Below, piece after piece: positions 1-64,000 of a stretch of DNA of 64,000 bases. The DNA is from Brumimicrobium salinarum. GTDB lineage: Bacteria; Bacteroidota; Bacteroidia; Flavobacteriales_D; Crocinitomicaceae. The DNA lies in NCBI RefSeq assembly GCF_002844555.1, contig NZ_PJNI01000001.1, positions 62,001 to 126,000 on the forward strand. Reading direction: 5' to 3'. The translations under genes and the position numbers were made by a program. Below the pieces are notes generated by a model. That model saw only the letters and a list, made by a program, of their open reading frames with translations. It was not told the origin of the DNA and did not search any database. The number at the start of each line of letters is the position of its first letter. Within the stretch, counting starts at the first letter, position 1.

Positions 1-1
1 A

Positions 2-394
2 AAGTGGCTTATCATTGGAGGAAGACTTGACGGACTTCATAGAAGACAACCATGGGCCTCATTTGACGTTGCCGGACACAACAATCAATTACTTGTTGTT
101 GACCCGGTTTCACTTCAAAAATGGAGTGCACCATTAACATCATTACCTACTTCAATTCAAGAACAATTAAGTTCTACAAATATGGAGTTTTATCAGGAAG
201 GAGACTATTTATATTGTATCGGTGGTTATGGATTTAGCCCAACAGAAAACGATCATACTACATTTGATAAACTAACAGCAATTAAGGTTTCTGATGTTGT
301 GAATGGAATTATCAATAACACTACGATTTCTACTTTTTTTAGACAAATTACAGATACTCAATTTCAAGTTACCGGGGGTAGGTTAAAAAAATAA
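2..394 (+). CDS. kelch-like T9SS protein, 5' part (partial, frameshifted)
   Basis: The frame is open from the left edge of the window, so the N-terminus lies outside it. The visible part has a kelch-like motif (residues GGYGF) and stops at a TAA directly after seven A (385-391). The next frame continues the same protein without a gap in sense: a GGRLKK end joins to INNTYFLLGGQ, which is another kelch blade edge. I therefore read this and the following 448-1467 segment as one secreted beta-propeller-type protein interrupted by a one-base shift. The substrate and function are unknown. Confidence 0.6.
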   Translation, partial: KWLIIGGRLDGLHRRQPWASFDVAGHNNQLLVVDPVSLQKWSAPLTSLPTSIQEQLSSTNMEFYQEGDYLYCIGGYGFSPTENDHTTFDKLTAIKVSDVVNGIINNTTISTFFRQITDTQFQVTGGRLKK

Positions 395-447
395 ATAATA
401 CATATTTCCTGCTAGGTGGTCAAAAATTCATTGGAAAATACAATCCA

Positions 448-1467
448 ATGGGCCCAAATAACGGACCAGGCTTTGTACAAGAATATACCAATGCTATTAG
501 AAAATTTAATCTTCTTGATGATGGGACAAATATTACCATAACTCATTTACCTTCTCACTTGGATCCTACCAATTTACACCGCAGAGATTATAATGCTGAA
601 CAACAAATTTTACCAAATGGAAATGAAGGAATTACAATGTTTTCAGGTGTTTTTCAGCAAAATGTAGATTTACCGTTCTTAAATTCTGTAACTGTAGATG
701 CTAATAACTACAATGTGAATAATACTTTTCAACAATACTACAACCATTATCATTGTCCGGTATTGCCAATATATTCAGAACAAGAAAATGAAATGCATTC
801 TGTTTTCTTTGGAGGTATTGCTCAGTTCTATGATAATTCCGGAACTTTAGTTCAAGATGATAATGTACCTTTTGTAAACACTATTGCTAGAGTTACTAGA
901 GATAATTCTGGTAATATGGCTGAGTATAAATTACCTGTAGAAATGCCCTCACTTCTTGGTGCAGGAGCAGAATTTATTCCTAATTTAAACTTTCCTCATT
1001 TTAATAATGAAGTTTTTAAATTAGATAGTGTTTCCACAGATAATGTTCTAATTGGTTATATTTATGGAGGAATAAGCAGTTCCCAACCTAATATATTCTT
1101 TATTAATGATGGAACACAAAGCAGTGCTACTAATCAGATTTTTAAGGTTTTAATAAAGAAATCTACAAATTTATCTGTTGATGATTTAAATGAATCAAGT
1201 ATAAATGATTTAAATTTAAAAATATATCCTAATCCAAATGATGGTATATTAAAGGTTGCATTTAATTTAAAGGAAGTTGAAGATGTTAAATTAATTATTC
1301 ACGATTTAAATGGTAAAATTATTGACAAAACGACATTAACTAATTTATCAATTGGTAGTAATTTATATGAAAAGGAGATTACCAAACTAATTAACGGTAG
1401 TGTGTATTTTATTTCTATAGAAACATCGAATACTAAAACAACGCACAAATTAGTAGTGAAAAGATAG
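448..1467 (+). CDS. T9SS type A sorting domain-containing kelch-like protein, 3' part
   Basis: This is the downstream half of the gene that begins before the window. Its frame is open from 391, directly at the A7 run that ends the upstream half, so the ATG at 448 is probably internal. The body contains kelch-like FFGGIAQFYD and YIYGGI motifs. The last ~80 residues are a T9SS type A tail (KIYPNPNDG, then a beta-rich domain ending in HKLVVKR), which in the family is recognised by the type IX machinery and removed at the surface. The protein is expected to be exported to the cell surface or medium. With 8 A instead of 7 the two halves would be one reading frame. Confidence 0.75.
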   Translation: MGPNNGPGFVQEYTNAIRKFNLLDDGTNITITHLPSHLDPTNLHRRDYNAEQQILPNGNEGITMFSGVFQQNVDLPFLNSVTVDANNYNVNNTFQQYYNHYHCPVLPIYSEQENEMHSVFFGGIAQFYDNSGTLVQDDNVPFVNTIARVTRDNSGNMAEYKLPVEMPSLLGAGAEFIPNLNFPHFNNEVFKLDSVSTDNVLIGYIYGGISSSQPNIFFINDGTQSSATNQIFKVLIKKSTNLSVDDLNESSINDLNLKIYPNPNDGILKVAFNLKEVEDVKLIIHDLNGKIIDKTTLTNLSIGSNLYEKEITKLINGSVYFISIETSNTKTTHKLVVKR

Positions 1468-1688
1468 AGCCTGCAGTTAATGTTGTGTACAGCAAATAGG
1501 ACAATTCACGGTTTCCGAAAGTTTATTCCCTTTAACTAGCACCGCTATCCGTAAGCAACAGGATGCATTTTAAAAAAATAAGATAAAAACAAAACACAAC
1601 GCTTTGGCTCAGTGGGAACTTGAAACTTCATCTGTATCTTTCTGTCCTACTTGCCGTATGCCCAACCGTTGTATACATCGGATGACAA

Positions 1689-2129
1689 ATGACAGAAAGA
1701 ATTATTTTATCGATAGTAGCCATAAGTATGCTCGTCTTAACACTTAAAAAAGTCGATAGACAAAATGCCTTACTTACAGCAGGTCTGACATTTGGTATTT
1801 TGATTACATGGATAGGTATCCCAATAGTTGTAACAATCGGACTGATAACTTATATGCTAACTGCTCTTTTAATTTCGTTAACTAATTTAAGAAAGAGGGG
1901 GCTTTCAAAACTTAATCAGATAACAATAGTTTTAGCCGGAATATGGGCTTTCGGATTAAATCTTATGGTGATAGTGCATTTTCCATATGCTTCAGAAGTC
2001 CGAATTAGCGTATTTATACCCATCATTTTATATTTAATCAGTCTTACACGTGGTATGGTTAAAAGAAAAGAGTTTGGGTATTTAACAATAATGAGTGTGG
2101 AATTCATACTAAGGTTAATTAGATTTTAA
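1689..2129 (+). CDS. small integral membrane protein, function unknown
   Basis: This 146-residue protein has four hydrophobic segments at about residues 5-20, 28-64 (two helices), 78-97 and 105-120, separated by short basic loops. I see no catalytic motif and do not recognise the family. It sits alone between two stretches of non-coding DNA that share a related motif (about 1595 and 2146), which gives it the look of a single-gene cassette. There is no obvious terminator. Confidence 0.6.
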   Translation: MTERIILSIVAISMLVLTLKKVDRQNALLTAGLTFGILITWIGIPIVVTIGLITYMLTALLISLTNLRKRGLSKLNQITIVLAGIWAFGLNLMVIVHFPYASEVRISVFIPIILYLISLTRGMVKRKEFGYLTIMSVEFILRLIRF

Positions 2130-2305
2130 AAAAGACTTACTCATAACACAGCCTTTGCCGGTCAGCCAGTGCAACCCTTCGATTTTTACATTATTGAAAA
2201 TAAAATGCTGGTTTCTTCGATAAAATATTTAAAAACAGGCTGATGTAAAAGCACAACACTACATACCCTCCTTCAAAGAAACTCACATTTACAAATACTC
2301 AAAAG

Positions 2306-3061
2306 CTACTTTTCTCTTGCCTCTAAAATTTCGTAGGCTTTTTGAATTTCTATAAATCTTTTCGCAGCAATTTCTTGATGTTCCTTTCCTTTGGTGGCAA
2401 AAACATCAGGATGATGCAATTTCACGAGGCGGCGGTAGGCTTTTTTTATTTCGTCCTTTGAGGCGTTTTCAGAAACCCCCATAATTCTATATGCAAGTTT
2501 TACAGTAGCAATTCTTGAACTTGGACTATCTGAAGATTTTGTCCTTTCTTGTTGCTGGGTATAGATCGCGATAATCCTGTCTAAATCCTCTGCCGAAAGT
2601 TTTAACAGTTCGTTTATCTCTTTTAATAATGCTATTTCCCGTTGGTTCATAGCACCGTCAACATTTGATAAGCCTGCTAGAAAATACATGATTTGCAAGC
2701 GCTGCTCACGTTGGGGTAATTTTCTTCGCAACCACTTGGAAACCGTACGTGGATGAATAGGCCGTTTTAAACTTGCGGTAAACGAACGTCCAAAATCATA
2801 ATGTGAATGTGGGAAATGCCTAGCGAAATAACTATTCAAATAAAGTATTTTCTCTCTGTAAGATGAACTGTCTTTGCGAACCATGAGTGCTCCAAGGCTT
2901 ATATACGCCTCCAATAAAGGGTCATGAGGAGGTTCTTGCTTTATTTGCTGTTCATTCATCATTAAATTATGATCCCATGCTCTATCATTTTTAATGTTAT
3001 CCAACACCTGAATGAAAACAACAACTAGTACTAAAAATAAATAGAAAAAGATGGTCATCAT
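2306..3061 (-). CDS. J-domain protein with TerB-like domain (DjlA-like)
   Basis: The protein has 251 residues: one N-terminal membrane segment (about 3-19), a TerB/DjlA-like helical domain (about 85-170, with the motif AGLSNVDGAMNQRE) and a C-terminal J domain (about 187-251) containing the diagnostic HPD tripeptide in KLHHPDVF. J domains stimulate the ATPase of DnaK/Hsp70, and DjlA-type proteins do so from the inner membrane. Two ATG codons are adjacent at the start (3061 and 3058); either is possible. It is transcribed alone and is divergent from the next gene. Confidence 0.85.
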   Translation of the reverse strand: MMTIFFYLFLVLVVVFIQVLDNIKNDRAWDHNLMMNEQQIKQEPPHDPLLEAYISLGALMVRKDSSSYREKILYLNSYFARHFPHSHYDFGRSFTASLKRPIHPRTVSKWLRRKLPQREQRLQIMYFLAGLSNVDGAMNQREIALLKEINELLKLSAEDLDRIIAIYTQQQERTKSSDSPSSRIATVKLAYRIMGVSENASKDEIKKAYRRLVKLHHPDVFATKGKEHQEIAAKRFIEIQKAYEILEAREK

Positions 3062-3286
3062 AGGTTTGCCTGAATTAGTCTTGGTTTTTTTGCAGTATTT
3101 TTAATTAATCAATGGATTAAATGTGAAAATCACATCGTAAATCCGGCCTAAAATAGTTAAAATTGCTGTAATTACTATTCGTGATTGTCGAATGGTTTTT
3201 CATACTCTGTTCTAAATAGGCTGTAAATTAGGCGATATGAAATTTTATAAACTTGCATTTACTATTGAAATGTTATCTTTAGAAGC

Positions 3287-4084
3287 ATGAACAACATTAC
3301 TTTATACCTAATAATAGGAATTACATTTGGAGTCCTTCTTGGATACAGAAAGTTAAAAGCTTCTAAACAGGAGTTTCATAACTCAATAAAGCCATTAAAC
3401 AACCCATCAAAAAAACCATTTCCAAGTCTTTGGAGAAGTATACTTCGAGATCGCGTCAAGTTCTATAATCGGCTTACAAGAGATGAAAAAACGGAATTCG
3501 AAAGAAAAGTCCACGTTTTCCTTTTGAATGTCAAAATTCAAGGAATGAATACTGAAGTATCGCATGAAGACAAAATACTAATTGCAGCAGGAGCAGTAAT
3601 CCCTGTTTTTCGTTTTTCGAGATGGAATTATGCTAACCTCAAAGAAGTTCAGCTTTATCCAGATCAATTTCAGATTCCAGATTCTACCAGAATGGCGCAT
3701 GGATTGGTAGGTTGGGGTTCTAATGAAGGAACAGTAATGTTATCCCGAAAGTCTATAAATGAAGGTTTTCATGATAATACAGATAATAAAAATGTTGTAA
3801 TTCACGAATTCATTCATGTTCTTGATAAACAAGATGGTAAAATTGATGGAATTCTGGGTAACTCCATGAATGATATCGATTTAATGCCTTGGCTACACAT
3901 TATCAACATTAAAATGAACGAAATTGATTTTGGAACCTCAACAATTCGAGACTACGGGGCAGCTAACAGGGCTGAGTTCTTAGCGGTTGTCAGTGAGTTC
4001 TTTTTTGAGAATCCGGAACGACTAAGAACAGAACATCCTGGATTGTACAATGCATTGGATTCATTTTACAGTGAGAAAAATTAA
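3287..4084 (+). CDS. mtfA: zinc-dependent peptidase, MtfA family (M90)
   Basis: The 265-residue protein has an N-terminal hydrophobic segment (about 4-20) followed by an MtfA-type metallopeptidase domain. The zinc site HEFIHVLDKQDG (about residues 173-184) is the HExxH motif in its family-specific context, and a downstream glutamate lies in NRAEFLAVVSEFFF. E. coli MtfA is a cytosolic peptidase linked to the glucose PTS regulator Mlc; Bacteroidota homologues carrying a membrane segment have no settled role. A near-consensus -7 element (TATCTTTA, about 3274) lies just before the ATG. Confidence 0.88.
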   Translation: MNNITLYLIIGITFGVLLGYRKLKASKQEFHNSIKPLNNPSKKPFPSLWRSILRDRVKFYNRLTRDEKTEFERKVHVFLLNVKIQGMNTEVSHEDKILIAAGAVIPVFRFSRWNYANLKEVQLYPDQFQIPDSTRMAHGLVGWGSNEGTVMLSRKSINEGFHDNTDNKNVVIHEFIHVLDKQDGKIDGILGNSMNDIDLMPWLHIINIKMNEIDFGTSTIRDYGAANRAEFLAVVSEFFFENPERLRTEHPGLYNALDSFYSEKN

Positions 4085-4234
4085 AGTTGAATAGCGATTC
4101 ACTGCTTCAATATTTACTATTGGAGGGATAAAAAGCTATGTCGATTATCTCGTTTATTCACCATTAAAAAAACCCAAACTTTCCCTTTTCTCAAAGAATA
4201 ATCCTATTTTTATTCTTTGAATCTAAAACAGAAA

Positions 4235-5767
4235 ATGAAAGTAGAAGATATCGATAACATTACGCTCAAGTACTTAGACATTGATGATTATCAAGAGCTA
4301 AAGGACGTGATGATTGAGGCTTATCCTACAATGGGAACCTATTGGAAGGAAGGGCATATTGAAAAATTATTATCGATTTTTCCGGAAGGACAAGTGGTTG
4401 TCAAAATTAACGGAGAATTGGCTGGTTGTGCTTTATCTATTATTGTAGATTACGATAAATACGATGATGCGCACACCTACAGAGACATTACAGACAATGA
4501 TACTTTCAATTCACACCAGCAAGATGGTGATGTTTTGTATGGGATTGATGTATTTATCAAGCCAGAATTTCGTGGATTAAGATTAGGAAGACGCTTGTAC
4601 GATTATCGGAAAGAATTATGCGAAAAGTTAAACCTAAAGGGAATTGCTTTCGGCGGAAGAATACCCAACTATCACAAGTATCAAGATAAGTTAACTCCAA
4701 AAGAGTATATCGATAAAGTCAAAACGAAAGAAATCAATGATCCTGTATTGAATTTTCAAATTTCAAATGACTTTTATCCTACGCGAGTTTTAAAGAACTA
4801 TTTAAAAGGCGATGTACATTCGAATGATTATGCCGTTTTATTAGAATGGAGAAACATTTATTATGAGAAAGCATCAAAAAAAGCTGCGTCAAAAAAACGT
4901 GTGGTTAGACTTGGATTAGTCCAATGGCAGATGCGTCCGTACAAGGACACGGAGACTTTCTTTGAACAATGTGAGTTCTTCATTAGCTCATTGTCGGGCT
5001 ACCGTTCAGATTTTGCGTTATTCCCTGAGCTATTTAATGCTCCATTGATGGGAAATGACAATCACTTATCTGAAGCAGATGCTATTCGTTCGCTTGCAGA
5101 ATACACAGAAAAAATCGTTGAAAAATTTTCTGGATATGCTATTTCGTATAACATCAATATAATTTCAGGAAGTATGCCTGAGATGATCGATGGGGTACTC
5201 TATAATGTTGGGTATTTATGTCGCCGAGATGGAACTGTAGAACGCTATGAAAAAATCCATATTACTCCAAACGAGGTGAAATATTGGGGAATGCAAGGAG
5301 GAAATAAAATTCAGGTTTTTGATACCGATTCTGGGAAAGTAGGAATACTTATTTGCTACGATTCAGAATTCCCAGAACTCAGTCGATTATTGGCCGATCA
5401 AGGAATGGAGATTTTATTCGTACCTTTCTTAACAGATACACAGAACGGATATTCACGGGTAAGACATTGTTCGCAAGCTAGAGCAATTGAAAATGAATGC
5501 TATGTAGCCATTGCTGGAAGTGTAGGGAATCTACCCAACGTTCACAACATGGACATTCAATACGCACAATCAATGGTGTTTACGCCTTGTGATTTTGCCT
5601 TTCCCACGAATGGTGTAAAAGCAGAAGCCACTCCAAACTCAGAAATGATTTTGATTGCAGATGTTGACTTAGATTTGTTGCGTGAACTAAATGAATTTGG
5701 AAGTGTTCGTAATTTGAAAGACCGAAGAACAGACTTATTTGAGTTAAAAAAGAAAGTAGCTAAATAG
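4235..5767 (+). CDS. GNAT acetyltransferase fused to carbon-nitrogen hydrolase
   Basis: This is a bifunctional fusion of about 510 residues. The N-terminal ~150 residues form a GNAT acyltransferase (acetyl-CoA loop around RGLRLGRRLYDYR). From about residue 225 it is a nitrilase-superfamily amidohydrolase with the Glu-Lys-Cys triad visible in FPELFNAP, YEKIHITPNE and GILICYDSEFPE. The fusion is recurrent in bacteria, usually annotated as 'bifunctional GNAT/carbon-nitrogen hydrolase'; the substrate is unknown. An in-frame TTG at 4217 would add six residues; I chose the ATG at 4235, preceded by A-rich sequence. It lies 18 bases before the MscS gene. Confidence 0.9.
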   Translation: MKVEDIDNITLKYLDIDDYQELKDVMIEAYPTMGTYWKEGHIEKLLSIFPEGQVVVKINGELAGCALSIIVDYDKYDDAHTYRDITDNDTFNSHQQDGDVLYGIDVFIKPEFRGLRLGRRLYDYRKELCEKLNLKGIAFGGRIPNYHKYQDKLTPKEYIDKVKTKEINDPVLNFQISNDFYPTRVLKNYLKGDVHSNDYAVLLEWRNIYYEKASKKAASKKRVVRLGLVQWQMRPYKDTETFFEQCEFFISSLSGYRSDFALFPELFNAPLMGNDNHLSEADAIRSLAEYTEKIVEKFSGYAISYNINIISGSMPEMIDGVLYNVGYLCRRDGTVERYEKIHITPNEVKYWGMQGGNKIQVFDTDSGKVGILICYDSEFPELSRLLADQGMEILFVPFLTDTQNGYSRVRHCSQARAIENECYVAIAGSVGNLPNVHNMDIQYAQSMVFTPCDFAFPTNGVKAEATPNSEMILIADVDLDLLRELNEFGSVRNLKDRRTDLFELKKKVAK

Positions 5768-5785
5768 AATTTTAATAAATAAATC

Positions 5786-6880
5786 ATGATTGAGTTTTTT
5801 GAAGACTATCAGTATGAAATAATTTACATTATCGTCACAATTATTTCTGTTGTTGCATTGCGATTTCTCACCAATTTTATTCAAAAAAGGGCCTTAAAAA
5901 GAAGTGTCGAAAAACTTCATTATCAAAGTGACGGAACCCTAAAAACCGTAAGGCGAATATTAAACACCTTGTGGTTAGTTTTGGGAATCATTGCTATTGC
6001 ATTGCTCTTTGTTTCTCCTGAAGTCAACAAAACTTTAATCGACAACTCAAAATTCATAATTTACAGTGCAATTGTAACGATTTCCACCGTTGTTCTTGCT
6101 TCCACCACAAACAAATGGTTTAAGTGGAAAGTGAATAAAAAGAACGATGAACATGACGACCCCACAAGTTTAAAGTTTCTTCGATACATTGCTATTGGGG
6201 CTATTTACACGTCAGGAGTATTGCTGATTTTATTGGTACTGCCTGGTTTCAAAGGAGTAGCACAAACTGTTCTAGGAGGTGCAGGGGTAATTGCTGTCAT
6301 TGCAGGGATCGCATCGCAAGAAGCATTGGGAAATATTGTAAGCGGGTTATTCATCGTATCTTTTAAGCCTTTCAGAATTGGTGACATTATTCAAATAGAA
6401 GGTGGAATGACTGGAACAGTTACCGATATAACCTTAAGACATACTGTAATTCAAAATTTTGAAAATCAAATGATAGTCGTTCCGAATTCAGTAATCAATA
6501 AAGAAAAACTGATCAACTACAAATCTGTAGATAAACGCATTTGTGAACGTTTAGAAATCGGTATTTCCTATGATAGTGATATCGATTTGGCCAGAAAAAT
6601 CATGACTGAAGAAGCCGAAAAGCATCCTTTGCTTATCGAGAAGAGAACTTTAAAAGAGATTAAGGACAAGGTTCCTAAAGTTCCTGTTAAAGTCATACGT
6701 CTTGATTCATCAGCTGTAATTTTAAGATTGTATGCCTGGACCGCGAATCCAGACGATGGTTGGACCTTGCGTTATGATCTACTTGAAAGCATCAAAAAAA
6801 GATTTGATAAGGAAGGAGTTGAAATTCCTTTTCCACAGCAAACAGTTCATTTTAAAAAACCGTTATTTAAAGAAGAGTGA
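5786..6880 (+). CDS. mechanosensitive ion channel, MscS family
   Basis: This 364-residue protein has several N-terminal membrane helices (about 8-30, 55-75, 85-105, 130-150). It then has the glycine/alanine-rich pore helix (about 160-195, GGAGVIAVIAGIASQEALGN) and a cytoplasmic beta domain starting at FKPFRIGDIIQIEG. MscS channels open on membrane tension and release solutes on hypo-osmotic shock. It ends in GTGA, where the next gene begins, so the two are probably translationally coupled. Confidence 0.92.
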   Translation: MIEFFEDYQYEIIYIIVTIISVVALRFLTNFIQKRALKRSVEKLHYQSDGTLKTVRRILNTLWLVLGIIAIALLFVSPEVNKTLIDNSKFIIYSAIVTISTVVLASTTNKWFKWKVNKKNDEHDDPTSLKFLRYIAIGAIYTSGVLLILLVLPGFKGVAQTVLGGAGVIAVIAGIASQEALGNIVSGLFIVSFKPFRIGDIIQIEGGMTGTVTDITLRHTVIQNFENQMIVVPNSVINKEKLINYKSVDKRICERLEIGISYDSDIDLARKIMTEEAEKHPLLIEKRTLKEIKDKVPKVPVKVIRLDSSAVILRLYAWTANPDDGWTLRYDLLESIKKRFDKEGVEIPFPQQTVHFKKPLFKEE

Positions 6881-7974
6881 AGATTTTTAAGCTCACAGCC
6901 TTAATGTTAGTCGTTTTTTGTCTAAGCTCCTGTAAAGTAGGCCGTTTTTTCGTTTACAATGTAGCTGATATAAAAGACCATAAGATTTTTGCCAATCGAA
7001 CCGTTGAGACAGGGGATTCAACCTTCTATTTCACGCAAGGTATTGAGAAAAAGCCAGATTCTGTTGTTTTTGATGGAGAGACCTTTGATTTTGATCAGTT
7101 CCTGAAAAAGCAAAAGTCTGTGGCTTTTATGATCATTCGAAATGACTCTCTATTGTATGAACGCTATTTCAGAACGTATGACCAAGAAGATATCATCCCC
7201 TCCTTTTCAGTGGCGAAATCTGTTACTTCTATTTTAATTGGAATTGCAATTGACGAAGGTTTGATTTTATCAGTAGACGAACCTGTCACCAAGTATATTC
7301 CAGAACTAAAGCCCAATGGATTCGACAAGGTAACAATCAAGCATTTACTTCAAATGACTTCAGGTTTAGATTATAATGAAGGTTATTTCAATCCATTTGG
7401 AAACGTTGCCACCTTTTACTACGGCACTAAATTGCGTCAAGAAATTCCTAAACTGAAATTAAAATACGAACCAGGAGAAAAATTTGAATACCTTAGTGGA
7501 AATACACAAATTTTAGGTTTGGTATTAGAAAGGGCTTTAAAAGACAAGACCATCTCTGAGTACCTCCAAGAAAAGATTTGGATTCCATTAGAAATGGAGT
7601 ACGATGCCAGTTGGAGCATTGACCGAAAAAAAAATGGTATCGAAAAAACATTTTGTTGTTTGAATGCCAGAGCCAGAGACTTTGCTAAAATTGGTCGACT
7701 CTATTTGAACAAAGGAAATTGGAACGGAAAGCAAATTGTTTCTGAAAAATGGGTTGAGGAATCAACGAAAGTTGATCGCTCTGAAGGTAGTCCTCGCTAC
7801 TATCAATACCAATGGTGGTTGCCCTCTGACCAAGGTGATTATATGGCCCAAGGAATTTTAGGGCAATACATTTATGTTCACCCAGAAAAGAACCTCATCA
7901 TTGTTAGAATGGGTAAAAAAGAAGGAAAAGCAAGTTGGTGGAAAGTACTAACTGATTTAGGGAAGGCTTATTGA
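6877..7974 (+). CDS. serine hydrolase, class C beta-lactamase family lipoprotein
   Basis: The 365-residue protein begins with GTG in a four-base overlap with the channel gene. A lipoprotein signal (LSSC at about residues 16-19) is followed by a penicillin-binding/beta-lactamase fold: nucleophile motif SVAK, HLLQMTSGLDYN, and a YLSGNTQ element resembling the 6-aminohexanoate-dimer hydrolase (NylB) branch. It is probably a periplasmic esterase or amidase; resistance to beta-lactams cannot be inferred. An A9 run at 7626-7634 is intact and in frame, useful when judging the A7 frameshifts elsewhere. Confidence 0.88.
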   Translation: MKIFKLTALMLVVFCLSSCKVGRFFVYNVADIKDHKIFANRTVETGDSTFYFTQGIEKKPDSVVFDGETFDFDQFLKKQKSVAFMIIRNDSLLYERYFRTYDQEDIIPSFSVAKSVTSILIGIAIDEGLILSVDEPVTKYIPELKPNGFDKVTIKHLLQMTSGLDYNEGYFNPFGNVATFYYGTKLRQEIPKLKLKYEPGEKFEYLSGNTQILGLVLERALKDKTISEYLQEKIWIPLEMEYDASWSIDRKKNGIEKTFCCLNARARDFAKIGRLYLNKGNWNGKQIVSEKWVEESTKVDRSEGSPRYYQYQWWLPSDQGDYMAQGILGQYIYVHPEKNLIIVRMGKKEGKASWWKVLTDLGKAY

Positions 7975-8451
7975 GGCAATATGAATACAATCAACTACGA
8001 GATGAAATCTCGCAGTAGCGTATTAAGGGAGTTTTATTACAATAGTATTTCTTTACACAATCGGTGCTTTATCCCGAATTATTCACCAATCTTAAAGTTT
8101 ATGAATATTAACATCTGTAAGTCAGTATTTTAACTGTATTTCCTGTAAAATTTGAGAAAGCCATTTTTGGGTATTTGTGTATTTGTAAGATTTTGATTTA
8201 ATTTTGATCTATTCGTCGTTACAAGCCCCGCGAAATATACATATATTACTTTAGGTCTTGTGCCTAGAATAGATTTAAAATTAAATGCATGAATAATCCG
8301 GGTTTATAAACGTAAATTTTTTTTTTGAATTAGAAATTTCATTTGCAAGGCGCTTTATTTTTTAAATCCAAGGAGTCCCGACTGTAACGTCGGGATGACT
8401 GATTTCATAAAATATAAGCAACGCAGGAAATGGATTTTATAATCAAAAACA
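7975..8451. other. non-coding region with degenerate dispersed repeat pieces
   Basis: There is no credible gene in this 477-base gap. It holds sequence fragments seen again near 30.2-30.5 kb (TATTCACCAATCTT, TATTTTAACTGTATTT and a CGTCGTYACAAGCC piece), and a small hairpin, CCCGAC-N6-GTCGGG, near 8377-8394. I see no clear promoter or structured RNA. Confidence 0.5.
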
Positions 8452-9024
8452 TCAGGATTTCTTTACGAATTGAGTAAGAATAACAATCTGTTGTCCATCC
8501 ACACGTCCTTCAATATGGTTAGCATTGTTGTGGTCTAAAGAAATACGTCTAACCGCAGTCCCTCTTTTGGCCACCATACTCGAACCTTTCACAGGAAGGT
8601 CTTTAATGAGGACCACAGTATCACCAGCTTCTAGCACTACTCCGTTACTGTCTTTATGTACGATTTTATCTTCCTCTTCCTCATCGGCTCCTTCTTTTGC
8701 CCAAGCTAAGGTTTCGTCATCCAAGTACATCATATCGATGAGATCAGCAGGCCAACCTTCACCTCTCAGGCGATCTAGCATTCGCCAAGCCACTACTTTT
8801 ACAGCTTCGACCTCGCTCCACATACTGTCGTTTAAACACCTCCAGTGATTGGGTTCCACTTTCGTTTCGTCTGTAATTTGCGTATGACAAGTTTCACAGA
8901 TCAAAATTGAGTTTTCTTCGTTTTCTGAATCTTTTGGTGGAACTGTATAAACTTGTAATTCATTTTTAGCGGCACACAATTCACATTGATTATTACTTCT
9001 TGCTTGGAGTTTTTCTTGAATCAT
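8452..9024 (-). CDS. PhnA domain-containing protein
   Basis: The 190-residue protein begins at the ATG at 9024. A longer frame to 9165 is rejected because a consensus -7 element (9047-9054) lies between and family members begin just before the zinc ribbon. The N-terminus has two CxxC pairs (CELC near residue 13, CETC further on), and the C-terminus is the PhnA domain (DSNGVVLEAGDTVVLIKDL onward). Despite its historical name, PhnA/YjdM is not phosphonoacetate hydrolase in most bacteria and its role is unclear. An acidic spacer (GADEEEEDK) separates the domains. Confidence 0.88.
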   Translation of the reverse strand: MIQEKLQARSNNQCELCAAKNELQVYTVPPKDSENEENSILICETCHTQITDETKVEPNHWRCLNDSMWSEVEAVKVVAWRMLDRLRGEGWPADLIDMMYLDDETLAWAKEGADEEEEDKIVHKDSNGVVLEAGDTVVLIKDLPVKGSSMVAKRGTAVRRISLDHNNANHIEGRVDGQQIVILTQFVKKS

Positions 9025-9046
9025 CTTAATGGGTGTTTTAAAAAGA

Positions 9047-9054
9047 CAAAGATA
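9047..9054 (-). promoter_or_regulatory. -7 promoter element of the PhnA gene
   Basis: Read on the minus strand this is TATCTTTG, matching the Bacteroidota consensus TAnnTTTG, 22 bases before the ATG at 9024. Confidence 0.6.
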
Positions 9055-9276
9055 ATCTAATATTAGATATGAAAAAACACTGATTTTTAGAGTTAATCTA
9101 ACAACCTCGTGATGGAATTCGACAAACTCATCCACCATTCTGGCAGCAGCATAGCTTATAAACACAGAAGTAATGGGTAATGATTAAGTTTTTAATGTTT
9201 AATGGATAATTCGAAATTCGTAATTGAATAATTCGAAATTATTTCAGTTAGTCGTTTTGTAATTTTATTAAGTAAT

Positions 9277-9663
9277 TTACTTCCTATTCAACAATAACTT
9301 CACAGCGTAAACCGGCAAGAAACAAAGCGCAGCTGTTGTTCCTAACGCTCCACCAAAGCCGTCAAAATAAGGAGAAGTATGCAGATAGATAAAAGTAAAT
9401 AGTAATCCCGAAACTCCAATTAAAATGTAAGAAGAAAGAATTTTATTTGAAGCCATTCCGATAAAAGCAGCACCATAAAAAATCACGGGAGCATCCTCGA
9501 CGAAAGGAGCGGGCAGATAATTTTCAAGTAAAAAAATAGCAAGTGCAAAAATTAAAGAAGGTAATGCCGAACCGACTACAATTCCCATTTTGAAATTATT
9601 ATTCAATATAAAAGCAATGACAGCACCCAATAAGCCTACGAAATATAAGGAAAACACCATCAT
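9277..9663 (-). CDS. membrane protein, paralogue of its upstream neighbour
   Basis: This 128-residue hydrophobic protein of about four helices overlaps the upstream gene by four bases (ATGA), so the two are co-translated. Its segment YGAAFIGMASNK and a later GFGGALGTTAA align with YCGTFVGMASTS and GYGGKLGSVAF in the neighbour, so it is a shortened homologue of that protein. I do not recognise the family; a transporter or channel half is one possibility. Two ATGs are adjacent (9663, 9660). Confidence 0.7.
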   Translation of the reverse strand: MMVFSLYFVGLLGAVIAFILNNNFKMGIVVGSALPSLIFALAIFLLENYLPAPFVEDAPVIFYGAAFIGMASNKILSSYILIGVSGLLFTFIYLHTSPYFDGFGGALGTTAALCFLPVYAVKLLLNRK

Positions 9664-10205
9664 CTCAACATAAACAATATTACGGTTGCCAAAACTCCTG
9701 AAAAAGCTACGGAACCAAGTTTTCCGCCGTAACCGATAAACAAGCCACGCGTATAAATATAAAACAAGCCAGAAATGGCACTGGCAATGAAGATATAATG
9801 CAACTCATCAAACAAAGAGGTACTGGCCATACCTACAAAAGTTCCGCAATAAACAGTCAAAGCAACAGACTTTAGTTGTTGGGAAGAAGAATTGAGATAA
9901 GGCAATAATCCTCCGACTAATCCAACAGTTGCAGAAGCCAAAACAGCGCCCCAACCCAAATAATTGTTGAGATAAAAAGTGAGTAAACTTCCTGCAACTA
10001 AAGTTGAAAACTCCAATAGATTCCCTGAAGAATTGAATTTTTCTTGGAAAATGCGGGAGTAGCTGAACAACAATAAACCAAGAATTAACAGAAATAAAAA
10101 CGAAGAACCTCCAAAATGAGTAGCATCAGTTACACATCTTGCAATAAAGAAAACGTGCAATAAAAGAAATAATATATATCCAATGATGGAGGAGTTTTTA
10201 AACAT
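9660..10205 (-). CDS. polytopic membrane protein, unknown function
   Basis: The 181-residue protein has about six hydrophobic segments with small-residue-rich motifs (TVGLVGGLLPYL, GTFVGMAS, GYGGKLGSVAFSG). The last 70 residues are clearly related to the next gene, so the pair looks like a duplication that became a two-subunit operon. A consensus -7 element at 10213-10220 lies only seven bases before the ATG, which predicts an almost leaderless mRNA. Confidence 0.7.
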   Translation of the reverse strand: MFKNSSIIGYILFLLLHVFFIARCVTDATHFGGSSFLFLLILGLLLFSYSRIFQEKFNSSGNLLEFSTLVAGSLLTFYLNNYLGWGAVLASATVGLVGGLLPYLNSSSQQLKSVALTVYCGTFVGMASTSLFDELHYIFIASAISGLFYIYTRGLFIGYGGKLGSVAFSGVLATVILFMLR

Positions 10206-10212
10206 AGACTGG

Positions 10213-10220
10213 CAAAGATA
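10213..10220 (-). promoter_or_regulatory. -7 promoter element of the paired membrane-protein operon
   Basis: On the minus strand this reads TATCTTTG (consensus TAnnTTTG). Only seven bases separate it from the start codon at 10205, so transcription should begin at or next to the ATG. Confidence 0.6.
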
Positions 10221-10282
10221 GTGGGATTCTTGTCATCCGGAACCTTGGAAAAATATTTATTTTTTAAAAGGGTAAGACATTA

Positions 10283-10403
10283 GGGAGTCACTCCTGCGTG
10301 AAGGATAGTAACGGCATCCTTTTTTGAAAAAAAAGATATAGTGGATAGCCTGACGCTGCTGTTTTTCAATCATTTATTTTAAAGAAAAACAGCAGGGACA
10401 CGT
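10283..10403 (+). ncRNA. candidate structured RNA element
   Basis: There is no gene here but marked structure: GGAG-TCA-CTCC, then AAGGAT/ATCCTT around a 9-base loop (10301-10321), then a perfect 12-base stem (CTGCTGTTTTTC at 10356-10367 with GAAAAACAGCAG at 10384-10395). From memory, closely similar text (GAAGGATAG..ACGGCATCC..GATATAGTGGATAGCCTGA) recurs in Flavobacteriia intergenic regions, so I suspect a conserved RNA. It might belong to the Flavo-1 family, but I cannot confirm that, and the strand is inferred. Confidence 0.42.
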
Positions 10404-10452
10404 CCAAAATACTAAAACACCACCAATAAAAATTAGTCATCGAAATTTTATT

Positions 10453-10460
10453 TAAATTTG
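10453..10460 (+). promoter_or_regulatory. -7 promoter element of the 10.5 kb lipoprotein
   Basis: The sequence TAAATTTG matches TAnnTTTG exactly and lies 26 bases before the ATG at 10487. Confidence 0.55.
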
Positions 10461-10486
10461 ATTGTAAGTTTTAACAAAACACAATC

Positions 10487-11029
10487 ATGAAATACTTTTA
10501 CATCGCATTTATCGGCTTGGCATTCCTCATTTCTTCTTGTGCTTCTTTTAACAAACAACTCTATTCTGGTGAAATCACAAGAGATCTCAACTCCAACTAC
10601 AGCAATGATTCCATCCATTTCTACGTAGACTTGGCCGGAGACCATGTTCGAAACAAAAAGAAAAAAGACCTTAAACGCCAGCTAAAAACTTACAACATCA
10701 AACCCTTTAAAAACAATGTCATTGAGTATTTTGAAACCATCATCGATCCTTATTATGATGTATTCTTGTTTCAGTTTGCCAATGAAAAGGCGTATAACAA
10801 GTTCCTTGAATACAAGAATTTTGAGCATGTTGATTTCGATGAAAAAACGAAGAAAACCATAATAAAGGATTCCTCTCAATTTGTTTATGGAATCCAAGCA
10901 TCTCAGACTGATGGTAGTTCTATTTTGCTTTTAAGCTATGTCCGAGCAAAAAATGTGGACGATTATCAGTTGATGTTGAAAGAGTATGAAGGAGTGGTTG
11001 GGAGTTTTAAGGTTGAAGAAGGAGAGTGA
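10487..11029 (+). CDS. hypothetical lipoprotein
   Basis: This 180-residue protein has a clear lipoprotein signal (hydrophobic core, then SSC at about residue 18) and a mature part of mixed, charged sequence with no motif I recognise. It is probably anchored in the outer membrane facing the periplasm. The gene stands alone with its own -7 element and is followed by a long non-coding region. Confidence 0.75.
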   Translation: MKYFYIAFIGLAFLISSCASFNKQLYSGEITRDLNSNYSNDSIHFYVDLAGDHVRNKKKKDLKRQLKTYNIKPFKNNVIEYFETIIDPYYDVFLFQFANEKAYNKFLEYKNFEHVDFDEKTKKTIIKDSSQFVYGIQASQTDGSSILLLSYVRAKNVDDYQLMLKEYEGVVGSFKVEEGE

Positions 11030-11657
11030 GAAAAAATTCCTTCGGAAAACAAGTAAAAATCAACGTGCGAAGACCTTCTTGTTTCAAATATGATAATCCA
11101 CAGAAAAAAGATCCTTCGGAAAACAAAAAAACAAGGTTTTTATGTTTTCACCCCACTAACGATTTTTAAAAACCTCTAGATATGGACTACTTGCAGCGCT
11201 GCTATTGAAAGATTAATGCAAATGTTTATGTCTACTATGTTATCAAAAATTTAGAGTTTATATTTCCTCCCCCTTAATCCCTCCGTCAGCTAACGGAGGG
11301 AGCTGTCAATAACGTCCTACTTTTAATACAATTACAATGGCATATCCATTATTATGAATGTTTGATTTTTTACCGATAATAAAATCGTTACGTTTCCCCC
11401 TTCGGAGGGGGATGAAGGGGGAGGAATAGCAATGACGGTGTTTTAAACACACTATTTTAGCGTATCCTACAAAATAAAACTTAACCATTATTACATTTTT
11501 TTCATTTTTCATAAAAAATCAGATCCCAGAATGATATTCCCGAAAAGCTCAATGCAATGTATCAATTAAAACAATCTCTTTCAACCAAAAAACTTCACCC
11601 GTCAGCCGACGAATGAAGTTTTTTTCTTTATTTCCTTTTGAGAAGGCTTCTTCCCTC
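11030..11657. other. non-coding region with repeats and hairpins
   Basis: No supported gene. The text CCTTCGGAAAACAA occurs twice (about 11039 and 11110) and a similar piece occurs again near 30738. Two strong inverted repeats follow: CCCTCCGT-N6-ACGGAGGG near 11280, and a C-rich/G-rich pair near 11395-11425. A terminator for the next minus-strand gene closes the region. Confidence 0.55.
11587..11625 (-). terminator. intrinsic terminator of the dipeptidyl-peptidase gene
   Basis: The stem AAAACTTCA/TGAAGTTTT encloses a second short stem (CGTC/GACG). Both outer flanks are A/T runs, so on the minus strand the hairpin is followed by a T run 33 bases after the stop codon at 11658. It could work in both directions. 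Confidence 0.75.
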
Positions 11658-13703
11658 CTACTTCAAAAAGCTATACTTTTCAGCGTATTCTAACATCTGA
11701 TCTTTAAAGCCTGATTCGTAGTCAACTTTGATGTTTGTAATGTTTCCGTCCTCGTCTTTTTCTCGAACGAGTACCGGATTTACAAAACCACTGTATGGTG
11801 GAATGTTTAAAGGCTTAACGCGCTCTAGCACCTCAGCATGAATCGCTTGGTCAATTTTTACTGCGTAAGTTTCAATTAAGTTCTTACCTGCCTCAAAATC
11901 TCCTTCAGATTTGATGCGTTGAATCTCTCTTAACAATTCTCCAAACAATCCTTGTAAAGCGACATAATCACGGATCTTGAAATAAGTCTTTCCATCCTCT
12001 TGGATTTTTTCAATTACATTGTCTGCTTTTCCTTTTTCATAAACCCATGCAGCAACCAATTGACGATTTCTCATGTGAGATTGTTCAATATTATTCCCTA
12101 ATTTGATACGTTGCAATTGTGTCATTAAGCCGTTTCTGATATAAGCGTCGTATTCTGCTTTTCCAACTTCTAGGGTTTCCACTAAACCTAATTCAACCAA
12201 TTTATCATTCATCAAAAAGTAAAGTGAGACTAAATCAGCACGCGCTTCTTCCAATGCACTTGCATAATTTTTTAGGGTTTCTTTAGGTGTTCCAACTCCA
12301 GGATTCAATTGACCACTCGCATGTCCCACTACCTCATGAAGAGAGGTGTGTAACTTAGAGCCTAAAGCACCGTATTTTTTCGCACGTTCTAATTCTTCAT
12401 CGTCATAAGTAAACTCTTGTAGCATTGAACTACCAGAAGCGTTTTCATAAGCCTCAACAATGTTTCCTAAACTAACAGATTTTGAACCGTGTTCTGCTCT
12501 GATCCAATCAGCATTTGGAAGGTTCACTCCAATTGGTGTTGATGGTGACGCATCTCCAGCTTCTCCTACAACATTTACTACTTTATAAGTTACACCTTTA
12601 ACGTTTTTCTTTTTATGCGCATCCATAATAGAAGAATTGTCTTCAAACCATTGAACATTATCCTCTAAAACTTTCATTTGTGCAGAAGCTTCGAAGTCCT
12701 TCATTTGAACGATGGTTTCGTAAGTTGCTCTGTATCCTTTGGCATCACCATATACTTCAATAAATCCATTGATGTAATCGATATCTCCTTCTGTGGCTTC
12801 AACCCAAGCAATACTGTATGCATCCCAATCTTTTAAATCGCCTGTGTGATAATATTTAATCAACAATTTTAACGCTTCTTTCTGTGCATCATTTTCTGCT
12901 ACTTCCGTTGCTTTCTCTAACCAATAGGCTACTTTTTCAAGCGCAGCACCGTACATTCCTCCAATTTTCCATGGAATTTCTTTCAACTCTCCGTTTTCAT
13001 CAAGTACCATTTTGGAGTTTAGCCCGTAAGAAATTGGTGTAGTATCGTTAGGATCCTTAATTTTCGCATAATATGCATCAACCATTTCCTCAGTTACGCC
13101 TTCTCCGTAAAAGTTATTTGCACTACCAGCAACAATTCCTTTTGAAGCGTCTAGGTTTACCGCTTTTGCATCAACATTCGGATCAAAAATAGCATTTAAA
13201 GCGTCCTCACTTATTTCAGCATCTGTTGCTTCTAAAAGCGACAAGAAATAATCTTGCTCAAATTGTGGTTCGAACTTATCTTTTGAATAATGGTGGTGAA
13301 TTCCGTTAGCAAACCAAACTTGTTTTGTGTATTGCAAGAAGTTTTTCCAATCTTCAGAGCTATCTCCATCATGATTTGCCACAATGTGATCTAAAATGTT
13401 ACGAATTTCTAAATTGTGCTTGTAATTTTGATCGTAAATAATATCTCTCCCGCTCAATCCAGCTTGAGTTAGATAATACGCCAACTTCTTTTGTTGTAAT
13501 GTTAATTTATCAAATCCGTTGATTCTGTATCGCAACACGCGAATGTCAGCAAATCGGTCTGCTTCCCATTCAAAATCATTATTTTCTGTTGCTTCCGATT
13601 GAACCGTTTCGTCTTTACTTTTTTCTTCTTTTGTCTCACTTTCATTTTGTCCGCAAGAGAAAAGAATTCCCGCAGTAAGTGCCCCTACTATTATTTTCTT
13701 CAT
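11658..13703 (-). CDS. dipeptidyl-peptidase 3 family metallopeptidase (M49), lipoprotein
   Basis: The protein has 681 residues. A lipoprotein signal (LFSCGQ, Cys about 17) and an acidic linker precede the M49 domain. The family zinc motif HExxxH is present as SLHEVVGHASG, and the third ligand region EEARADLVSLYF follows about 50 residues later. M49 enzymes remove dipeptides from the N-terminus of short peptides; an exported form would serve peptide scavenging in the periplasm or at the surface. Length and motif spacing fit a complete enzyme. It is single, with its own terminator. Confidence 0.92.
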   Translation of the reverse strand: MKKIIVGALTAGILFSCGQNESETKEEKSKDETVQSEATENNDFEWEADRFADIRVLRYRINGFDKLTLQQKKLAYYLTQAGLSGRDIIYDQNYKHNLEIRNILDHIVANHDGDSSEDWKNFLQYTKQVWFANGIHHHYSKDKFEPQFEQDYFLSLLEATDAEISEDALNAIFDPNVDAKAVNLDASKGIVAGSANNFYGEGVTEEMVDAYYAKIKDPNDTTPISYGLNSKMVLDENGELKEIPWKIGGMYGAALEKVAYWLEKATEVAENDAQKEALKLLIKYYHTGDLKDWDAYSIAWVEATEGDIDYINGFIEVYGDAKGYRATYETIVQMKDFEASAQMKVLEDNVQWFEDNSSIMDAHKKKNVKGVTYKVVNVVGEAGDASPSTPIGVNLPNADWIRAEHGSKSVSLGNIVEAYENASGSSMLQEFTYDDEELERAKKYGALGSKLHTSLHEVVGHASGQLNPGVGTPKETLKNYASALEEARADLVSLYFLMNDKLVELGLVETLEVGKAEYDAYIRNGLMTQLQRIKLGNNIEQSHMRNRQLVAAWVYEKGKADNVIEKIQEDGKTYFKIRDYVALQGLFGELLREIQRIKSEGDFEAGKNLIETYAVKIDQAIHAEVLERVKPLNIPPYSGFVNPVLVREKDEDGNITNIKVDYESGFKDQMLEYAEKYSFLK

Positions 13704-13908
13704 CTTATGTTGTTTATTTTGATTTCCGAAAATAAGGATTTTCTTTCAATTGACCGTTAAAACATATTTATCTAATAAAAGGCCTGACATCTTACCTCAT
13801 GTAATTCATCAATTAGAGATATACACCTAACATAAACTTTTAAAATGTTTTATTGTTATTTAATAATCGGCACTAAAATGGAAAGCAACAATATTTGAAT
13901 TGCCTAAC

Positions 13909-14118
13909 ATGAAAAAGACCATACAACTGGTGTTTCCGCATCAATTATTTGAGGAAAGTGAATTATTGCACAACAAGAATGAAATCATCTTGATTGAAGA
14001 GCATTTATTTTTTAAGCAATACAAATTTCACAAACAAAAAGTCGCTTTTCATAGGGCCACCATGAAAGGATATGCAGCTTATTTAACGGCTCAAAAAAAG
14101 AAGCGTTTGCTTTATTGA
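13909..14118 (+). pseudogene. truncated cryptochrome/photolyase-related protein (N-terminal remnant)
   Basis: The first ~50 residues (MKKTIQLVFPHQLFEES, IILIEEHLFFKQYKFHKQK, AFHRATMKGYAAYL) match, from memory, the start of the iron-sulfur photolyase-related family, whose members have about 500 residues. After residue 69 the frame ends at TGA and what follows is the tail of a T9SS gene on the other strand, so everything from the FAD domain on is missing. The ATG at 13909 is preferred to the TTG at 13900. It cannot encode a working repair enzyme. Confidence 0.65.
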
Positions 14119-14120
14119 CT

Positions 14121-14823
14121 TTATTGTTTAATCACTTTTTGAGTGCTTACAGTATTGGCCGCTGATGCTTTTACGATATAAGTTCCTTTTGCCAATGCAG
14201 ACATATCAAGTGAAATGTTATTTGAACCACCTGATAAATGGTAGAAGAAACCACTGTAGACTTTGCCTGTTATTTCTGTTGTCATAGCTCCTGCGTTGGC
14301 ATCCGTACCTATAGCAACCCTCATTTTTTCAGGATTGTTTTGGTCATTTCTATTGGCATATTCATAAGATATTTCATAATCACCAGCTTCTAATGACATA
14401 GCTTGCGTATAAAACCAAGCATTAGCAGCTTCAGTACTATTATAGGTATATGAAAGCACATTTCCTGTAAATCCATTATTGAAATAATATTCTACTGCCC
14501 AATCATTTCCTGCGCCAGCATTTTCTGTTGATGTACATACAGGAACAGTAATATCGTCATTTGCATCACCTGCATATCCATTCCCCATGTCATAAACACG
14601 TTCTATTGAACCATTAGAAGTATCAAAAGTTCCATCCTGATTCCAATCAATCTAAATTGCAATATTGTGGGTGTACGTACCGGAAGGACCTGTATAGAAA
14701 TCAGCTGAAAATGAAAACGTTCCGCCTGAATTAATTTCAACAAATTTGGTTGTAAAATCACAATAACCATTCGGCGACATTCCTGAATTGTTGTTGGTGA
14801 GCGCAACAAGCGGATAAGTATGT
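14121..14823 (-). pseudogene. decayed T9SS-tailed (GEVED-like) protein, C-terminal remnant with in-frame stop
   Basis: One frame can be followed from the stop at 14121 back to about 14823: a beta-rich domain (TYTHNIAI, stop, IDWNQDGTFDT), then a jelly-roll-like domain and a T9SS-type tail (ALAKGTYIVKASA..KVIKQ). The TAG near 14655 sits where the GEVED-type domain normally has Trp, so TGG to TAG is likely. There is no N-terminal half or signal peptide; the reading frame starts directly at the stop of the upstream lipoprotein gene. The part from 14588 down remains open (155 residues) but would lack export signals. Confidence 0.7.
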
Positions 14824-14825
14824 TG

Positions 14826-15326
14826 TTATTTAAAATACTGATGGAAAGTATCATAGGATGCCAACAGATGTTTGATCACGTCATTAGCTTCCTCTTGATT
14901 TGTAGCAACTGCTAATTTTTTGGTTAGCTCTAAATGTGGATGTAACCATTTATGCAATTCATCATGGCTTTCCCCTTTCATGGTGCAACTCGAAATTAAT
15001 TCTTTGTTTTGAGCTTCGATATTTTTGGCTAGCATTTCGTAATCTTCTCCTTGAGACTTTACGTATTCTTTTAAGTAATCCTCTCCTTTACGCACATAAG
15101 GTTCCATTTCTTCGTTGATTTCCCATTTTTCTCCTTCGTTTAAAGAAATTTCCTCTCCATTGTCATGGTGATGATCATGTTCATCTGCCGCTTGTTTTTC
15201 ATTTTGATCCTGTTCCGCTGCATCCACCACTTGTTCTTGTTGCGCTTCAACTTTGTCGGTGTTTTCATTGCAACTAGCAAGTAAACCTAAAGTAAATATT
15301 CCTAATGTAATTACTGTATATTTCAT
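14826..15326 (-). CDS. His-rich hypothetical lipoprotein
   Basis: The 166-residue protein has a lipoprotein signal (LLASC, Cys 19) and a glutamine/glutamate-rich linker with a DEHDHHHDN stretch. A helical C-terminal domain carries one cysteine and several histidines (SSCTMKGESHDELHKWLHPH). The His/Cys content suggests metal binding, but no family is recognised. A TATATTTA -7-like element lies upstream. The downstream pseudogene begins exactly after its stop. Confidence 0.72.
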   Translation of the reverse strand: MKYTVITLGIFTLGLLASCNENTDKVEAQQEQVVDAAEQDQNEKQAADEHDHHHDNGEEISLNEGEKWEINEEMEPYVRKGEDYLKEYVKSQGEDYEMLAKNIEAQNKELISSCTMKGESHDELHKWLHPHLELTKKLAVATNQEEANDVIKHLLASYDTFHQYFK

Positions 15327-15439
15327 AATAATTGATTTTTAACAGGTAAATATACATATAAAAGACTGATATCTCTTTTAATCTGATGGAAGTTTAATTG
15401 ATTTTTATGTGGAAAAAACGTTCAAATGAATTATTCCAT

Positions 15440-15447
15440 TATATTTG
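15440..15447 (+). promoter_or_regulatory. -7 promoter element of the trp operon
   Basis: TATATTTG matches TAnnTTTG exactly. The first leader-peptide ATG is only eight bases downstream (15456), so the trp mRNA should start with little or no untranslated leader before that peptide. Confidence 0.65.
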
Positions 15448-15455
15448 TCGTCGAA

Positions 15456-15506
15456 ATGAACACAACAATTAAAAATAACTGGTGGTGCTTAGATGAAATA
15501 TTCTAA
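15456..15506 (+). CDS. trpL1: trp leader peptide 1 (16 aa, tandem Trp)
   Basis: The peptide MNTTIKNNWWCLDEIF has two adjacent Trp codons (15480-15485). Translation overlaps the first arm of an RNA switch: TGCTT (15486-15490) can pair with AAGCA (15509-15513), GAAGCA (15508-15513) can instead pair with TGCTTC (15541-15546), and that last segment is half of the terminator stem. A ribosome stalled for charged tRNA-Trp would cover arm 1 and free arm 2 to block the terminator. This is the classic ribosome-mediated layout. The name trpL1 is mine. Confidence 0.8.
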   Translation: MNTTIKNNWWCLDEIF

Positions 15507-15534
15507 TGAAGCATGCTATAAATAATATTTACTA

Positions 15535-15564
15535 AAGATCTGCTTCTAGCAGGTCTTTTTTTTT
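15535..15564 (+). terminator. trp attenuator terminator 1
   Basis: A 10-bp stem (15535-15544 with 15548-15557, one G-U pair) has a 3-base loop and is followed by an unbroken run of nine T (15556-15564). It lies 28 bases after the stop of leader peptide 1 and overlaps the antiterminator segment 15541-15546. Confidence 0.85.
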
Positions 15565-15574
15565 GCAATAAACA

Positions 15575-15637
15575 ATGTCAAAACAAGAACTTACATACAA
15601 TATTTGGTGGTGGAACTTTAAAGATTATAAAATCTGA
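15575..15637 (+). CDS. trpL2: trp leader peptide 2 (20 aa, triple Trp)
   Basis: The peptide MSKQELTYNIWWWNFKDYKI starts ten bases after the first terminator and has three consecutive Trp codons (15605-15613). GAGAAG (15636-15641), at its stop codon, can pair perfectly with CTTCTC (15679-15684), which would break the second terminator stem. It is a second complete attenuator unit, placed in series with the first. The name trpL2 is mine. Confidence 0.8.
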   Translation: MSKQELTYNIWWWNFKDYKI

Positions 15638-15670
15638 GAAGACGCTAATATATGTATCCAAAAAAACTAT

Positions 15671-15698
15671 AAAGCTTGCTTCTCGCAAGCTTTTTTTT
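15671..15698 (+). terminator. trp attenuator terminator 2
   Basis: A perfect 9-bp stem (AAAGCTTGC 15671-15679, GCAAGCTTT 15685-15693) with a 5-base loop is followed by T to 15698. It lies 37 bases before the trpE start codon and shares bases 15679-15684 with the proposed antiterminator. Confidence 0.85.
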
Positions 15699-15735
15699 GC
15701 GCCAAAACGAAAAACAAACATGAAAAACCAAAACA

Positions 15736-17148
15736 ATGAAATATAAAGTTTACACAAAACACAAAAAGAAATTAGCCGATTTATACACACCGGTTAATCT
15801 TTACAATAAGCTAAGGGATCATTTTCCGAATGCCTTGTTGCTTGAAAGTGCAGATTATCATGATCGTACCGATAGTAAAAGCTTTATCTGTCTCTCCCCA
15901 TACGCAGGCTTTGAAGCAAAAGGAAAAGCTTACGAATACAAGCTACCTCATCAAGAAACAAAAAGCTTCGTTGCTGAAGAACATCAAAGCGTTTACACAG
16001 CTTTTCAAGATTTCATAGCTCATTTCGAAGCCACCACCACAGAATTGCCTTTTAACACCCAAGGACTTTGGGGGTTCTCTTCTTTTGAGGCGGTTCAATA
16101 TATGGAAGACATCGAAATGAACTCCGCAACCCATGCAGTAAAAGATAATCCCAATTTAAAATATCAATTTTTCCGTTACGTATTGGTTTTTGATCATTTT
16201 AAAAACGAACTATACATTACACAAAACGAAACTGATGAAAAAAGCAATTTTAAAGAAGGTATTTCCTTTGTAGAGCAACTGATTGACATAAATAATCTAC
16301 CTAATTTCTCATTCTCCACAGATGGCGATGAGACCTCAACGATAACAGATGCTGAGTATAAAACGATGGTTGAAAAAGGAATTCGCCATTGCCAATTAGG
16401 TGACACTTTTCAATTGGTGTTATCACGGGCATTTGAGCAAAAATACAAAGGAGATGATTTCAATTTGTACCGATGCCTAAGAAGCATTAATCCTTCACCT
16501 TACCTTTTTTACTTCGACTATGGGGATTTTAAAATTTTTGGTGCTTCTCCAGAATCACAATTACAAGTCCATAATGGCGAAGCTTCCATTAACCCAATTG
16601 CAGGTACAATTTTGCGAGGAGATTCACAAAGTGAAGATAAAAAGCGTGCTGAAGAACTCAAGAAAAACCCTAAAGAAATGGCAGAACATGTAATGTTAGT
16701 TGATCTAGCTAGAAACGATTTAAGCAAAAATGCAGCACAGGTAAAAGTTGAAAATTATGCTGAAATTCAGTTTTTCTCTCATGTAATTCACATGGTCAGT
16801 AAAGTAAAAGGAAAGTTATTACCTCATCAAAGCAGTATTCGAACTTTTGGGAACACCTTTCCTGCTGGAACTTTGTCTGGTGCGCCAAAATACGAAGCCC
16901 TATCATTAATTCAAAAATATGAAAAACATAAGCGTAATTTTTATGGTGGTGCAATTGGTTTTTTTGGTTTTGATGGCAGCGTTAATCATGCAATTATCAT
17001 TCGATCGATTTTAAGTAAAAACAACACACTTGTTTACCAAGCAGGTGCCGGAATTGTTTCAGAAAGCACTCCTGAAGGAGAGTTACAAGAAGTAAATAAT
17101 AAAATTAAGGCCATTAGAAAAGCCATTCAAAAAGCAAATGAGTTATGA
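15736..17148 (+). CDS. trpE: anthranilate synthase component I
   Basis: The 470-residue chorismate-binding enzyme makes anthranilate from chorismate, using ammonia supplied by TrpG. The C-terminal chorismate-binding domain is intact: ISNPSPYLFYF-type segment (here INPSPYLFYFDYGDFKIFGASPE), GTILRG, DLARNDL, PAGTLSGAPK and GAIGFFGFDG. The N-terminal part would carry feedback inhibition by Trp; the family's LLES motif is at about residues 34-37. It is first in the operon, 37 bases after the second attenuator terminator, and overlaps trpG by ATGA. Confidence 0.96.
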   Translation: MKYKVYTKHKKKLADLYTPVNLYNKLRDHFPNALLLESADYHDRTDSKSFICLSPYAGFEAKGKAYEYKLPHQETKSFVAEEHQSVYTAFQDFIAHFEATTTELPFNTQGLWGFSSFEAVQYMEDIEMNSATHAVKDNPNLKYQFFRYVLVFDHFKNELYITQNETDEKSNFKEGISFVEQLIDINNLPNFSFSTDGDETSTITDAEYKTMVEKGIRHCQLGDTFQLVLSRAFEQKYKGDDFNLYRCLRSINPSPYLFYFDYGDFKIFGASPESQLQVHNGEASINPIAGTILRGDSQSEDKKRAEELKKNPKEMAEHVMLVDLARNDLSKNAAQVKVENYAEIQFFSHVIHMVSKVKGKLLPHQSSIRTFGNTFPAGTLSGAPKYEALSLIQKYEKHKRNFYGGAIGFFGFDGSVNHAIIIRSILSKNNTLVYQAGAGIVSESTPEGELQEVNNKIKAIRKAIQKANEL

Positions 17149-17726
17149 AAATACTGGTTATTGATAATTACGACAGTTTTACCTACAACTTGGTATATAT
17201 TTTAAGACAAGCCGCAAACGATGTAAGTGTATTTAGAAATGATAAAATTACCCCCGAAGCAGCACTGAACTATGATGCTGTTGTGCTTTCTCCAGGTCCA
17301 GGAACACCAGATAAGGCAGGAAACTTAATGGCTATTATTGAAAAGTGCGCAGGAAAAAAGCCAATACTTGGGGTTTGTTTAGGACATCAAGCTATTGCCA
17401 CATTTTTAGGCGGCCAACTCCGTATATTACAAAATGTTTATCACGGTATTCAATCTGAAATAGAAATCATCGATTTTGAAACAAAACTCTTTAAAGGTTT
17501 ATCAAACCCATTAAAGGTAGGTCGTTATCATTCATGGGATGTTGATTCAAACTATAAAGGTAACTACAAGGTCACGGCACAAACCGAAGAGGGAAACATT
17601 ATGGGGTTGGAAAATACTGTCCTAGGGCTTTATGGCATCCAATTCCATCCAGAAAGTATTTTAACTCCAAAAGGGGAACAAATAATCAACAACTTTTTAA
17701 GCATTTGTAAGAACGATAAATCATGA
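17145..17726 (+). CDS. trpG: anthranilate synthase component II (glutamine amidotransferase)
   Basis: The 193-residue class I glutamine amidotransferase releases ammonia from glutamine for TrpE. The nucleophile elbow GVCLGHQAIA (Cys about 80) and the His-Glu pair in QFHPESILTP are present. Starts in the ATGA overlap with trpE and ends in the same kind of overlap with trpD, which suits equal translation of the complex. In many bacteria the same subunit also serves aminodeoxychorismate synthase. Confidence 0.95.
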   Translation: MKILVIDNYDSFTYNLVYILRQAANDVSVFRNDKITPEAALNYDAVVLSPGPGTPDKAGNLMAIIEKCAGKKPILGVCLGHQAIATFLGGQLRILQNVYHGIQSEIEIIDFETKLFKGLSNPLKVGRYHSWDVDSNYKGNYKVTAQTEEGNIMGLENTVLGLYGIQFHPESILTPKGEQIINNFLSICKNDKS

Positions 17727-18712
17727 AAAAAATTTTAGAAAAACTTTTCAAACAACAATACCTTTCAAGAACAGCGGCCAAAGCGATTCTTGGTGAAATC
17801 TCTGAAGGGAAGTACAATTCCTATGAAGTAAGTGCCTTTTTAACGGTTTTCAAAATGAGGAACATCACCGTTGAGGAATTAAAAGGATTTAGAGATTGTT
17901 TGCGCGAAAGATGTATTCAAATTGACTTGTCAGAATTTGATCCAATTGATTTATGCGGAACTGGTGGCGACGGAAAAGATACTTTTAACATCAGTACTTT
18001 AGCCTCTTTTGTTGTTGCAGGCGCAGGATATAAAGTGGCCAAACACGGGAATTATGGCGTCAGCTCTACATGTGGCTCATCCAACGTAATGGAGTACCTA
18101 GGTTATCAATTTACGAATGATAAAGATCAACTTAAACGGCAAATTGATAAAAGTGGAATTTGTTTCTTACATGCGCCACTCTTTCACCCTGCCATGAAAG
18201 AAGTCGCACCGATTAGAAAAAACATCGGGATTCCCACGTTTTTTAACATGCTCGGTCCTATGGTAAATCCGGCTATGCCACAAAAGCAATTGGTAGGCGT
18301 ATTTTCCCTGCAACTTCAGCGGTATTACAAATACATATATGAAAATGAAGAGGTGAATTACCGCATTGTTCACGCTATGGATGGTTATGATGAAATCAGC
18401 CTAACAGGAAAAGCAAAAATCATTAGTCCAGGACAAGAACGGTTATTACTACCGACGGAAGTCACCTCAACAAAAATAACAGCCAAAGATTTACGCGGTG
18501 GAAAAGATGTAAAAACATCCGCTGAACTATTTGTAAAGATCTTAAACGGAGCAGGAACACTGGCGCAAAATAAGGCCGTGATTGCTAATGCGGCAATGGC
18601 CATCCAGTGTTTTCATAAAAATCAACCATTTAACGAAGCGCTCGCTATTGCAGAAGAGGCTTTACATAACAAATCTGCCTTACAATCATTCACTAAACTC
18701 ATAACATCATGA
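17723..18712 (+). CDS. trpD: anthranilate phosphoribosyltransferase
   Basis: The 329-residue enzyme transfers the phosphoribosyl group of PRPP to anthranilate. Visible motifs are DLCGTGGDGKDTFNIST (PRPP binding), KHGNYGVSSTCGSSNVME and RNIGIPTFFNMLGPMVNP. Length is normal for the family. Overlaps both neighbours by four bases. Confidence 0.95.
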   Translation: MKKILEKLFKQQYLSRTAAKAILGEISEGKYNSYEVSAFLTVFKMRNITVEELKGFRDCLRERCIQIDLSEFDPIDLCGTGGDGKDTFNISTLASFVVAGAGYKVAKHGNYGVSSTCGSSNVMEYLGYQFTNDKDQLKRQIDKSGICFLHAPLFHPAMKEVAPIRKNIGIPTFFNMLGPMVNPAMPQKQLVGVFSLQLQRYYKYIYENEEVNYRIVHAMDGYDEISLTGKAKIISPGQERLLLPTEVTSTKITAKDLRGGKDVKTSAELFVKILNGAGTLAQNKAVIANAAMAIQCFHKNQPFNEALAIAEEALHNKSALQSFTKLITS

Positions 18713-19512
18713 ATATACTCGAAAAAATTATCGCTGATAAAAGAAAATTAGTGCGACAACAACAAGAAATTAAAACCATTAAAAGTTTAACACAAAGTGT
18801 ATTTTTTGAGACAACACCTGTTTCAATGAAAGCATATTTGACCCGAAAAGATAAAGCCGGCATCATAGCTGAGATTAAAAGGAAATCACCCAGCACAGGT
18901 TTGATTCATGCTCAAATAGATATTGAAAAACTAAGCATTTCATATATGCAAGCAGGAGCAGCGGCGCTTTCTGTGCTTACAGATACAAAGTATTTTGGTG
19001 GGAAAAACGCAGATTTAATAACCGCTCGCGAAAACAATTTCTGTCCGATTCTACGTAAAGACTTCATCATTGATGAATATCAAATTGTGGAAGCAAAAAG
19101 TATCGGAGCCGATTGTATTTTACTAATAGCTGCGTGTTTAACACCACAAGAATGTAGAAACCTAGCCGCTTTTGCCAAAACCTTACACCTCGAAGTGTTA
19201 TTAGAAGTTACAACACAAGAAGAGATCGAAAAATACATAAATAAAAACATTGATATCATTGGAGTTAACAATAGAGATTTACGTGACTTTTCAACAGACA
19301 TAAATAAAAGTATTGCATTATATGAAGCACTTCCTAAAGAACTCGTGAAAATTAGCGAAAGCGGAATAAAAACCGCAGAACAAATGCTGGAATTAAAAAA
19401 TACAGGTTTTGATGGATTTCTTATCGGCGGGTATTTTATGCAACACGACGATCCTGCACAGGCCTGTAAGATTTTGATTGATGAATATAAAACTTTACTA
19501 CATGAAGATTAA
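18709..19512 (+). CDS. trpC: indole-3-glycerol phosphate synthase
   Basis: The 267-residue TIM-barrel enzyme closes the indole ring from CdRP. The key strands are present: IIAEIKRKSPSTG (Lys and Ser of the active site), VLTDTKYFGG, LRKDFIIDEYQ, LLEVTTQEEI and GVNNRDLRDF, then ISESGI. It is a separate protein, not fused to TrpF as in enteric bacteria. Confidence 0.95.
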   Translation: MNILEKIIADKRKLVRQQQEIKTIKSLTQSVFFETTPVSMKAYLTRKDKAGIIAEIKRKSPSTGLIHAQIDIEKLSISYMQAGAAALSVLTDTKYFGGKNADLITARENNFCPILRKDFIIDEYQIVEAKSIGADCILLIAACLTPQECRNLAAFAKTLHLEVLLEVTTQEEIEKYINKNIDIIGVNNRDLRDFSTDINKSIALYEALPKELVKISESGIKTAEQMLELKNTGFDGFLIGGYFMQHDDPAQACKILIDEYKTLLHED

Positions 19513-20122
19513 AGTTTGTGGAATGAAAAAACCGGAGAACATCGTTGGTATAGCAAACCTTCGACCCGATTTTATGGGGTTTATTTGTTACGAAAAATCT
19601 CCGAGATATATTGGTCATAACATTATAAAAAGCATCAACGCATTATCCTCAGAAATAAATAAAGTTGGCGTATTTGTGAATGCATCAATGGAAGAAATTA
19701 AAGACAAAAGTGCTGCCTTTGGTTTTGACTATATTCAATTGCATGGAAATGAAAGTGCATCATTTACAAAAAAACTCAACGAAAAAGGCTATAGCATCAT
19801 TAAAGCTTTTCAAACTAGCGCAAACTTCGATTGGAGTTCATTAAAAACATATACACCTTTTGTTGACTATTTTCTTTTTGATACTCCAACAAAACAATAT
19901 GGAGGTAGCGGTAAAAAATTCGATTGGGCAATTCTTAAAAACTACACAGAACAAACTCCTTTTTTCTTAAGTGGCGGAATTACAAACAATGACATTGATA
20001 CAATAAAGAACCTAAGCTTTGAGCAATTAATCGGAATTGACATCAATAGTAAATATGAAACAGAGCCTGGATTAAAAAACATCGATTTAGTAAAACAAAC
20101 CATTAAACAAATTAAAAAATGA
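19502..20122 (+). CDS. trpF: phosphoribosylanthranilate isomerase
   Basis: The 206-residue TIM-barrel enzyme catalyses the Amadori step before TrpC. The family start [13 protein letters not shown] carries the catalytic Cys at about residue 5, and [17 protein letters not shown] has the catalytic Asp and phosphate loop. The ATG at 19502 is chosen because the family begins there; it overlaps the end of trpC by 11 bases. A start at 19478 would add eight residues unlike the family. Confidence 0.94.
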
Positions 20123-21288
20123 AGCAAGATTATAATGTAGATGCAGCTGGGTTTTATGGCGTATTTGGAGGAGCATTTGTTCCCGAAATGCTATATCCCA
20201 ACGTGGAAGAATTACAAAACTCATATTTAACCATTTTACAAGAAAAATCCTTTCAAAAAGAACTTCAGCAGCTTTTGGAAGATTATGTTGGCAGACCTAC
20301 TCCACTTTATTTTGCCAAGCGACTTAGTGCACATTATGGCGCAAAAATATATCTCAAACGAGAAGACCTATGTCATACAGGCGCCCATAAAATCAATAAT
20401 GCTTTAGGTCAAATTTTATTAGCTAAAAAACTAAATAAAACCAGAATTATTGCCGAAACAGGAGCAGGTCAACATGGAGTTGCTACCGCCACAGCATGTG
20501 CTTTAATGGGAATAGAATGTTGTATTTACATGGGAGCAAAAGATGTAGAAAGACAAGCTCCGAATGTTGCACGAATGAAAATGTTGGGTGCAACCATCAT
20601 ACCCGTTGAAAGCGGAAGTAAAACCTTGAAAGATGCTACAAATGAAGCAATTCGTGATTGGATTAACAACCCTGTTGATACACACTATATAATTGGATCT
20701 GTTGTTGGTCCCCATCCATATCCGGATATGGTGGCGCGATTTCAAGCAATAATCAGCAAGGAAATTAAAAATCAATTGAAAGGTGATCCTTCTCATGTAA
20801 TTGCTTGCATTGGCGGCGGAAGTAATGCAATTGGAGCTTTTTATCATTATTTATCAAATAAAGCAGTACAACTCGTAGGCGTAGAAGCAGCTGGACAAGG
20901 AATTCACACCGCAAAAACTGCTGCAACCTTAACTTTGGGAACACAAGGAATTATTCATGCTTGTATGACCACTTTACTCCAAGATAAGGATGGACAAATC
21001 ATTGAGCCACATAGCATTTCTGCAGGACTAGATTATCCAGGAATAGGTCCACAGCATGCACATTTACACCAAACTAAACGAGTAAATTACCACAGCGTAA
21101 CTGACCAAGAAGCTTTAAACGCCGCATTGTTCCTATCCAAAAATGAAGGAATCATTCCTGCTTTAGAATCTGCCCACGCTTTGGCCTATCTCAACAAAAT
21201 GGAAATTAAACCCACTGACAAGATCGTAATTAATCTGAGTGGACGAGGAGATAAAGATTTAGAAACACTTACAAAAAACCTATTGTAA
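20119..21288 (+). CDS. trpB: tryptophan synthase beta subunit
   Basis: The 389-residue PLP enzyme joins indole and serine. The PLP lysine is in [13 protein letters not shown], the phosphate loop is [10 protein letters not shown], and LSGRGDKDL closes the protein. Begins with the [10 protein letters not shown] segment usual for TrpB1. Overlaps trpF by ATGA and trpA by one base (TAATG). Confidence 0.96.
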
Positions 21289-22055
21289 TGCAATTAAAAG
21301 AAATATTCAAAAACCGAAAAGAGCCAATACTTAATATCTATTTTACTGCAGGATATCCCGCATTAGAAAGTATGCCTATCATTTTAAACAGTTTAGAGCA
21401 AGCAGGAGTGGATATGGTAGAAATTGGAATGCCATACTCTGATCCGCTTAGTGATGGACCAACCATACAAAAAAGTAGTGCTATTGCGCTAAAAAACGGA
21501 ATATCTACTTCAATAATTTTTGAGCAGCTCGCAAAATGTGAGTCAAAAATACCTAAAATAATGATGGGTTATTTTAATGCTGTACTTCAGTTTGGCGTAG
21601 AAAAATTTTGTGAAAAATGTCAGCAAAACAATATTCAAGGCGTTATTTTGCCTGACTTACCAATCCCTGTTTATCAAGAGCATTATCAAACAACCTTTGA
21701 AAAATATGGGATTGCGCCCATTTTCTTGGTAACTCCTGAAACTAGCGAAGAAAGAATTCGGTACATAGATGCATGTAGCACTGCTTTTATCTATGCGGTG
21801 AGTACTTCAAGCACGACAGGAGCGGGAACAGGAATTCAATCTGCAGCTGCATACTTACAAAAGCTTCAAACAATGCAATTAAACAATCCTATTTTGATTG
21901 GATTTAACATTGGAAGTAAGGCAGATTTTGACTTTGCTAGTCAATATGCAGCTGGGGGAATCATTGGCAGTGCTTTTATTAAGCAGTTAGAAAACTCCAC
22001 GACACTAGAAAATGATATTCAAAAATTTATTAAAAACATTAGACCCAAAAACTAA
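21288..22055 (+). CDS. trpA: tryptophan synthase alpha subunit
   Basis: The 255-residue TIM barrel cleaves indole-3-glycerol phosphate to indole, which passes to TrpB. The catalytic Glu and Asp are in VEIGMPYSDPLSDGPTIQ; GVILPDLP and STSSTTGAG (phosphate loop) are also present. Last of the trp genes proper; five bases separate it from the DAHP synthase start. Confidence 0.95.
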   Translation: MQLKEIFKNRKEPILNIYFTAGYPALESMPIILNSLEQAGVDMVEIGMPYSDPLSDGPTIQKSSAIALKNGISTSIIFEQLAKCESKIPKIMMGYFNAVLQFGVEKFCEKCQQNNIQGVILPDLPIPVYQEHYQTTFEKYGIAPIFLVTPETSEERIRYIDACSTAFIYAVSTSSTTGAGTGIQSAAAYLQKLQTMQLNNPILIGFNIGSKADFDFASQYAAGGIIGSAFIKQLENSTTLENDIQKFIKNIRPKN

Positions 22056-22059
22056 AGGA

Positions 22060-23070
22060 ATGATTATTCAATTAAAAAAAGAAATAACAGCTGATGAGAA
22101 ACAGCACTTAGAACAACAATTAAATCAATTACATATTAACTTTTATCCTGTTGTTACACAAAGGGGAACTTATTTTATTTGCACACCAAAAGAAGCCTTT
22201 GATATTCGGAAGGTTGGACACCTGAATGGAATTCTTGATGTACATCGGGTAAAAGGCAAGCATAAAATGGTAAGCAACAAATGGAAAGTTAATAATACGG
22301 TTATCGATTGCGGAGACGATGTGTTAATTGGAGACGGTAAATTAACAGTTATGGCAGGGCCGTGTAGCATTGAAAGTGAAGCACAAATTAATGCCACAGT
22401 TGAATCCTTAAAACAAAATGGAGTTCGAATTATGAGAGGCGGTGTTTACAAGCCAAGAACAAGTCCATACAGTTTTAGAGGCTTAGGGATGGAAGGATTG
22501 AAAATGTTTTACAATGCGTGTCAACAAAACGGCATTAAAATTATAACCGAAGTAATGGAATCTGGTCAAATTGAGGAGATGATGCCTTATGTTGATATCT
22601 TTCAGGTCGGTGCTCGAAATGCTCAAAATTTCAATCTTTTAGAGGCTTTGGGAGAAGTAGATAAGCCCGTGATGTTAAAAAGAGGAATTAGTGGAACAAT
22701 TGATGAACTCTTATATTCTGCTGAGTATGTTTTTAAAAGCGGAAATGAAAAACTTATACTTTGTGAGCGAGGCATTCGCACATTTGAAAATGCATACCGA
22801 AACACTTTAGATTTGAATGCTGTCCCAATTTTAAAAGAAAAATCACATTTGCCCGTTATTGTAGATCCCTCTCATGGCATAGGTATTCGGAAACACGTAG
22901 CCCAAATGGCATTAGCTTCAGCTGCTGTAGGTGCTGATGGATTGATTATTGAAACGCATAAAACACCTGAAAAGGCAGCAACGGATGGACAACAAACTTT
23001 ATCTTTTAGGGAGTTTGAAGAATTGATGCAAAAATTAAAAGTTTTTGAAACAGCTTTTGCTTCCAGCTAA
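22060..23070 (+). CDS. aroF: 3-deoxy-7-phosphoheptulonate (DAHP) synthase
   Basis: The 336-residue protein condenses PEP and erythrose 4-phosphate, the first step of the shikimate pathway. An N-terminal ferredoxin-like domain (about 1-65) is followed by the type I-beta catalytic barrel: MAGPCSIES, RGGVYKPRTSPYSF, VGARNAQNF, PVMLKRG, LCERGIRTFE and IVDPSHGIG. The ATG at 22060 suits the family; a frame from 22012 inside trpA is rejected. Its position couples precursor supply to tryptophan demand, so the attenuators should also control this shikimate-entry enzyme. Confidence 0.93.
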   Translation: MIIQLKKEITADEKQHLEQQLNQLHINFYPVVTQRGTYFICTPKEAFDIRKVGHLNGILDVHRVKGKHKMVSNKWKVNNTVIDCGDDVLIGDGKLTVMAGPCSIESEAQINATVESLKQNGVRIMRGGVYKPRTSPYSFRGLGMEGLKMFYNACQQNGIKIITEVMESGQIEEMMPYVDIFQVGARNAQNFNLLEALGEVDKPVMLKRGISGTIDELLYSAEYVFKSGNEKLILCERGIRTFENAYRNTLDLNAVPILKEKSHLPVIVDPSHGIGIRKHVAQMALASAAVGADGLIIETHKTPEKAATDGQQTLSFREFEELMQKLKVFETAFASS

Positions 23071-23203
23071 AAAGAAAGTATTTAACCTAGATTATTAACC
23101 CGGATTCCAAGACAGGGTCTTTTGTAACATAAAATAGCTAACTTCATCGACTAAGTCGGATTTTTTAGATTGAATTACACCTGACGCTGAAGGTGTCAAG
23201 TAA

Positions 23204-23243
23204 TTATAGCCCCGTGTAAGCAAAGCGCAACGCGGGGCTATAA
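23204..23243. repeat. inverted repeat (11 perfect bp, 14 with one wobble)
   Basis: TTATAGCCCCG (23204-23214) pairs with CGGGGCTATAA (23233-23243). The stem can extend inwards by three more pairs, leaving a 12-base loop. It lies 134 bases after the DAHP synthase stop and lacks a T run, so it may be an mRNA 3' end structure or a dispersed repeat. Confidence 0.6.
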
Positions 23244-23689
23244 ATATCGGTATAATTCTTTTTGGTGGCATTTTTGTCGCGTAGCAAAACAAGAATGATG
23301 ACAAAAAAAATCGTGAATCAAAATATTATCTGTATTCAAAAGTAGCGGGGCTTTTGTGATATAAAATAGCCGATTTTAGTAACTTAGTCAATTTGTTAGA
23401 TAGAATTATTCATGAACACGAAATCTCAGCGAAGCATCTCGTAAGGTCATTAATAATCTAGGGTTAAACTATTAGTCTGGAGTTGAAGATTTTTTCTTGA
23501 TTCTCCGCCTTCTTACCACTAAGAATTTTAATGGATATCTTGCTTGATAGTCAACCTTTAAGTTAAAATCCTCAATCTGTAAGACTTTTATTGTAAAAAA
23601 TGAAATATCAAAAGATATATATAAAGATTTCTCGTCATCCCAATAAATTGGGATTCTGTCGAAAAGACCGGTTTCAGGCTAAGACAAAT

Positions 23690-23728
23690 GGAAAAAAGAA
23701 GAAAAGCAGAGCTTTTCTTCTTTTTTCC
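23690..23728. terminator. perfect 18-bp hairpin, possible bidirectional terminator
   Basis: An 18-base purine-rich arm (23690-23707), a 3-base loop AGA and its exact complement (23711-23728) form a very stable hairpin. It lies between the convergent trp operon and the minus-strand barrel gene. The 3' arm itself is T-rich, but no separate T run follows. Confidence 0.5.
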
Positions 23729-23805
23729 TAATTTGACCCCACACGACTGTCATTTCGATCATCCCAAAAATCAAAGATTTTGGGATGGAGAAATCTATAA
23801 AAATG

Positions 23806-24546
23806 TTACTGGTATAGTCGTGGGGAATCACTTTTTTTCTTGAGTGAAAAAGTATAACTCAATCCGAGTTGCGCATTTATATGATGAAACATCTTTGATT
23901 CTACTGGTACATTTTTTAACATTTCACGGTAATTGTCGCCATCATACCACTCTAAGTATTTATATTTCATTTTCCTTAGACTATAACCCATAGAAAAATT
24001 GAGGCGTACATCTTTGCTTAAACGAAAATCACAACCTAAAGAAATAGTTCCTAATAAAGGGGTAGATTGATAGAAGTTTGAGTTGTATGAATTATAAGGA
24101 TAAACAGTAAGGTATGTATAATAATTTATAATTCCATAATTCATTCTACCCAAATAACCATCCCTATAGTTTGTGGCTACTTCACTTAAAATGCTCAATC
24201 CTAAATAGGGACGAACTTTCTTTTGATTACTCAATAAATGATACGCAAAAGAACCGCCTATCATGTGACTTTTATATGCGAATTGAGTTTTACCAAGAGC
24301 CTTGTCTTCTGATGATATTATATTAGTCTTGTATCCATAAGTAGCGTAAAAGTAAAAATCACCTTTTGGTCTTTGAAAGTTTAATCCCAATTCTATTTTT
24401 GTAAGGTTGTATAGGTTTGAATAATTATCAAAAATTCGAGTGAAAGATCCATTGGAAAGCTGAGCACTCATCTTTGTTTCATTTTCTTGAGAAAAACTCA
24501 AAAGAGAACATAATACACTAAATATGAAAAGGGTTAAAGATTTCAT
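23806..24546 (-). CDS. outer-membrane beta-barrel protein (module copy 1)
   Basis: The 246-residue protein has a cleaved signal peptide (ending LSFSQ) and alternating amphipathic strands, each flanked by aromatic residues, as in small outer-membrane barrels. It is a paralogue of the barrels at 25801, 27589 and 28537. Its start overlaps by ATGA the stop of a decayed T9SS tail. The first ~30 residues and the last ~60 are almost identical to the 25801 copy while the middle differs, which points to recent exchange. Function unknown; exported partner proteins are suggested by the repeated pairing with T9SS-tailed genes. Confidence 0.75.
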   Translation of the reverse strand: MKSLTLFIFSVLCSLLSFSQENETKMSAQLSNGSFTRIFDNYSNLYNLTKIELGLNFQRPKGDFYFYATYGYKTNIISSEDKALGKTQFAYKSHMIGGSFAYHLLSNQKKVRPYLGLSILSEVATNYRDGYLGRMNYGIINYYTYLTVYPYNSYNSNFYQSTPLLGTISLGCDFRLSKDVRLNFSMGYSLRKMKYKYLEWYDGDNYREMLKNVPVESKMFHHINAQLGLSYTFSLKKKSDSPRLYQ

Positions 24547-24822
24547 TGCTTTATAATTTTAAAGGTTTGACTTTGTTTTTGTAACCTACCAATATACAAC
24601 CCACTCGAAAGAATTTTAGTTATTCTTGTCTCTCCTTTCCCCACCTTATATTCTCCAATAATAGTTCCAGCAAAAGATTAAAGAATAAAAACATCATCTT
24701 GGATGCTTTTTATTGTAAAGGATTTTTCAAACGGATTGGAGTAAATGTTACTTTCTTCTTTTATATTTAAAAATTCTTGTGTAATTATTGTTGTTTCATT
24801 ATACAAATTAACCTCGCTTACT
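24543..24822 (-). pseudogene. decayed T9SS tail with in-frame stop (module copy 1)
   Basis: Translation on the minus strand gives a T9SS-type tail, NIYSNPFEKSFTIKSIQDD (normally YPNPF), interrupted by TAA at 24678-24680. It then continues IIGEYKVGKGETRITKILSSGLYIGRL and ends NQ-type KIIKQ at a TGA that overlaps the barrel start. No body domain is left, so this is the remnant of a larger secreted-protein gene. Confidence 0.65.
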
Positions 24823-25270
24823 GTTTCTCACAGGTATACCTATACAAGCGATGATCTGTAACAGTGAAGGACGGATCACTAGGGCTTGGAGAGTAAGTAG
24901 ATGTTCCGCTTTGTGTTAGCGTAAACGAATTTTTTTTCCAATCTAAAGTATAAGTATCTGAGTCATCAAATTCATGGTATTTAATGGTTAGCTCATTTGG
25001 TGTGTTGGAATATCTGAAATCATATTTATAGGCATCGTAATCTTCTGCATGAATCATCCAACCCGATCCAGCCCTATTAAACTGCATCATGCCATAGTTT
25101 TCGTATACATCATTTTTTTCATTGGCAGGCCAGGTGGAAGTAACAATCTCTTCGTATTTAACAATGTCCCATTTTCCTCCGTTGTTCCATAAATTTCTTT
25201 CGATTTTCTTTTCTTTTTTACAGGCCGAAAATAAAAGTAAAGCAAATAGTAAAATTAATATATTTTTCAT
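24818..25270 (-). CDS. lipocalin-like hypothetical lipoprotein
   Basis: The 150-residue lipoprotein (LLLFSACKKEKK, Cys about 17) has a mature part beginning ERNLWNNGGKWDI and alternating beta strands ending YRYTCEKQ. This pattern is common in small Bacteroidota lipoproteins of lipocalin-like size; ligand unknown. The ATG at 25270 is preferred to a TTG at 25279. It is a paralogue of the next gene upstream. Confidence 0.7.
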   Translation of the reverse strand: MKNILILLFALLLFSACKKEKKIERNLWNNGGKWDIVKYEEIVTSTWPANEKNDVYENYGMMQFNRAGSGWMIHAEDYDAYKYDFRYSNTPNELTIKYHEFDDSDTYTLDWKKNSFTLTQSGTSTYSPSPSDPSFTVTDHRLYRYTCEKQ

Positions 25271-25311
25271 TTTGTACAAATTTAATTATTTATTATTGAA
25301 GGTAATAGGTC

Positions 25312-25796
25312 TTACTTTTTCTCGCAAATAAATTTCAATGAATAGGTAGTTGTTATTTGTATTGGGTTGTTGTTCTCATCATAATCCTCAAACTCTTGGA
25401 CCTCTGAAAAACTCATTATCATTTTATCTTTTTCCCATTCTAGATTATAAGCTACTCCACCATGATCAGCATAAATAAGATAAATTGAGTGCTCTGAATT
25501 GTGGTAAGTAAATTCCTTATTAATGTATTCTTCATACAGAAGACCTTCTAAATAAATAGCTAACTCTGAAGAATAATTTGTATTTCCTGTTCCATCTTTC
25601 TCAAACTGAATAGTTCCTCCATTGTTGATTACGTATGAATCATTATACTCTGGAGTAGATGCTGAGGTGTATGACTCCTCAAATGATTTAATCTCCCATT
25701 CACCACCTTTTTCCACAGGTTTCTTTCAATTTTCTTTTCTTTTTTACATCCTGTCGCTACTAATGTAATAAGGAGGATGAAGAGTAGTTTTTTCAT
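25312..25796 (-). pseudogene. lipocalin-like lipoprotein with N-terminal frameshift
   Basis: The start at 25796 gives a good lipoprotein signal, MKKLLFILLITLVATGCKK, then KEKKIERNLW, the same leader as the neighbouring paralogue. The frame is lost at a five-A run (25708-25712 on the plus strand as T). The remaining 134 residues (GGEWEIKSFEES to the ICEKK end) are open in the next frame, starting from a GTG. One extra A would restore a complete protein. As it stands the body lacks an export signal. Confidence 0.65.
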
Positions 25797-25800
25797 GGTT

Positions 25801-26535
25801 TTATATTTTAGTATTTTCTTTTGATTTCATTATTGAAAAAGTATAATTCAATCCGAGTTGCGCATTGATAAAATGAAACATTTTTGATTCCACTGGTACA
25901 TTTTTTAACATTTCACGGTAATTGTCGCCATCATACCACTCTAAGTATTTATATTTCATTTTCCTTAGACTATAACCCATAGAAAAATTGAGGCGTACAA
26001 CTTTACTTAAACGAAAATCACAACCTAAAGAAAGTGTGCCTAGAAAAGGGGTAGATTGATAGAAGTTTGAGATATTGAAAAGGTAAGAATTTGTCATAGA
26101 ATTAAGAGGTTTATTTATTATATAAAAAGAATTTGGTGTCATAAAGCCATCTTTATAATTTGTGGCTAATTCACTTAAAATGCTCATTCCAAAATAGGGT
26201 CGGACCTTCCTTTGAATACTCAATAGATGATACTCGAAAGAGCCACCGAACATATGGCTTTTATAAGAAAAGACGGTTAAGCCTGCAGATTTCTGAGAAG
26301 ATAGTAAAAGGTTGGTATTTAAGCCATATGTCACAAATAAATAAAAGTCACCCTTTGCTCTCTGAAAGTTTATGCCAAGATCTATTTTTGTTAGATTATA
26401 AAGATCGTGAGTATTTGTGAAAACGCGAGAGAAGGTACTATTTGAAAGCTGAGCACTCATCTTTGTTTCATTTTCTTGAGAAAAACTCAAAAGAGAACAT
26501 AATACACTAAATATGAAAAGGGCTAAAGTTTTCAT
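25801..26535 (-). CDS. outer-membrane beta-barrel protein (module copy 2)
   Basis: This 244-residue protein has a signal peptide (ending LSFSQ) and the same barrel architecture as the 23806 copy. The C-terminal block from about FSMGYSLRKMKYKYLEW is almost identical to that copy, also at the DNA level, while central loops differ. Its start overlaps by ATGA the stop of the T9SS-tailed gene upstream, so both should be co-translated. Confidence 0.75.
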   Translation of the reverse strand: MKTLALFIFSVLCSLLSFSQENETKMSAQLSNSTFSRVFTNTHDLYNLTKIDLGINFQRAKGDFYLFVTYGLNTNLLLSSQKSAGLTVFSYKSHMFGGSFEYHLLSIQRKVRPYFGMSILSELATNYKDGFMTPNSFYIINKPLNSMTNSYLFNISNFYQSTPFLGTLSLGCDFRLSKVVRLNFSMGYSLRKMKYKYLEWYDGDNYREMLKNVPVESKMFHFINAQLGLNYTFSIMKSKENTKI

Positions 26536-27505
26536 TGTTTGATTAGTTTAAAGGTTTTGTTTTGATTCATAAAAGTGATAATATACATTCCATCATTAAA
26601 AAAAGAGGAGTTAATTTTTGTAAGCCCTTCTTCTATATTGTAAATTCCTATAATTTTTCCTTCTACAGACTTTAAAACCATTTGGTCTTTTTGGGGGCTT
26701 TGAATTGATATGTAGTTTTGAAAAGGATTAGGGAAAACACTTAAAGGCTTTAAGTTGTCGTCTAATTGCAGGGTCTCTTCATTTGATAGACTGTCTAAAC
26801 CCGTGTTGACTAAAGACTTGCTTACCTCGCAATCTTCCTTATACATTACAAACCAAGCAGCAGGTAAATCATTACTACCATTATGACTTACTGTTAATTC
26901 AGGGTATCTTAAGGTAATTCCCCAGTTCCCATTTTTTTATTAGTCTCAATACAATCACTTTTTAAATATCCATCTCCTGCTCGAAAAGCAGAATACCAAT
27001 AAATACGATATTTAGTATGGGTTTTTAAATTGGTTACACGCAATTGCTCAGAATTCTTAACATAGTTCCATTCAGTATTTCTAGGGGTATTATACTTGGG
27101 ATCCATGTTAATATTGCTACAAGGCGATCCTATTCCTCTTGTTTTGACATTATAAGTTCTATTATAAACATAACCTACAGCCATTTTTTTATTAGAAGAA
27201 ATGTAATTCTGTTGTTCTACAGCATACTTCTTAAATATCCCATCATTTTCAGCTTTTCCCATCCCATGCTTCCAGCCTCCCCATGTATCACTCAAGGTAT
27301 TAATTACATCCTCCCCATTCATGTGGTTTTTTACACGAATTGTGGTTTTCCACATATCGTAAATGTGAGGAGCCATGGTTACGTTATCATTTTCATGTGT
27401 GAACTTAAACGGGGTATATCCTGGCCAACTGTTATAACCAGCTATTCCAATAAAAGGTAATTTCATTTTGTCGACAGGAAGCATTGAGTAGTTAGCGCAT
27501 TTCAT
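26532..27505 (-). pseudogene. T9SS-tailed secreted protein, N-truncated and frameshifted (module copy 2)
   Basis: Two frames make one protein. 26909-27505 encodes a Trp/Tyr/Asn-rich domain ending at residues ETNKK, and 26532 upward encodes a region starting about NWGITLRYPELTVSHNG, then a T9SS type A tail (VFPNPFQNYISIQSPQ, KLIKQ). They meet at an A7 run (26932-26938); A8 would join them. A stop lies eight codons before the first ATG and there is no signal peptide, so the N-terminal part seems lost as well. The enzymatic or binding role of the body is not recognisable. Confidence 0.65.
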
Positions 27506-27588
27506 AGTAGCAGTAATCTTAAATTAAAGATACTCTTTTTAATTAGATTTCAAAAGATTATATTGAAAAATCTGGTTTTGTTTGTTTC

Positions 27589-28404
27589 TTATTTTGGAGT
27601 TGTAGGTTTTTTCTTGAATGAAAAAGCATAGGTTAATCCTAATTGAACATCTAGCATATGTGAGTTTATGTTTTCATTTGGAATTGTTTTGAGTTTGTCA
27701 TAAACATTATCATTTTCTTTCCATTCTGCATATTTCACCTTCATTATACGAAAGTCATAGCCCAGTGCAATATTTAAGTTTAAATTTTTAATTAGTTTAA
27801 TATCGACTCCACCAAGAAAATTAATTACTAAAGGTGTAGAATAATAAAAATGAGAATAATAATAATCAACTGCTGGATCTTCTCCACCTGGGGTTGGATC
27901 GATATAGCTAAAGCTAGGTTCAACTTTTGGAAAATACTCATTAAATACGAGAAGTCCATTTTTATAATTAGAATAAACTTCAGATAAAACAGCGATTTTC
28001 AAAAATGGTCTTACTTTTTTGTTATGTTCTCGAAAAATATATTTTGATGAAGCACCTATCAAATGAATTCGTTGAAGTGATTTATAAGGTCTTATCTTAT
28101 TTCCTTTTGAATCAAAATGTTCTGTTTTCTGATTTTCATAATCAATAGAAATACTGTCAAAAGGATAGGAATAGGTTACATTGGATGAGAATTGATATGC
28201 AAAAGATATAATAAAGTCTCCGTTTTTATTATTATTTAACTTCGTTCCTATATCAAAGTTAAAACCACCATAAACCTGAGCTGCCTTGTTACTTATTATC
28301 TCCTTTGAAAATGAACCTGAAACATCAACAATAATGGATGGTTTTTCTTGAGAAAAACTTAATATATATAGACTTACAAAAAACAAAGTGAGACGATTTT
28401 TCAT
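27589..28404 (-). CDS. outer-membrane beta-barrel protein (module copy 3)
   Basis: The 271-residue protein has a signal peptide (ending LSFSQ) and a barrel of the same family, more divergent than copies 1 and 2 but sharing the C-terminal KYAEW and FSFKKK end pattern. Its start overlaps by ATGA the stop of a short T9SS-tail remnant. Function unknown. Confidence 0.72.
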   Translation of the reverse strand: MKNRLTLFFVSLYILSFSQEKPSIIVDVSGSFSKEIISNKAAQVYGGFNFDIGTKLNNNKNGDFIISFAYQFSSNVTYSYPFDSISIDYENQKTEHFDSKGNKIRPYKSLQRIHLIGASSKYIFREHNKKVRPFLKIAVLSEVYSNYKNGLLVFNEYFPKVEPSFSYIDPTPGGEDPAVDYYYSHFYYSTPLVINFLGGVDIKLIKNLNLNIALGYDFRIMKVKYAEWKENDNVYDKLKTIPNENINSHMLDVQLGLTYAFSFKKKPTTPK

Positions 28405-28517
28405 TTTTTTATAATTTTAAAGGTTTGAGATTGGTTACGAAGAGTTCCAATATACATCCCATTTGAAAGGTTTGTTGAGATCTTAGTTTCTCTCTTTTTA
28501 AATATTATGTTTTCCGA
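28401..28517 (-). pseudogene. T9SS tail remnant (module copy 3)
   Basis: About 38 codons on the minus strand read KKRETKISTNLSNGMYIGTL and end QTFKIIKK with TGA overlapping the next ATG. This is the last part of a T9SS type A tail. The rest of the gene is missing; the preceding barrel gene's stop lies just beyond. Confidence 0.6.
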
Positions 28518-28536
28518 TTATTTTATAGTGTTGTGT

Positions 28537-29229
28537 TTATATTTTTTCTTTTTTCTTAAATGAAAAAGCGTAGCTTAAGCCTAACCTCGGATTTACATAA
28601 GAAAACATCATAGATTTTACTGGTGTACCTTTAAGTATTTCACGATAATCTTCATGATCTTCCCATTCTAAATATTTATATTTTAATTTTTGTAATGCTA
28701 ATCCAACGGAAAGGTTGAGATGTAAATCCTTCATTAAACGAAAATCGCAACCAACCGAGAAACTTCCTAAAAATGGCATTGATTGGTAAAACCCCGAACT
28801 ATTAAAAGAAGAAATATTATTACCAGCTGAAGTATGAATATGACTATCATTTGTTAAAAAACTATCTTCCCCTAAAAAACCTCCTTTATAATTTGTTGCT
28901 ACCTCAGTAATTACAGATACACCAAAATAGGGTCTTACTTTTTTTTGATTTTTTAAGAAGTGATATTCAAATGCACCTCCTAAAAAGTGTCCTCTATATA
29001 AAAAACTAGTATTGAAACCATAAGTGAAATAAAGATATATATCACCGTTTTTTTTTTGAAAATCGGCTCCTAGTTCTAATGTTGTTGAGTTAATCAGCGA
29101 GCCGTGGTTTGAGAATAAATCCATATAAATAGTTTGTGAAACTTGCACAGTCAGTTTTGTTTCTTCGTTTTGAGAAAAGGCTAAGAATGGTGTAATCATG
29201 CAATAGCCTAGTATTTTCATTGATTTCAT
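28537..29229 (-). CDS. outer-membrane beta-barrel protein (module copy 4)
   Basis: The 230-residue family member has a signal peptide (ending LAFSQ) and the conserved segments GGAFEYHFLKNQKKVRPYFG and LKYKYLEW. It is shorter in its extracellular-loop regions than copies 1-3. Overlaps the upstream T9SS-tailed gene by ATGA. Confidence 0.74.
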   Translation of the reverse strand: MKSMKILGYCMITPFLAFSQNEETKLTVQVSQTIYMDLFSNHGSLINSTTLELGADFQKKNGDIYLYFTYGFNTSFLYRGHFLGGAFEYHFLKNQKKVRPYFGVSVITEVATNYKGGFLGEDSFLTNDSHIHTSAGNNISSFNSSGFYQSMPFLGSFSVGCDFRLMKDLHLNLSVGLALQKLKYKYLEWEDHEDYREILKGTPVKSMMFSYVNPRLGLSYAFSFKKKEKI

Positions 29230-30006
29230 TGTTTTATTATCTTATGTGTGATATTTTGATCTATAAAAGTGATGAGAAATATTCCACTATTTAAATATGT
29301 AGTATTAATATTTGTAATACCTTGTTCATTATTGTAATTGCCTATAATTTTTCCTTCAATTGACTTTATGACCATTTGATCTTTTTGAGGACTTTGGGTT
29401 GATAAGTAATTACGAAATGGATTAGGATAGATATTTAAAAGCGTTAGATTTAATGTATAAATCAACTTCGTCTAACTTTAACAATGGATATTGATCCTCA
29501 AATACAAAATCAGGCCAATTCCTACCATCGACAATCACCTCTCTTGTGTGGGTTATACCATCCACTCCGTTAACGTAAAAAATATCTTGAGTCCCATTAC
29601 TCAATCTTAAATCTCCATTTGCTTTCAGTAAAAAAACTGTTTTCTGAAAATTGGTTTGTGGGTTTAAAACGCCAGCATGTATTAATGAAGATGATGATGA
29701 TGGAGTACCAAAATGATTAATGCTTAGCTTCCCGGCAAACCGGTTTTCCTGCCCAATCACTAAAGAGTGGGTTAAGGTTGACCCGTTAATAATCGTATTT
29801 CCTTTAACATGCAATCTTTCTTTTGGATTTTGTGTTCCTAGCCCCAAACGAACATTGCAGTTTTGAGAACCAGAAGTTACTATTTTTTTATTTCCATACA
29901 CCCAAGAAGGAGTATAAGGCTCGGGACAAGCTATTTGCCCTAAACCTGGTCGAACAATTATCTGAGCGTGAAAAGTGTTACTTATATATAAAAATGCGAA
30001 AACCAT
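29226..30006 (-). pseudogene. T9SS-tailed secreted protein with internal deletion (module copy 4)
   Basis: The upstream frame (29422-30006) starts with a signal peptide (FLYISNTFHAQ) and a tail-fibre-like body (LGLGTQNPKERLHVKG, DGRNWPDFVFEDQYP, LKLDEVDLYIK). It loses frame at about 29440 and the T9SS tail (NIYPNPFRNYLSTQSPQ, KIIKQ) is in another frame. Related proteins have roughly 50-60 residues (IKxNGHLPxxP and a coiled coil) between these points, so an internal deletion that also shifted the frame is the simplest reading. The body could still be made without its secretion tail. Confidence 0.62.
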
Positions 30007-30577
30007 AATAAGTTTACCGCTTAATCTCGCTAAACAATTTTTGTTTATAAAAATTGATGTGTGATGTGTGCATAATCAGTAGTAGTTAAAATTCTAGTTA
30101 AATATAGTTATTTAAAAATACTTATCAATTTTTTAACAACGTTTTTTTTCTAAACCGCCTTATTTGAGCTGCATCAAAGGCTCGAATTGAAGTAACAAAA
30201 ACAGTCAGCAATACTTAGCCTGACTTATTTAATAGTCTAATCCAAAAATCTGGTAGCGAATGAAAATCATTATTTTAACTGTATTTTAAAAAAATTCAAG
30301 AACCTTATTTTGGAGACTTAGCCCGCTTTATTCACCAATCTTGATTCTTAAAAACACAATTTATTAATAATCAGATGTTTAAAAGTGCTCTATACGATTT
30401 CAAAGAAACCCAAATTTGGGTATCGATAATTTGGAAGATTCAAAATTAAATTAGCTGCGCTGAGACTTCGTGTTCATGGATAAAGCGGGTTAGGCTGATG
30501 AAAGATTTTTATTTATACGTCGTCACAAGCCATTTAAAATAACAATCAAATACAAACCTAGCTATTTAACGCATTAA

Positions 30578-30611
30578 AAAAACGAGTGAACAAAAATGCC
30601 CACTCGTTTTT
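30578..30611. terminator. hairpin with flanking A/T runs, possible bidirectional terminator
   Basis: AAAAACGAGTG (30578-30588) pairs with CACTCGTTTTT (30601-30611) around a 12-base loop. A/T runs on both sides would give a U-tail in either direction. The transcription unit it ends is not obvious. Confidence 0.5.
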
Positions 30612-30777
30612 AATTTTAGGGTTACCCATTTAAATCATAGTTTGTAATTGCCAATTTACGTCCCATCCAAATCCAACATTTTATATTGATAGTCAGAACC
30701 TTGGTTTCTTATTGTTAATTAGGATAAATCAAAATAGATCCTTCGCAAAATAAAAAATTGATTTTTTTATTTTCACA

Positions 30778-30898
30778 TCAGGATGACAGACCTAATAGTG
30801 GTAGGAGGCAAAAATCAGGGGTTGGAAGTGATGGCGCAAGGCGCCATCACTTCCATACCCTGATTTTTGATTGCCCTCCCTTGAAACTGTCATCCTGA
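30778..30898. repeat. nested palindromic element
   Basis: An outer 12-base perfect inverted repeat (TCAGGATGACAG at 30778-30789, complement at 30887-30898) encloses a 28-base inverted repeat (30810-30837 with 30841-30868, two mismatches, 3-base loop). Read as RNA this is one long, very stable hairpin. The flank (GTCATCCTGAACCTTGGAAAA) resembles text near 10235, so related elements may be dispersed in the genome. Confidence 0.75.
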
Positions 30899-31052
30899 AC
30901 CTTGGAAAATTTTTAATTTTCTAAGGGAAGAACCTATTCTAATCTATTCACTATCAAAGCCTTTTACAATAAATGGTAAATAGATTTAAACGAAATTGCT
31001 TATTGCGATTTAAATGGGTTACCCATTTAATTTATCTAAACCATTAATAACG

Positions 31053-31582
31053 TTAAACCTTCATTCCTTTAACAACTCTGTCTTTACGTTGGTTTTTCTT
31101 CCAGTTTTTAAGTTTTACCATAAGGTAAGCCGCAGAACTTCCACGTACTGCATAATACACTGAACCACCGTAATCTAATTCGCCTTTTCCGTTGTTCCAT
31201 TGCGCAACAAGATAATAACGTCCATTCGAGATATTTCTTCTTTCTGCAAAACGTAAAACTCGTCCCCCGCCCAATTCAAAGCGAATTTGAACTGTTCCAT
31301 CGTCTTCTAATTTTTCAAATACACATGGTCGATTAGCGGGAATAACAATTCGCTCAGATGTAGACCTTTCAGATTTTACTAACTCACCAGAACTTCCAGT
31401 GGTTGCCATTTGTTGCTGTTCATCACTACGCTCAAGAATAATGGTTTCTGAGGTATAAAACTGAACTTTTTTCATCTTTTCTGGAGTAAGATCAAAATCG
31501 GCTTTTATTTTTTTGTGTAAGGCACTTTGGTTGCACAACTGCCCATTAATATAATCGTTAATAAAGCAAATAATATTCTCAT
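31053..31582 (-). CDS. hypothetical lipoprotein, frame broken by A7 run
   Basis: The ATG at 31582 gives a lipoprotein signal (MRILFALLTIILMGSCATK) followed by VPYTKK and a TAA, directly after seven A (31508-31514 on the plus strand as T). In the next frame the protein continues KADFDLTPEKMKKVQFYTSE to a basic C-terminus (KGMKV), a pattern I recall for intact Bacteroidota lipoproteins. The bases around the shift read xxA AAA AAA TAA, an in-phase -1 slippery heptamer. Either A8 in reality, slippage, or loss of function. The downstream frame alone has no usable signal peptide. Confidence 0.68.
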
Positions 31583-31640
31583 TGTATTTATTTTTACATA
31601 TTAGACTACGAAAATAAGAACAAAAAATATTCCATAACAA

Positions 31641-32627
31641 TTAATTGACTAATAAATTACAACCGCGCAAATCACTTTGATCAAATCTGCCTAAGATTTT
31701 AAACCTTTTTCCTGCTTCAACCCCAAGATCATCGGTGGAAATAAAAGAACAACTGTATAAATTTGCCAAGTCAATTACATTTACGCCTCCTGTTTTTTCA
31801 TTTGCTAAAAAATGAAAGGGATCATTCACATCACGTATCATTATTTTCATCCAGTTGGGAGGTCTAAAAAACTCACTTCCATCCGTATATCCCTGAGAAA
31901 GAAGTTCTGTCATTCCATATTCTGAAAATATTTTAGATACATTTAAACCTTTTTTTAATTCTTCATGTAATTCTGAACGTATCATTTCTTTTCTACGGCC
32001 TTTCATCCCTCCTGTTTCAATAATCTTAACACCGGATAAATCGATATTTTTTTCTGCAAAATCCAATAACGCATAAGAAACACCAAACAATACGATTGTT
32101 TTGTCTTGCGTTTTTGCTTTCTGAATTGCCTCAATCAATGCTTTAGGATTGGATAAATAAAATCCAGATAAGGAATGCTGAGTGGCACGAATGAGAAAAT
32201 CGACCATGTACACTAAGGAAGATTCACCTTGTTCGATGTAGTTGGGTAATAAAGCAAAAATAATTGCATTTTCTGGCGGAACAATTTGCTGTGAAAAAGT
32301 TGGTAAAAATGAACGTTCATAAAGTTCAGTACTTGGAATATGATGTTCGCTTCGTTTATTTAAGGTAGTTCCTGAGCTCTTAAACACTAAGTTTGTTTTC
32401 TTTCTATATTCATCTGAAAGAACGGTGTGGGTTTTAAAAAACGATATGGGTAAAAATGGAATTTCTTTATAATCTTTTGGATCAGTTCGATTTAGTAGAT
32501 TACAAAACTCACGATAAACCCGTACATGCTTAAATTGATATTGAAATACTGATATAGCGGCTGTATTAAATTCTTCTTCTGACTGAATAGAAAATATAGA
32601 ATCGATAAGCTGTTGTTCTTTTGCCAA
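31641..32627 (-). CDS. LuxE/PaaK-like acyl-protein synthetase family protein
   Basis: The 328-residue member of the acyl-adenylate superfamily branch includes LuxE (acyl-protein synthetase) and PaaK. The phosphate loop is seen as FKSSGTTLNKRS, with EIPFLPISFFKTH before it, and later GGMKGRRKE, FSEYGMTELLSQGY and ISTDDLGVE. It activates a carboxylate with ATP; in related Bacteroidota clusters it is linked to lipid or surface-polymer synthesis, but there is no such cluster here. The start is TTG, since a stop lies upstream and no ATG is near. A short leader with a terminator-like hairpin precedes it. Confidence 0.85.
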   Translation of the reverse strand: MAKEQQLIDSIFSIQSEEEFNTAAISVFQYQFKHVRVYREFCNLLNRTDPKDYKEIPFLPISFFKTHTVLSDEYRKKTNLVFKSSGTTLNKRSEHHIPSTELYERSFLPTFSQQIVPPENAIIFALLPNYIEQGESSLVYMVDFLIRATQHSLSGFYLSNPKALIEAIQKAKTQDKTIVLFGVSYALLDFAEKNIDLSGVKIIETGGMKGRRKEMIRSELHEELKKGLNVSKIFSEYGMTELLSQGYTDGSEFFRPPNWMKIMIRDVNDPFHFLANEKTGGVNVIDLANLYSCSFISTDDLGVEAGKRFKILGRFDQSDLRGCNLLVN

Positions 32628-32668
32628 AATATAATTTTAAAATACAAATAAAAAGTGCTTAAAAAGAA

Positions 32669-32700
32669 TAAGAGCCTAGAACGGGAGTTCTAAGCTCTTA
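32669..32700 (-). terminator. hairpin in the leader of the LuxE-like gene
   Basis: TAAGAGCCTAGAAC (32669-32682) and GTTCTAAGCTCTTA (32687-32700) form a 14-bp stem with one non-Watson-Crick position. On the minus strand it is followed by TTCTTTTTAAG. It lies between a consensus -7 element (32735-32742) and the start codon at 32627, so it could stop transcription early or end a ~60-nt RNA. Confidence 0.55.
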
Positions 32701-32734
32701 TCACACTAATCAACCTAACCTACTACTACTGCCA

Positions 32735-32742
32735 CAAAGATA
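32735..32742 (-). promoter_or_regulatory. -7 promoter element before the LuxE-like gene
   Basis: On the minus strand this reads TATCTTTG (consensus TAnnTTTG), 108 bases before the start codon. The transcript would begin with a GTAGTAGTAGGTTAGGTTG segment and run straight into the 32669-32700 hairpin. Confidence 0.55.
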
Positions 32743-33179
32743 CACAAATTATCTGTATTGAAAATAAAAATTGAAGAAAAATTTAAAACCAAAAGTCAAC
32801 CCACATAATAATGTAGGCATGCATAACACTTTATATTAAGGCAGGGTAAACACAAACATAACCCTTTATATTCAAAGCTTTCACATGATTAAATACTTTC
32901 AAATATTAAAGGTGAAAATCAAAAAATAACGCAGAATTCAAGGTTTAGCTTTCCAATATTTAGTGATTTTAAGACATAAAAAACATCAAATGTTAGATTA
33001 ATTATCAAGCAATCGACTTAATGGACGTTGCGTCTTAAATCATGAATGAGTTTGTCGGCTCTTATTTCAAATTTAACGTCTTGAAATCGGGTTATCATTC
33101 GTAAAAAAATATAATTCTATGAGAATGTAGAATTGAATTGGTCAATTATCATTAAATTTATCGTTTATAATATAGATCG
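32743..33179. other. non-coding region, no gene seen
   Basis: This AT-rich stretch lies between divergent promoters. I see no gene, only an AT-rich stretch (TATAATATAG) just before the PBP start. The text around 33020-33080 is less AT-rich but has no clear structure. Confidence 0.4.
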
Positions 33180-35705
33180 ATGTCAAAAAAAGGAAAAAAG
33201 GAAAAACCACGTTTTAAGAAATCAGTATCTTCTATTTTGATAATTCTGTTGTGGATAATTGGTTTAATACCACTCTTTTTCATTCTTTATTTACGTTATG
33301 TGCAAACTGAAGATGAAGCTTTACCATCCGTGTCTATGTTAGAAAATCAAGAGGAATTATTGGCAACAACGATTTATGCAGATGATGGTGTAACATCAAT
33401 AGGAAAGTATTGGAAGGTGAATCGAACAAGCGTACCTTATAATGAAATTTCTCCTCATGTTATTTCAGCTTTGATATCTACAGAAGACGAACGTTTTGAA
33501 AACCATTCAGGTATTGATGCCAAAGCAGTTGGTAGAGCGTTAGCAAACATGGGAGAAGCCGGAGGTGCATCTACTATAACGCAGCAGCTTGCAAAACTTA
33601 TTTTCACTTTAAAGGAAAGGGCCGAACGTAAAAAAGCACAACAGGAAAATGCAGGTCCCACTGCTGAAGAGGTGCGTTTACAAGAAATGGGACGTATTGA
33701 ACGTCGTTTATATGAAAAAGTTAAAGAGAACGTCATTGCATTGCGTTTAGAAAAAAGATACACCAAAAAAGAAATTCTAACCATGTATCTTAATCAATTT
33801 GACTTTTTGTACAACGCTGTTGGTATTTCAAGTGCTTCAAAAGTGTACTTTAATAAAAAAGCATCAGAACTAAGTCCAGAAGAAGCAGCTATATTGGTGG
33901 GAATGTGTAAAAACCCTGGTTTGTACAATCCGTATGGATTTACTGTCAAAAACTATGTTGACCGAATTGCCAGAAACAAAAACATTTCTAAAGATAAGGT
34001 AACCCAAGCGGAAATTGCTGCGGAAAGGGCGGAAGATTCTTTACGTGCAATCTCACGTAGAAACGTTGTACTATATAAATGGTATGAAAATTCAGCTAAA
34101 AACAATCCTGCGCTTACGAGTACAATTTCAAAAGCGGAATATGATAGTTTGAAACAATTACCAATCATTACCGATTATCAAACAGTTGACCACAAAGAAG
34201 GGCTCGCACCTTACTTTAGAGAATCTCTAAGGTCTACTATTTCAGAAATTTTGAAAGAAAAACTCCCAAATGGAAAATTAAAATATAGAAAACCTAATGA
34301 TGAGCCTTATAGTATTTATGAAGATGGTCTGCGTATCTACACGACCATTAATACCGATATACAAAAACACGCTGAAAATGCGTTAAAGAAACACCTTGCG
34401 AAAAATCTTCAAGAACCTTTTACCAAAAACAATAAACGGACAGATAAATATCCTTTTGCCTACGACATCAAAGAAAGTGTTATAGAAAATTTGATGAATA
34501 GTGCTCGAAAACGATCTGAGCGGTATATCAAGGCAAAACTAAGAGATGTTTCAGAAGAAAAGATAATGAAAAGCTTCGAAAAGGAAGTCCCCATGAAAGT
34601 ATTTTCTTGGAATGGTGAAATTGATACGGTGATGACACCCAATGATTCTATACGCTATTACAAAAATATCATGCGTGCTGGATTGGTATCTGTTGAGCCA
34701 CAAACTGGTTTTATTAAAGCCTGGGTTGGAGGCCCGGATATTAATCATTTTGCTTATGATCATGTAGCACAAGGAAAACGACAAGTTGGTTCTACCATTA
34801 AACCCTTTATTTATTCTGCAGGAATGCAATTTGGTGTGATTACACCCTACGAAACTACACCAAACATTCCTTATTGCGTAGACGTTCAAACAGGAGCTCG
34901 ACCAGAAGACATGACACAATGGTGTCCTTCAAATTCAGGAACAGATATGGAAGGAGAGCCTGTTACCTTCGAGGAAGGGCTTGCCAATTCCATGAATAAT
35001 GTTACAGTAGCCGTAATGGCTAAAATGGGAGGCGTTGCTGGTCCAAGAGCGGTAGCAAAACTGATGCGTGATTTGAACATCAACGTTCGAGAAGAAGATG
35101 TTGTTCCTGCCATGTGTTTAGGTGTAATGGATTTATCGTTATTAGAAATGGTAGGTGCACAATCGGCGTTTGTCAATGCTGGAATATATACCAAACCTAC
35201 TTCTATTATTCGTATTGAGGATAGAAACGGAAATGTTATTTATGAGCATGAACCAGAAGCTAAAGAAGCGATGTCTGAAGAATTGGCCTTTGCTACATTA
35301 AGTATGATGCGAAAAGTTGTTTTATCTGGAACAGGCGCAAGTCTTCGCGGTACTTGGAGAGGTGACTGGGGTGGAATTACCCAACCAACTGCTGGTAAAA
35401 CAGGAACGACTCAAAACAACTCCGATGGTTGGTTTATGGGATTAACTCCTGATTTAGTTACGGGTGTTTGGGTAGGTGCTGAAGACATGGCTGTTCGTTT
35501 TCGTTCAATGAAATGGGGACAAGGAGCAAGAATGGCACTGCCTATTTATGGCTACATGATGCAAGAAGTGTATAAAGATCCGAATATTCACATTTCTACA
35601 GATGAATTTGAAGCACCTTATGGCTATGCAAATTCAATGTATAATTCAGAAAATAAAACCGAAACAAATGAAGATGACGAAGGTGGTCTTGATTTAGGTA
35701 TTTAA
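33180..35705 (+). CDS. mrcA: bifunctional penicillin-binding protein 1A (class A PBP)
   Basis: The 841-residue protein has an N-terminal cytoplasmic basic stretch and one membrane anchor (about 18-41). The GT51 glycosyltransferase domain follows ([38 protein letters not shown]). The transpeptidase domain has all three active-site motifs: STIKP (SxxK), SMN in ANSMNNVTV, and KTGTTQ. It polymerises and cross-links peptidoglycan from lipid II in the periplasm. A 60-70-residue insertion rich in charged residues lies between the domains. The end is acidic. Confidence 0.95.
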
Positions 35706-35716
35706 ATAAAAATGAT

Positions 35717-36412
35717 ATGAGAAAGACGGTAAAGAATGTAGAAGAAGCCTGTGAGGGGATTACCTCTGGCATGACTTTAATGCTAGGAGGGTTTGGGTTA
35801 TGTGGAATTCCTGAAAACTCTATTGCAGAACTCGTTAAGAAAGAGGTTAAAGACCTAACATGCATTTCTAATAATGCCGGTGTCGATGACTTTGGATTGG
35901 GATTATTGTTGCAGAAAAAGCAAATTAAGAAAATGATCTCTTCGTATGTAGGTGAGAATGATGAATTTGAAAGACAAATGTTGTCTGGTGAATTAGAAGT
36001 TGATTTAATCCCACAAGGATCTTTGGCTGAGCGATGCAGAGCTGGAGGAGCTGGAATTCCAGCATTTTTCACACCTGCAGGCTATGGAACAGAGGTTGCC
36101 GAAGGCAAGGAAGTAAGGGAGTTTGATGGTAAACCTCATATTTTAGAATCGGCATTAACGGCAGATTTTGCAATTGTTAAGGCATGGAAAGGTGACACAG
36201 AAGGAAATTTGATTTATAAAGGAACTGCCAGAAACTTTAATCCGCTTATGGCTATGGCGGGTAAAATTACCATTGCGGAAGTCGAGGAAATTGTTCCTGC
36301 TGGTGAATTAGATCCAAACGAAATCCATACGCCAGGAATTTTTGTTCAAAGAATATTTCAAGGAGACAAATTCGAGAAAAGAATCGAACAATTAACCGTA
36401 AGAAAAAAGTAA
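35717..36412 (+). CDS. scoA: 3-oxoacid CoA-transferase subunit A
   Basis: The 231-residue protein belongs to the CoA-transferase family I, subunit [17 protein letters not shown] near the start, [29 protein letters not shown] and [22 protein letters not shown]. With subunit B it moves CoA from succinyl-CoA to acetoacetate or another 3-oxoacid. The catalytic Glu lies in subunit B, which is not encoded next to it: the following gene is on the other strand and unrelated. Starts 12 bases after the PBP gene, so it is probably co-transcribed. Confidence 0.9.
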
Positions 36413-36455
36413 TACACAAAATATAACCTGCTTTCAAACGGGTAGAAATAAAATT

Positions 36456-36510
36456 AAGGGTGGAAGTGTGAAGAATTACCGATCGGATTCATGACTTTCA
36501 CCCTTTTCAT
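36456..36510. terminator. terminator between convergent genes
   Basis: AAGGGTGGAAGT (36456-36467) pairs with ACTTTCACCCTT (36494-36505), 12 pairs with one G-U, followed by TTCATTTTC on the plus strand. It lies 44 bases after the CoA-transferase stop and before the convergent 36565 gene. Confidence 0.5.
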
Positions 36511-36564
36511 TTTCTCATCAGAATCATTCAGAAAACGCTACAAAACACCTATAGTAAAATTCAA

Positions 36565-38727
36565 CTAAAAGTTTATACTCACACCAGGTCCAATTAAAAA
36601 GAAAAATTTCGATTCGTTTAAAAAGTACCCCATTCCAGCATAGAGAGGAAATGAAAAACGACGTCCCTTTTTTGTCGGATAAACAGAACCTAATAAAACA
36701 ATCCCTAAATCTCTTTCTGCATCAGGGTTAAAATTAAATGCGTTTTTAGCTAAAAACCCTGCTCCTACTTTAAAAGGTCGCAACTTTTGTATTTCTCCCC
36801 TTTGGTAAAATGAAAATTGTGCCAACATAGAAAGTGAAATACCACTTAAACCAGGAAAACCTGGCTCTCCAACCTTTTTTATGATCAATCCTGCTGGAAT
36901 AGATAAATCGACATCAAAAGCAATATATTTTGATTTAATAATTTCAACCCTACTGGTATATCCTTGTCCTCCGTAAATATTTTTTCTGTGTCTAATAATC
37001 AATTCAACTTTAGCCCAATTTTCAAGGCTATGCGTCTTATTCGAAAGAAAATCATTAACAGAAATAATTTCATTCATACAGCCAGTAGCGCTAGTATAAG
37101 AGAAGCTTCTTGGCGAGTTTTCACCCGGACAAATCACAATATCATCAATCACTTGCTTTTCTACCAATTTATTTTCACTGTCAGTAATCCTTACCTCGAT
37201 TTCTAAAAATTGTTTCCCATACAACTCAAAAGCATCGTCTATTTTTTGATCATTAAACTGAATAATTACATCACCAATTGTACTTTCATGCAGTATAGGC
37301 TGTGTAGCTTCAGCGGCAATAACTGGCTTTCCTCCATAATCAATTTCAATAAAATCATGCTTCTTCGGTCGCTGATATTCAATAATATCTAACATTACGC
37401 CAGTTTTTTTATTTCCAGAGTAAATATTTACACTCTTTTTTCGAATGTCAATGGGTACTTTCAATAAATAGTGAGCAACGCTTTCGTTTTTTATTATACT
37501 ATCGGTAGAAACATCAATGAGGTCTTCAAATTTAAAATTTGTTCGACTCAATCCTTCACCCTCTAAGCGAATTTCAACAGTTTCACCAGGGTAAATCTGT
37601 TTTGATTTTACCCAACTACCTCCTTGCCGTAAAATACTTACTTGATTAATCTTTGGTTCTGGTACGATATTAATATTGGTGATAAATTTAGGAATATCAC
37701 CCTCTTTAATGTATAAATATCCAGAGGAAATTTTATGATAATTGTAAGGACGAAACAAACACAACACTTTGTCGTTGCTCAACCTTCTAACGGTATATAA
37801 CTCTGCAATTAAAGGTCCTCCCGATTCATCAGTAGCTTCTAAGCGATACGTTTTATTGATTGCCAACATACGGTGATTATCAATCTGAAGTTCTACGCCC
37901 ATAGGATTTTTTGCTTCCCATATAACTTCACGCTCATCAAATGTTAAAAATTTTAACCGCGATCCTTTTGCGTTAAAATTAAAGGTTTGTTGCTCTGTAT
38001 TGTATTTTGGCCGCCCATTAACCATATTTGGGCGAAACAAATCAACCGAAAAGTCAATCACAATCGAACCCGTTACAGTAGGTAATATTGAAAGCCAAAT
38101 TTTATCTTCACTTCGATGAATGCGATATTCGTATCCGTTTTTTTTCTTCCACAATGGATTGATAGCAATATTGTCGGAATTATTGGTTACTAATTCGAAA
38201 CTTTTTTCATCACCTATATATAAATCTCCATCACCAGGATATATGGTAGCGTAAGTATTTGAATAAGGAAAAAGGGGAATCCCCAGAACCCCTTCATCTT
38301 TTTGTAATTGAAGATTTAGAAATTCTACTTGAGCAAGGTCTTTAAATTTTACCTTACAATGATAATATCCTTCTATGCGCAGTGTCAATGAATCAATAAT
38401 CGTATATGCACTATTTTGTTTCAATTGCATTGCAGGGATTTTTCCGCCTACTTTTCTAGGAAAGATTCGAAACTCTACAACTGGAGCATTTTTTGAATAT
38501 TCAAAAGGCAGTTTCCATTCATTTTCAACATAAACGCGATCTGTAATAAGTTGATAAAAATTTGTATCTATGCGCAATTCTACATTAGAGAAATGAGAAA
38601 ATAAATTGTTTTGCGCTTTTGCTGTAAAAGTCATCCAACTAAAGACACCCACAAACATTAAAAAGCGTATAACTAACCTCGTATTATCAAACGAGACACG
38701 AAAGTGTTTTAATAAATGAAAAGTCAT
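36565..38727 (-). CDS. large secreted/outer-membrane protein of unknown function
   Basis: The 720-residue protein starts at the ATG at 38727; an in-frame TTG at 38748 is part of the -7 element and is rejected. The signal segment ends TFTAKAQ (about residue 39). The body is a series of beta-rich domains without motifs I recognise (IYPGDGDLYIGDEKSF, IYPGETVEIRLEGEGLS, the last resembling an IPT/TIG-like strand pattern). The final ~110 residues look like outer-membrane strands and end in Phe (GPGVSINF). The design suggests a periplasmic beta region tethered to a small barrel. An A8 run (38138-38145 as T) is intact in this gene. Confidence 0.7.
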   Translation of the reverse strand: MTFHLLKHFRVSFDNTRLVIRFLMFVGVFSWMTFTAKAQNNLFSHFSNVELRIDTNFYQLITDRVYVENEWKLPFEYSKNAPVVEFRIFPRKVGGKIPAMQLKQNSAYTIIDSLTLRIEGYYHCKVKFKDLAQVEFLNLQLQKDEGVLGIPLFPYSNTYATIYPGDGDLYIGDEKSFELVTNNSDNIAINPLWKKKNGYEYRIHRSEDKIWLSILPTVTGSIVIDFSVDLFRPNMVNGRPKYNTEQQTFNFNAKGSRLKFLTFDEREVIWEAKNPMGVELQIDNHRMLAINKTYRLEATDESGGPLIAELYTVRRLSNDKVLCLFRPYNYHKISSGYLYIKEGDIPKFITNINIVPEPKINQVSILRQGGSWVKSKQIYPGETVEIRLEGEGLSRTNFKFEDLIDVSTDSIIKNESVAHYLLKVPIDIRKKSVNIYSGNKKTGVMLDIIEYQRPKKHDFIEIDYGGKPVIAAEATQPILHESTIGDVIIQFNDQKIDDAFELYGKQFLEIEVRITDSENKLVEKQVIDDIVICPGENSPRSFSYTSATGCMNEIISVNDFLSNKTHSLENWAKVELIIRHRKNIYGGQGYTSRVEIIKSKYIAFDVDLSIPAGLIIKKVGEPGFPGLSGISLSMLAQFSFYQRGEIQKLRPFKVGAGFLAKNAFNFNPDAERDLGIVLLGSVYPTKKGRRFSFPLYAGMGYFLNESKFFFLIGPGVSINF

Positions 38728-38745
38728 TTTCAAATTAATTTTTGA

Positions 38746-38753
38746 CAAAGATA
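38746..38753 (-). promoter_or_regulatory. -7 promoter element of the 720-residue protein gene
   Basis: On the minus strand this reads TATCTTTG, 18 bases before the ATG at 38727, giving a 5' leader of about 12 bases. Confidence 0.6.
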
Positions 38754-38837
38754 ACCATCAAAAAGCACAATATCGATTTTGAAATCGATGTTGTTGAAAT
38801 GAAAAGACAAACAATTACAAATAGTAAAACAAATCAA

Positions 38838-39041
38838 CTAGTGGTCATGACAATGTACTTCGAATTGCGTTCCATTTACAATAGTTCCAGACTGTTCAAT
38901 TTCCTCAAGTTCGTCACCACAATACTCACCAATTTCCACCTCTCCATTAGGTGAATCGTAATGACATTCGGCACATTTCTTACATGAAGTAAAAAATAAA
39001 CTCGAAACTAAAACTGTACTTAAAACAATACTTTTTTTCAT
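38838..39041 (-). CDS. small Cys-rich lipoprotein
   Basis: The 67-residue lipoprotein (FFTSCKKC, Cys about 20) has a mature part with several Cys and His (CKKCAECHYD, EYCGDELEE, HCHDH). The spacing suggests metal binding or disulfides. It follows the TonB receptor gene on the same strand with six bases between, so it belongs to that operon, and with the nearby Zur-like regulator it may take part in metal (zinc) handling at the envelope. That role is inferred. Confidence 0.75.
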   Translation of the reverse strand: MKKSIVLSTVLVSSLFFTSCKKCAECHYDSPNGEVEIGEYCGDELEEIEQSGTIVNGTQFEVHCHDH

Positions 39042-39047
39042 TTTTAT

Positions 39048-41303
39048 TTATTTTAATTTATATTTAATACGGAAGAAAACATTGATTCCTGGCTGGGATA
39101 AGCCTAGGTTTTTTAATGCGGATAAATGATTGATATAATCTGTATTTAAAAGATTTCTCACCCCAGTTGAGAAATTTATTCGCTCATTTTTTCCTATTGT
39201 GAATTGAGTGGCCAAATTCAACAAATGATAATCCACTGCAGGCGTTTCAAGAACACCTACTCTATTTTGTGGCAGCTGATACGTATGTTCCAAAACAATG
39301 TTTTTAAAACGCACCAAATGGTCATTATTAATATCAAAACGAATTGTAGTACTTAAATTAGGTTGAGGAATTAAGCTTAAGGCCTGACCTTGATCATCCT
39401 CAGCTAAAGTGATTGAAAAATTTGAATAAATATGTAGTCTGTGAGCACGGTGTGGATGATAATGAAATCCAAACTCCCCGCCATATAAATGAGCGAGGTT
39501 CGCTTGTTCAAATTGAAAAACAGGAAAATCACCAGCTACATCAGGAGTTTGTTCAAGATAAATAAAATGCCTAATTCGATTATAATAAGGATTAAAAATA
39601 ATCTCTAAGTGTTCCAAATGAATTTCGAGCGCTGCATCAAATTGAACTGCATATTCGGGTACCAAATTTTGATTTCCTCTTTCGTACCGCAATGAACCGT
39701 GATGTATTCCGTCGGCTTGGAGTTCAGCTAAATGTGGTGCACGATATCCGCTTGAAGCATTGAATCGCACGGATAAAAGCGCAGCATTACGTACAAATCC
39801 AGCTGAATAATTCACACCATCAAACTTCCTTTGCAACCCGTTGGTGTTGATATTTCCAACAAGTGCAGTATCCACATCATTGGCATCAAAAACCTGTAAA
39901 TTTCTTTGATCGTATCGCAATCCACCTTGAAATCTCCATTTTCCTATTTGGTAATCAGCTAAAGCAAAGACACCATTATCAATACTATTTGCATCAGGAA
40001 TTAAAAATGCCGAAGTAGGAAAACGATTTCTATTAATTTTCACCATTCCCTGAAAACCAGTTTTTAAGCCAATATTTTCTGTTATTTTATAATTCCACCT
40101 TAAATTATAAGTTGTATTATTTACATTTAGATGCGTAAAGGGAAAAGTTATTTTTTCATCAAATTCTTTTAAATCATTATTTGTGTTTCCTAATTCAAAC
40201 ATCAACTTAGACCGCTTGAGAAAAAGAGTTTGCTCAATAGATAAGAAATGATCCATGTTATATTGCGCTGGGATAATCCCATTTCTTGACCGCTCTTTTG
40301 AGATAAAATCAATACTGCTTGGATTTTCTTTATGTGTATGTCCTGGAATTCCTATACGCCGGAACCCAAATTGATACCGAATATTTAATTGGTAATTGTT
40401 GTGTCGATACCCTATATTCGATTTTAAATGAGTACCCCAAAATCTAGAATTTTTAATAAAATCACCTGTGGGCAATTGAAAATCTGAATGATTAATATAA
40501 TTCGCATAAATATTTGCACGCCATTTTCCCTTGTGCACGCGATAACCAAGTTCACTTGTTGTACCCAAAGAATTAGATTCAAATTTTGTGGAGATATACA
40601 ACTCTTCTTTCCCTTTTTGAATGTAGTTTTCGTCTAAAAAATGAATAACACCTCCCAAAGCATCTGCACCATAAAGCAAGGAAGAAGGTCCTTTCACAAC
40701 CTCAACTTTTCCCAATCCTAATTCCGATGCAGCCAAACCATGGTCACTCCCCCATTGTTGATTCTCTATGCGTAAGCCATTATTATAAGTGACTACACGC
40801 ATTCCCGACAATCCACGAATCACAGGTTTACTTATCCCCATTCCAACAGAGGAAGACTGTACACCTGGAATAATCGACAAGGACGCTCCCAATGTTGTAG
40901 CCCCAGTTTGAAATAATTTATCCTTATCGGCCACATAAACTCCCGTAATATTTTCACGCTGTATTTTTCCTTCTGTAGCCGTAATTTGCACCTCTTCCAA
41001 GGCCGTGTGCTTTGACTTTAATGTGATAAGCAACTCCTTTTCAGTATATAAATCTATCTCCTTTATTTTTATTTCATATCCAAAAGCGGTAACTTTTATT
41101 TTGAGATGTGCTTTTGGTAAATCCATAAATGAAAAATTTCCTAAGCTATCCGTATCCGTAAAAATATTTATATCAGGAAATCCAATTTTAGCAAACGGAA
41201 CTGCTTGCTTAGTATCTTGATCAATTACTTTTCCTGTTACCTCTTGCGCTTGTCCATAGAAGGACAAAATGAAGTAAATAAAAATGGCTACTTTTGCTTT
41301 CAT
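39048..41303 (-). CDS. TonB-dependent receptor with carboxypeptidase-regulatory-like domain
   Basis: The 751-residue protein has a signal peptide (FILSFYGQAQ), an N-terminal CarboxypepD-regulatory-like beta domain (VTGKVIDQDTKQAVPFAKIGF), and a plug with KPVIRGLSGMRVVTYNNGLR and VKGPSSLLYGADALGGVIHF. A long barrel ends in a typical aromatic/basic strand. It imports a ligand across the outer membrane using TonB energy. The shared operator with a Zur-like regulator and His-rich loops (FGFHYHPHRAHRLHIY) favour zinc or a zinc chelate; iron is the alternative. The ATG at 41303 is chosen because the promoter (41320-41327) lies upstream of it. Confidence 0.9.
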   Translation of the reverse strand: MKAKVAIFIYFILSFYGQAQEVTGKVIDQDTKQAVPFAKIGFPDINIFTDTDSLGNFSFMDLPKAHLKIKVTAFGYEIKIKEIDLYTEKELLITLKSKHTALEEVQITATEGKIQRENITGVYVADKDKLFQTGATTLGASLSIIPGVQSSSVGMGISKPVIRGLSGMRVVTYNNGLRIENQQWGSDHGLAASELGLGKVEVVKGPSSLLYGADALGGVIHFLDENYIQKGKEELYISTKFESNSLGTTSELGYRVHKGKWRANIYANYINHSDFQLPTGDFIKNSRFWGTHLKSNIGYRHNNYQLNIRYQFGFRRIGIPGHTHKENPSSIDFISKERSRNGIIPAQYNMDHFLSIEQTLFLKRSKLMFELGNTNNDLKEFDEKITFPFTHLNVNNTTYNLRWNYKITENIGLKTGFQGMVKINRNRFPTSAFLIPDANSIDNGVFALADYQIGKWRFQGGLRYDQRNLQVFDANDVDTALVGNINTNGLQRKFDGVNYSAGFVRNAALLSVRFNASSGYRAPHLAELQADGIHHGSLRYERGNQNLVPEYAVQFDAALEIHLEHLEIIFNPYYNRIRHFIYLEQTPDVAGDFPVFQFEQANLAHLYGGEFGFHYHPHRAHRLHIYSNFSITLAEDDQGQALSLIPQPNLSTTIRFDINNDHLVRFKNIVLEHTYQLPQNRVGVLETPAVDYHLLNLATQFTIGKNERINFSTGVRNLLNTDYINHLSALKNLGLSQPGINVFFRIKYKLK

Positions 41304-41319
41304 TGGTAAAAATATAGTG

Positions 41320-41327
41320 CAAATATA
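41320..41327 (-). promoter_or_regulatory. -7 promoter element of the TonB receptor
   Basis: On the minus strand this reads TATATTTG, 17 bases before the ATG. The palindrome at 41333-41349 lies just upstream, where a bound repressor would block RNA polymerase. Confidence 0.6.
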
Positions 41328-41332
41328 ATCAA

Positions 41333-41349
41333 ATGCAACAACATTGCAT
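41333..41349. promoter_or_regulatory. candidate Zur/Fur operator
   Basis: ATGCAA-CAACA-TTGCAT is a perfect 6-5-6 palindrome in the short space between the divergent TonB receptor and Fur-family gene, and it overlaps the receptor's promoter region. Fur-family sites are A/T-rich palindromes of this size. Confidence 0.6.
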
Positions 41350-41356
41350 CTACGAT

Positions 41357-41770
41357 ATGGAAATTTTAAGAAATAAAAATTTACGGGTAACACCATTTCG
41401 AAAAGAAGTGCTTACTATTTTTTTAGAAAATGAACATGCTATTTCTATCCAAGACATTGAGGAGTCTTTGGTTGAGTTTGATCGTATCACACTTTACAGA
41501 ACAATAAAAAGTTTCACCAACAAAGGCGTAATTCATGAAATTGTAATGCCTGGAGACATAAAAAAATTAGCACTATGCGATCGGGTATGTGATCATGACA
41601 GTGGTTTACACGAGCATAATCACATTCATTTTCAATGTCGGAAATGCGAAGAGATTTTTTGTGTTGAACCCCTCGATTTTCCCGAAATAAAAATACCTGG
41701 ATTTACAATTGAAGAACAAGAGATTCAAGCGAAGGGTGTTTGTAATAAATGTGCTACAGTCTCACAATAA
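41357..41770 (+). CDS. Fur-family transcriptional regulator (Zur-like)
   Basis: The protein is about 137 residues from the ATG at 41357; the ATG at 41333 lies in the operator palindrome and is rejected. N-terminal winged helix (RVTPFRKEVLTIFL, ITLYRTIKSF), then the metal-binding dimer domain with HEHNHIHFQC and two CxxC pairs (CRKC, CNKC), which hold structural zinc. Cys/His content and the divergent TonB receptor suggest it senses zinc and represses uptake, including its own gene. Fur or PerR function is less likely but possible. Confidence 0.85.
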   Translation: MEILRNKNLRVTPFRKEVLTIFLENEHAISIQDIEESLVEFDRITLYRTIKSFTNKGVIHEIVMPGDIKKLALCDRVCDHDSGLHEHNHIHFQCRKCEEIFCVEPLDFPEIKIPGFTIEEQEIQAKGVCNKCATVSQ

Positions 41771-41805
41771 AGAGTCCATTTATATCGACTTCTATGTTTT
41801 TGTTT

Positions 41806-41813
41806 TAACTTTG
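41806..41813 (+). promoter_or_regulatory. -7 promoter element of the MMPL transporter
   Basis: TAACTTTG matches TAnnTTTG and lies 25 bases before the ATG at 41838. Confidence 0.55.
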
Positions 41814-41837
41814 TTCGCTTAATTATAATTTAATTTC

Positions 41838-44750
41838 ATGTGGTTTAAGCTTTCCCAACTTATATTAAGAAATAGGATTGTTATTATTTCTATAATAGCG
41901 GCCTTAACAATCTTTTTTGGATACTTTGCTTTCACAAGCCTTGAGATGGACAACAAGTATGGGAACATGCTTCCAAAGAAATCACCTGCACAAGATGATT
42001 ATCTTCAATTAAAAGAAATGTTTGGCGAAGACGGTGGAGCACTCGTTTTGGCTATAAAAACAGACAATTTATACACCGAGGAGAATTTCTTGATGTGGAA
42101 ACAATTGGGAGATTCTATTGCAAAGCTTGATGGTATAAACTCTGTGTTATCAGAAGCAGATTTATTCACCATAAAAAACAATACGCAAAAAGGTAAATTT
42201 GAGGCTGATCCTGTTTTTATTGACGAGACCTTCGAAGAAAAATCAATTGACGAAATACGTGAGGAGATCCGACAAATACCGCTTTATGATGGTGTGTTGT
42301 ATAATGATTCTACACACGTATCATTAATGATGATCAATATTGATGAGGCCTACCTAAGCGACCAAAATAAATCAGACGTTGTACTGGACGCAGAAGCTAT
42401 TGCACTTGGATATGAGCATGCCTTTGGCAAAATGCACTTTGCTGGTTTACCACACATTCGCGTAGTTATGGGTAAACGGGTGGTAAGTGAAATGTACATT
42501 TTCATTGGACTGGCCATTTTTGTAACCTCTTTATTGCTTTACATCTTCTTTCGGTCCTTTAGGGTTGTTTTATTCTGTAACCTTGTGGTTTTTACAGCCG
42601 TAATATGGTCATTAGGAAGCATTGGATTAATGGGCTTTAAACTTTCCATTCTCATGGCACTAATTCCGCCATTGATGATTGTTATTGGAATTCCCAACTG
42701 CATCTTCTTACTCAACAAGTTTCATCAAGAAGTGAAAGATCACGGTAATAAGATTAAAGCGATTTCACGCGTTATCGCTAAAGTTGGAAATGCCACCTTC
42801 TTAACGAACCTTACAACAGCGTTAGGGTTTTCAACATTTATGTTTACCAATTCAGAAAAATTAATTGAATTTGGAACAACAGCGTCACTAAACATCTTAT
42901 TTGTATTTGTCTTATCTATCTGTATAATTCCAATTCTCTTTTCGTTTTCTAAACACCCAAAATCAAGGCATTTAAAACATTTAGAAAAGAAGTTTTCCGT
43001 TTCGATTGTCAATAAGTTGGTTTATCTCACCACCACATACAGAAAGCGCATTTACATTGTAACAATTCTCGTTGTAGGAGTTGCTATTTTTGGCGCTACT
43101 AAAATGGAGGCCACTGGTAATTTAACCAGCGATTTACCAGATTCAGATCCAATTTTAAAAGATATTAATTTTATTCAAGACAACTTTCAAGGCGCTGTGC
43201 CATTCGAGATTTTAATTGATTATAAAAAAGACGGAAAAAAGTTTGATAAATCTACCTTAAAAAAGGTTGAAACCATTCAGCAGAACCTACTTGAGGATCC
43301 AGAGTTTAGTAAATCAATCTCCTTGGTTAACTTCATGAAATTAATCAACATGGCCTATTATGGTAACAATCCTGACATGTATAAATTAATTGAACGAAGA
43401 GATATGTTGCGTTTGAAAGGTTATGTTGAAGAATTTCAGGCTGACATGCAGGCAAAAAAGCATGTGCATGAATACCAAGATTCACTTCGTAAAGGGAGAA
43501 CAAACTATGCAGATTCTTTACTTCTGAACAATCCAAAACTAGCTCAACGCGTTATGGATTTTGAAGTAGAAACAGACAGTTTAGATTCAGTTCCTGCGGA
43601 TCCATACCCTTCTCAACAACAAATCGAAACATATTTATCTACGCAAAAGGAACATACACATATTTTAGAAACTTCTGAAAAAATGTATCCTGTTGCTGCG
43701 GTTGGCTTGTCATTAAAAGAGTTAATTGACACCACCAATACAACCTACAGATTAAGAATGCAAATCAGAGATTTAGGTTCTTATGAAATTGATGAAAAAA
43801 TTAAGAAGGTCTCCAAAATGATGGATACAATTCTCAATCCCAACTATCAACAAGCAAAAGCTTATTTCAAGATGTTTGAGGAAGGGAATCCCCATTATGC
43901 TGATTCAATTTTCGAATTATCGAATACTTACCGAAATAACACCGCAGATCAAATCGCTGATGGAAATGACTCTTTATTATTTCAGTTTGATTTGGATCCA
44001 ACATTATTAGAACAATACTATGAAAATGCCGAATTTAAAACTGCATTAAAACAGTCCATTGAAAATGAAAAAATGGACTATCTTGTTACAGGAACATCAG
44101 TTGTTGCAGCAGAAGGGACTCAATATCTGATAAAGAATTTATTAACCAGTCTGACTATTGCTGTATTCATTATCGCCATTTTAATGGCTTTCCTATTCCG
44201 TTCTTGGAGAATGGTCATCATTTCTTTAGTTCCTAACTTTATTCCTTTATTAGTTACCGCAGGAATTATGGGCTTTTTTACCATTCCTGTAAAACCTTCA
44301 ACCATTTTAGTATTTAGTATTGCTTTTGGTATTTCTGTTGATGACACGATACATTTTTTAGCAAAATATCGTCAGGAATTGAAAGTGCGTAGTTACGATC
44401 AACGCGCATGTGTGATTAACGCACTATATGAAACCGGATTGAGTATGTTTTACACATCAATTGTACTCTTCTTTGGTTTTTCAATGTTTGCTTTTTCGCA
44501 ATTTGGGGGAACAAAGGCTTTAGGACTTTTGGTTTCATTAACCATGCTAATTGCCATGCTCACTAACCTTACAGTCCTTCCTTCATTGTTGTTATCTTTA
44601 GAAAATCGTTTAGCTTCCAAAGCATTTAGAGAACCTTTCATCAACATTTATAATGCTGAGGTAGATATTGAATTATCAGAATTAGAAGTTGATCCTAGAA
44701 CAAGAATTGATTATAATCCTAGTCACCCAAGAGAGGAGGAAGAAGAATAG
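41838..44750 (+). CDS. MMPL/RND family transporter
   Basis: The 970-residue protein has the duplicated RND layout: helix 1 (about 12-32), a large exported domain, five or six helices (about 220-380), helix 7 (about 405-420), a second, longer exported domain, then helices at about 760-945. The GISVDDTIHF segment matches the conserved SSD/RND helix 10 region (GIGVDDxIH), with its Asp pair for proton coupling. Family members export lipids, hopanoids or hydrophobic compounds. It is followed at once by a polyprenyl synthase, which hints at a lipid cargo, but that is inference. Confidence 0.88.
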   Translation: MWFKLSQLILRNRIVIISIIAALTIFFGYFAFTSLEMDNKYGNMLPKKSPAQDDYLQLKEMFGEDGGALVLAIKTDNLYTEENFLMWKQLGDSIAKLDGINSVLSEADLFTIKNNTQKGKFEADPVFIDETFEEKSIDEIREEIRQIPLYDGVLYNDSTHVSLMMINIDEAYLSDQNKSDVVLDAEAIALGYEHAFGKMHFAGLPHIRVVMGKRVVSEMYIFIGLAIFVTSLLLYIFFRSFRVVLFCNLVVFTAVIWSLGSIGLMGFKLSILMALIPPLMIVIGIPNCIFLLNKFHQEVKDHGNKIKAISRVIAKVGNATFLTNLTTALGFSTFMFTNSEKLIEFGTTASLNILFVFVLSICIIPILFSFSKHPKSRHLKHLEKKFSVSIVNKLVYLTTTYRKRIYIVTILVVGVAIFGATKMEATGNLTSDLPDSDPILKDINFIQDNFQGAVPFEILIDYKKDGKKFDKSTLKKVETIQQNLLEDPEFSKSISLVNFMKLINMAYYGNNPDMYKLIERRDMLRLKGYVEEFQADMQAKKHVHEYQDSLRKGRTNYADSLLLNNPKLAQRVMDFEVETDSLDSVPADPYPSQQQIETYLSTQKEHTHILETSEKMYPVAAVGLSLKELIDTTNTTYRLRMQIRDLGSYEIDEKIKKVSKMMDTILNPNYQQAKAYFKMFEEGNPHYADSIFELSNTYRNNTADQIADGNDSLLFQFDLDPTLLEQYYENAEFKTALKQSIENEKMDYLVTGTSVVAAEGTQYLIKNLLTSLTIAVFIIAILMAFLFRSWRMVIISLVPNFIPLLVTAGIMGFFTIPVKPSTILVFSIAFGISVDDTIHFLAKYRQELKVRSYDQRACVINALYETGLSMFYTSIVLFFGFSMFAFSQFGGTKALGLLVSLTMLIAMLTNLTVLPSLLLSLENRLASKAFREPFINIYNAEVDIELSELEVDPRTRIDYNPSHPREEEEE

Positions 44751-44784
44751 CAGAAACTTTTTATCAAAAGCCAAATTTAACGCA

Positions 44785-45756
44785 ATGCAACAAGTACAAT
44801 CATATCAAGAAGTTATAGCGCATAATATCGCTCAATTAAAGCTTCCTGCAACCCCAGAAAATCTGTATGCACCATTGCGATACTTCCTTTCATTGGGCGG
44901 AAAAAGAACACGTCCGGCTTTAACCCTTTTGGGATGTAGTTTGTTTGGCACACCAGGAATAAAAGCTATAAATGCAGCCATCGCCGTTGAATTATTCCAC
45001 AATTTCACTTTAATTCATGATGATATAATGGATGACGCTCCATTAAGAAGGGGAAAGCAAACCGTGCATGAAAAATGGAATAGAGACATTGCGATTCTTT
45101 CAGGGGACGTTCTATTTGTGGAAGCATACAGTTATTTGTCCAAAAATGAAGGTGATGTCTTACCCAAATTAATGACCGTTTTTAACACCACAGCCAAAGA
45201 GGTTTGCGAGGGCCAACAAATGGACATGGATTTTGAATCTTCGGATGTGATAACAATTTCAGATTACATCGAAATGATTCGCTTAAAGACCTCCGTATTA
45301 TTGGGTGCAGCTTTAAAAATGGGGGCAATTGTAGCTCAAGAAGATAACGAGAACAACATACAAAACATATATGATTTTGGTGTAAACATTGGTTTAGCAT
45401 TTCAATTGCATGACGATATTCTTGATGTTTATGCAGATCCTTCAAAATTCGGGAAACAAGTTGGTGGAGACATCTTGTCTAATAAAAAAACATTTTTATT
45501 GCTTAAAGCCTTTGAATTAGCAGATACTGCAACCGCAAATCAATTAAGTAATTTGCTTAAAAATGGCAGTGGAAAACAAAAGGTGGAAAATGTTACCGCC
45601 ATTTACAATCAAATTGGTGTAAAAGAAGCCGCAGAACAGCAGAAACAAACATTTTATCGAAAAGCTTTAGCTAATATGGCTGCAATTGACATTTCTGATG
45701 AACACAAAAAACCGTTATTGTCCTTAGCAGAATATTTGATGTCAAGAGACCATTAA
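44785..45756 (+). CDS. polyprenyl synthetase family protein
   Basis: The 323-residue trans-isoprenyl diphosphate synthase has both aspartate-rich motifs: LIHDDIMDDAPLRRG (FARM) and FQLHDDILDVYAD (SARM), plus GGKRTRPAL at the start. It extends allylic diphosphates with isopentenyl diphosphate; chain length cannot be fixed by eye. The ATG at 44785 is chosen since the family starts about there; a frame from 44689 runs inside the transporter gene. Stop and next start overlap by one base (TAATG). Confidence 0.92.
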   Translation: MQQVQSYQEVIAHNIAQLKLPATPENLYAPLRYFLSLGGKRTRPALTLLGCSLFGTPGIKAINAAIAVELFHNFTLIHDDIMDDAPLRRGKQTVHEKWNRDIAILSGDVLFVEAYSYLSKNEGDVLPKLMTVFNTTAKEVCEGQQMDMDFESSDVITISDYIEMIRLKTSVLLGAALKMGAIVAQEDNENNIQNIYDFGVNIGLAFQLHDDILDVYADPSKFGKQVGGDILSNKKTFLLLKAFELADTATANQLSNLLKNGSGKQKVENVTAIYNQIGVKEAAEQQKQTFYRKALANMAAIDISDEHKKPLLSLAEYLMSRDH

Positions 45757-46922
45757 TGGAAACACAAATTGCATATATAGATAATGAAGTAGCTTTACAG
45801 CACACAGTAAAGCATTTACTTCAACAGAAAAGTATTTACATTGACTTAGAATTTGATAAAAATCATTTCAGATATGGTTTTAATCTTTGTTTAATTCAAA
45901 TTTATGATGGAGAAACATGTTTCTTAATCGATCCATTACCAGATTTAGATATTTCACCACTATTTGAGGTAATTAACCACAGAGAAATTGAGCTCGTTTG
46001 TTTTGCATTTAATGAAGATATGCGTCTTCTTCACCACATAGGTGCACAGCCTAAGAACATTTATGATTTATCTGTTGCCACAAGATTATTAAATGCTGAA
46101 CCCCTTTCTTTAAATAATACCTTAGCGTTATTCCTTAATGATGAACGCTACATTGAGCATAAAAAAAGCCAGCAAAAAAGTAATTGGTTCCAACGTCCTT
46201 TATCTGATCAACAAAAGCATTATGCCGCCGAAGACGTGTTATACTTGCCACTTTTGGAGCAAAAACTAAAAAAAGAGCTACAAAAGATGCAGAAGTCCGA
46301 ATGGATGGCAGAAGAAATGGAATTTTTCGAAAATTACGATTGGAAGAAAGGAGCGACAGCCAGCTTTTTGACACATAAAGATCGTAAGGAACTAACCATG
46401 CGTGAATGGATTCGATTTAAAGAACTCATGGTAAAACGAGAGCAATTAGCTGAATCAATTAATAGACCTACATACAAAGTAGTAGACAAAAACATAATGA
46501 TTGAATTAGCAAAATCGCCTAAAAAAATAGAGAATTGGACAAATATTAAAAGGGTTCACCCTAAGTTCAGAACTCCACAAATACAAGCCCAGCTTCAAGC
46601 ACAAATCACACAAGCGGAAAAGAAAATTAGAGAAGAAAATATACCCGAAAATCAACCCAGTAAGAAAAGACTTAGCCAAGCAGAAAAAGAAATTAAATCA
46701 GAACTTAGAAAAACAATTCAACGCAACAAGGATGCGTTTTTCCTTCCTATTAAAGAAGAGTTAAAAATATCAGAAGGAGAAAATTTGACCAATTATCTTT
46801 TGTCAAACCGCAGAATAACAGAAATTATTAGTGGTGATTTAAAGTTGCTTCCCTATCAACTAGATTTAGTAATAAATGCAGCTAAAAAACTGGGACTTTC
46901 AATACCGAAATTCCTCATATAA
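45756..46922 (+). CDS. rnd: ribonuclease D
   Basis: The 388-residue protein has an N-terminal DEDDy 3'-5' exonuclease domain: IYIDLEFD (Asp-x-Glu), FNEDMRLL, and HYAAEDVLYL (Tyr and Asp). An HRDC helical region follows (about 210-290: LTMREWIRFKELMVKRE) and a lysine-rich C-terminal domain. RNase D trims 3' ends of tRNA and other stable RNAs. It is coupled by a one-base overlap to the polyprenyl synthase gene. Confidence 0.92.
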   Translation: METQIAYIDNEVALQHTVKHLLQQKSIYIDLEFDKNHFRYGFNLCLIQIYDGETCFLIDPLPDLDISPLFEVINHREIELVCFAFNEDMRLLHHIGAQPKNIYDLSVATRLLNAEPLSLNNTLALFLNDERYIEHKKSQQKSNWFQRPLSDQQKHYAAEDVLYLPLLEQKLKKELQKMQKSEWMAEEMEFFENYDWKKGATASFLTHKDRKELTMREWIRFKELMVKREQLAESINRPTYKVVDKNIMIELAKSPKKIENWTNIKRVHPKFRTPQIQAQLQAQITQAEKKIREENIPENQPSKKRLSQAEKEIKSELRKTIQRNKDAFFLPIKEELKISEGENLTNYLLSNRRITEIISGDLKLLPYQLDLVINAAKKLGLSIPKFLI

Positions 46923-47016
46923 GCCGAAGCTAAATAAATAAAATCTCATAATAATGGCTTTAAAACCCAACCTTTTTCTATATCTTTACGTATATTAGCT
47001 AGATAACATTGGAATT

Positions 47017-47637
47017 ATGAAATATTTAACTGGATTTACAATTGCGCTTACTGTCATTTTATTTACTTCTTGTGTTGAACATGAGGTTATTCCTGCGCCA
47101 GAACCAAAGGTAGACTTACCAGTCTCGTTTAGTGCTAATTTACAAGGAGCTCCTTACGAATTAATCAAAGATGTAGACGGATATTTCTGCGATGCAACAC
47201 AAGCAAAGGAAATATTACCTACACCTCAACCTTCAAAAATAATATATTATTCATCTATCAAATCAGACCAAAAGCTAGATTTTGTAAAGATTGGTTTAGG
47301 TAAATTAAACTTTAATGCTGATGCAAACATAGATCCTGCATTAGATGCTTTTACAGCTTTTTTCAATAATAATACAAATCCAGACTTTAAAGCAAATGCT
47401 GATGGAGGAGTGGAAATTATTTATCGCGATAGTCAAGGCGGTGTTTGGATTAGTGATGAGAACTCAACTCTTCCACAAGACTTCACCTTCACTTCTTTGG
47501 TTCAAGAATCAGATGAAAATGGAGATTACATGAAGTTTACAGCAAATTTCAATGTTTCATTAGTTGATGATTTAATAACTCCTACTGATACAATTGTTTT
47601 TGAGAATGCTCTTTTTGAAGGCTATTTTAAAAGGTAG
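47017..47637 (+). CDS. hypothetical lipoprotein
   Basis: The 206-residue protein has a lipoprotein signal (ILFTSCVEHE, Cys about 19) and a beta-rich mature part without a known motif (GGVEIIYRDSQGGVWIS, TFTSLVQESDENGDYMKF). A -7-like TATCTTTA lies 36 bases before the start and a strong terminator follows, so it is a monocistronic unit. Confidence 0.75.
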   Translation: MKYLTGFTIALTVILFTSCVEHEVIPAPEPKVDLPVSFSANLQGAPYELIKDVDGYFCDATQAKEILPTPQPSKIIYYSSIKSDQKLDFVKIGLGKLNFNADANIDPALDAFTAFFNNNTNPDFKANADGGVEIIYRDSQGGVWISDENSTLPQDFTFTSLVQESDENGDYMKFTANFNVSLVDDLITPTDTIVFENALFEGYFKR

Positions 47638-47661
47638 TTGTTGATTAACATTATAAGAAAG

Positions 47662-47692
47662 ATGGTTATTCTCAAAGGATAACCATTTTTTT
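47662..47692 (+). terminator. intrinsic terminator after the 47 kb lipoprotein
   Basis: ATGGTTAT (47662-47669) pairs with ATAACCAT (47679-47686), then a run of seven T, 25 bases after the stop codon. Confidence 0.82.
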
Positions 47693-47722
47693 AAGCATAA
47701 AAGTCAATTGTTTTGAAAATAT

Positions 47723-48406
47723 ATGAATAGACCATTAAAAATTGCGATTGTAGGAGATTATAACTTTACGTTAAAATCTCATGATGCAACCAACCAATCT
47801 ATAACGTATGCCGCAGATCATTTAGACGCTGTTTTTAATTACTATTGGATTCGATTGCATGAAATCGTAAATTTTAAACCCAATGATTTAAAGAATTTTG
47901 ATGGGTTTTGGATTGCACCTGGTCCATTTGAAAATAGCTTCTTCTTAAACGGTGCAATTAGAGCACTATTAGAAAGTCAACTTCCGATCTTAATTACTGG
48001 AGAAGGATTTAAAATCTTTATTGAAACAATTGTGAAGATGTATAAACTGAATCCTGACCAAGAAAAAGTAGTCTCGAAAAACCTTTCCAGCACGAATACT
48101 TTTGAACAAATTAGAGTGATACCAGTTTCTGATAATTTACGCCAATTATATGAACATGAAGAGCGTATAGAATACACGGATTCAAAATTCTCAATATATC
48201 CGCAACACATTACAGCGCTGAAAAGTGGCATTATAGACATTGAAGCCATGAATCAATTTGAAGAACCAGAAATTATTAGTCTGAAAGCACAAGCATTTTG
48301 TGTAGCCTCGATTAGCTTACCACAAATGAGTCCGTATTCACCTCATCCTTTAATCTTCTCGTTTCTAAATTATATTCAGCAAACCGCGCAAGATAAAAGC
48401 AAATAA
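47723..48406 (+). CDS. CTP synthase glutaminase-domain-like protein
   Basis: The 227-residue protein resembles the C-terminal glutamine amidotransferase half of CTP synthase (IAIVGDYNFTLKSHDATNQS at the start, GFWIAPGPFEN, SLPQMSPYSPHPL near the end). It lacks the synthase half. The nucleophile elbow, normally G-x-C-x-G, reads TGEGFK, with no Cys, so glutaminase activity is unlikely. NCBI names a matching family 'CTP synthase C-terminal region-related'. Its role is unknown. Confidence 0.72.
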   Translation: MNRPLKIAIVGDYNFTLKSHDATNQSITYAADHLDAVFNYYWIRLHEIVNFKPNDLKNFDGFWIAPGPFENSFFLNGAIRALLESQLPILITGEGFKIFIETIVKMYKLNPDQEKVVSKNLSSTNTFEQIRVIPVSDNLRQLYEHEERIEYTDSKFSIYPQHITALKSGIIDIEAMNQFEEPEIISLKAQAFCVASISLPQMSPYSPHPLIFSFLNYIQQTAQDKSK

Positions 48407-48420
48407 TAGCCAAACAGCTA

Positions 48421-48813
48421 TTAGTTTTCTTCAAAGTAACGCAACACTTCTGGTATTTCAATATTATCTTCAGCCTCGTTATTTTCCGCTTGAAAATAAT
48501 GAAGAATTGCTTCTTTCATTAAATGTTGCTGCTGACGTTCATCCAAAGGTGGTAATTCCTTTATAAATTCAAAATGAGGCCAATTATCATCATCGCGTCC
48601 TATTGTTTTATAAAAACCATACGGTTCCAAAACGGTACACACTGCCACGTGCATTAACTCTGTTTTTTGCCGTTTATTAAATTTCTGATAGCCTTTCCCC
48701 AATTCCTGAACCCCAATGAGAAATAATATTGATTGTGTATCCAGTCCACCGCCAAAGGTTTTGTCTAGTTCGGCTACAAGCTCTTTAAATTTTATTTCAA
48801 TTGCGTAATCCAT
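48421..48813 (-). CDS. conserved hypothetical cytosolic protein
   Basis: The 130-residue soluble protein begins MDYAIEIKFKELVAELDK and contains FLIGVQELGKGYQKFNKRQK and YGFYKTIGRDDDNWPHFE. It has no signal peptide or membrane segment. I recall similar genes near core genes in Flavobacteriales but know no function. The ATG at 48813 is preferred to 48852, which would lie in the terminator hairpin of gcvP. Confidence 0.7.
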   Translation of the reverse strand: MDYAIEIKFKELVAELDKTFGGGLDTQSILFLIGVQELGKGYQKFNKRQKTELMHVAVCTVLEPYGFYKTIGRDDDNWPHFEFIKELPPLDERQQQHLMKEAILHYFQAENNEAEDNIEIPEVLRYFEEN

Positions 48814-48830
48814 ATCTGTTGAGTTAAAAT

Positions 48831-48860
48831 AGCAGAGGACGTATTGAAACATCCTCTGCT
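48831..48860 (-). terminator. hairpin after gcvP
   Basis: AGCAGAGGA (48831-48839) and TCCTCTGCT (48852-48860) form a 9-bp stem; on the minus strand ATTTTAAC follows. It lies 11 bases after the gcvP stop. The T run is weak. Confidence 0.55.
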
Positions 48861-48870
48861 GATAAATGTG

Positions 48871-51756
48871 TTATGCAAACGCTTCTTCCTCTTCGGTATC
48901 GTAAGATGAAATTGCTGGACAAGAACACATCAAGTTTCTATCTCCAAATGCGTCATCTATACGTCGTACAGGTGCCCAAAACTTGTTACGAACCAAATAT
49001 TCCAAAGGATATGCAGCTTCTTTTGGTGAATAATCATATTTCCAATCTTGATTAATCATACATTCAGCTGTATGCGGTGCATTTTTGAGTAAATTACTGT
49101 CTTGATCTGCATGTCCGTCTTCAATGTATTGAATTTCTTTTCGGATATTAATCATTGCCTCACAGAATCGATCCAATTCACCTGTGTCTTCAGATTCTGT
49201 TGGTTCTATCATCAATGTTCCCGCCACAGGGAAGGAAACAGTTGGAGAATGGAAGCCATAATCAATTAAACGTTTTGCAATATCGGCAACTTCAATTCCA
49301 GCTGTGCGCTTAAATTCACGACAGTCTAAAATCATTTCATGTCCTACCGTATTGTTTTCTCCAGAATATAAAATCGGGTAGTGCTTGCTCAATCTTGCTT
49401 TAATGTAGTTGGCATTTACAATGGCAATTTCCGTGGAATGTTTAAGTCCTTTTGTACCTAACATTTTGATGTAAGCATAAGAAATTAATAAGATTAAGGC
49501 ACTTCCATAAGGCGCACCAGAAATAGCATGAATTGCTTTTTCTCCACCTACACCTTCAACTAATGGACTTCCAGGAATAAAAGGTGCTAAGTGTTTAGCT
49601 ACACCGATTGGTCCCATTCCAGGTCCACCACCACCATGCGGAATTGCAAATGTTTTGTGCAAGTTCAAGTGACAAACATCTGCACCAATATTCCCTGGAT
49701 TAGTTAATCCGACTTGTGCATTCATGTTAGCACCATCCATATAAACTTGTCCACCGTGATCATGAATAATCTGTGTGATTTCTTTAATTCCAGCTTCAAA
49801 AACACCATGTGTAGAAGGATACGTAACCATAATAGCTCCTAATTTATCGCTGTGTTTTTCTGCATTTTTACGCAAATCTTCAATGTCGATGTTTCCAGCT
49901 TCGTCACATTTAGTCACTACAACTTTAAATCCGGCCATCACTGCTGATGCTGGATTTGTACCATGTGCTGAAGAAGGGATTAAACAAATGTTTCTTTGCG
50001 AATCACCATTTGATTCATGGTAAGCTTTAATTGCCATTAATCCAGCGTACTCTCCTTGTGCACCTGAGTTAGGCTGCATTGACATTGCGTGGAAACCAGT
50101 AATTTCACATAAGTCTTTTTCAAGACCTTTGATCATTTCGTGGTAACCTGTCGCTTGGTTAACAGGAGCAAATGGGTGTAAATTTGAAAATTCTGGCCAT
50201 GTAATTGGCATCAATTGCGCTGCGGCATTCAATTTCATTGTACAAGAACCTAAAGCAATCATGGAATGAACCAATGAAAGGTCTTTGTTCTCCAACCATT
50301 TCATGTAACGCATCATTTTTGTTTCCGAATGATATGAATTGAAGACTTCGTGTGTTAATATTGGATTTTTTCTCGCTAAATCTTGATTTACTTTAGCGCT
50401 AATAAACTCAACATCTATCTTCGTTTCTTTTGCTGCAAGACCTAATACAGAAACAAGGCCTTCAACCTCGGCATCATTTGTTCTTTCACCTACACTAATA
50501 GAAAACTGATTTTCGTTGATGTAACGCAAATTAATATGATGTTCTTCAGCAACAGTTTTTAACTGCTGACAAGTTAACCCTTCAGGAGTTTCTATCCACA
50601 AAGTGTCAAAATAGTCATCATGTAATACTTTATATCCCGCTTTCTCAATGGATTGGTGGATGGTTGCCGTTTGATTGTGAATATTTTGTGCAATATATTT
50701 CAATCCTTCTGGACCATGATAAACTGCATACATTCCTGCCATAACAGCCAACAAAGCCTGAGCTGTACAAATATTTGAAGTTGCCCTATCTCTTTTAATA
50801 TGTTGTTCACGGGTCTGTAGTGCCATTCGGTAAGCTACATTACCATCTGCATCTTTAGAAACCCCGATAATTCTCCCAGGAATATGTCTTTTGTAACTCT
50901 CACGCGTTGCAAAATAAGCAGCATGTGGTCCACCGTATCCCATTGGAACACCAAATCGTTGTGTTGAGCCACAAACAACATCCACCCCCATTTTTCCAGG
51001 CGCTTCTAATAAAACCAACGACATAATATCGGCTGCCACAGCAACTTTTACATTTTGTTTAGTTGCTTTATCAACAAATCCTCTTAGGTCTTTCACACGA
51101 CCATAAACATCTGGATATTGAACTAAAGCACCAAAAATGGTATCATCTGTTAAATCATAATTGGTTGGGTCTCCAAACACCAACTCAATTCCCAAGTGTT
51201 TTGCTCTCCCTTTGATTACATCAATGGTTTGCGGATAGGTAAATTCAGAAACGAAAAATTTGTTTTTACCAGCTTTAACATCCTTACGTGCTCTTGCGTT
51301 GAAGAACATAATCATTGCCTCTGCCGCTGCTGTAGATTCATCTAGCAAAGAAGCGTTGGCAATTTCTAAGCCTGTAAGGTCCATAATCATGGTTTGGAAG
51401 TTCAATAAAGCTTCCAATCTTCCTTGGGCAATTTCAGCTTGATAAGGCGTGTAAGCCGTGTACCAACCAGGGTTCTCTAAAATATTTCTTTGGATAACTG
51501 GCGGTACGTTTGTCTCACTGTATCCTAATCCAATATAAGATTTGAATACTTTATTTTTCACGGCCAAATCACCGATATGGTCTAAATACTGTTTTTCTGT
51601 TAGGGCAGTATCAATGTTTAATTCATTTTTTAATCGAATGTCTTTTGGAACCGTTAATTCCATCAATTCATCAATTGAATCTACTCCGATCTCTGCTAAC
51701 ATGGCCTTTTTCTCATCTTGAGAAGGACCAATGTGTCTTTTTGAAAATGCGTGCAT
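48871..51756 (-). CDS. gcvP: glycine dehydrogenase (decarboxylating), P protein
   Basis: The 961-residue single-chain P protein is a PLP enzyme of the glycine cleavage system that decarboxylates glycine and passes the aminomethyl group to the lipoyl H protein. It starts with the family sequence FSKRHIGPS; the second half has the PLP lysine in LNLHKTFAIPHGGGGPG and MDGANMNAQVG. The long frame to 51936 is rejected because a consensus -7 element lies at 51780-51787. The gcvT and gcvH genes are not in the window. Confidence 0.96.
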   Translation of the reverse strand: MHAFSKRHIGPSQDEKKAMLAEIGVDSIDELMELTVPKDIRLKNELNIDTALTEKQYLDHIGDLAVKNKVFKSYIGLGYSETNVPPVIQRNILENPGWYTAYTPYQAEIAQGRLEALLNFQTMIMDLTGLEIANASLLDESTAAAEAMIMFFNARARKDVKAGKNKFFVSEFTYPQTIDVIKGRAKHLGIELVFGDPTNYDLTDDTIFGALVQYPDVYGRVKDLRGFVDKATKQNVKVAVAADIMSLVLLEAPGKMGVDVVCGSTQRFGVPMGYGGPHAAYFATRESYKRHIPGRIIGVSKDADGNVAYRMALQTREQHIKRDRATSNICTAQALLAVMAGMYAVYHGPEGLKYIAQNIHNQTATIHQSIEKAGYKVLHDDYFDTLWIETPEGLTCQQLKTVAEEHHINLRYINENQFSISVGERTNDAEVEGLVSVLGLAAKETKIDVEFISAKVNQDLARKNPILTHEVFNSYHSETKMMRYMKWLENKDLSLVHSMIALGSCTMKLNAAAQLMPITWPEFSNLHPFAPVNQATGYHEMIKGLEKDLCEITGFHAMSMQPNSGAQGEYAGLMAIKAYHESNGDSQRNICLIPSSAHGTNPASAVMAGFKVVVTKCDEAGNIDIEDLRKNAEKHSDKLGAIMVTYPSTHGVFEAGIKEITQIIHDHGGQVYMDGANMNAQVGLTNPGNIGADVCHLNLHKTFAIPHGGGGPGMGPIGVAKHLAPFIPGSPLVEGVGGEKAIHAISGAPYGSALILLISYAYIKMLGTKGLKHSTEIAIVNANYIKARLSKHYPILYSGENNTVGHEMILDCREFKRTAGIEVADIAKRLIDYGFHSPTVSFPVAGTLMIEPTESEDTGELDRFCEAMINIRKEIQYIEDGHADQDSNLLKNAPHTAECMINQDWKYDYSPKEAAYPLEYLVRNKFWAPVRRIDDAFGDRNLMCSCPAISSYDTEEEEAFA

Positions 51757-51779
51757 GTAATACAGTTTATTTGAGACTG

Positions 51780-51787
51780 CAAATATA
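51780..51787 (-). promoter_or_regulatory. -7 promoter element of gcvP
   Basis: On the minus strand this reads TATATTTG (consensus TAnnTTTG), 24 bases before the ATG at 51756. Confidence 0.6.
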
Positions 51788-51992
51788 AGCTTTATAGTAT
51801 GGAGAATAAAATAATTTGAATTAATAAGATAAGCTTTGATAAAAAGCTTACAATTATTTGATTTTGGAGAAGGAAGAAAAGGGAGTTTGATCAGGAACCC
51901 AATTTGTTGACATCCATTGGATTTTAAATATACCATCTTATCCTAACCGAAGTTATCAAATATTAAAATTTAACCCGCTTTATTAACAATAT

Positions 51993-52322
51993 TTATTCCT
52001 TCAAGATCTTTCTTTCTCCCACCAATTGTCCATTCTCAGTAAATACCTTTACAAAGTAAACTCCTCTAGATAGAATACTTAAATCAAATGTTTGTCGCAT
52101 AGATTTACCTGTTTTAGTTGCAATGGTTTTACCGCTAATATCAACCAATTGCATAATTACGCCTGATTCTATTGCATTTTTGTTTTGCATTAAAAGCCCG
52201 TTGGCATCTCTTAAATAAAAACCTTTTAAAACGGGTGTTTCAGAAAGATAACTTTTGATAGGCTCATCTTTTTTACAAGAAATAATTATCAGCAATAGTG
52301 TTAAAAATAGTGTTGCTTTCAT
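51993..52322 (-). CDS. chimeric lipoprotein: KDEP-type leader fused to a T9SS tail
   Basis: Residues 1-46 (lipoprotein signal with ISCKKDE, then SYLSETPVLKGF and YLRDANGLLMQ) match the starts of the genes at 53222 and 56964. From about residue 48 (AIESGVIMQLVDISGKTI to the GERKILKE end) it instead matches the last 60 residues of the T9SS-tailed gene at 55916. It looks like an in-frame recombination product. It is preceded, with a three-base gap, by a PKD-type lipoprotein. Whether a lipid anchor plus T9SS tail is functional is unknown. Confidence 0.72.
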   Translation of the reverse strand: MKATLFLTLLLIIISCKKDEPIKSYLSETPVLKGFYLRDANGLLMQNKNAIESGVIMQLVDISGKTIATKTGKSMRQTFDLSILSRGVYFVKVFTENGQLVGERKILKE

Positions 52323-52325
52323 CGT

Positions 52326-52646
52326 TTATTCTGTAATTATAATCGTTTTTGTTTTCGTGTCCGATCTCAACCCTTTACTTACTGTGAGGTCAATGATGTA
52401 TTCTCCTGCGCTTTCATAAACATGAACAGGATTGTCATCATCACTAATTGACATATTGCCCAGATTCCAAGAATATTTTTTAGCATCTATTGATAAATTG
52501 TTGAAACTCACTTCTTCTCCAGCTTTTCGTTCAAGTCGCGTCCAAGAGAAGTCTGCTTCGGGTTTTGCTGAACAAGCAATTAAAAAAATAATCATGGTAT
52601 AAAATATAGTTGTTCGTATACTATTTATTCTTTTGCTTTTTTTCAT
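52326..52646 (-). CDS. PKD-domain lipoprotein (copy A)
   Basis: The 106-residue protein has a lipoprotein signal (FLIACSAKPE) and one PKD-like beta sandwich (DFSWTRLERKAGEEVSFNN, YSWNLGNMSISDDDNP, VYESAGEYIIDLTVS). It is the near-identical twin of the gene at 57489, with about ten base differences over ~326 bases. The ATG at 52646 aligns with that copy. PKD domains mediate binding at the cell surface. Confidence 0.78.
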   Translation of the reverse strand: MKKSKRINSIRTTIFYTMIIFLIACSAKPEADFSWTRLERKAGEEVSFNNLSIDAKKYSWNLGNMSISDDDNPVHVYESAGEYIIDLTVSKGLRSDTKTKTIIITE

Positions 52647-52736
52647 CCTAAAAATTTGATTAAATGGATAACACTTCATTTTGGATCTTTATCTAGAGTT
52701 TAATTGGGTCTATATTCACTACACCTAAAAAAGTAC

Positions 52737-53198
52737 TTATCTTAGTTTTTTCTTTTTAATGTTGTTTTCATATTCAAAATAAAGAATATAGTTTTCCTTA
52801 GAGGATAAATCATACTGCTCCAAAATTTGATCTACAGGATACAAAATATCTTGTATACTCTTTGCCTTAATAAGAATAAAATTGGGTAAGTCTATCGGGT
52901 TTGCTTCAATTTTCCTTTTAGGTGAAACCTTAAAGCCAGTTTGATTTTTGACATCTACTCTGGCAAAGCCAGAGGTACAGAACCAAATATCTTGAGATGA
53001 AAAATTAGAAACACTAAAAACAATGGTATTTGTATCAATACCTTTATTAGCTTCTATGTCTACTTCTTGCGCTACATAGATTTTATTACCGTTGTCTTGG
53101 TTGGACTTAGTAATATTTAGTGGGTTCTGTGAGAAGGCACTAATACTTGATGTAAGAAATAATAAAACTATTAATCTTGTCTTTAATTTAATTACCAT
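52737..53198 (-). CDS. hypothetical exported protein
   Basis: The 153-residue protein has a signal peptide (LFLTSSISAFSQ) and a mature part with alternating hydrophobic strands (IVFSVSNFSSQDIWFCTSGF) and a basic end. No family is recognised. It lies in the RHS accessory cluster, so a role as immunity or accessory factor is possible but unproven. Confidence 0.6.
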   Translation of the reverse strand: MVIKLKTRLIVLLFLTSSISAFSQNPLNITKSNQDNGNKIYVAQEVDIEANKGIDTNTIVFSVSNFSSQDIWFCTSGFARVDVKNQTGFKVSPKRKIEANPIDLPNFILIKAKSIQDILYPVDQILEQYDLSSKENYILYFEYENNIKKKKLR

Positions 53199-53221
53199 GT
53201 CAAATGCTTTAAGGTTAATAA

Positions 53222-53464
53222 TTATTTCAATTCAGAAATTTCTTTTCTCAATAATTCTATCTCCATTTTTAATTCATCTGATTTTTCGTCTTGCTCAATT
53301 AAATAAAGCGTTAGCTCTTCAACTTTTTGCATTAAAAGCCCGTTGGCATCTCTTAAATAAAAACCTTTTAAAACGGGTGGTTCGGAAAGATAACTCTTGA
53401 CGGATTCATCTTTTTTACATGATAGGGTTATCAGGAGTAGTGTTAAAAATAGTGTTACTTTCAT
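53222..53464 (-). CDS. chimeric lipoprotein: shared leader fused to a coiled coil
   Basis: Residues 1-46 repeat the shared lipoprotein leader (LSCKKDES, SYLSEPPVLKGF, YLRDANGLLMQ). The rest, KVEELTLYLIEQDEKSDELK and on to EISELK, is the C-terminal coiled coil usual for tail-fibre/RHS-linked T9SS proteins. The start overlaps by ATGA the stop of an RHS junction remnant. This is a second product of the shuffling seen at 51993. Confidence 0.65.
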   Translation of the reverse strand: MKVTLFLTLLLITLSCKKDESVKSYLSEPPVLKGFYLRDANGLLMQKVEELTLYLIEQDEKSDELKMEIELLRKEISELK

Positions 53465-53535
53465 AGAGTTTTAATTACATTATTTAAATCGGATTCAACA
53501 AAATCACCACTAGGATCTGTATATTTCAAAGGAAT
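53461..53535 (-). pseudogene. RHS core junction remnant (displaced toxin tip)
   Basis: About 25 codons read NIPLKYTDPSGDFVESDLNN and end at a TGA overlapping the next ATG. The match is to the core boundary of the 54479 RHS gene (NNPLRYTDPSGD), after which RHS proteins switch to a variable toxin domain. Here the tip is only ~11 residues, so it is a remnant of an older tip or a donor fragment. Confidence 0.65.
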
Positions 53536-53537
53536 AT

Positions 53538-53926
53538 TCAATTTTTACATTTTTTAGGCCAGTTTGGAACGGGAGGTTCTTCTTCAAATTGATTAACCAA
53601 ATCCATAAAATCAGACTCTTCTAAGATTCTATAATACGTATTTAAATGGCTGTTATCAGGGTTGTTATCTTCAAAAACGACTAAATATGATCTACCTATC
53701 ATTTTTGAATCTTCTTGACCTATACCATAGGCTCTTAGTTTGGCTGAGTAGCCTACTCCGTCAATATTATAATTATAAGTCACTCTCGTTGGAACATTAA
53801 CAGAACTTTCAACTTTACCAATTGCATAGCCGTGTTGGCTTTCATAAATTTCGCAAATTCTGTTTTTTTCTTTTCTACAACTTATTAGAATAATTAGTAG
53901 AAGCATTAAAAGAATATTTTTTTCAT
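53538..53926 (-). CDS. hypothetical lipoprotein, frame broken at codons 2-4 by A7
   Basis: The ATG at 53926, two bases after the previous stop, is followed by seven A (53917-53923 as T). With eight A it would read MKKNILLMLLLIILISCRKEK, a perfect lipoprotein signal, in frame with the body (ICEIYESQHGYAIGKVESS, RILEESDFMDLVNQFEEEP). With seven the frame closes at once. An internal ATG (MLLLIILISC) might rescue poor export. It lies in the toxin cluster behind the likely immunity gene. Function unknown. Confidence 0.6.
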
Positions 53927-53928
53927 CA

Positions 53929-54468
53929 CTAATCTGTATATTTATTTGTACTGTCTGGTTTTGGGCTGAATTTTTTGAAATGGTAAATTTCATCTTTAGG
54001 CCTTACTTCAGTTTTTTCTCCTTTTTGATTTCTATAGCTTTTTGTTATGTGAAATGTTGTATCATTTAGTATTGTTCCTTCACGAACATAAGTTTTTAAA
54101 GGCCCACCTGAACTAGTGTACCATTTTTCAAATTTAAAAATATTTTCATCAACCCTATAAACTCCCCAGCAATATATAGTATTCTTTATATCACTATAAA
54201 ATTCACCTGTTTTAAATTCCTCTTCACGGGTCTCTAAATATTCTTCTTTAATAGTTAAAGCGTGTAAAACAACTCCATTATTATACAAAAATAAAATTGC
54301 ATAATGATTAGTGTTATCAACAGGATATTTATAATAAAAGTATCCTGATATCTTTAATTCATCGCCGAAATAATCCATTTTTTCCAATGATAGTTCATCA
54401 TTTTTAAAAAGTGACTTTCCACAACCTATAAGAAGAAATATAAGTATTATAAATACGACTTTGTTCAT
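53929..54468 (-). CDS. lipoprotein, candidate immunity protein of the RHS toxin
   Basis: The 179-residue protein has a lipoprotein signal (MNKVVFIILIFLLIGCGKS). The mature part has an even mix of beta and charged residues (EKMDYFGDELKISGYFYYK, VYRVDENIFKFEKWY). No family is recognised. It starts ten bases after the stop of the RHS toxin gene, the usual place for an immunity gene, and lipoprotein location would suit protection in the periplasm. The immunity role is inferred from position only. The longer frame to 54624 overlaps the toxin and is rejected. Confidence 0.65.
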   Translation of the reverse strand: MNKVVFIILIFLLIGCGKSLFKNDELSLEKMDYFGDELKISGYFYYKYPVDNTNHYAILFLYNNGVVLHALTIKEEYLETREEEFKTGEFYSDIKNTIYCWGVYRVDENIFKFEKWYTSSGGPLKTYVREGTILNDTTFHITKSYRNQKGEKTEVRPKDEIYHFKKFSPKPDSTNKYTD

Positions 54469-54478
54469 AATTTTAAGT

Positions 54479-55849
54479 TTACCATAATGAGTTACCTGTT
54501 CCTGTTCCAATATTCCAATACCAACTTGATTTTTTGTTATGATCTTTTGCAAAATGAGGTAATTTCTTTCCTCCACTAAATAGTGCGAAAGCAATATCAT
54601 GAGCAAAACGGTTTTGAATGGCATGCCTTATTTTTTCAGAGTTTCTGCCAAGTTTTAACCCTGCAAACCCAATGTACGCTACGCCAGAACGATATTCGTC
54701 TGGATCATCTCCATATTCATTTTTCAAATAAGTTAATTGACCATTTACGTATTGAGGATTTCTTTCTTCATCAGTAAGACCAGGATCACCAGTATACAAA
54801 TTAAATCCTACATTAAGATTATATAAAGAAAATTTTCCAGCTGCTGTTCTATATCTATCACCACCATCAGCAGGTAATCCAAACATAAAATCATTTTCGT
54901 ATTTAAAGTTGATTTTTGGCCCACCTATCGTTATTACATTCGTAGATTGATTATATTTTTTATCTTGAAAAGCATAATTTGTATTTGCTGATTTAATAGG
55001 TCCTATACCCACTTCAAAACCATATCTAAACTCCCACCCTTGGTAATTATTTTTATTATCGCTAAAGTGATATGAGATTCCTCCTTCAGCTCTTGCATGA
55101 ATTAGGAGTTTTTGAGGTACTCCAAAAGAAGCATCAATTCCAATAGAAGTTCCATTTGAACTAGCATTAAAATTGACTTTAAATGCTATTGGAGAGACAT
55201 ATTTCCAAAATGCATATCCAAAATCAGTAAATGCAACTATATCTCCACTAGGATCCGTATATCGCAAAGGGTTATTCCAAACATAACTATATCGGTTATA
55301 GCTTTGTGAAAATATAGGATCTTGAACGTATTTGTCAGGACTTAACATTCTCCCTAAAATAGGATCATAAATACGACCATTCATATTGATTAATTCAAAA
55401 TGCGGTAAGTGTTCATGTCCTGTATAGCCTCGCAACCATGTTGGGGTAGAAGTAAGATTACTGTAAGTCCAATTACTTGAATTTCGATTTCGTCCCCAAG
55501 CATCAAAGCTTTGTTCAAGAACAACATCTCCATTCTCGTTTGTTAAAGCTACAATACTTCCTAAATGATCCTTGTAGGTGAAATATGTTTCAGTTGTACT
55601 GTTTCCATTTTGTTCTTCTTTTACAACAATAGCCGTCATGCCGTCACTTGCATTGATGTAGTTTATATGTCGGGTAATGTTTCCATCTATTTCCTTTTCG
55701 TATAATCCAACGAAATATTTCTCCATTACAATTCCGTTTTGGTCGGAAAAGGAGGTTTTGCGCCTTTGTTCGTCAATGCCATAAAGGAATTGTAAGGAGT
55801 AGTCGCCTTTAAAATAGTAGTTTTGATATAATTGAGTAATAACATTCAT
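54479..55849 (-). CDS. RHS core-domain protein with polymorphic toxin type 23-like tip (N-truncated)
   Basis: The 456-residue protein has the terminal RHS core in residues 1-205 (YKDHLGSIVALTNENGDVV, FDAWGRNRN, GYTGHEHLPHFELINMNGR, YDPILGRMLSPDKYVQDP, NRYSYVWNNPLRYTDPSGD). From about residue 206 the tip resembles type 23 polymorphic toxins, from memory: KYENDFMFGL, GGDRYRTAAGKFSLYN, LYTGDPG and SEKIRHAIQNRFAHDIAF. A complete RHS shell needs well over 1000 residues, so the N-terminal part is missing; there is no signal peptide. It may be a displaced cassette that is expressed only after recombination with a full RHS gene. Confidence 0.82.
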   Translation of the reverse strand: MNVITQLYQNYYFKGDYSLQFLYGIDEQRRKTSFSDQNGIVMEKYFVGLYEKEIDGNITRHINYINASDGMTAIVVKEEQNGNSTTETYFTYKDHLGSIVALTNENGDVVLEQSFDAWGRNRNSSNWTYSNLTSTPTWLRGYTGHEHLPHFELINMNGRIYDPILGRMLSPDKYVQDPIFSQSYNRYSYVWNNPLRYTDPSGDIVAFTDFGYAFWKYVSPIAFKVNFNASSNGTSIGIDASFGVPQKLLIHARAEGGISYHFSDNKNNYQGWEFRYGFEVGIGPIKSANTNYAFQDKKYNQSTNVITIGGPKINFKYENDFMFGLPADGGDRYRTAAGKFSLYNLNVGFNLYTGDPGLTDEERNPQYVNGQLTYLKNEYGDDPDEYRSGVAYIGFAGLKLGRNSEKIRHAIQNRFAHDIAFALFSGGKKLPHFAKDHNKKSSWYWNIGTGTGNSLW

Positions 55850-55915
55850 ATCATCGAAAATAACGAATTTAATTGAGAGATGAGCGTTTTTTTTGAATAT
55901 CTAGATCCAATTTTT

Positions 55916-56380
55916 TCATTCTTTCAAAATCTTTCTTTCTCCCACCAGTTGTTCATTCTCAGTAAATACCTTTACAAAATAAATTCCATTTGATAAACTG
56001 TTTAAATCAAATGTATGGCGCAAGGATTTACCTGTTTTGGTTGAAATGATTTTTCCACCAATATCAACCAATTGCATAATTACACCTGATTCTATTGCAA
56101 CCTTGTGTTCTTCACTAACAGTTTCTTGATCTAATAAAACCGACACTTCTGTTTTGTCGAAAGTGGGGTTCGGCTGTGCTTGTAAATCAATACCGCAGTT
56201 TACTAAATTTTCCATCGCTGTACTTTCAGTAAGGTCATTGGGTTGAATGATAAGACCACTACCTGTGCCTTCTCTTTTAATGCGATTACCAGCATCATCA
56301 TAGGTGTAGGCTACTTCATTTTGAGCGAATAGTGTTCCGCTGAAAAGAATGCAAATTGGAATTATTGATAATTTCATCAT
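55916..56380 (-). CDS. T9SS-tailed protein with a single YD-repeat motif
   Basis: The 154-residue protein has a signal peptide (LFSGTLFAQ), then AYTYDDAGNRIKREGTG, which is an RHS/YD motif, a linker, and a T9SS type A tail (LQAQPNPTFDKTEVSVLLD, GKSLRHTFDLNSLSNGIYF, GERKILKE). It sits directly upstream of the RHS gene. Its tail is the source-like sequence of the fusion at 51993. It could be a surface partner of the RHS system. Confidence 0.75.
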   Translation of the reverse strand: MMKLSIIPICILFSGTLFAQNEVAYTYDDAGNRIKREGTGSGLIIQPNDLTESTAMENLVNCGIDLQAQPNPTFDKTEVSVLLDQETVSEEHKVAIESGVIMQLVDIGGKIISTKTGKSLRHTFDLNSLSNGIYFVKVFTENEQLVGERKILKE

Positions 56381-56389
56381 TTCTGTTTT

Positions 56390-56929
56390 TTAAAAGTAAA
56401 TATTAATTAAGGCCAATGCACCAGTGTTGAAATTAATGCCTCCTGGATTTCCAAAACGGATAGAGTTTTCGTCAGATTTGATGATGTTTGCTTGAACTTC
56501 AAGACCCACACTAAAACGATTGGAGAAAAAATACTCTCCACCGAAGTTTATCCCACCTATAAAATCAAAAATATTTTCTGGTTTATCTGGGGTAGGAAGA
56601 CCTATTGGCTCTTCATTTTTAGTCGGAAAATCCATTATTGTAGCTGCTCTAATACCAAGGTAAGGTCTTAAGGCATTAACTTTTTCATTCAAATAAAAGC
56701 GAGGGGCCAAGCCAAACTGTGTTACCCAACCATAATTATCACTAAACTGTGCCCCAATGGAAGGAGCTAGAACTACATTTTCTCCCAACCAAATTGGAAT
56801 TTGTATTCCTACCGAGGAACTTTGAATGGCTGCACTAATTCCGATTCTTGGAGATTTTTCTTCTGTTTCTTGTGCAAAAGAAAAGGCTGTAAATAAGCCT
56901 GCTAAACAAATAAGTGTTAATTTTTTCAT
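56390..56929 (-). CDS. outer-membrane beta-barrel protein
   Basis: The 179-residue protein has a signal peptide (LFTAFSFAQ) and about eight predicted strands (GISAAIQSSSVGIQIPIW, RPYLGIRAATIMDF, GGEYFFSNRFSVGLEVQANI) ending in Phe (LALINIYF), the typical signal for insertion by BamA. It resembles small OmpW/porin-like barrels in size. Ten bases separate it from the YD/T9SS gene, so it shares that operon. Confidence 0.78.
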   Translation of the reverse strand: MKKLTLICLAGLFTAFSFAQETEEKSPRIGISAAIQSSSVGIQIPIWLGENVVLAPSIGAQFSDNYGWVTQFGLAPRFYLNEKVNALRPYLGIRAATIMDFPTKNEEPIGLPTPDKPENIFDFIGGINFGGEYFFSNRFSVGLEVQANIIKSDENSIRFGNPGGINFNTGALALINIYF

Positions 56930-56963
56930 TTCAGTTTATTTTAAAATTTTTGCTATTTAATTT

Positions 56964-57485
56964 TTATTCATTGATGATATTGTCGTATAAAATGTAATCT
57001 CCGTAATCAATATAAACCCTAAACACCCCAGGGTCTATGTTTTGAGGTAAATTAAATGCAGCTACGCCTCCAACATTAGTTGGTAAATCACTAAATTCTG
57101 GAATAAGCTCCGCTTCAAAGACAACTAGATTTTGATCTGGAACAATTGTATTTGGTAAACTCGAAATGTTTCCAATACTGCCATCAACAACCCCTCTAAC
57201 TACAGTTATTTTGACTTTGTTTGAGGATTTGTTACCAAAAAAAATAGACAAGAAATTAGTAGGTGAATTTAGATATGAATTTAAAACAAAAGTTTGCTTT
57301 CCGCTCTCTGGATTTTCAGAATACTTAACGTTAGGTACACCTATTTTTTGCATTAAAACACCATTGCCGTCTCTAATATTAAACCCTTTTAAAACGGGTG
57401 GTTCAGAAAGATAACTCTTGATGGGTTCATCTTTTTTACATGATAAAAATATCAATAGTAGTGTTAATAATAGTGTTGCTTTCAT
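56964..57485 (-). CDS. lipoprotein with the shared KDEP leader (full-length copy)
   Basis: The 173-residue lipoprotein (FLSCKKDEP, Cys 16) starts with the 46-residue leader (SYLSEPPVLKGF) found also at 51993 and 53222, but continues into a full beta-sandwich domain (VKYSENPESGKQTFVLNSY, VFRVYIDYGDYILYDNI). This is likely the ancestral form. It lies three bases after the PKD lipoprotein, as in the 52 kb copy. Confidence 0.72.
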   Translation of the reverse strand: MKATLLLTLLLIFLSCKKDEPIKSYLSEPPVLKGFNIRDGNGVLMQKIGVPNVKYSENPESGKQTFVLNSYLNSPTNFLSIFFGNKSSNKVKITVVRGVVDGSIGNISSLPNTIVPDQNLVVFEAELIPEFSDLPTNVGGVAAFNLPQNIDPGVFRVYIDYGDYILYDNIINE

Positions 57486-57809
57486 CGTTTATTCTGTAAT
57501 TATAATCGTTTTTGTTTTCGTGTCCGATCTCAACCCTTTACTTGCTGTGAGGTCAATGATGTGTTCTCCTGCGCTTTCATAAACATGAACAGGATTGTCA
57601 TCATCACTAATTGACATGTTGCCCAGATTCCAAGAATATTTTTTAGCATCTATTGATAAATTGTTGAAACTAACTTCTTCTCCAGCTTTTGGTTCAAGTG
57701 GCGTCCAAGAGAAGTCTGCTTTGGGTTTTGCTGAACAAGCAACTAAAAAAATAATCATGGTATAAAATATAGTTGTTCGTAAACTATTTATTCTTTTGCT
57801 TTTTTTCAT
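57482..57809. repeat. direct repeat, copy of 52319-52646
   Basis: About 326 bases covering the whole PKD gene and the first bases of the next gene match 52319-52646 with roughly ten differences counted by eye. The two copies are 5.2 kb apart in the same orientation, so recombination would delete or duplicate the RHS segment between them. Confidence 0.8.
57489..57809 (-). CDS. PKD-domain lipoprotein (copy B)
   Basis: The 106-residue twin of the 52326 gene has the same signal (FLVACSAKPK) and PKD-like fold, differing at a handful of residues (WTPLEPK instead of WTRLERK). It has the same position directly before the leader lipoprotein. Confidence 0.78.
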   Translation of the reverse strand: MKKSKRINSLRTTIFYTMIIFLVACSAKPKADFSWTPLEPKAGEEVSFNNLSIDAKKYSWNLGNMSISDDDNPVHVYESAGEHIIDLTASKGLRSDTKTKTIIITE

Positions 57810-57853
57810 GGGTAAATAATTCAGATCTACTTTTAGTTTATTATTTAATCTAG

Positions 57854-58249
57854 TTATTTCAAGTCGTCATTATTGATTATTACAGTACATTTAACTTTTT
57901 TCTTATCATTTTCGATTAACCAATTATCTTCGTTTTTAAAATTTTTTACTGCTGTTTTAGTCGAATCAATTGTGATAACTTTTAAAGAGTCAAACTCTCT
58001 AGAACAACAATCGAAATGCTTTGCTTTGCCCCATTTACTTTTACTGTAAAGTGTAACCTTTTGACCGATATCCATAGTAAACGATGTGTCTTTATTTTGA
58101 TCATGAAGAGCCTTAAATTCAACGACAACCTTTTCAGATGTATTGTTAAATACTTCTATACTCAAATCCAATATTGGGTCACATGATGTTAAAAGAAACA
58201 GACCCATAGTAACTATTAGGAAATGACATTTTTTTGCTTTGAAATTCAT
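57854..58249 (-). CDS. hypothetical lipoprotein
   Basis: The 131-residue lipoprotein (GLFLLTSCDP, Cys about 23) has a beta-rich mature part with a CC pair (AKHFDCCSREF). No family is recognised. It overlaps the upstream gene by ATGA and ends shortly before the PKD gene, so it belongs to the same transcription unit. It could be an accessory or immunity factor. Confidence 0.65.
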   Translation of the reverse strand: MNFKAKKCHFLIVTMGLFLLTSCDPILDLSIEVFNNTSEKVVVEFKALHDQNKDTSFTMDIGQKVTLYSKSKWGKAKHFDCCSREFDSLKVITIDSTKTAVKNFKNEDNWLIENDKKKVKCTVIINNDDLK

Positions 58250-58437
58250 ATGATTATTTTATTGATTGTTGTACAATTACTCTGAACAGGAACAATTCCA
58301 GTTAATTCAATTTCAATATTGACTGAATAATTTTGTGCTGAAGATGAATTTACAGAAGATGAATAAGTTGTTGTTTGACCTAAGACAGTTAAACTAAATC
58401 CTAGAATAGCGAAAATGCAGATTGTAATTAATTTCAT
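58246..58437 (-). CDS. small exported protein
   Basis: The 63-residue protein has a signal peptide (FAILGFSLTVLGQ) and a short Ser/Asn-rich mature part (TTTYSSSVNSSSAQNYSVN). It is coupled to the next gene by an ATGA overlap, which supports real translation. It could also be the N-terminal relic of a longer protein. Function unknown. Confidence 0.5.
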   Translation of the reverse strand: MKLITICIFAILGFSLTVLGQTTTYSSSVNSSSAQNYSVNIEIELTGIVPVQSNCTTINKIII

Positions 58438-58654
58438 TTTATAGTAGGTGGAATCTGTAATTAAATTGGTTTATTCTAGTTAGATTTTAAAAAAGTCGCA
58501 GAACCCTTTAACAAATTTTTTAAATCTCATCAAATATATTAATGTGATTTTAAATTCAAAAGAATCGGATAAATTTTAACATATTATGTTTTTAACTTGA
58601 TGTTGCTTTATTAAATATCATTCTCAATTAATTCCAGTAATTTTACACCACACA

Positions 58655-59473
58655 ATGAGAGCACTCCAATATCTAATATACAGCAACATCCTAGTCAGCT
58701 TTTCAGCTGGGCTGCTTGCATATTCTTGCGCCATTCAATTGGGTAATCCGCATGATATTGGAATTGGAATTACGGTATTTTTTGCCACGCTTTTCATTTA
58801 TAATATTCAACGTATTTTAAGGTTGGGAGAAATCAAAGTTAAATCTTCAGATCGCCATCATTGGTTAGAAAATCATACCGTTTTTATAAAAATCCTTGCT
58901 GGAATCGGAATTATTGGTTCTGTACTCACTTATTTTTTGGTTTTGGGATGGAATATCGATTTTTGGTTCTTGGCTTTTAGTGCGATCATCGGTGTGCTTT
59001 ATGCTATGAAAATCCATCCAAAGTCAATGGCGTTACGCGATATTCCTTATGCTAAGATTTATTTAATCGCTGCACAATGGGCGCTTGTTTCTGTGTATTG
59101 GCCTTATATGAGAATAGCGGATACAACAGATTTTCCTGTTGGTTTAGGACTCTCCATTTTCTTCTTTATTCTCGCTGCCACAGTTCCATTTGACATTCGA
59201 GACTTGGTTTACGACGGAAAACAGAAATCAACAATTCCACAAATCTTTGGGGTGAAAGGTGCGAAGATTATTGCACTTGTTTTTGCAGGATTAAGTGCGA
59301 TGAGTTTGTATCTTTTCTTTCCAGAGGTTGTTCATTTATGGGTGTTTTATGGCTGTTATTTGGTTCTAGGAATGCTAATAGTTGGCAGTCGAACCAACCG
59401 ACATGAAATGTACTATTCTGGAATTATTGATGGGTGGATAATTGCTTATGGATTGTTGATTTATTTCTTATAA
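58655..59473 (+). CDS. UbiA-like prenyltransferase family membrane protein
   Basis: The 272-residue protein has about eight membrane helices in the UbiA arrangement. Aspartate motifs are reduced: NIQRILRLGEIK in place of NDIxDxxxD, and PFDIRDLVYDGKQK as the second one (DxxxD-like). UbiA enzymes attach isoprenoid chains to aromatic acceptors, but members with an altered first motif, common in Bacteroidota, have unknown substrates. Confidence 0.8.
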   Translation: MRALQYLIYSNILVSFSAGLLAYSCAIQLGNPHDIGIGITVFFATLFIYNIQRILRLGEIKVKSSDRHHWLENHTVFIKILAGIGIIGSVLTYFLVLGWNIDFWFLAFSAIIGVLYAMKIHPKSMALRDIPYAKIYLIAAQWALVSVYWPYMRIADTTDFPVGLGLSIFFFILAATVPFDIRDLVYDGKQKSTIPQIFGVKGAKIIALVFAGLSAMSLYLFFPEVVHLWVFYGCYLVLGMLIVGSRTNRHEMYYSGIIDGWIIAYGLLIYFL

Positions 59474-59670
59474 TGGTGCTATTTTTAGATTGATTTTGGC
59501 ATCGTACGGTTCTCGATACACCTTCACTGCGTTGCGGCACTCGAACTGACGTACGATTAGACCTTTACTGCGTATGATGTTTAAATTGAGGTGCGAGTAT
59601 GTTTTCATTACAGTACAGTACTAAAAGCATAACGCTAACTTCTTGGAACATTGTTTTGACAAAATCAACA

Positions 59671-60771
59671 TTATTCTTTTATCACCGTCAAATATCCATA
59701 AATTGCTAAATGATCTGAATATCCTCCATAATAATTCGGGCCACCATAAGTTTTGGCAGGTGTTTTTTCTCCATTATCAAAGAAATGCATAAATTGATCA
59801 TCATCTACTAAAAATGCGCGACTTTCTTTGATATGTAATCCTTTTTGCGGTGCAACTAAACTAGGTGAAACAATGAATTGGTCAAGCATTCCCCATTCAC
59901 CACGGTAATTATAAGTTCCTAAACCATTCTCGTGCATGGGCAACATCAAATTAACAAAGTTGGTCGCATTAGAAGCTACATCTGCACCTAGCACCTCTCT
60001 GATTGAATTATTGGTAGGATAATCATTAAAATCACCCATGATAATAATTTTTGCTTCTTCGTTAGTTTTCCGAATTGAATCAGTTTTATACAACAAAGCT
60101 TTCGCAGCATTAATTCTTTTATATTCACTCGCTTTGGCACCACCTCTCCGTGAGGACCAATGGTTAACAAAAACATGTAAATCTAAGCTATCCTTCAATA
60201 AACCTTTAACATATAAAATGTCACGGGTTTTGTAATCGGGCTCTGAATCTATAGATAAGTCAATTGCTTCATCGTATTGAACCTTAAACCTTTCATGATC
60301 ATAAGCTAATGCAACCTCAATCCCTCTAACATCGGGAGCATCGTAATGAACAACCCTGTATTTGGTTTCCGCCAATCGACCTGTTTTCATAAGGTCCAAA
60401 ACAACAAAACGATTTTCAATTTCTGCCAATCCAATAAAAAGTGGATTATGCTCTGAGGGATGTGTGAGAACGGTAGATAACTTTTCTAATTTATCGTTAT
60501 ACCTTTCCGTATTCCATTTCTTTTCACTGTTTGGAAGGAATGATTCGTCTTTTTTATCCGTTTCATTAATGGTGTCAAATAAATTCTCAACGTTGTAAAA
60601 CATGAAGGGTCTGCCCTCAAAAGACTTTAAAAGTTCGTGAGGATAGGCTAACTTTTCTGTTTTCGCATTTATTTCACCTTGCTTTTTTTCTCTTTTCTCA
60701 CCGTTTCCACACGAGGTGAAAAACGCCAATGAAATCAAGGTCAAAATTGTGTATGTTTTAGTTGCTGTCAT
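59671..60771 (-). CDS. endonuclease/exonuclease/phosphatase family lipoprotein
   Basis: The 366-residue protein has a lipoprotein signal (LAFFTSCGNG) and the EEP metal-dependent fold: MFYNVENLFD (metal Asn/Glu region), IGLAEIENR, VNHWSSRRGG, IIMGDFNDYPTN and GGYSDHLAIY. Such exported EEP proteins act on nucleic acids or phosphoesters, giving phosphate or nucleosides. Thirty bases follow from the next gene upstream, so co-transcription with the C1 peptidase is likely. Confidence 0.88.
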   Translation of the reverse strand: MTATKTYTILTLISLAFFTSCGNGEKREKKQGEINAKTEKLAYPHELLKSFEGRPFMFYNVENLFDTINETDKKDESFLPNSEKKWNTERYNDKLEKLSTVLTHPSEHNPLFIGLAEIENRFVVLDLMKTGRLAETKYRVVHYDAPDVRGIEVALAYDHERFKVQYDEAIDLSIDSEPDYKTRDILYVKGLLKDSLDLHVFVNHWSSRRGGAKASEYKRINAAKALLYKTDSIRKTNEEAKIIIMGDFNDYPTNNSIREVLGADVASNATNFVNLMLPMHENGLGTYNYRGEWGMLDQFIVSPSLVAPQKGLHIKESRAFLVDDDQFMHFFDNGEKTPAKTYGGPNYYGGYSDHLAIYGYLTVIKE

Positions 60772-60800
60772 TTGTTTTCGCCTCCCCCTTTGTTAAAAGT

Positions 60801-62003
60801 CTACTTCATAATTTTCTTCGAAATTCTTTTTGGAACTCCATCCTTATGTAAATAAACATTAATTGTTTTTAGTTTAAAGTAATTTTCAGAAACATAAAGA
60901 TATCCTTCAGGATAATTCCCTTTTCCCCAAGAGTTTTTCACCAAGAAATAACGCGTTCCATTAGCTTCCTCATACAACCCTGTAATGTGCATTCCATGAT
61001 CGTCAGTAGTTGTTTTGTTATCATAACCTTCTTGACGCATTTCTGGAGTAACCGTTATTTCTTTAACAGGTGTTAAAAAAGCATCTGATTCTTTAGTTGC
61101 ACCAGCATCAGAAAAGTTTTGGTTATCCTTGCCTCTAACTTTAATCGTATTTTCATCTTCAGGCACAATGGCAAGTCCTTTTCGGAAATCGAAACCTTTT
61201 TCTGAAACATCAGATGCCCAAGCCACAGTATATCCATTTTCTAAGGCAGAAATAGTTGCGTCCAACAATTCATCCATAGTAACATTATAACTTTTACCCC
61301 AAGCCCAATTGTCTTGAATCATTAATTGAACTTCTTCGTGCATTGGCAAATGAGTAAAAGAGGTCAAAGAAACATACTCATCCATGTCTAATTTCGTAGA
61401 CTCTGCAAAAGAACGTGGTGTGTATTCTTTTCCTTCATAAGTAAATTTTGTAGGATCTTCACCAAAATATGCGTCCAGAATACCATTAAGACCATCCTTC
61501 CAATTTTTAGAAAGTTTTGCACTTTTTTTATTCTGCACATAATCAAGAATACCTCCCATATAACCATTTAATCCTTTAAATAATTCTTGATGATTATGCT
61601 TTTCTGTTCCATAATTTAAGCCAGTATAAACTTCATTTGGTACCATACCATACCTTTTAAAAACATAAGGTATATCGTGAAAAGCTCCACCTTGAGAAAA
61701 ATTACTTTTCCCTCCCATTCTGATGTAATTTTCTGCTTTTCCCTCATAAGCCTTCCTAGCAACATACATTTGCGATAAAATCGGAGGGTTTTCAACTCCT
61801 TTTCGAATCATCTCTGACTCAAAGAAAGACAAAGCCGAAAAGCTCCAGCACGTTCCAGTATAACCTTGAGAAAGAACTGGGGTTGCGTCGTGTCTTGCGA
61901 TTTCTGTAAATTGGTATTCAGAACCAGGAGCATTTGTGATTTTTTGCCCATGAGCAATTAATCCCACAGAAAAAGCTGTAAGCAACACTAATATTTTTTT
62001 CAT
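60801..62003 (-). CDS. C1 family peptidase (bleomycin hydrolase/PepC-like), exported
   Basis: The 400-residue protein has a signal peptide (VGLIAHGQ), not usual for PepC. The papain-type triad is visible: Cys in QGYTGTCWSFSA, His in DDHGMHITGLY and Asn in VKNSWGKG. PepC/bleomycin hydrolases are hexameric aminopeptidases; here export suggests peptide degradation in the periplasm. Lies between the SPOR protein and EEP genes with short gaps. Confidence 0.92.
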   Translation of the reverse strand: MKKILVLLTAFSVGLIAHGQKITNAPGSEYQFTEIARHDATPVLSQGYTGTCWSFSALSFFESEMIRKGVENPPILSQMYVARKAYEGKAENYIRMGGKSNFSQGGAFHDIPYVFKRYGMVPNEVYTGLNYGTEKHNHQELFKGLNGYMGGILDYVQNKKSAKLSKNWKDGLNGILDAYFGEDPTKFTYEGKEYTPRSFAESTKLDMDEYVSLTSFTHLPMHEEVQLMIQDNWAWGKSYNVTMDELLDATISALENGYTVAWASDVSEKGFDFRKGLAIVPEDENTIKVRGKDNQNFSDAGATKESDAFLTPVKEITVTPEMRQEGYDNKTTTDDHGMHITGLYEEANGTRYFLVKNSWGKGNYPEGYLYVSENYFKLKTINVYLHKDGVPKRISKKIMK

Positions 62004-62025
62004 GATTTTAATAATTTTAAAATTT

Positions 62026-63240
62026 TTATTTTTTAAGAACCCAAGAAGAGAAGTCTTTCTCCATCAATCGGTTACGCAACTCTTGCATTTGAGATGAACT
62101 TGATGCATCACCTGCAGAAACGCGATGTAAACCTCCTTTAACATCCACTTCGTAAGCATCAAATCCTTGTGCTTTTAGGGATTCAATGATTTCATTTGCA
62201 TTAGTAGGATTACTGAAACAACCAACTATTGCATGGAATTGATTTCTTTTAAGAGTCGATTCTTTTCGGTTAGACTTTACTTTTTCAACATCTTTTGCGT
62301 CTGCTTTTTTTCGCCTTACGTTGATATAAAAATCATCATCTATCGGAAATGAAAAAACAGGTGTTGATGAGCTTAAATTTTCAGTAATCGTTTGAAAAGA
62401 ATCTTGTGTCTGAATTGAGTCTATCCCTAAAGGAGTTGGATTCACTTCAGGAATATAACGTTCTTCAGCTGAAGTTTCAAATGGATTAAAATCAGTTGTA
62501 TAAACAACACCTGATTGAAGCACGTCGGTTTTCATAGGAATCCAATAACTGTAAAAAAGAACAGGCACTAGAGCTGCAACAGCAGTATATTTTATAACCT
62601 TGCTAATTATTTTTCGCGTTGTAATTCCATTTGAGGAAGGATGAACGACTTCTTTTCCTGCAGGTATTGGAGCAACACCTTTTGATTCTGTTTTTTCAGC
62701 TTTTGGAAGAGGTGAAACCGTTTTTGTAACTGGCTTTTGCACTTCCCGTGTTGGAGCTTCTTCTGTAGCAGGCACTGTTTCAACAGATTCTACTACTTTT
62801 TTATCAGCATCATTTTCAGTCTCCTCAGCAACAAACTGAACCATTCCCATTCCGTAAGACGAAAGTAAGAGATTGAAAAAACGATCTTGTTCAAATGCAA
62901 TTTTACCTGCATTATTAATATAGAGAAATCCTACATTATTGAATGAAACACGCTTTCCTGCATTGAGGTGCTCCTTCACTTTTTGTACTTCAACTCCGAT
63001 TATTTTATTTGCTTCATCATAAGAAATAGACTGGCTATTAGCTAAATGATGGACTAATAATCCGTCATTATTGGTGAGGTTTTTATTGAAGTTTATTGCT
63101 TTTTTAGGCGGAGTAACCAACCCTTTTTCTATGTCGACATGTGCAGACACACTATTTGCAATAAATCCACCCAATGAAGGGATTACTACGCAATTATTGC
63201 GTAATAGTAATGTCCCGAGTATAGTATCCAAATGAGTCAT
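62026..63240 (-). CDS. HU-like domain and SPOR domain membrane protein
   Basis: The 404-residue protein has N-terminal tandem HU/CCDC81-like segments (about 1-135: RNNCVVIPSLGGFIAN, VQKVKEHLNAGKRVSFNNVG). A basic/proline linker and one membrane helix (about 214-232) follow, and a periplasmic SPOR domain closes it (about 330-404: FHAIVGCFSNPTNANEIIES to SSWVLKK). SPOR domains bind denuded septal glycan, so it is probably a cell-division protein. The -7 element ends five bases before the ATG, so the mRNA may be leaderless. Confidence 0.87.
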   Translation of the reverse strand: MTHLDTILGTLLLRNNCVVIPSLGGFIANSVSAHVDIEKGLVTPPKKAINFNKNLTNNDGLLVHHLANSQSISYDEANKIIGVEVQKVKEHLNAGKRVSFNNVGFLYINNAGKIAFEQDRFFNLLLSSYGMGMVQFVAEETENDADKKVVESVETVPATEEAPTREVQKPVTKTVSPLPKAEKTESKGVAPIPAGKEVVHPSSNGITTRKIISKVIKYTAVAALVPVLFYSYWIPMKTDVLQSGVVYTTDFNPFETSAEERYIPEVNPTPLGIDSIQTQDSFQTITENLSSSTPVFSFPIDDDFYINVRRKKADAKDVEKVKSNRKESTLKRNQFHAIVGCFSNPTNANEIIESLKAQGFDAYEVDVKGGLHRVSAGDASSSSQMQELRNRLMEKDFSSWVLKK

Positions 63241-63245
63241 ATAAA

Positions 63246-63253
63246 CAAAGATA
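63246..63253 (-). promoter_or_regulatory. -7 promoter element of the HU-SPOR gene
   Basis: On the minus strand this reads TATCTTTG, with only TTTAT between it and the ATG at 63240. Confidence 0.6.
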
Positions 63254-63341
63254 CGTATTTTAATATTTAAAGTTTCGGATAAGACCGTTAAAATTAACAG
63301 AAAAAAACAGTCTCCTGTTAATCAACTATGAATCTGATGCT

Positions 63342-64000
63342 TCACACCTTTAACTGCTTCAAAACAGCATCAACATCTTCAGGAGTATCAATATTAGGAG
63401 TTTCAATTTGGGTTTCCATCACACGAATTTTATAACCGTAAAACATCCATCTTAACTGCTCTAAACTTTCTGTTTTCTCCAATTTTGTTGGCGTTAATTT
63501 TACCAATTCCTTAAGCACAACAGATCTAAAACCGTACAAACCTATGTGCTTTAAAAAAGGATATTCTTCTGTATTTCTTTGATATGGAATTGCACTTCTA
63601 GAAAAATAAAGCGCATCAGACTGTTGGTCTAACACAATTTTTATCCGATTAGGATCTTGGATGTCACTTTCATTAATCTTTGGGGAACCCAATGTTGCAA
63701 TTTGCACGTTTGGATCATCAAAAGCTTCAATCAAAACACGTAATTGTTCGACATTAACTAAAGGCTCGTCTCCTTGAATATTTACAACGATATCATATTC
63801 ATCATATTCCTGAAGAACCTCTCCACAGCGATCTGTTCCACTGTCATGCGACTCATCGGTTAAAATAGCTTTTCCGTCAAAAGAGGCTACATGATTCGCA
63901 ATACGATCATCATCGGTTGCAACAACCACCTCTTCAAAAAGACCAGATTGCATTACACCTTCCCAAACCCTTTGAACCATACTTTTTCCAGCTAAGTCAA
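63342..64000 (-). CDS. kdsB: 3-deoxy-manno-octulosonate cytidylyltransferase (partial)
   Basis: About 219 residues are visible; the frame runs off the right edge, so roughly the first 20-30 residues are missing. It contains DLAGKSMVQRV, VATDDDRIANHV, SHDSGTDRCGEV, VNIQGDEPLV, SRSAIPYQR and KHIGLYGFR, all typical of KdsB, which activates Kdo with CTP for lipopolysaccharide synthesis. It ends ESLEQLRWMFYGYKI..TPEDVDAV as expected for the family. Confidence 0.94.
   Translation of the reverse strand, partial: DLAGKSMVQRVWEGVMQSGLFEEVVVATDDDRIANHVASFDGKAILTDESHDSGTDRCGEVLQEYDEYDIVVNIQGDEPLVNVEQLRVLIEAFDDPNVQIATLGSPKINESDIQDPNRIKIVLDQQSDALYFSRSAIPYQRNTEEYPFLKHIGLYGFRSVVLKELVKLTPTKLEKTESLEQLRWMFYGYKIRVMETQIETPNIDTPEDVDAVLKQLKV

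What the first reader, a model, noticed from the sequence alone, without database searches (positions are those of the whole stretch)
23806..30006. Four-fold array of T9SS-tail / outer-membrane barrel gene pairs
Four times, the stop of a T9SS-tailed frame overlaps by ATGA the start of a homologous outer-membrane barrel (24546, 26535, 28404, 29229). In two copies only the T9SS tail is left, in the others the secreted gene is frameshifted, yet all four barrels are intact. The preserved pairing suggests a functional link (a dedicated anchor or receptor for each secreted protein), with selection now acting on the barrel.
Basis: partly seen in the sequence, partly recalled or inferred. Interest (0 to 1): 0.66.

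Follow-up and report, generated by a model that had tools for sequence, protein, structure and literature searches.

The report
Decayed array of swappable secreted-protein modules
The window holds the worn-out remains of a gene array in which the tail ends of a large secreted enzyme-like protein, each with its own outer-membrane partner gene, seem to be kept as spare parts that intact relatives can recombine into the full-length gene, a layout so far known from bacterial toxin-immunity systems.

Summary
In detail: four barrel genes, each overlapping a type A T9SS tail frame in one fixed register. In relatives the partner is a T9SS-tailed, DUF5060/GH-like protein of about 900 aa. Tailed members carry a coupled outer-membrane barrel or lipoprotein gene directly downstream (13 of 14); tail-less members do not (0 of 25). 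Behind the full-length gene lie 5'-truncated, signal-less modules, each made of a short anchor, C-terminal domain, tail and partner gene. Inside one genome these share only the anchor (median 91% nt identity, against 53% between genomes); the rest is as diverged as between species. A distant lineage with other partner types shows the same anchor and break point. Synonymous changes are clustered in 11 of 12 within-genome pairs, including window copies 3 and 4, and in 0 of 4 between-species pairs. This is the layout of CDI/Rhs orphan modules, here on T9SS. The window is a relic: full-length gene deleted, module frames broken, four barrels intact. Modular swapping is well supported. The partner's role is inferred: self-protection or receptor replacement most likely, a dedicated anchor next. 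It is not PorP/SprF (8 strands, type A tails). No toxicity was shown.

The parts
28537..29229 (-). barrel 1 (230 aa), intact, predicted 8-stranded outer-membrane barrel family
   Evidence: family model
27589..28404 (-). barrel 2 (271 aa), intact; nearest relatives L045 and L041 7730/12078 barrels of other species
25801..26535 (-). barrel 3 (244 aa), intact; the modelled protein
   Evidence: pLDDT 89.9; OmpW E 1.5e-6
23806..24546 (-). barrel 4 (246 aa), intact; mosaic with barrel 3
   Evidence: p=0.0002
29226..29465 (-). T9SS type A tail 1, overlaps barrel 1 start
   Evidence: (PF18962 6.2e-7, TIGR04183 8.8e-8)
29422..30006 (-). truncated fibre-like gene fused out of frame to tail 1; its homologue lies upstream of the full-length enzyme gene in relatives
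28405..28520 (-). tail 2 remnant (second half of the tail only), overlaps barrel 2 start; approximate upstream end
   Evidence: tail profile positions 36-68
26909..27505 (-). orphan module of copy 3: anchor region plus C-terminal domain of the GH-like protein, no signal peptide
   Evidence: (46% identity to residues 643-829 of the L041 protein)
26532..26936 (-). rest of C-terminal domain and T9SS tail 3 in another frame, overlaps barrel 3 start
24543..24827 (-). tail 4 with one in-frame stop, overlaps barrel 4 start
25312..25796 (-). small lipoprotein gene; signal part (about 25717-25796) is in another frame than ORF 25312-25716
24818..25279 (-). small lipoprotein gene, intact; homologue of the preceding one (27.6%, E 6e-7); weak lipocalin-like and BSAP-5i immunity hits below cut-off

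Best explanation
The region is the relic of a polymorphic, module-swapping surface-protein system. In its intact form it has (1) a fibre-like gene, (2) a full-length secreted protein with signal peptide, GH-like catalytic part, C-terminal domain and type A T9SS tail, (3) a translationally coupled envelope partner gene (8-stranded barrel, other OMP, or lipoprotein), and (4) an array of 5'-truncated, signal-less modules, each carrying a short anchor, an alternative C-terminal domain, a tail and its own partner gene. RecA-type recombination at the anchor (strands around the second catalytic-type Glu of the GH-like domain) would put a new C-terminal domain, tail and partner behind the constant catalytic part. 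SHOWN by sequence: module anatomy, anchor homogenisation, mosaicism, tail-partner association. INFERRED: that swapping changes the expressed protein within a lineage, and that the partner protects the producer from (or is the non-targeted receptor for) the secreted protein, as immunity genes in CDI/Rhs arrays and resistant receptor orthologues beside BSAP genes do. On this reading the window cell has lost the effector but kept its partner genes, an orphan-immunity state. Rough confidence: module architecture 0.8; partner dedicated to the tailed protein 0.75; partner is immunity or receptor replacement 0.4.
For: Within against between genomes, nt identity: anchor 0.91 against 0.53; C-domain 0.54 against 0.52; tail 0.53 against 0.51; barrel segments 0.39-0.57 against 0.41-0.51 (16/49 pairs, barrels 13/41). 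Near-identical blocks of 86-411 nt and more within arrays. Clustered synonymous differences in 11 of 12 chosen within-genome pairs, 0 of 4 between-species controls. In G007 two expression loci carry different signal peptides, then a 3.7 kb stretch at 99.4% identity that ends inside barrels with diverged middles. Tailed proteins: coupled envelope partner in 13 of 14; tail-less: 0 of 25. A distant lineage (L167) with lipoprotein/OMP partners has an orphan module starting at the same place and 94.5% identical to its full-length gene over 165 nt. C-domain/barrel distances correlate (r=0.50, p=0.0009, n=13); the three species sharing a C-domain type share a barrel type while their anchors differ. 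Partner-only runs: up to five barrels or four lipoproteins. Window: barrels intact, tailed enzyme gone.
Against: No toxin domain found; the variable domain looks like an ordinary GH accessory domain, shared with tail-less relatives. Two Glu of catalytic type are kept in 18 of 18 proteins, so the protein may simply be a surface polysaccharidase. No strain pair shows an actual swap (one genome per species held). G027's two units show no anchor homogenisation (0.53). G003's longest copy lacks a signal peptide. Barrels of this family are sparse (13 of 240 family genomes), and 17 of 40 have no tail upstream. One tailed locus (L169/L096) has no partner. The co-variation may reflect physical linkage alone, and anchor-barrel also reaches p=0.02 with n=13 (p=0.15 with n=11). 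Associations are not corrected for phylogeny.
Confidence: 0.5

Rival explanations
1. Dedicated display/secretion partner: the barrel (or lipoprotein) binds the T9SS tail or C-terminal domain of the enzyme and holds it at the surface or completes its export, as PorP/SprF does for type B substrates. Modules carry the partner because tail and anchor must match.
For: Gene order and coupling copy the SprB/SprF logic (PMC12618676 introduction; PMC9143113 abstract). Paired tails form one clade apart from 30 ordinary type A tails of two of the genomes; tail-barrel distance correlation r=0.44, p=0.0034.
Against: The modelled barrel has 8 strands, too narrow for a FadL-like shuttle, and matches no PorP/SprF model. 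Type A tails use PorV (PMC12618676). All paired tails come from one protein family, so their clade may be plain descent. Identical tails in G007 A1/B1 stand beside barrels only 76% alike. Partner-only runs and retention after loss of the enzyme are not predicted.
Confidence: 0.27
2. Surface variation against phage or grazers: barrels and the displayed enzyme are exposed surface molecules, and the array is a store of loop and C-domain variants for gene conversion (vls or pilS logic), with no partnership as such.
For: Barrel length variation sits in predicted extracellular loops (L1-L4 length sd 2.7-7.3 against 0-1.2 in all strands but b2). Mosaic barrels with near-identical ends and diverged middles.
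Against: Barrels in a run each keep signal peptide and start codon, so they look co-expressed rather than silent. Does not explain why a T9SS tail predicts a partner, or why some lineages use lipoproteins.
Confidence: 0.15
3. No special function: tandem duplication, unequal crossing-over and gene conversion in a repetitive locus; tails persist because duplication breakpoints fall there and because the open frame before ATGA keeps the barrel translated.
For: Conversion tracts are expected in arrays; the window's copies are decaying; the junction sequence is kept even where the rest of the tail is gone. Coupled translation could keep module frames open without any donor role.
Against: Module frames of 320-376 codons are open in G007 and G003 although the modules lack signal peptides; 0.1 neutral substitutions per site would leave them stop-free with probability 0.015 or less (age since truncation unknown). 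Same break point and anchor in a distant lineage. Tail-partner association with two unrelated partner classes.
Confidence: 0.13

Closest known systems
CDI / Rhs orphan cdiA-CT/cdiI module arrays (PMC3150448; abstract and passages read)
   Same: Full-length gene followed by 5'-truncated, signal-less C-terminal fragments, each with its downstream partner gene; fragments share a short conserved stretch with the full-length gene and diverge after it; partner genes can stand alone.
   Different: Secretion by T9SS, not two-partner secretion or Rhs; constant part is a DUF5060/GH-like domain; no toxin domain recognised; partners are outer-membrane barrels or lipoproteins; a sorting tail lies between variable domain and partner gene.
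Type B T9SS substrate with PorP/SprF shuttle (PMC12618676, PMC9143113)
   Same: T9SS-tailed gene directly followed by a cognate outer-membrane barrel gene.
   Different: Type A tail, modelled 8-stranded OmpW-like barrel rather than a PorP/SprF member; arrays of truncated modules; partner can be a lipoprotein.
BSAPs, Bacteroidales secreted antimicrobial proteins (PMC4999547, PMC12853789; passages read)
   Same: Constant effector domain plus variable C-terminal domain; target classes are OM barrel, lipoprotein or LPS; a resistant version of the target is encoded next to the effector.
   Different: BSAP killing domain is MACPF and export is by the lipoprotein route; no orphan-module arrays described in the passages read; no killing shown here.
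TANFOR polymorphic toxins of Bacteroidetes (PMC7073777; outline and section 9 read)
   Same: Polymorphic C-termini with downstream partner (immunity) genes; proposed link to T9SS.
   Different: No TANFOR domain recognised here; the protein itself carries the T9SS tail.
vlsE/pilS silent-cassette variation (PMC2632889, PMC4023411 and others: search listing only)
   Same: One expression site and partial donor copies with conserved recombination stretches.
   Different: A whole 3' end plus a second gene would be exchanged; partner genes look expressed.

Membership tests
CDI/Rhs-type orphan-module system | 5'-truncated fragments plus partner gene downstream of a full-length gene | tested here: met
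   (G007, G003, G009; in the window only the modules remain)
CDI/Rhs-type orphan-module system | fragments share a conserved anchor with the full-length gene, then diverge | tested here: met
   not met for the G027 pair (0.53)
CDI/Rhs-type orphan-module system | polymorphic region is a toxin and partner is its immunity protein | not testable with these tools
   no toxin family hit; needs growth assays
CDI/Rhs-type orphan-module system | CdiA/Rhs scaffold (VENN, FHA or YD repeats) | tested here: not met
   DUF5060/GH-like scaffold with T9SS tail; so it works like, but is not a member of, CDI/Rhs
PorP/SprF shuttle | match to the PorP/SprF family or FadL-like 14-stranded barrel | tested here: not met
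   no hit; model has 8 strands; best match OmpW
PorP/SprF shuttle | follows a type B CTD gene (TIGR04131) | tested here: not met
   tails are PF18962/TIGR04183, type A
T9SS type A substrate | signal peptide and TIGR04183/PF18962 tail | tested here: met
   for full-length relatives; signal peptide judged by eye; window copies lack the signal-peptide part
DUF5060-type glycoside hydrolase-like protein | DUF5060 domain and homologous core, two catalytic-type Glu | tested here: met
   PDB 9gmj, E 2.4e-19; 18 of 18; the L041 protein itself is below the DUF5060 cut-off; activity untested
BSAP | MACPF domain | tested here: not met
   no MACPF hit

The most novel reading that the evidence does not exclude
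A polymorphic antagonism or kin-recognition system on the type 9 secretion system: a surface enzyme whose receptor-choosing C-terminal domain, sorting tail and matching outer-membrane self-protection gene are exchanged as one cassette from an array of orphan modules, with orphan protection genes (as in the window) kept after the weapon is lost.
Probability: 0.35. Interest if true: 0.86.

Novelty: new variant of a known kind. Interest (0 to 1): 0.72.

Why it matters
Orphan-module cassette arrays are a hallmark of polymorphic toxin systems, and a role of T9SS in contests between bacteria has been proposed but left open (PMC7073777, section 9). A T9SS-tailed protein family with such arrays, in a culturable genus, gives a concrete test case: which gene protects, which recognises, and whether modules swap. 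It also shows a type A T9SS substrate with a coupled outer-membrane partner gene, whereas dedicated partners are described for type B substrates. For annotation, it explains runs of unnamed small barrels and lipoproteins in Crocinitomicaceae genomes.

Tried and rejected
PorP/SprF membership: rejected (no model hit, 8 strands, type A tails). ATGA overlap as evidence in itself: rejected, trivial from the second codon; the tail register is the informative part. Transposition of whole units: not supported; the ends of the 3.7 kb near-identical stretch in G007 lie at the fibre gene's signal-peptide junction and inside a barrel gene. Structure of the GH-like protein: AlphaFold with 5 sequences failed (pLDDT 36), so the domain call rests on sequence matches. 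Window lipoproteins as members of the L165/L177 lipoprotein family: no blast link found, only a shared G-x-W look. In one search three barrels (L037, L051, L041:6922) were entered with approximate starts; none had a tail match. In one search one OMP (L166 first) was entered out of frame and its comparison is ignored; it was scanned correctly. In one search the residue numbers for the two Glu were offset; redone. Dropped before counts: the G007_B1 unit or A1/B1 pair (near-identical copy); L114 as duplicate of L101, L164 (no downstream sequence held), L171 (broken gene) and L173 (no stop) in the tail/partner count; L175 and L176, whose tail the profile misses although the C-terminus looks like one and which have a lipoprotein gene at -16, are in neither class (counted as tail-less, the control would be 2 of 27). 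The two barrel fragments at contig starts (L038, L039 1-402) are not among the 40.
Full report
Check of the observation. The window is stretch G000:C1:62001-126000 of a 3.41 Mb genome. G003, of the same genus, is Brumimicrobium aurantiacum N62, since its 264,939-base contig C18 carries the same locus as NZ_QURB01000005.1. Four minus-strand barrel genes are open, and each is preceded by a tail frame whose TGA overlaps the barrel ATG. Tails 1 and 3 pass the curated cut-offs of PF18962 and TIGR04183; tails 2 and 4 were found with a profile grown from these. The barrels hit no Pfam or NCBIfam family above a cut-off. The own genome has a fifth, unpaired copy on contig C86.

What the secreted partner is. 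Relatives show intact partners: proteins of 883-962 residues with an apparent signal peptide, a DUF5060-like stretch and core related to PDB 9gmj/9gpc (E 2.4e-19 with the alignment profile), and a type A tail. Two Glu in positions typical of clan GH-A enzymes (a resemblance recalled, not tested) are kept in 18 of 18 aligned proteins, tailed and tail-less. The AlphaFold model of this protein failed. In several relatives a fibre-like gene precedes it. In the window the fibre gene is cut and joined out of frame to the tail (copy 1), a 5'-truncated C-terminal fragment is left (copy 3), and half of a tail (copy 2) or a tail with one stop (copy 4) remain; the only other homologue in the genome is a tail-less paralogue on contig C23.

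What the barrel is. With 36 family members AlphaFold gives a confident 8-stranded barrel (pLDDT 89.9, pTM 0.82); Foldseek's best PDB match is OmpW (8qxp, E 1.5e-6), with NspA and OmpX also matched. Length variation sits in the predicted loops L1-L4 (sd 2.7-7.3) rather than in strands (0-1.2, except b2 at 5.2). dN/dS is 0.21-0.53 in the nine most similar within-array pairs. Of 40 barrels, 18 have a nearly full tail upstream, 5 a partial one and 17 none; 22 of the 23 with a tail match share the register. Two of the 40 are broken. The family occurs in 13 of 240 genomes of the bacterial family.

Tail and partner go together. Among GH-like proteins with downstream sequence held, 13 of 14 tailed ones are followed at -4 to +12 nt by a small envelope protein gene: barrels of this family in eight, other OMPs in two, lipoproteins in three; 10 of the 13 are at -4. 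The exception is L169/L096, where masked bases split the frame and no partner follows. None of 25 distinct tail-less loci has such a gene (Fisher 1.7e-9, not corrected for phylogeny). L175 and L176, which the tail profile misses, carry lipoprotein genes; counted as tail-less they make the control 2 of 27. G007 and G027 have 120 and 85 type A tails; the 30 sampled as loci, their best-scoring ones, have no family barrel within the stretch held. The 15 paired tails form one clade apart from these 30 (mean identity 0.368 across genomes against 0.246 to unpaired, p=0.0002), but all paired tails come from one protein family.

Modules with an anchor. In G007 the truncated copies of 351-376 codons match the full-length gene at 0.91-0.99 over residues 640-697 and then fall away. 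Over 12 units, within-genome against between-genome nt identity is 0.91 against 0.53 in the anchor, 0.54 against 0.52 in the C-domain, 0.53 against 0.51 in the tail, and 0.39-0.57 against 0.41-0.51 in barrel segments (the near-identical pair A1/B1 left out). The G027 pair shows no homogenisation (0.53). Synonymous differences are clustered in 11 of 12 hand-picked within-genome pairs (window barrels 3 and 4: p=0.0002) and in 0 of 4 between-species pairs. In a distant branch, G009 has a full-length protein with lipoprotein and OMP partners and an orphan module that starts at the same strand ('PVMYSEAG' against 'VNIISEGG') and is 94.5% identical to its full-length gene over 165 nt. In G007 two full-length loci have different fibre signal peptides, then 3.7 kb at 99.4% identity, ending in barrels that differ in the middle.

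Modules travel as units. C-domain-barrel distances correlate with r=0.50, p=0.0009 (n=13), tail-barrel 0.44, p=0.0034, anchor-barrel 0.35, p=0.02; without the two most distant units (n=11) 0.42, p=0.005; 0.33, p=0.022; 0.16, p=0.15. The three best cross-species C-domain matches (G007 A3, G003 C21, window copy 3; 0.57-0.65) have barrels 0.36-0.51 alike against a cross-genome median of 0.25-0.27. Module frames stay open for 320-376 codons without signal peptides; at 0.1 neutral substitutions per site a stop-free frame has probability 0.015 or less in each of six simulated modules, but the age of the truncations is unknown, and coupling to the barrel could also keep them open.

Mechanism. Shown: anatomy, anchor, mosaicism, association. 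Inferred: homologous recombination at the anchor exchanges C-domain, tail and partner behind a constant catalytic part; the partner guards the producer or replaces the receptor. I prefer self-protection to anchoring because partner-only runs are common (five barrels in L046, four lipoproteins in L165 and L175) and because the window kept four intact barrels after losing the enzyme. The two partner classes, barrel and lipoprotein, are also target classes of BSAPs, whose genes lie beside a resistant version of the target (PMC4999547, PMC12853789; passages). A dedicated anchor remains a serious rival.

Comparison with the known. CDI arrays have the same plan (PMC3150448, abstract and passages), but the scaffold, secretion route and partner types differ, so this works like, and is not a member of, CDI/Rhs. 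It is not PorP/SprF (PMC12618676 introduction; PMC9143113 abstract and outline). Searches listed no paper on T9SS-tailed DUF5060 proteins with orphan modules; only the listed titles and abstract starts were seen, apart from the papers named as read.

Noticed in passing
window 23406-23435 and 30454-30483: 30-nt inverted repeats (90%) lie on either side of the array, about 7 kb apart; could be dispersed intergenic repeats or boundaries of the array.
   Followed up: no
window 30809-30869: Near-perfect palindrome of 29-nt arms with a 3-nt loop next to the array.
   Followed up: no
L040 3300-3360 (B. aurantiacum): The 5' part of the GH-like gene is missing and replaced by a (CA)n tract; could be a simple-repeat recombination scar or an assembly artefact.
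   Followed up: partly
L041 16483-17316, L042 5614-6477 and upstream of tailed GH-like genes in other relatives: A fibre-like gene with WPDYVF motif and C-terminal coil precedes many tailed genes; two G007 copies have different signal peptides but near-identical mature parts.
   Followed up: partly
L175 4914-7015, L176 5312-7220: Two kinds of small lipoprotein genes alternate A-B-A-B as tandem duplicates at about 89-94% identity behind a GH-like gene.
   Followed up: partly
L044 8088-12055: Three barrels of the family stand without T9SS tails among other lipoprotein genes, possibly another setting of the same barrel family.
   Followed up: no
L038/L039/L040 contig ends (G003): The array breaks the assembly: contig C9 (4,496 bases) overlaps the ends of C21 (99.3%) and C18 (94.8%), so copy number there is uncertain.
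   Followed up: partly

Follow-up and report, generated by a model that had tools for sequence, protein, structure and literature searches.

Does a short reading frame that joins an Rhs-associated core to a toxin-like tip represent a toxin module, the relic of a longer gene, or a protein of another kind? The question is raised by a locus of Brumimicrobium salinarum within the window, by which we mean the whole 64,000-nucleotide stretch of DNA that was analysed (NZ_PJNI01000001.1, positions 62,001 to 126,000). A preliminary description had taken it for a truncated Rhs protein with a type 23-like toxin tip and a lipoprotein behind it, that is, a stored and exchangeable toxin module. The reading that we favour, with a probability of roughly 0.6, is an orphan Rhs toxin-immunity module, in which the tip would be an LpxR-like envelope lipid hydrolase and tips are exchanged at the boundary with the core.

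The Rhs reading frame and its tip

The following features, with their positions in the window, are used throughout.

51993-58437, no strand: variable island between gcvP (48871-51936) and a UbiA-like gene (58655-59473)
~53461-53538, minus strand: remnant of another Rhs core/tip boundary, degraded YTDPSGD, NIPLKYTDPSGDFVESDLNNVIKTL*
53538-53993, minus strand: second lipoprotein-like ORF, possibly a further immunity gene by its position
53929-54468, minus strand: candidate immunity lipoprotein (MNKVVFIILIFLLIGCGKS..., KISGYFYY, C-terminus KPDSTNKYTD), 10 bp after the Rhs stop
54479-55849, minus strand: 5′-truncated Rhs ORF with core and tip, ATG start, 456 aa
54482-55234, minus strand: variable tip, residues 206-456, with PF15528 (Ntox23) at 267-418; in one clade with other Rhs-linked Ntox23
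54599-54616, minus strand: QNRFAH, Q412-H417; H corresponds, with a one-residue shift, to the LpxR general base H122
54845-54859, minus strand: DRYRT, D331-T335; T aligned with the LpxR Ca-site threonine T34
54890-54895, minus strand: N319-D320 of the END motif, aligned with LpxR N9/D10 (Ca ligands)
55241-55261, minus strand: core/tip boundary YTDPSGD, residues 197-203, where the tip changes relative to the sister cassette L001
55244-55504, minus strand: Rhs-associated core, residues 116-202 (TIGR03696 Rhs_assc_core, E 3.1e-14)
55916-56380, minus strand: small secreted protein, YTYDDAGNRIKRE plus a T9SS type A sorting domain (PF18962/TIGR04183), directly upstream of the Rhs ORF

The core was recognized by profile search with 53.2 bits against a TIGR03696 cut-off of 32.5, and the frame is arranged as in Rhs polymorphic toxins, with a variable tip behind an Rhs-associated core that ends in DPxG. 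Pfam PF15528 (Ntox23) matched the tip with 84.7 bits against a curated cut-off of 26.2 (E 1e-23), so the search of polymorphic toxin families proposed in the preliminary description bore out its type 23-like tip. In the 2012 catalogue (PMC3482391), Ntox23 is an all-beta domain with the motifs ND, DxxR and H, linked to Rhs and to TcdB/TcaC in Bacteroidetes. The window tip is in keeping with this description, its motifs being N319-D320, DRYR at 331-334 and H417, and two further motifs, TGDPG and NSEKIRHAIQNRFAHD, are located at residues 353-357 and 403-418.

According to profile searches and the N-terminus as read by eye, the ORF is without a signal peptide, an SpvB/FG-GAP part or Rhs repeats. 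Rhs repeats (PF05593) gave no scoring match anywhere in the host genome, and DNA homology to L001 begins only at about residue 14; the ORF is therefore truncated to core and variable tip with its 5′ part gone, as had been proposed. The full-length relative L078 contains SpvB, FG-GAP, RHS repeats and Ntox23 in one gene, and both L078 and L082 have the Rhs/YD repeat shell as well as an N-terminal delivery part. Since both parts are absent here, the ORF is a cassette and not a complete Rhs toxin. A T9SS C-terminal sorting domain was likewise absent from it by profile search and present in the neighbouring gene at 55916-56380, and a defence-system library gave no match.

Three Rhs cores occur in the host genome, each in a short frame and all with different tips; the Ntox23 tip is thus not the common end of host Rhs copies. 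The other two (L004 / L137 on G000:C86 and L138 on G000:C5) are short and bear other tips, and near the copy on G000:C5 the same ORF of ~185 aa (MSRNYRFHNPEAPYFVSFSV...) is present twice. The host assembly contains no full-length Rhs gene to act as recipient of the cassette, so that the gene with a matching YTDPSGD boundary for which the preliminary description advised a search was not found. A second, degraded copy of that boundary lies at ~53461-53538.

Tip exchange and the variable island

The core of the window ORF is 81% identical to that of L001 and the tip only 27%, and the L001 core is joined to a different, non-Ntox23 tip; from this difference, the tip was replaced at DPSGD. Together with the second degraded YTDPSGD boundary, these identities support the exchangeability of tips that had been suggested. 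L001 itself (SKZL01000084.1), which also has a T9SS-tail gene similar to that of the window, lies on a contig assigned to a Balneolaceae MAG, perhaps through misbinning or lateral acquisition. The relative in the congener G204 is 63% identical in the core and 60% in the tip, with pN/pS of 0.28/0.92 for the core, 0.26/0.85 for the tip and 0.33/0.75 for the immunity gene. This shows that the tip and the immunity gene have been under long-term constraint, in a period of selection that may predate the truncation.

The DNA upstream of gcvP was compared in nine congeners. In four of the nine (G151, G196, G204 and G136) the UbiA-like gene adjoins gcvP without cargo, at 117 to ~870 bp, and in G088, G115, G290 and G171 other genes are located between the two. 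The island gains and loses genes. Within it, 52183-52646 is duplicated at 57346-57809 with 93.5% identity. This recent duplication flanks the cassette and covers a PKD lipoprotein together with the beginning of a KKDEPIK lipoprotein, a relative of which is found in the same island of G088. A chimeric ORF (51993-52322), which combines the N-terminus of a lipoprotein with the T9SS-type C-terminal end of 55916-56380, is apparently a recombination product, and the ORF at 53538-53993 had no family match above cut-off in profile searches. Elsewhere the window contains an 80% direct repeat of ~740 bp (23831-24568 / 25818-26557) and two long palindromes (30809-30869 and 23685-23735).

The cassette could instead be a decaying relic, in which the 5′ part was lost, the frame is drifting and is still open by chance or because the loss is recent, and selection maintains the immunity gene at best. 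We take this possibility seriously without expecting it to hold. It would explain the loss of signal peptide and Rhs repeats in an assembly without a full-length Rhs gene, the neighbouring cassette already reduced to NIPLKYTDPSGDFVESDLNNVIKTL*, the truncated G204 relative split between frames, and the lone immunity homologues of other genomes. However, the 456-codon frame is intact and has lost no motif residue, none of core, tip and immunity gene is missing or out of order, and short open core-tip cassettes are common in the genus. In the congener G136, a set of them is found beside full-length Rhs genes with long frames of 2592-3032 codons. Thus, of the earlier idea of a stored and exchangeable module, exchange at the boundary is supported, whereas storage is not favoured over decay, there being no recipient Rhs gene in the assembly.

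Displaced or orphan Rhs effectors with exchangeable immunity genes are known, for example in Serratia (PMC10539506). The Serratia modules resemble the window in having a displaced or lone tip with immunity genes, a conserved boundary and a variable tip. Unlike them, the window belongs to a T9SS-bearing genus and has its cassette in a gcvP/UbiA-like island, with no adjacent full-length Rhs gene and with a T9SS-tail gene in front.

The lipoprotein partner and the two clades of Ntox23

The lipoprotein expected behind the cassette was indeed found there, in a gene (53929-54468) that begins 10 bp past the Rhs stop and has a lipobox-like IGC; for this and all other lipoprotein and signal-peptide calls, N-termini were judged by eye. 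A homologue with 49% amino acid identity follows the Rhs-Ntox23 gene of G204. Ntox23 genes of the Rhs clade are followed directly by a lipoprotein-like gene in G204, G063, G157, G184, G051, G361, G304 and G515, and twice each in G433 and G032. Almost every Rhs-linked copy has such a gene behind it, after a short gap or with a small overlap. The Rhs-linked fragment L088 had no lipoprotein-like gene behind it. Relatives of the window lipoprotein, recognized by G-Y-Y/F-Y ... KPDSTN, also occur as lone genes in other genomes, and twice in G204, which is the pattern that immunity genes follow. Four such lone genes (L178, L179, L180 and L182) adjoin housekeeping or unrelated genes, L179 being directly behind a lysyl-tRNA synthetase-like gene. 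By position, conservation of the pair and lone homologues, we consider the directly downstream lipoprotein a candidate cognate immunity gene.

In L078 the order of genes is a T9SS-tail gene like 55916-56380, the SpvB/FG-GAP/RHS-repeat/Ntox23 gene, and a lipoprotein; the window repeats this order, with a shortened Rhs gene in the middle. A similar setting was reported for the TANFOR polymorphic toxins of Bacteroidetes (PMC7073777), which like Rhs-Ntox23 have Sec signal peptides and lie beside genes with T9SS sorting domains; they differ from the window in the delivery domain, which is SpvB/Rhs here, and in the toxin.

Ntox23 was present in 80 of 299 genomes of the host's order, nearly always as one gene of ~300 codons, and a maximum-likelihood tree divided the family into two clades with 100/100 support. 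The first comprises a single-copy protein with a signal peptide, found in about a quarter of the genomes of the order; the second comprises the Rhs-linked tips, nearly all with a lipoprotein gene directly behind. All 27 standalone Ntox23 proteins in the tree belonged to the first, resident clade and not to toxin loci, and all 27 opened with a signal-peptide-like stretch as judged by eye. No lipoprotein partner was found in the five standalone neighbourhoods examined. L086, a short form with signal peptide and a lipoprotein behind it, was placed in the toxin clade. Most Ntox23 of the order are thus ordinary single-copy signal-peptide genes outside toxin loci, a point that the preliminary description did not make, as it also did not link the motif set to an LpxR-like membrane enzyme. 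The host has a standalone Ntox23 with signal peptide of its own (L033 / L092, G000:C65, ~66571-67482), but recent derivation of the tip from it was ruled out by their identity of 27% and their separate clades. Viral contigs that were scanned contained no Ntox23 relatives.

These partners bear on what the tip might do. A 2026 metagenomic survey (PMC13288982) lists Ntox23 as a predicted RNase effector class, and the tip would then be an Rhs toxin of the cytoplasmic RNase type. That classification, and the conserved His and Asp of the catalogued motif set (PMC3482391), which could serve an RNase, speak for this assignment. We nevertheless find it improbable, as standalone members have signal peptides, the genes that accompany the Rhs-linked clade seem to encode lipoproteins, hence envelope proteins, and Ntox23 motifs and their spacing align with LpxR. 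A lipoprotein as partner is easier to reconcile with a target in the envelope than with classification as an RNase.

Proposed relation to LpxR and proposed function

LpxR (PF09982, PDB 3FID) is a Ca2+-dependent lipid A 3′-O-deacylase that forms a 12-stranded outer-membrane beta-barrel, and its catalysis involves N9, D10 and T34 around Ca2+ with H122 as base (PMC6260217). Both motif blocks, ND (rarely ED or SD)...D..T and then Q[ND]..(.)H, were present in 40 of 40 Ntox23 proteins examined and in both clades, which agrees with the earlier remark that the motif set is quite conserved. Rhs-linked tips keep this N, D, T, Q, H set at only 23-60% identity to the window tip. The median distance from ND to H was 106 in Ntox23; in Bacteroidota LpxR, the distance from ND to Q was mostly 101-109, with H four residues further. 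By profile alignment, the catalytic N, D, T and H of LpxR thus have counterparts in the tip, in order and at similar spacing. The two families share the ND...D..YT hairpin, the Q...H spacing and the strand pattern. Ntox23 differs in having ~120 additional residues ahead of its ND motif, without a match in LpxR, and fewer behind it, in occurring in an Rhs-linked form with a lipoprotein partner, and in an activity that is putative.

Profile-profile comparison gave LpxR a probability of 90% with a mixed Ntox23 profile and of 71-88% over 103-105 columns with Rhs tips alone, both motif blocks being covered. Standalone Ntox23 reached 91% against one LpxR set (112 columns) and 56% against a larger one (90 columns). 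Reversed LpxR as a control gave 0.1-0.2%, and for the tips PLA1 gave 0.1% and OMP_b-brl_2 0.4%; standalone Ntox23 matched OMP_b-brl_2 with 67%, although that match lay in the signal peptide and the first strand. Jackknifed halves of the profiles ranged from 18 to 71%, some losing the second block, so the LpxR signal is real but not strong. The Pfam LpxR model matched seven of 23 A1 Ntox23 proteins, all below cut-off and with a best E of 0.0019; matches of known position fell on the ND..DRFRT hairpin. Its best score was 17.6 bits, for a standalone relative, against a cut-off of 26 bits, and for this reason Ntox23 is not filed as a member of PF09982. None of the Rhs-linked tips matched Pfam LpxR singly, and two standalone members matched CBM60, an unrelated Ca-binding module, at similarly weak E. 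Neither Ntox23 profile matched LpxR 3FID or another relevant structure among solved structures, and a PDB sequence search with the whole Rhs ORF matched its core only (Teneurin-like, SGS4). AlphaFold2 on the tip as a single sequence without alignment gave a pLDDT of 36, too low for the model to be of use. A circular permutation, with the Ntox23 N-terminal part corresponding to the C-terminal half of LpxR, gave no signal. Mutual exclusion of LpxR and Ntox23 was ruled out by ~21 genomes that carry both.

Convergence on a short Ca-site hairpin, with a different fold and chemistry in the two families, could produce part of this likeness. The strongest block covers ~35 columns, the jackknife scores are modest with the second block sometimes lost, and the N-terminal half of Ntox23 is without a match in LpxR. 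Nonetheless, the Q..H block aligns in the right order and with similar spacing whether one starts from the Rhs tips or, separately, from the standalone proteins, and we consider convergence rather unlikely. Judged from the alignments, a remote kinship of Ntox23 with LpxR is the most likely explanation.

The alternating pattern of strands was equally amphipathic in tips and LpxR (z 1.78 in both), compared to 0.38 in control ORFs. Such a barrel-like pattern could also belong to an outer-membrane anchor or translocator of the Rhs protein, with the lipoprotein as its assembly partner, and the signal-peptide-like stretches that open full-length Rhs-Ntox23 proteins would suit this role. We regard it as very improbable, because the same core bears a non-Ntox23 tip in L001, an anchor would have no reason to keep N, D, T, Q and H in such divergent tips, and partner genes occur without any Rhs gene.

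Beyond the window itself, we propose, at slightly less than even odds, a class of toxins with an LpxR-like outer-membrane beta-barrel lipid hydrolase as warhead, delivered by Rhs proteins and countered by envelope immunity lipoproteins, with a resident single-copy sister family among the same bacteria. The barrel fold, lipid substrate, toxicity and delivery that we infer for the Ntox23 tip, and the immunity function of its partner, would combine as follows. The ORF would be the end of an SpvB/Rhs polymorphic toxin, comprising core and C-terminal toxin, together with its lipoprotein immunity gene, tips being swapped by recombination at the conserved core/DPxG boundary. A full-length Rhs protein would carry the Ntox23 tip to a neighbouring cell, where it would attack the envelope by hydrolysing the acyl chains of either lipid A or phospholipid. 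N319, D320 and T335 would hold Ca2+ and H417 would activate water, while the lipoprotein would block the tip in the producer's own envelope. Because the window copy is without signal peptide and shell, it would first have to recombine with a full-length Rhs gene before it could serve as a weapon; otherwise it would be a relic whose immunity gene is still of use.

Compared to the 2012 catalogue (PMC3482391), in which no immunity partner of Ntox23 is given, we describe a directly linked lipoprotein family, a division into resident and toxin clades and a proposed relation to LpxR, all of which we consider new; no paper naming both polymorphic toxins and LpxR was found in the literature searched. 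If this proposal is true, Ntox23, now a predicted RNase, would become a lipid hydrolase of the envelope; compartment and assay would change, the lipoprotein partner would take on another meaning, and four residues would stand out for mutation. Pfam-based counts of toxins would be inflated by Ntox23 of the resident clade, and the two clades would have to be told apart in surveys where Ntox23 is scored as a weapon or as a virulence factor (PMC9329510, PMC13288982).
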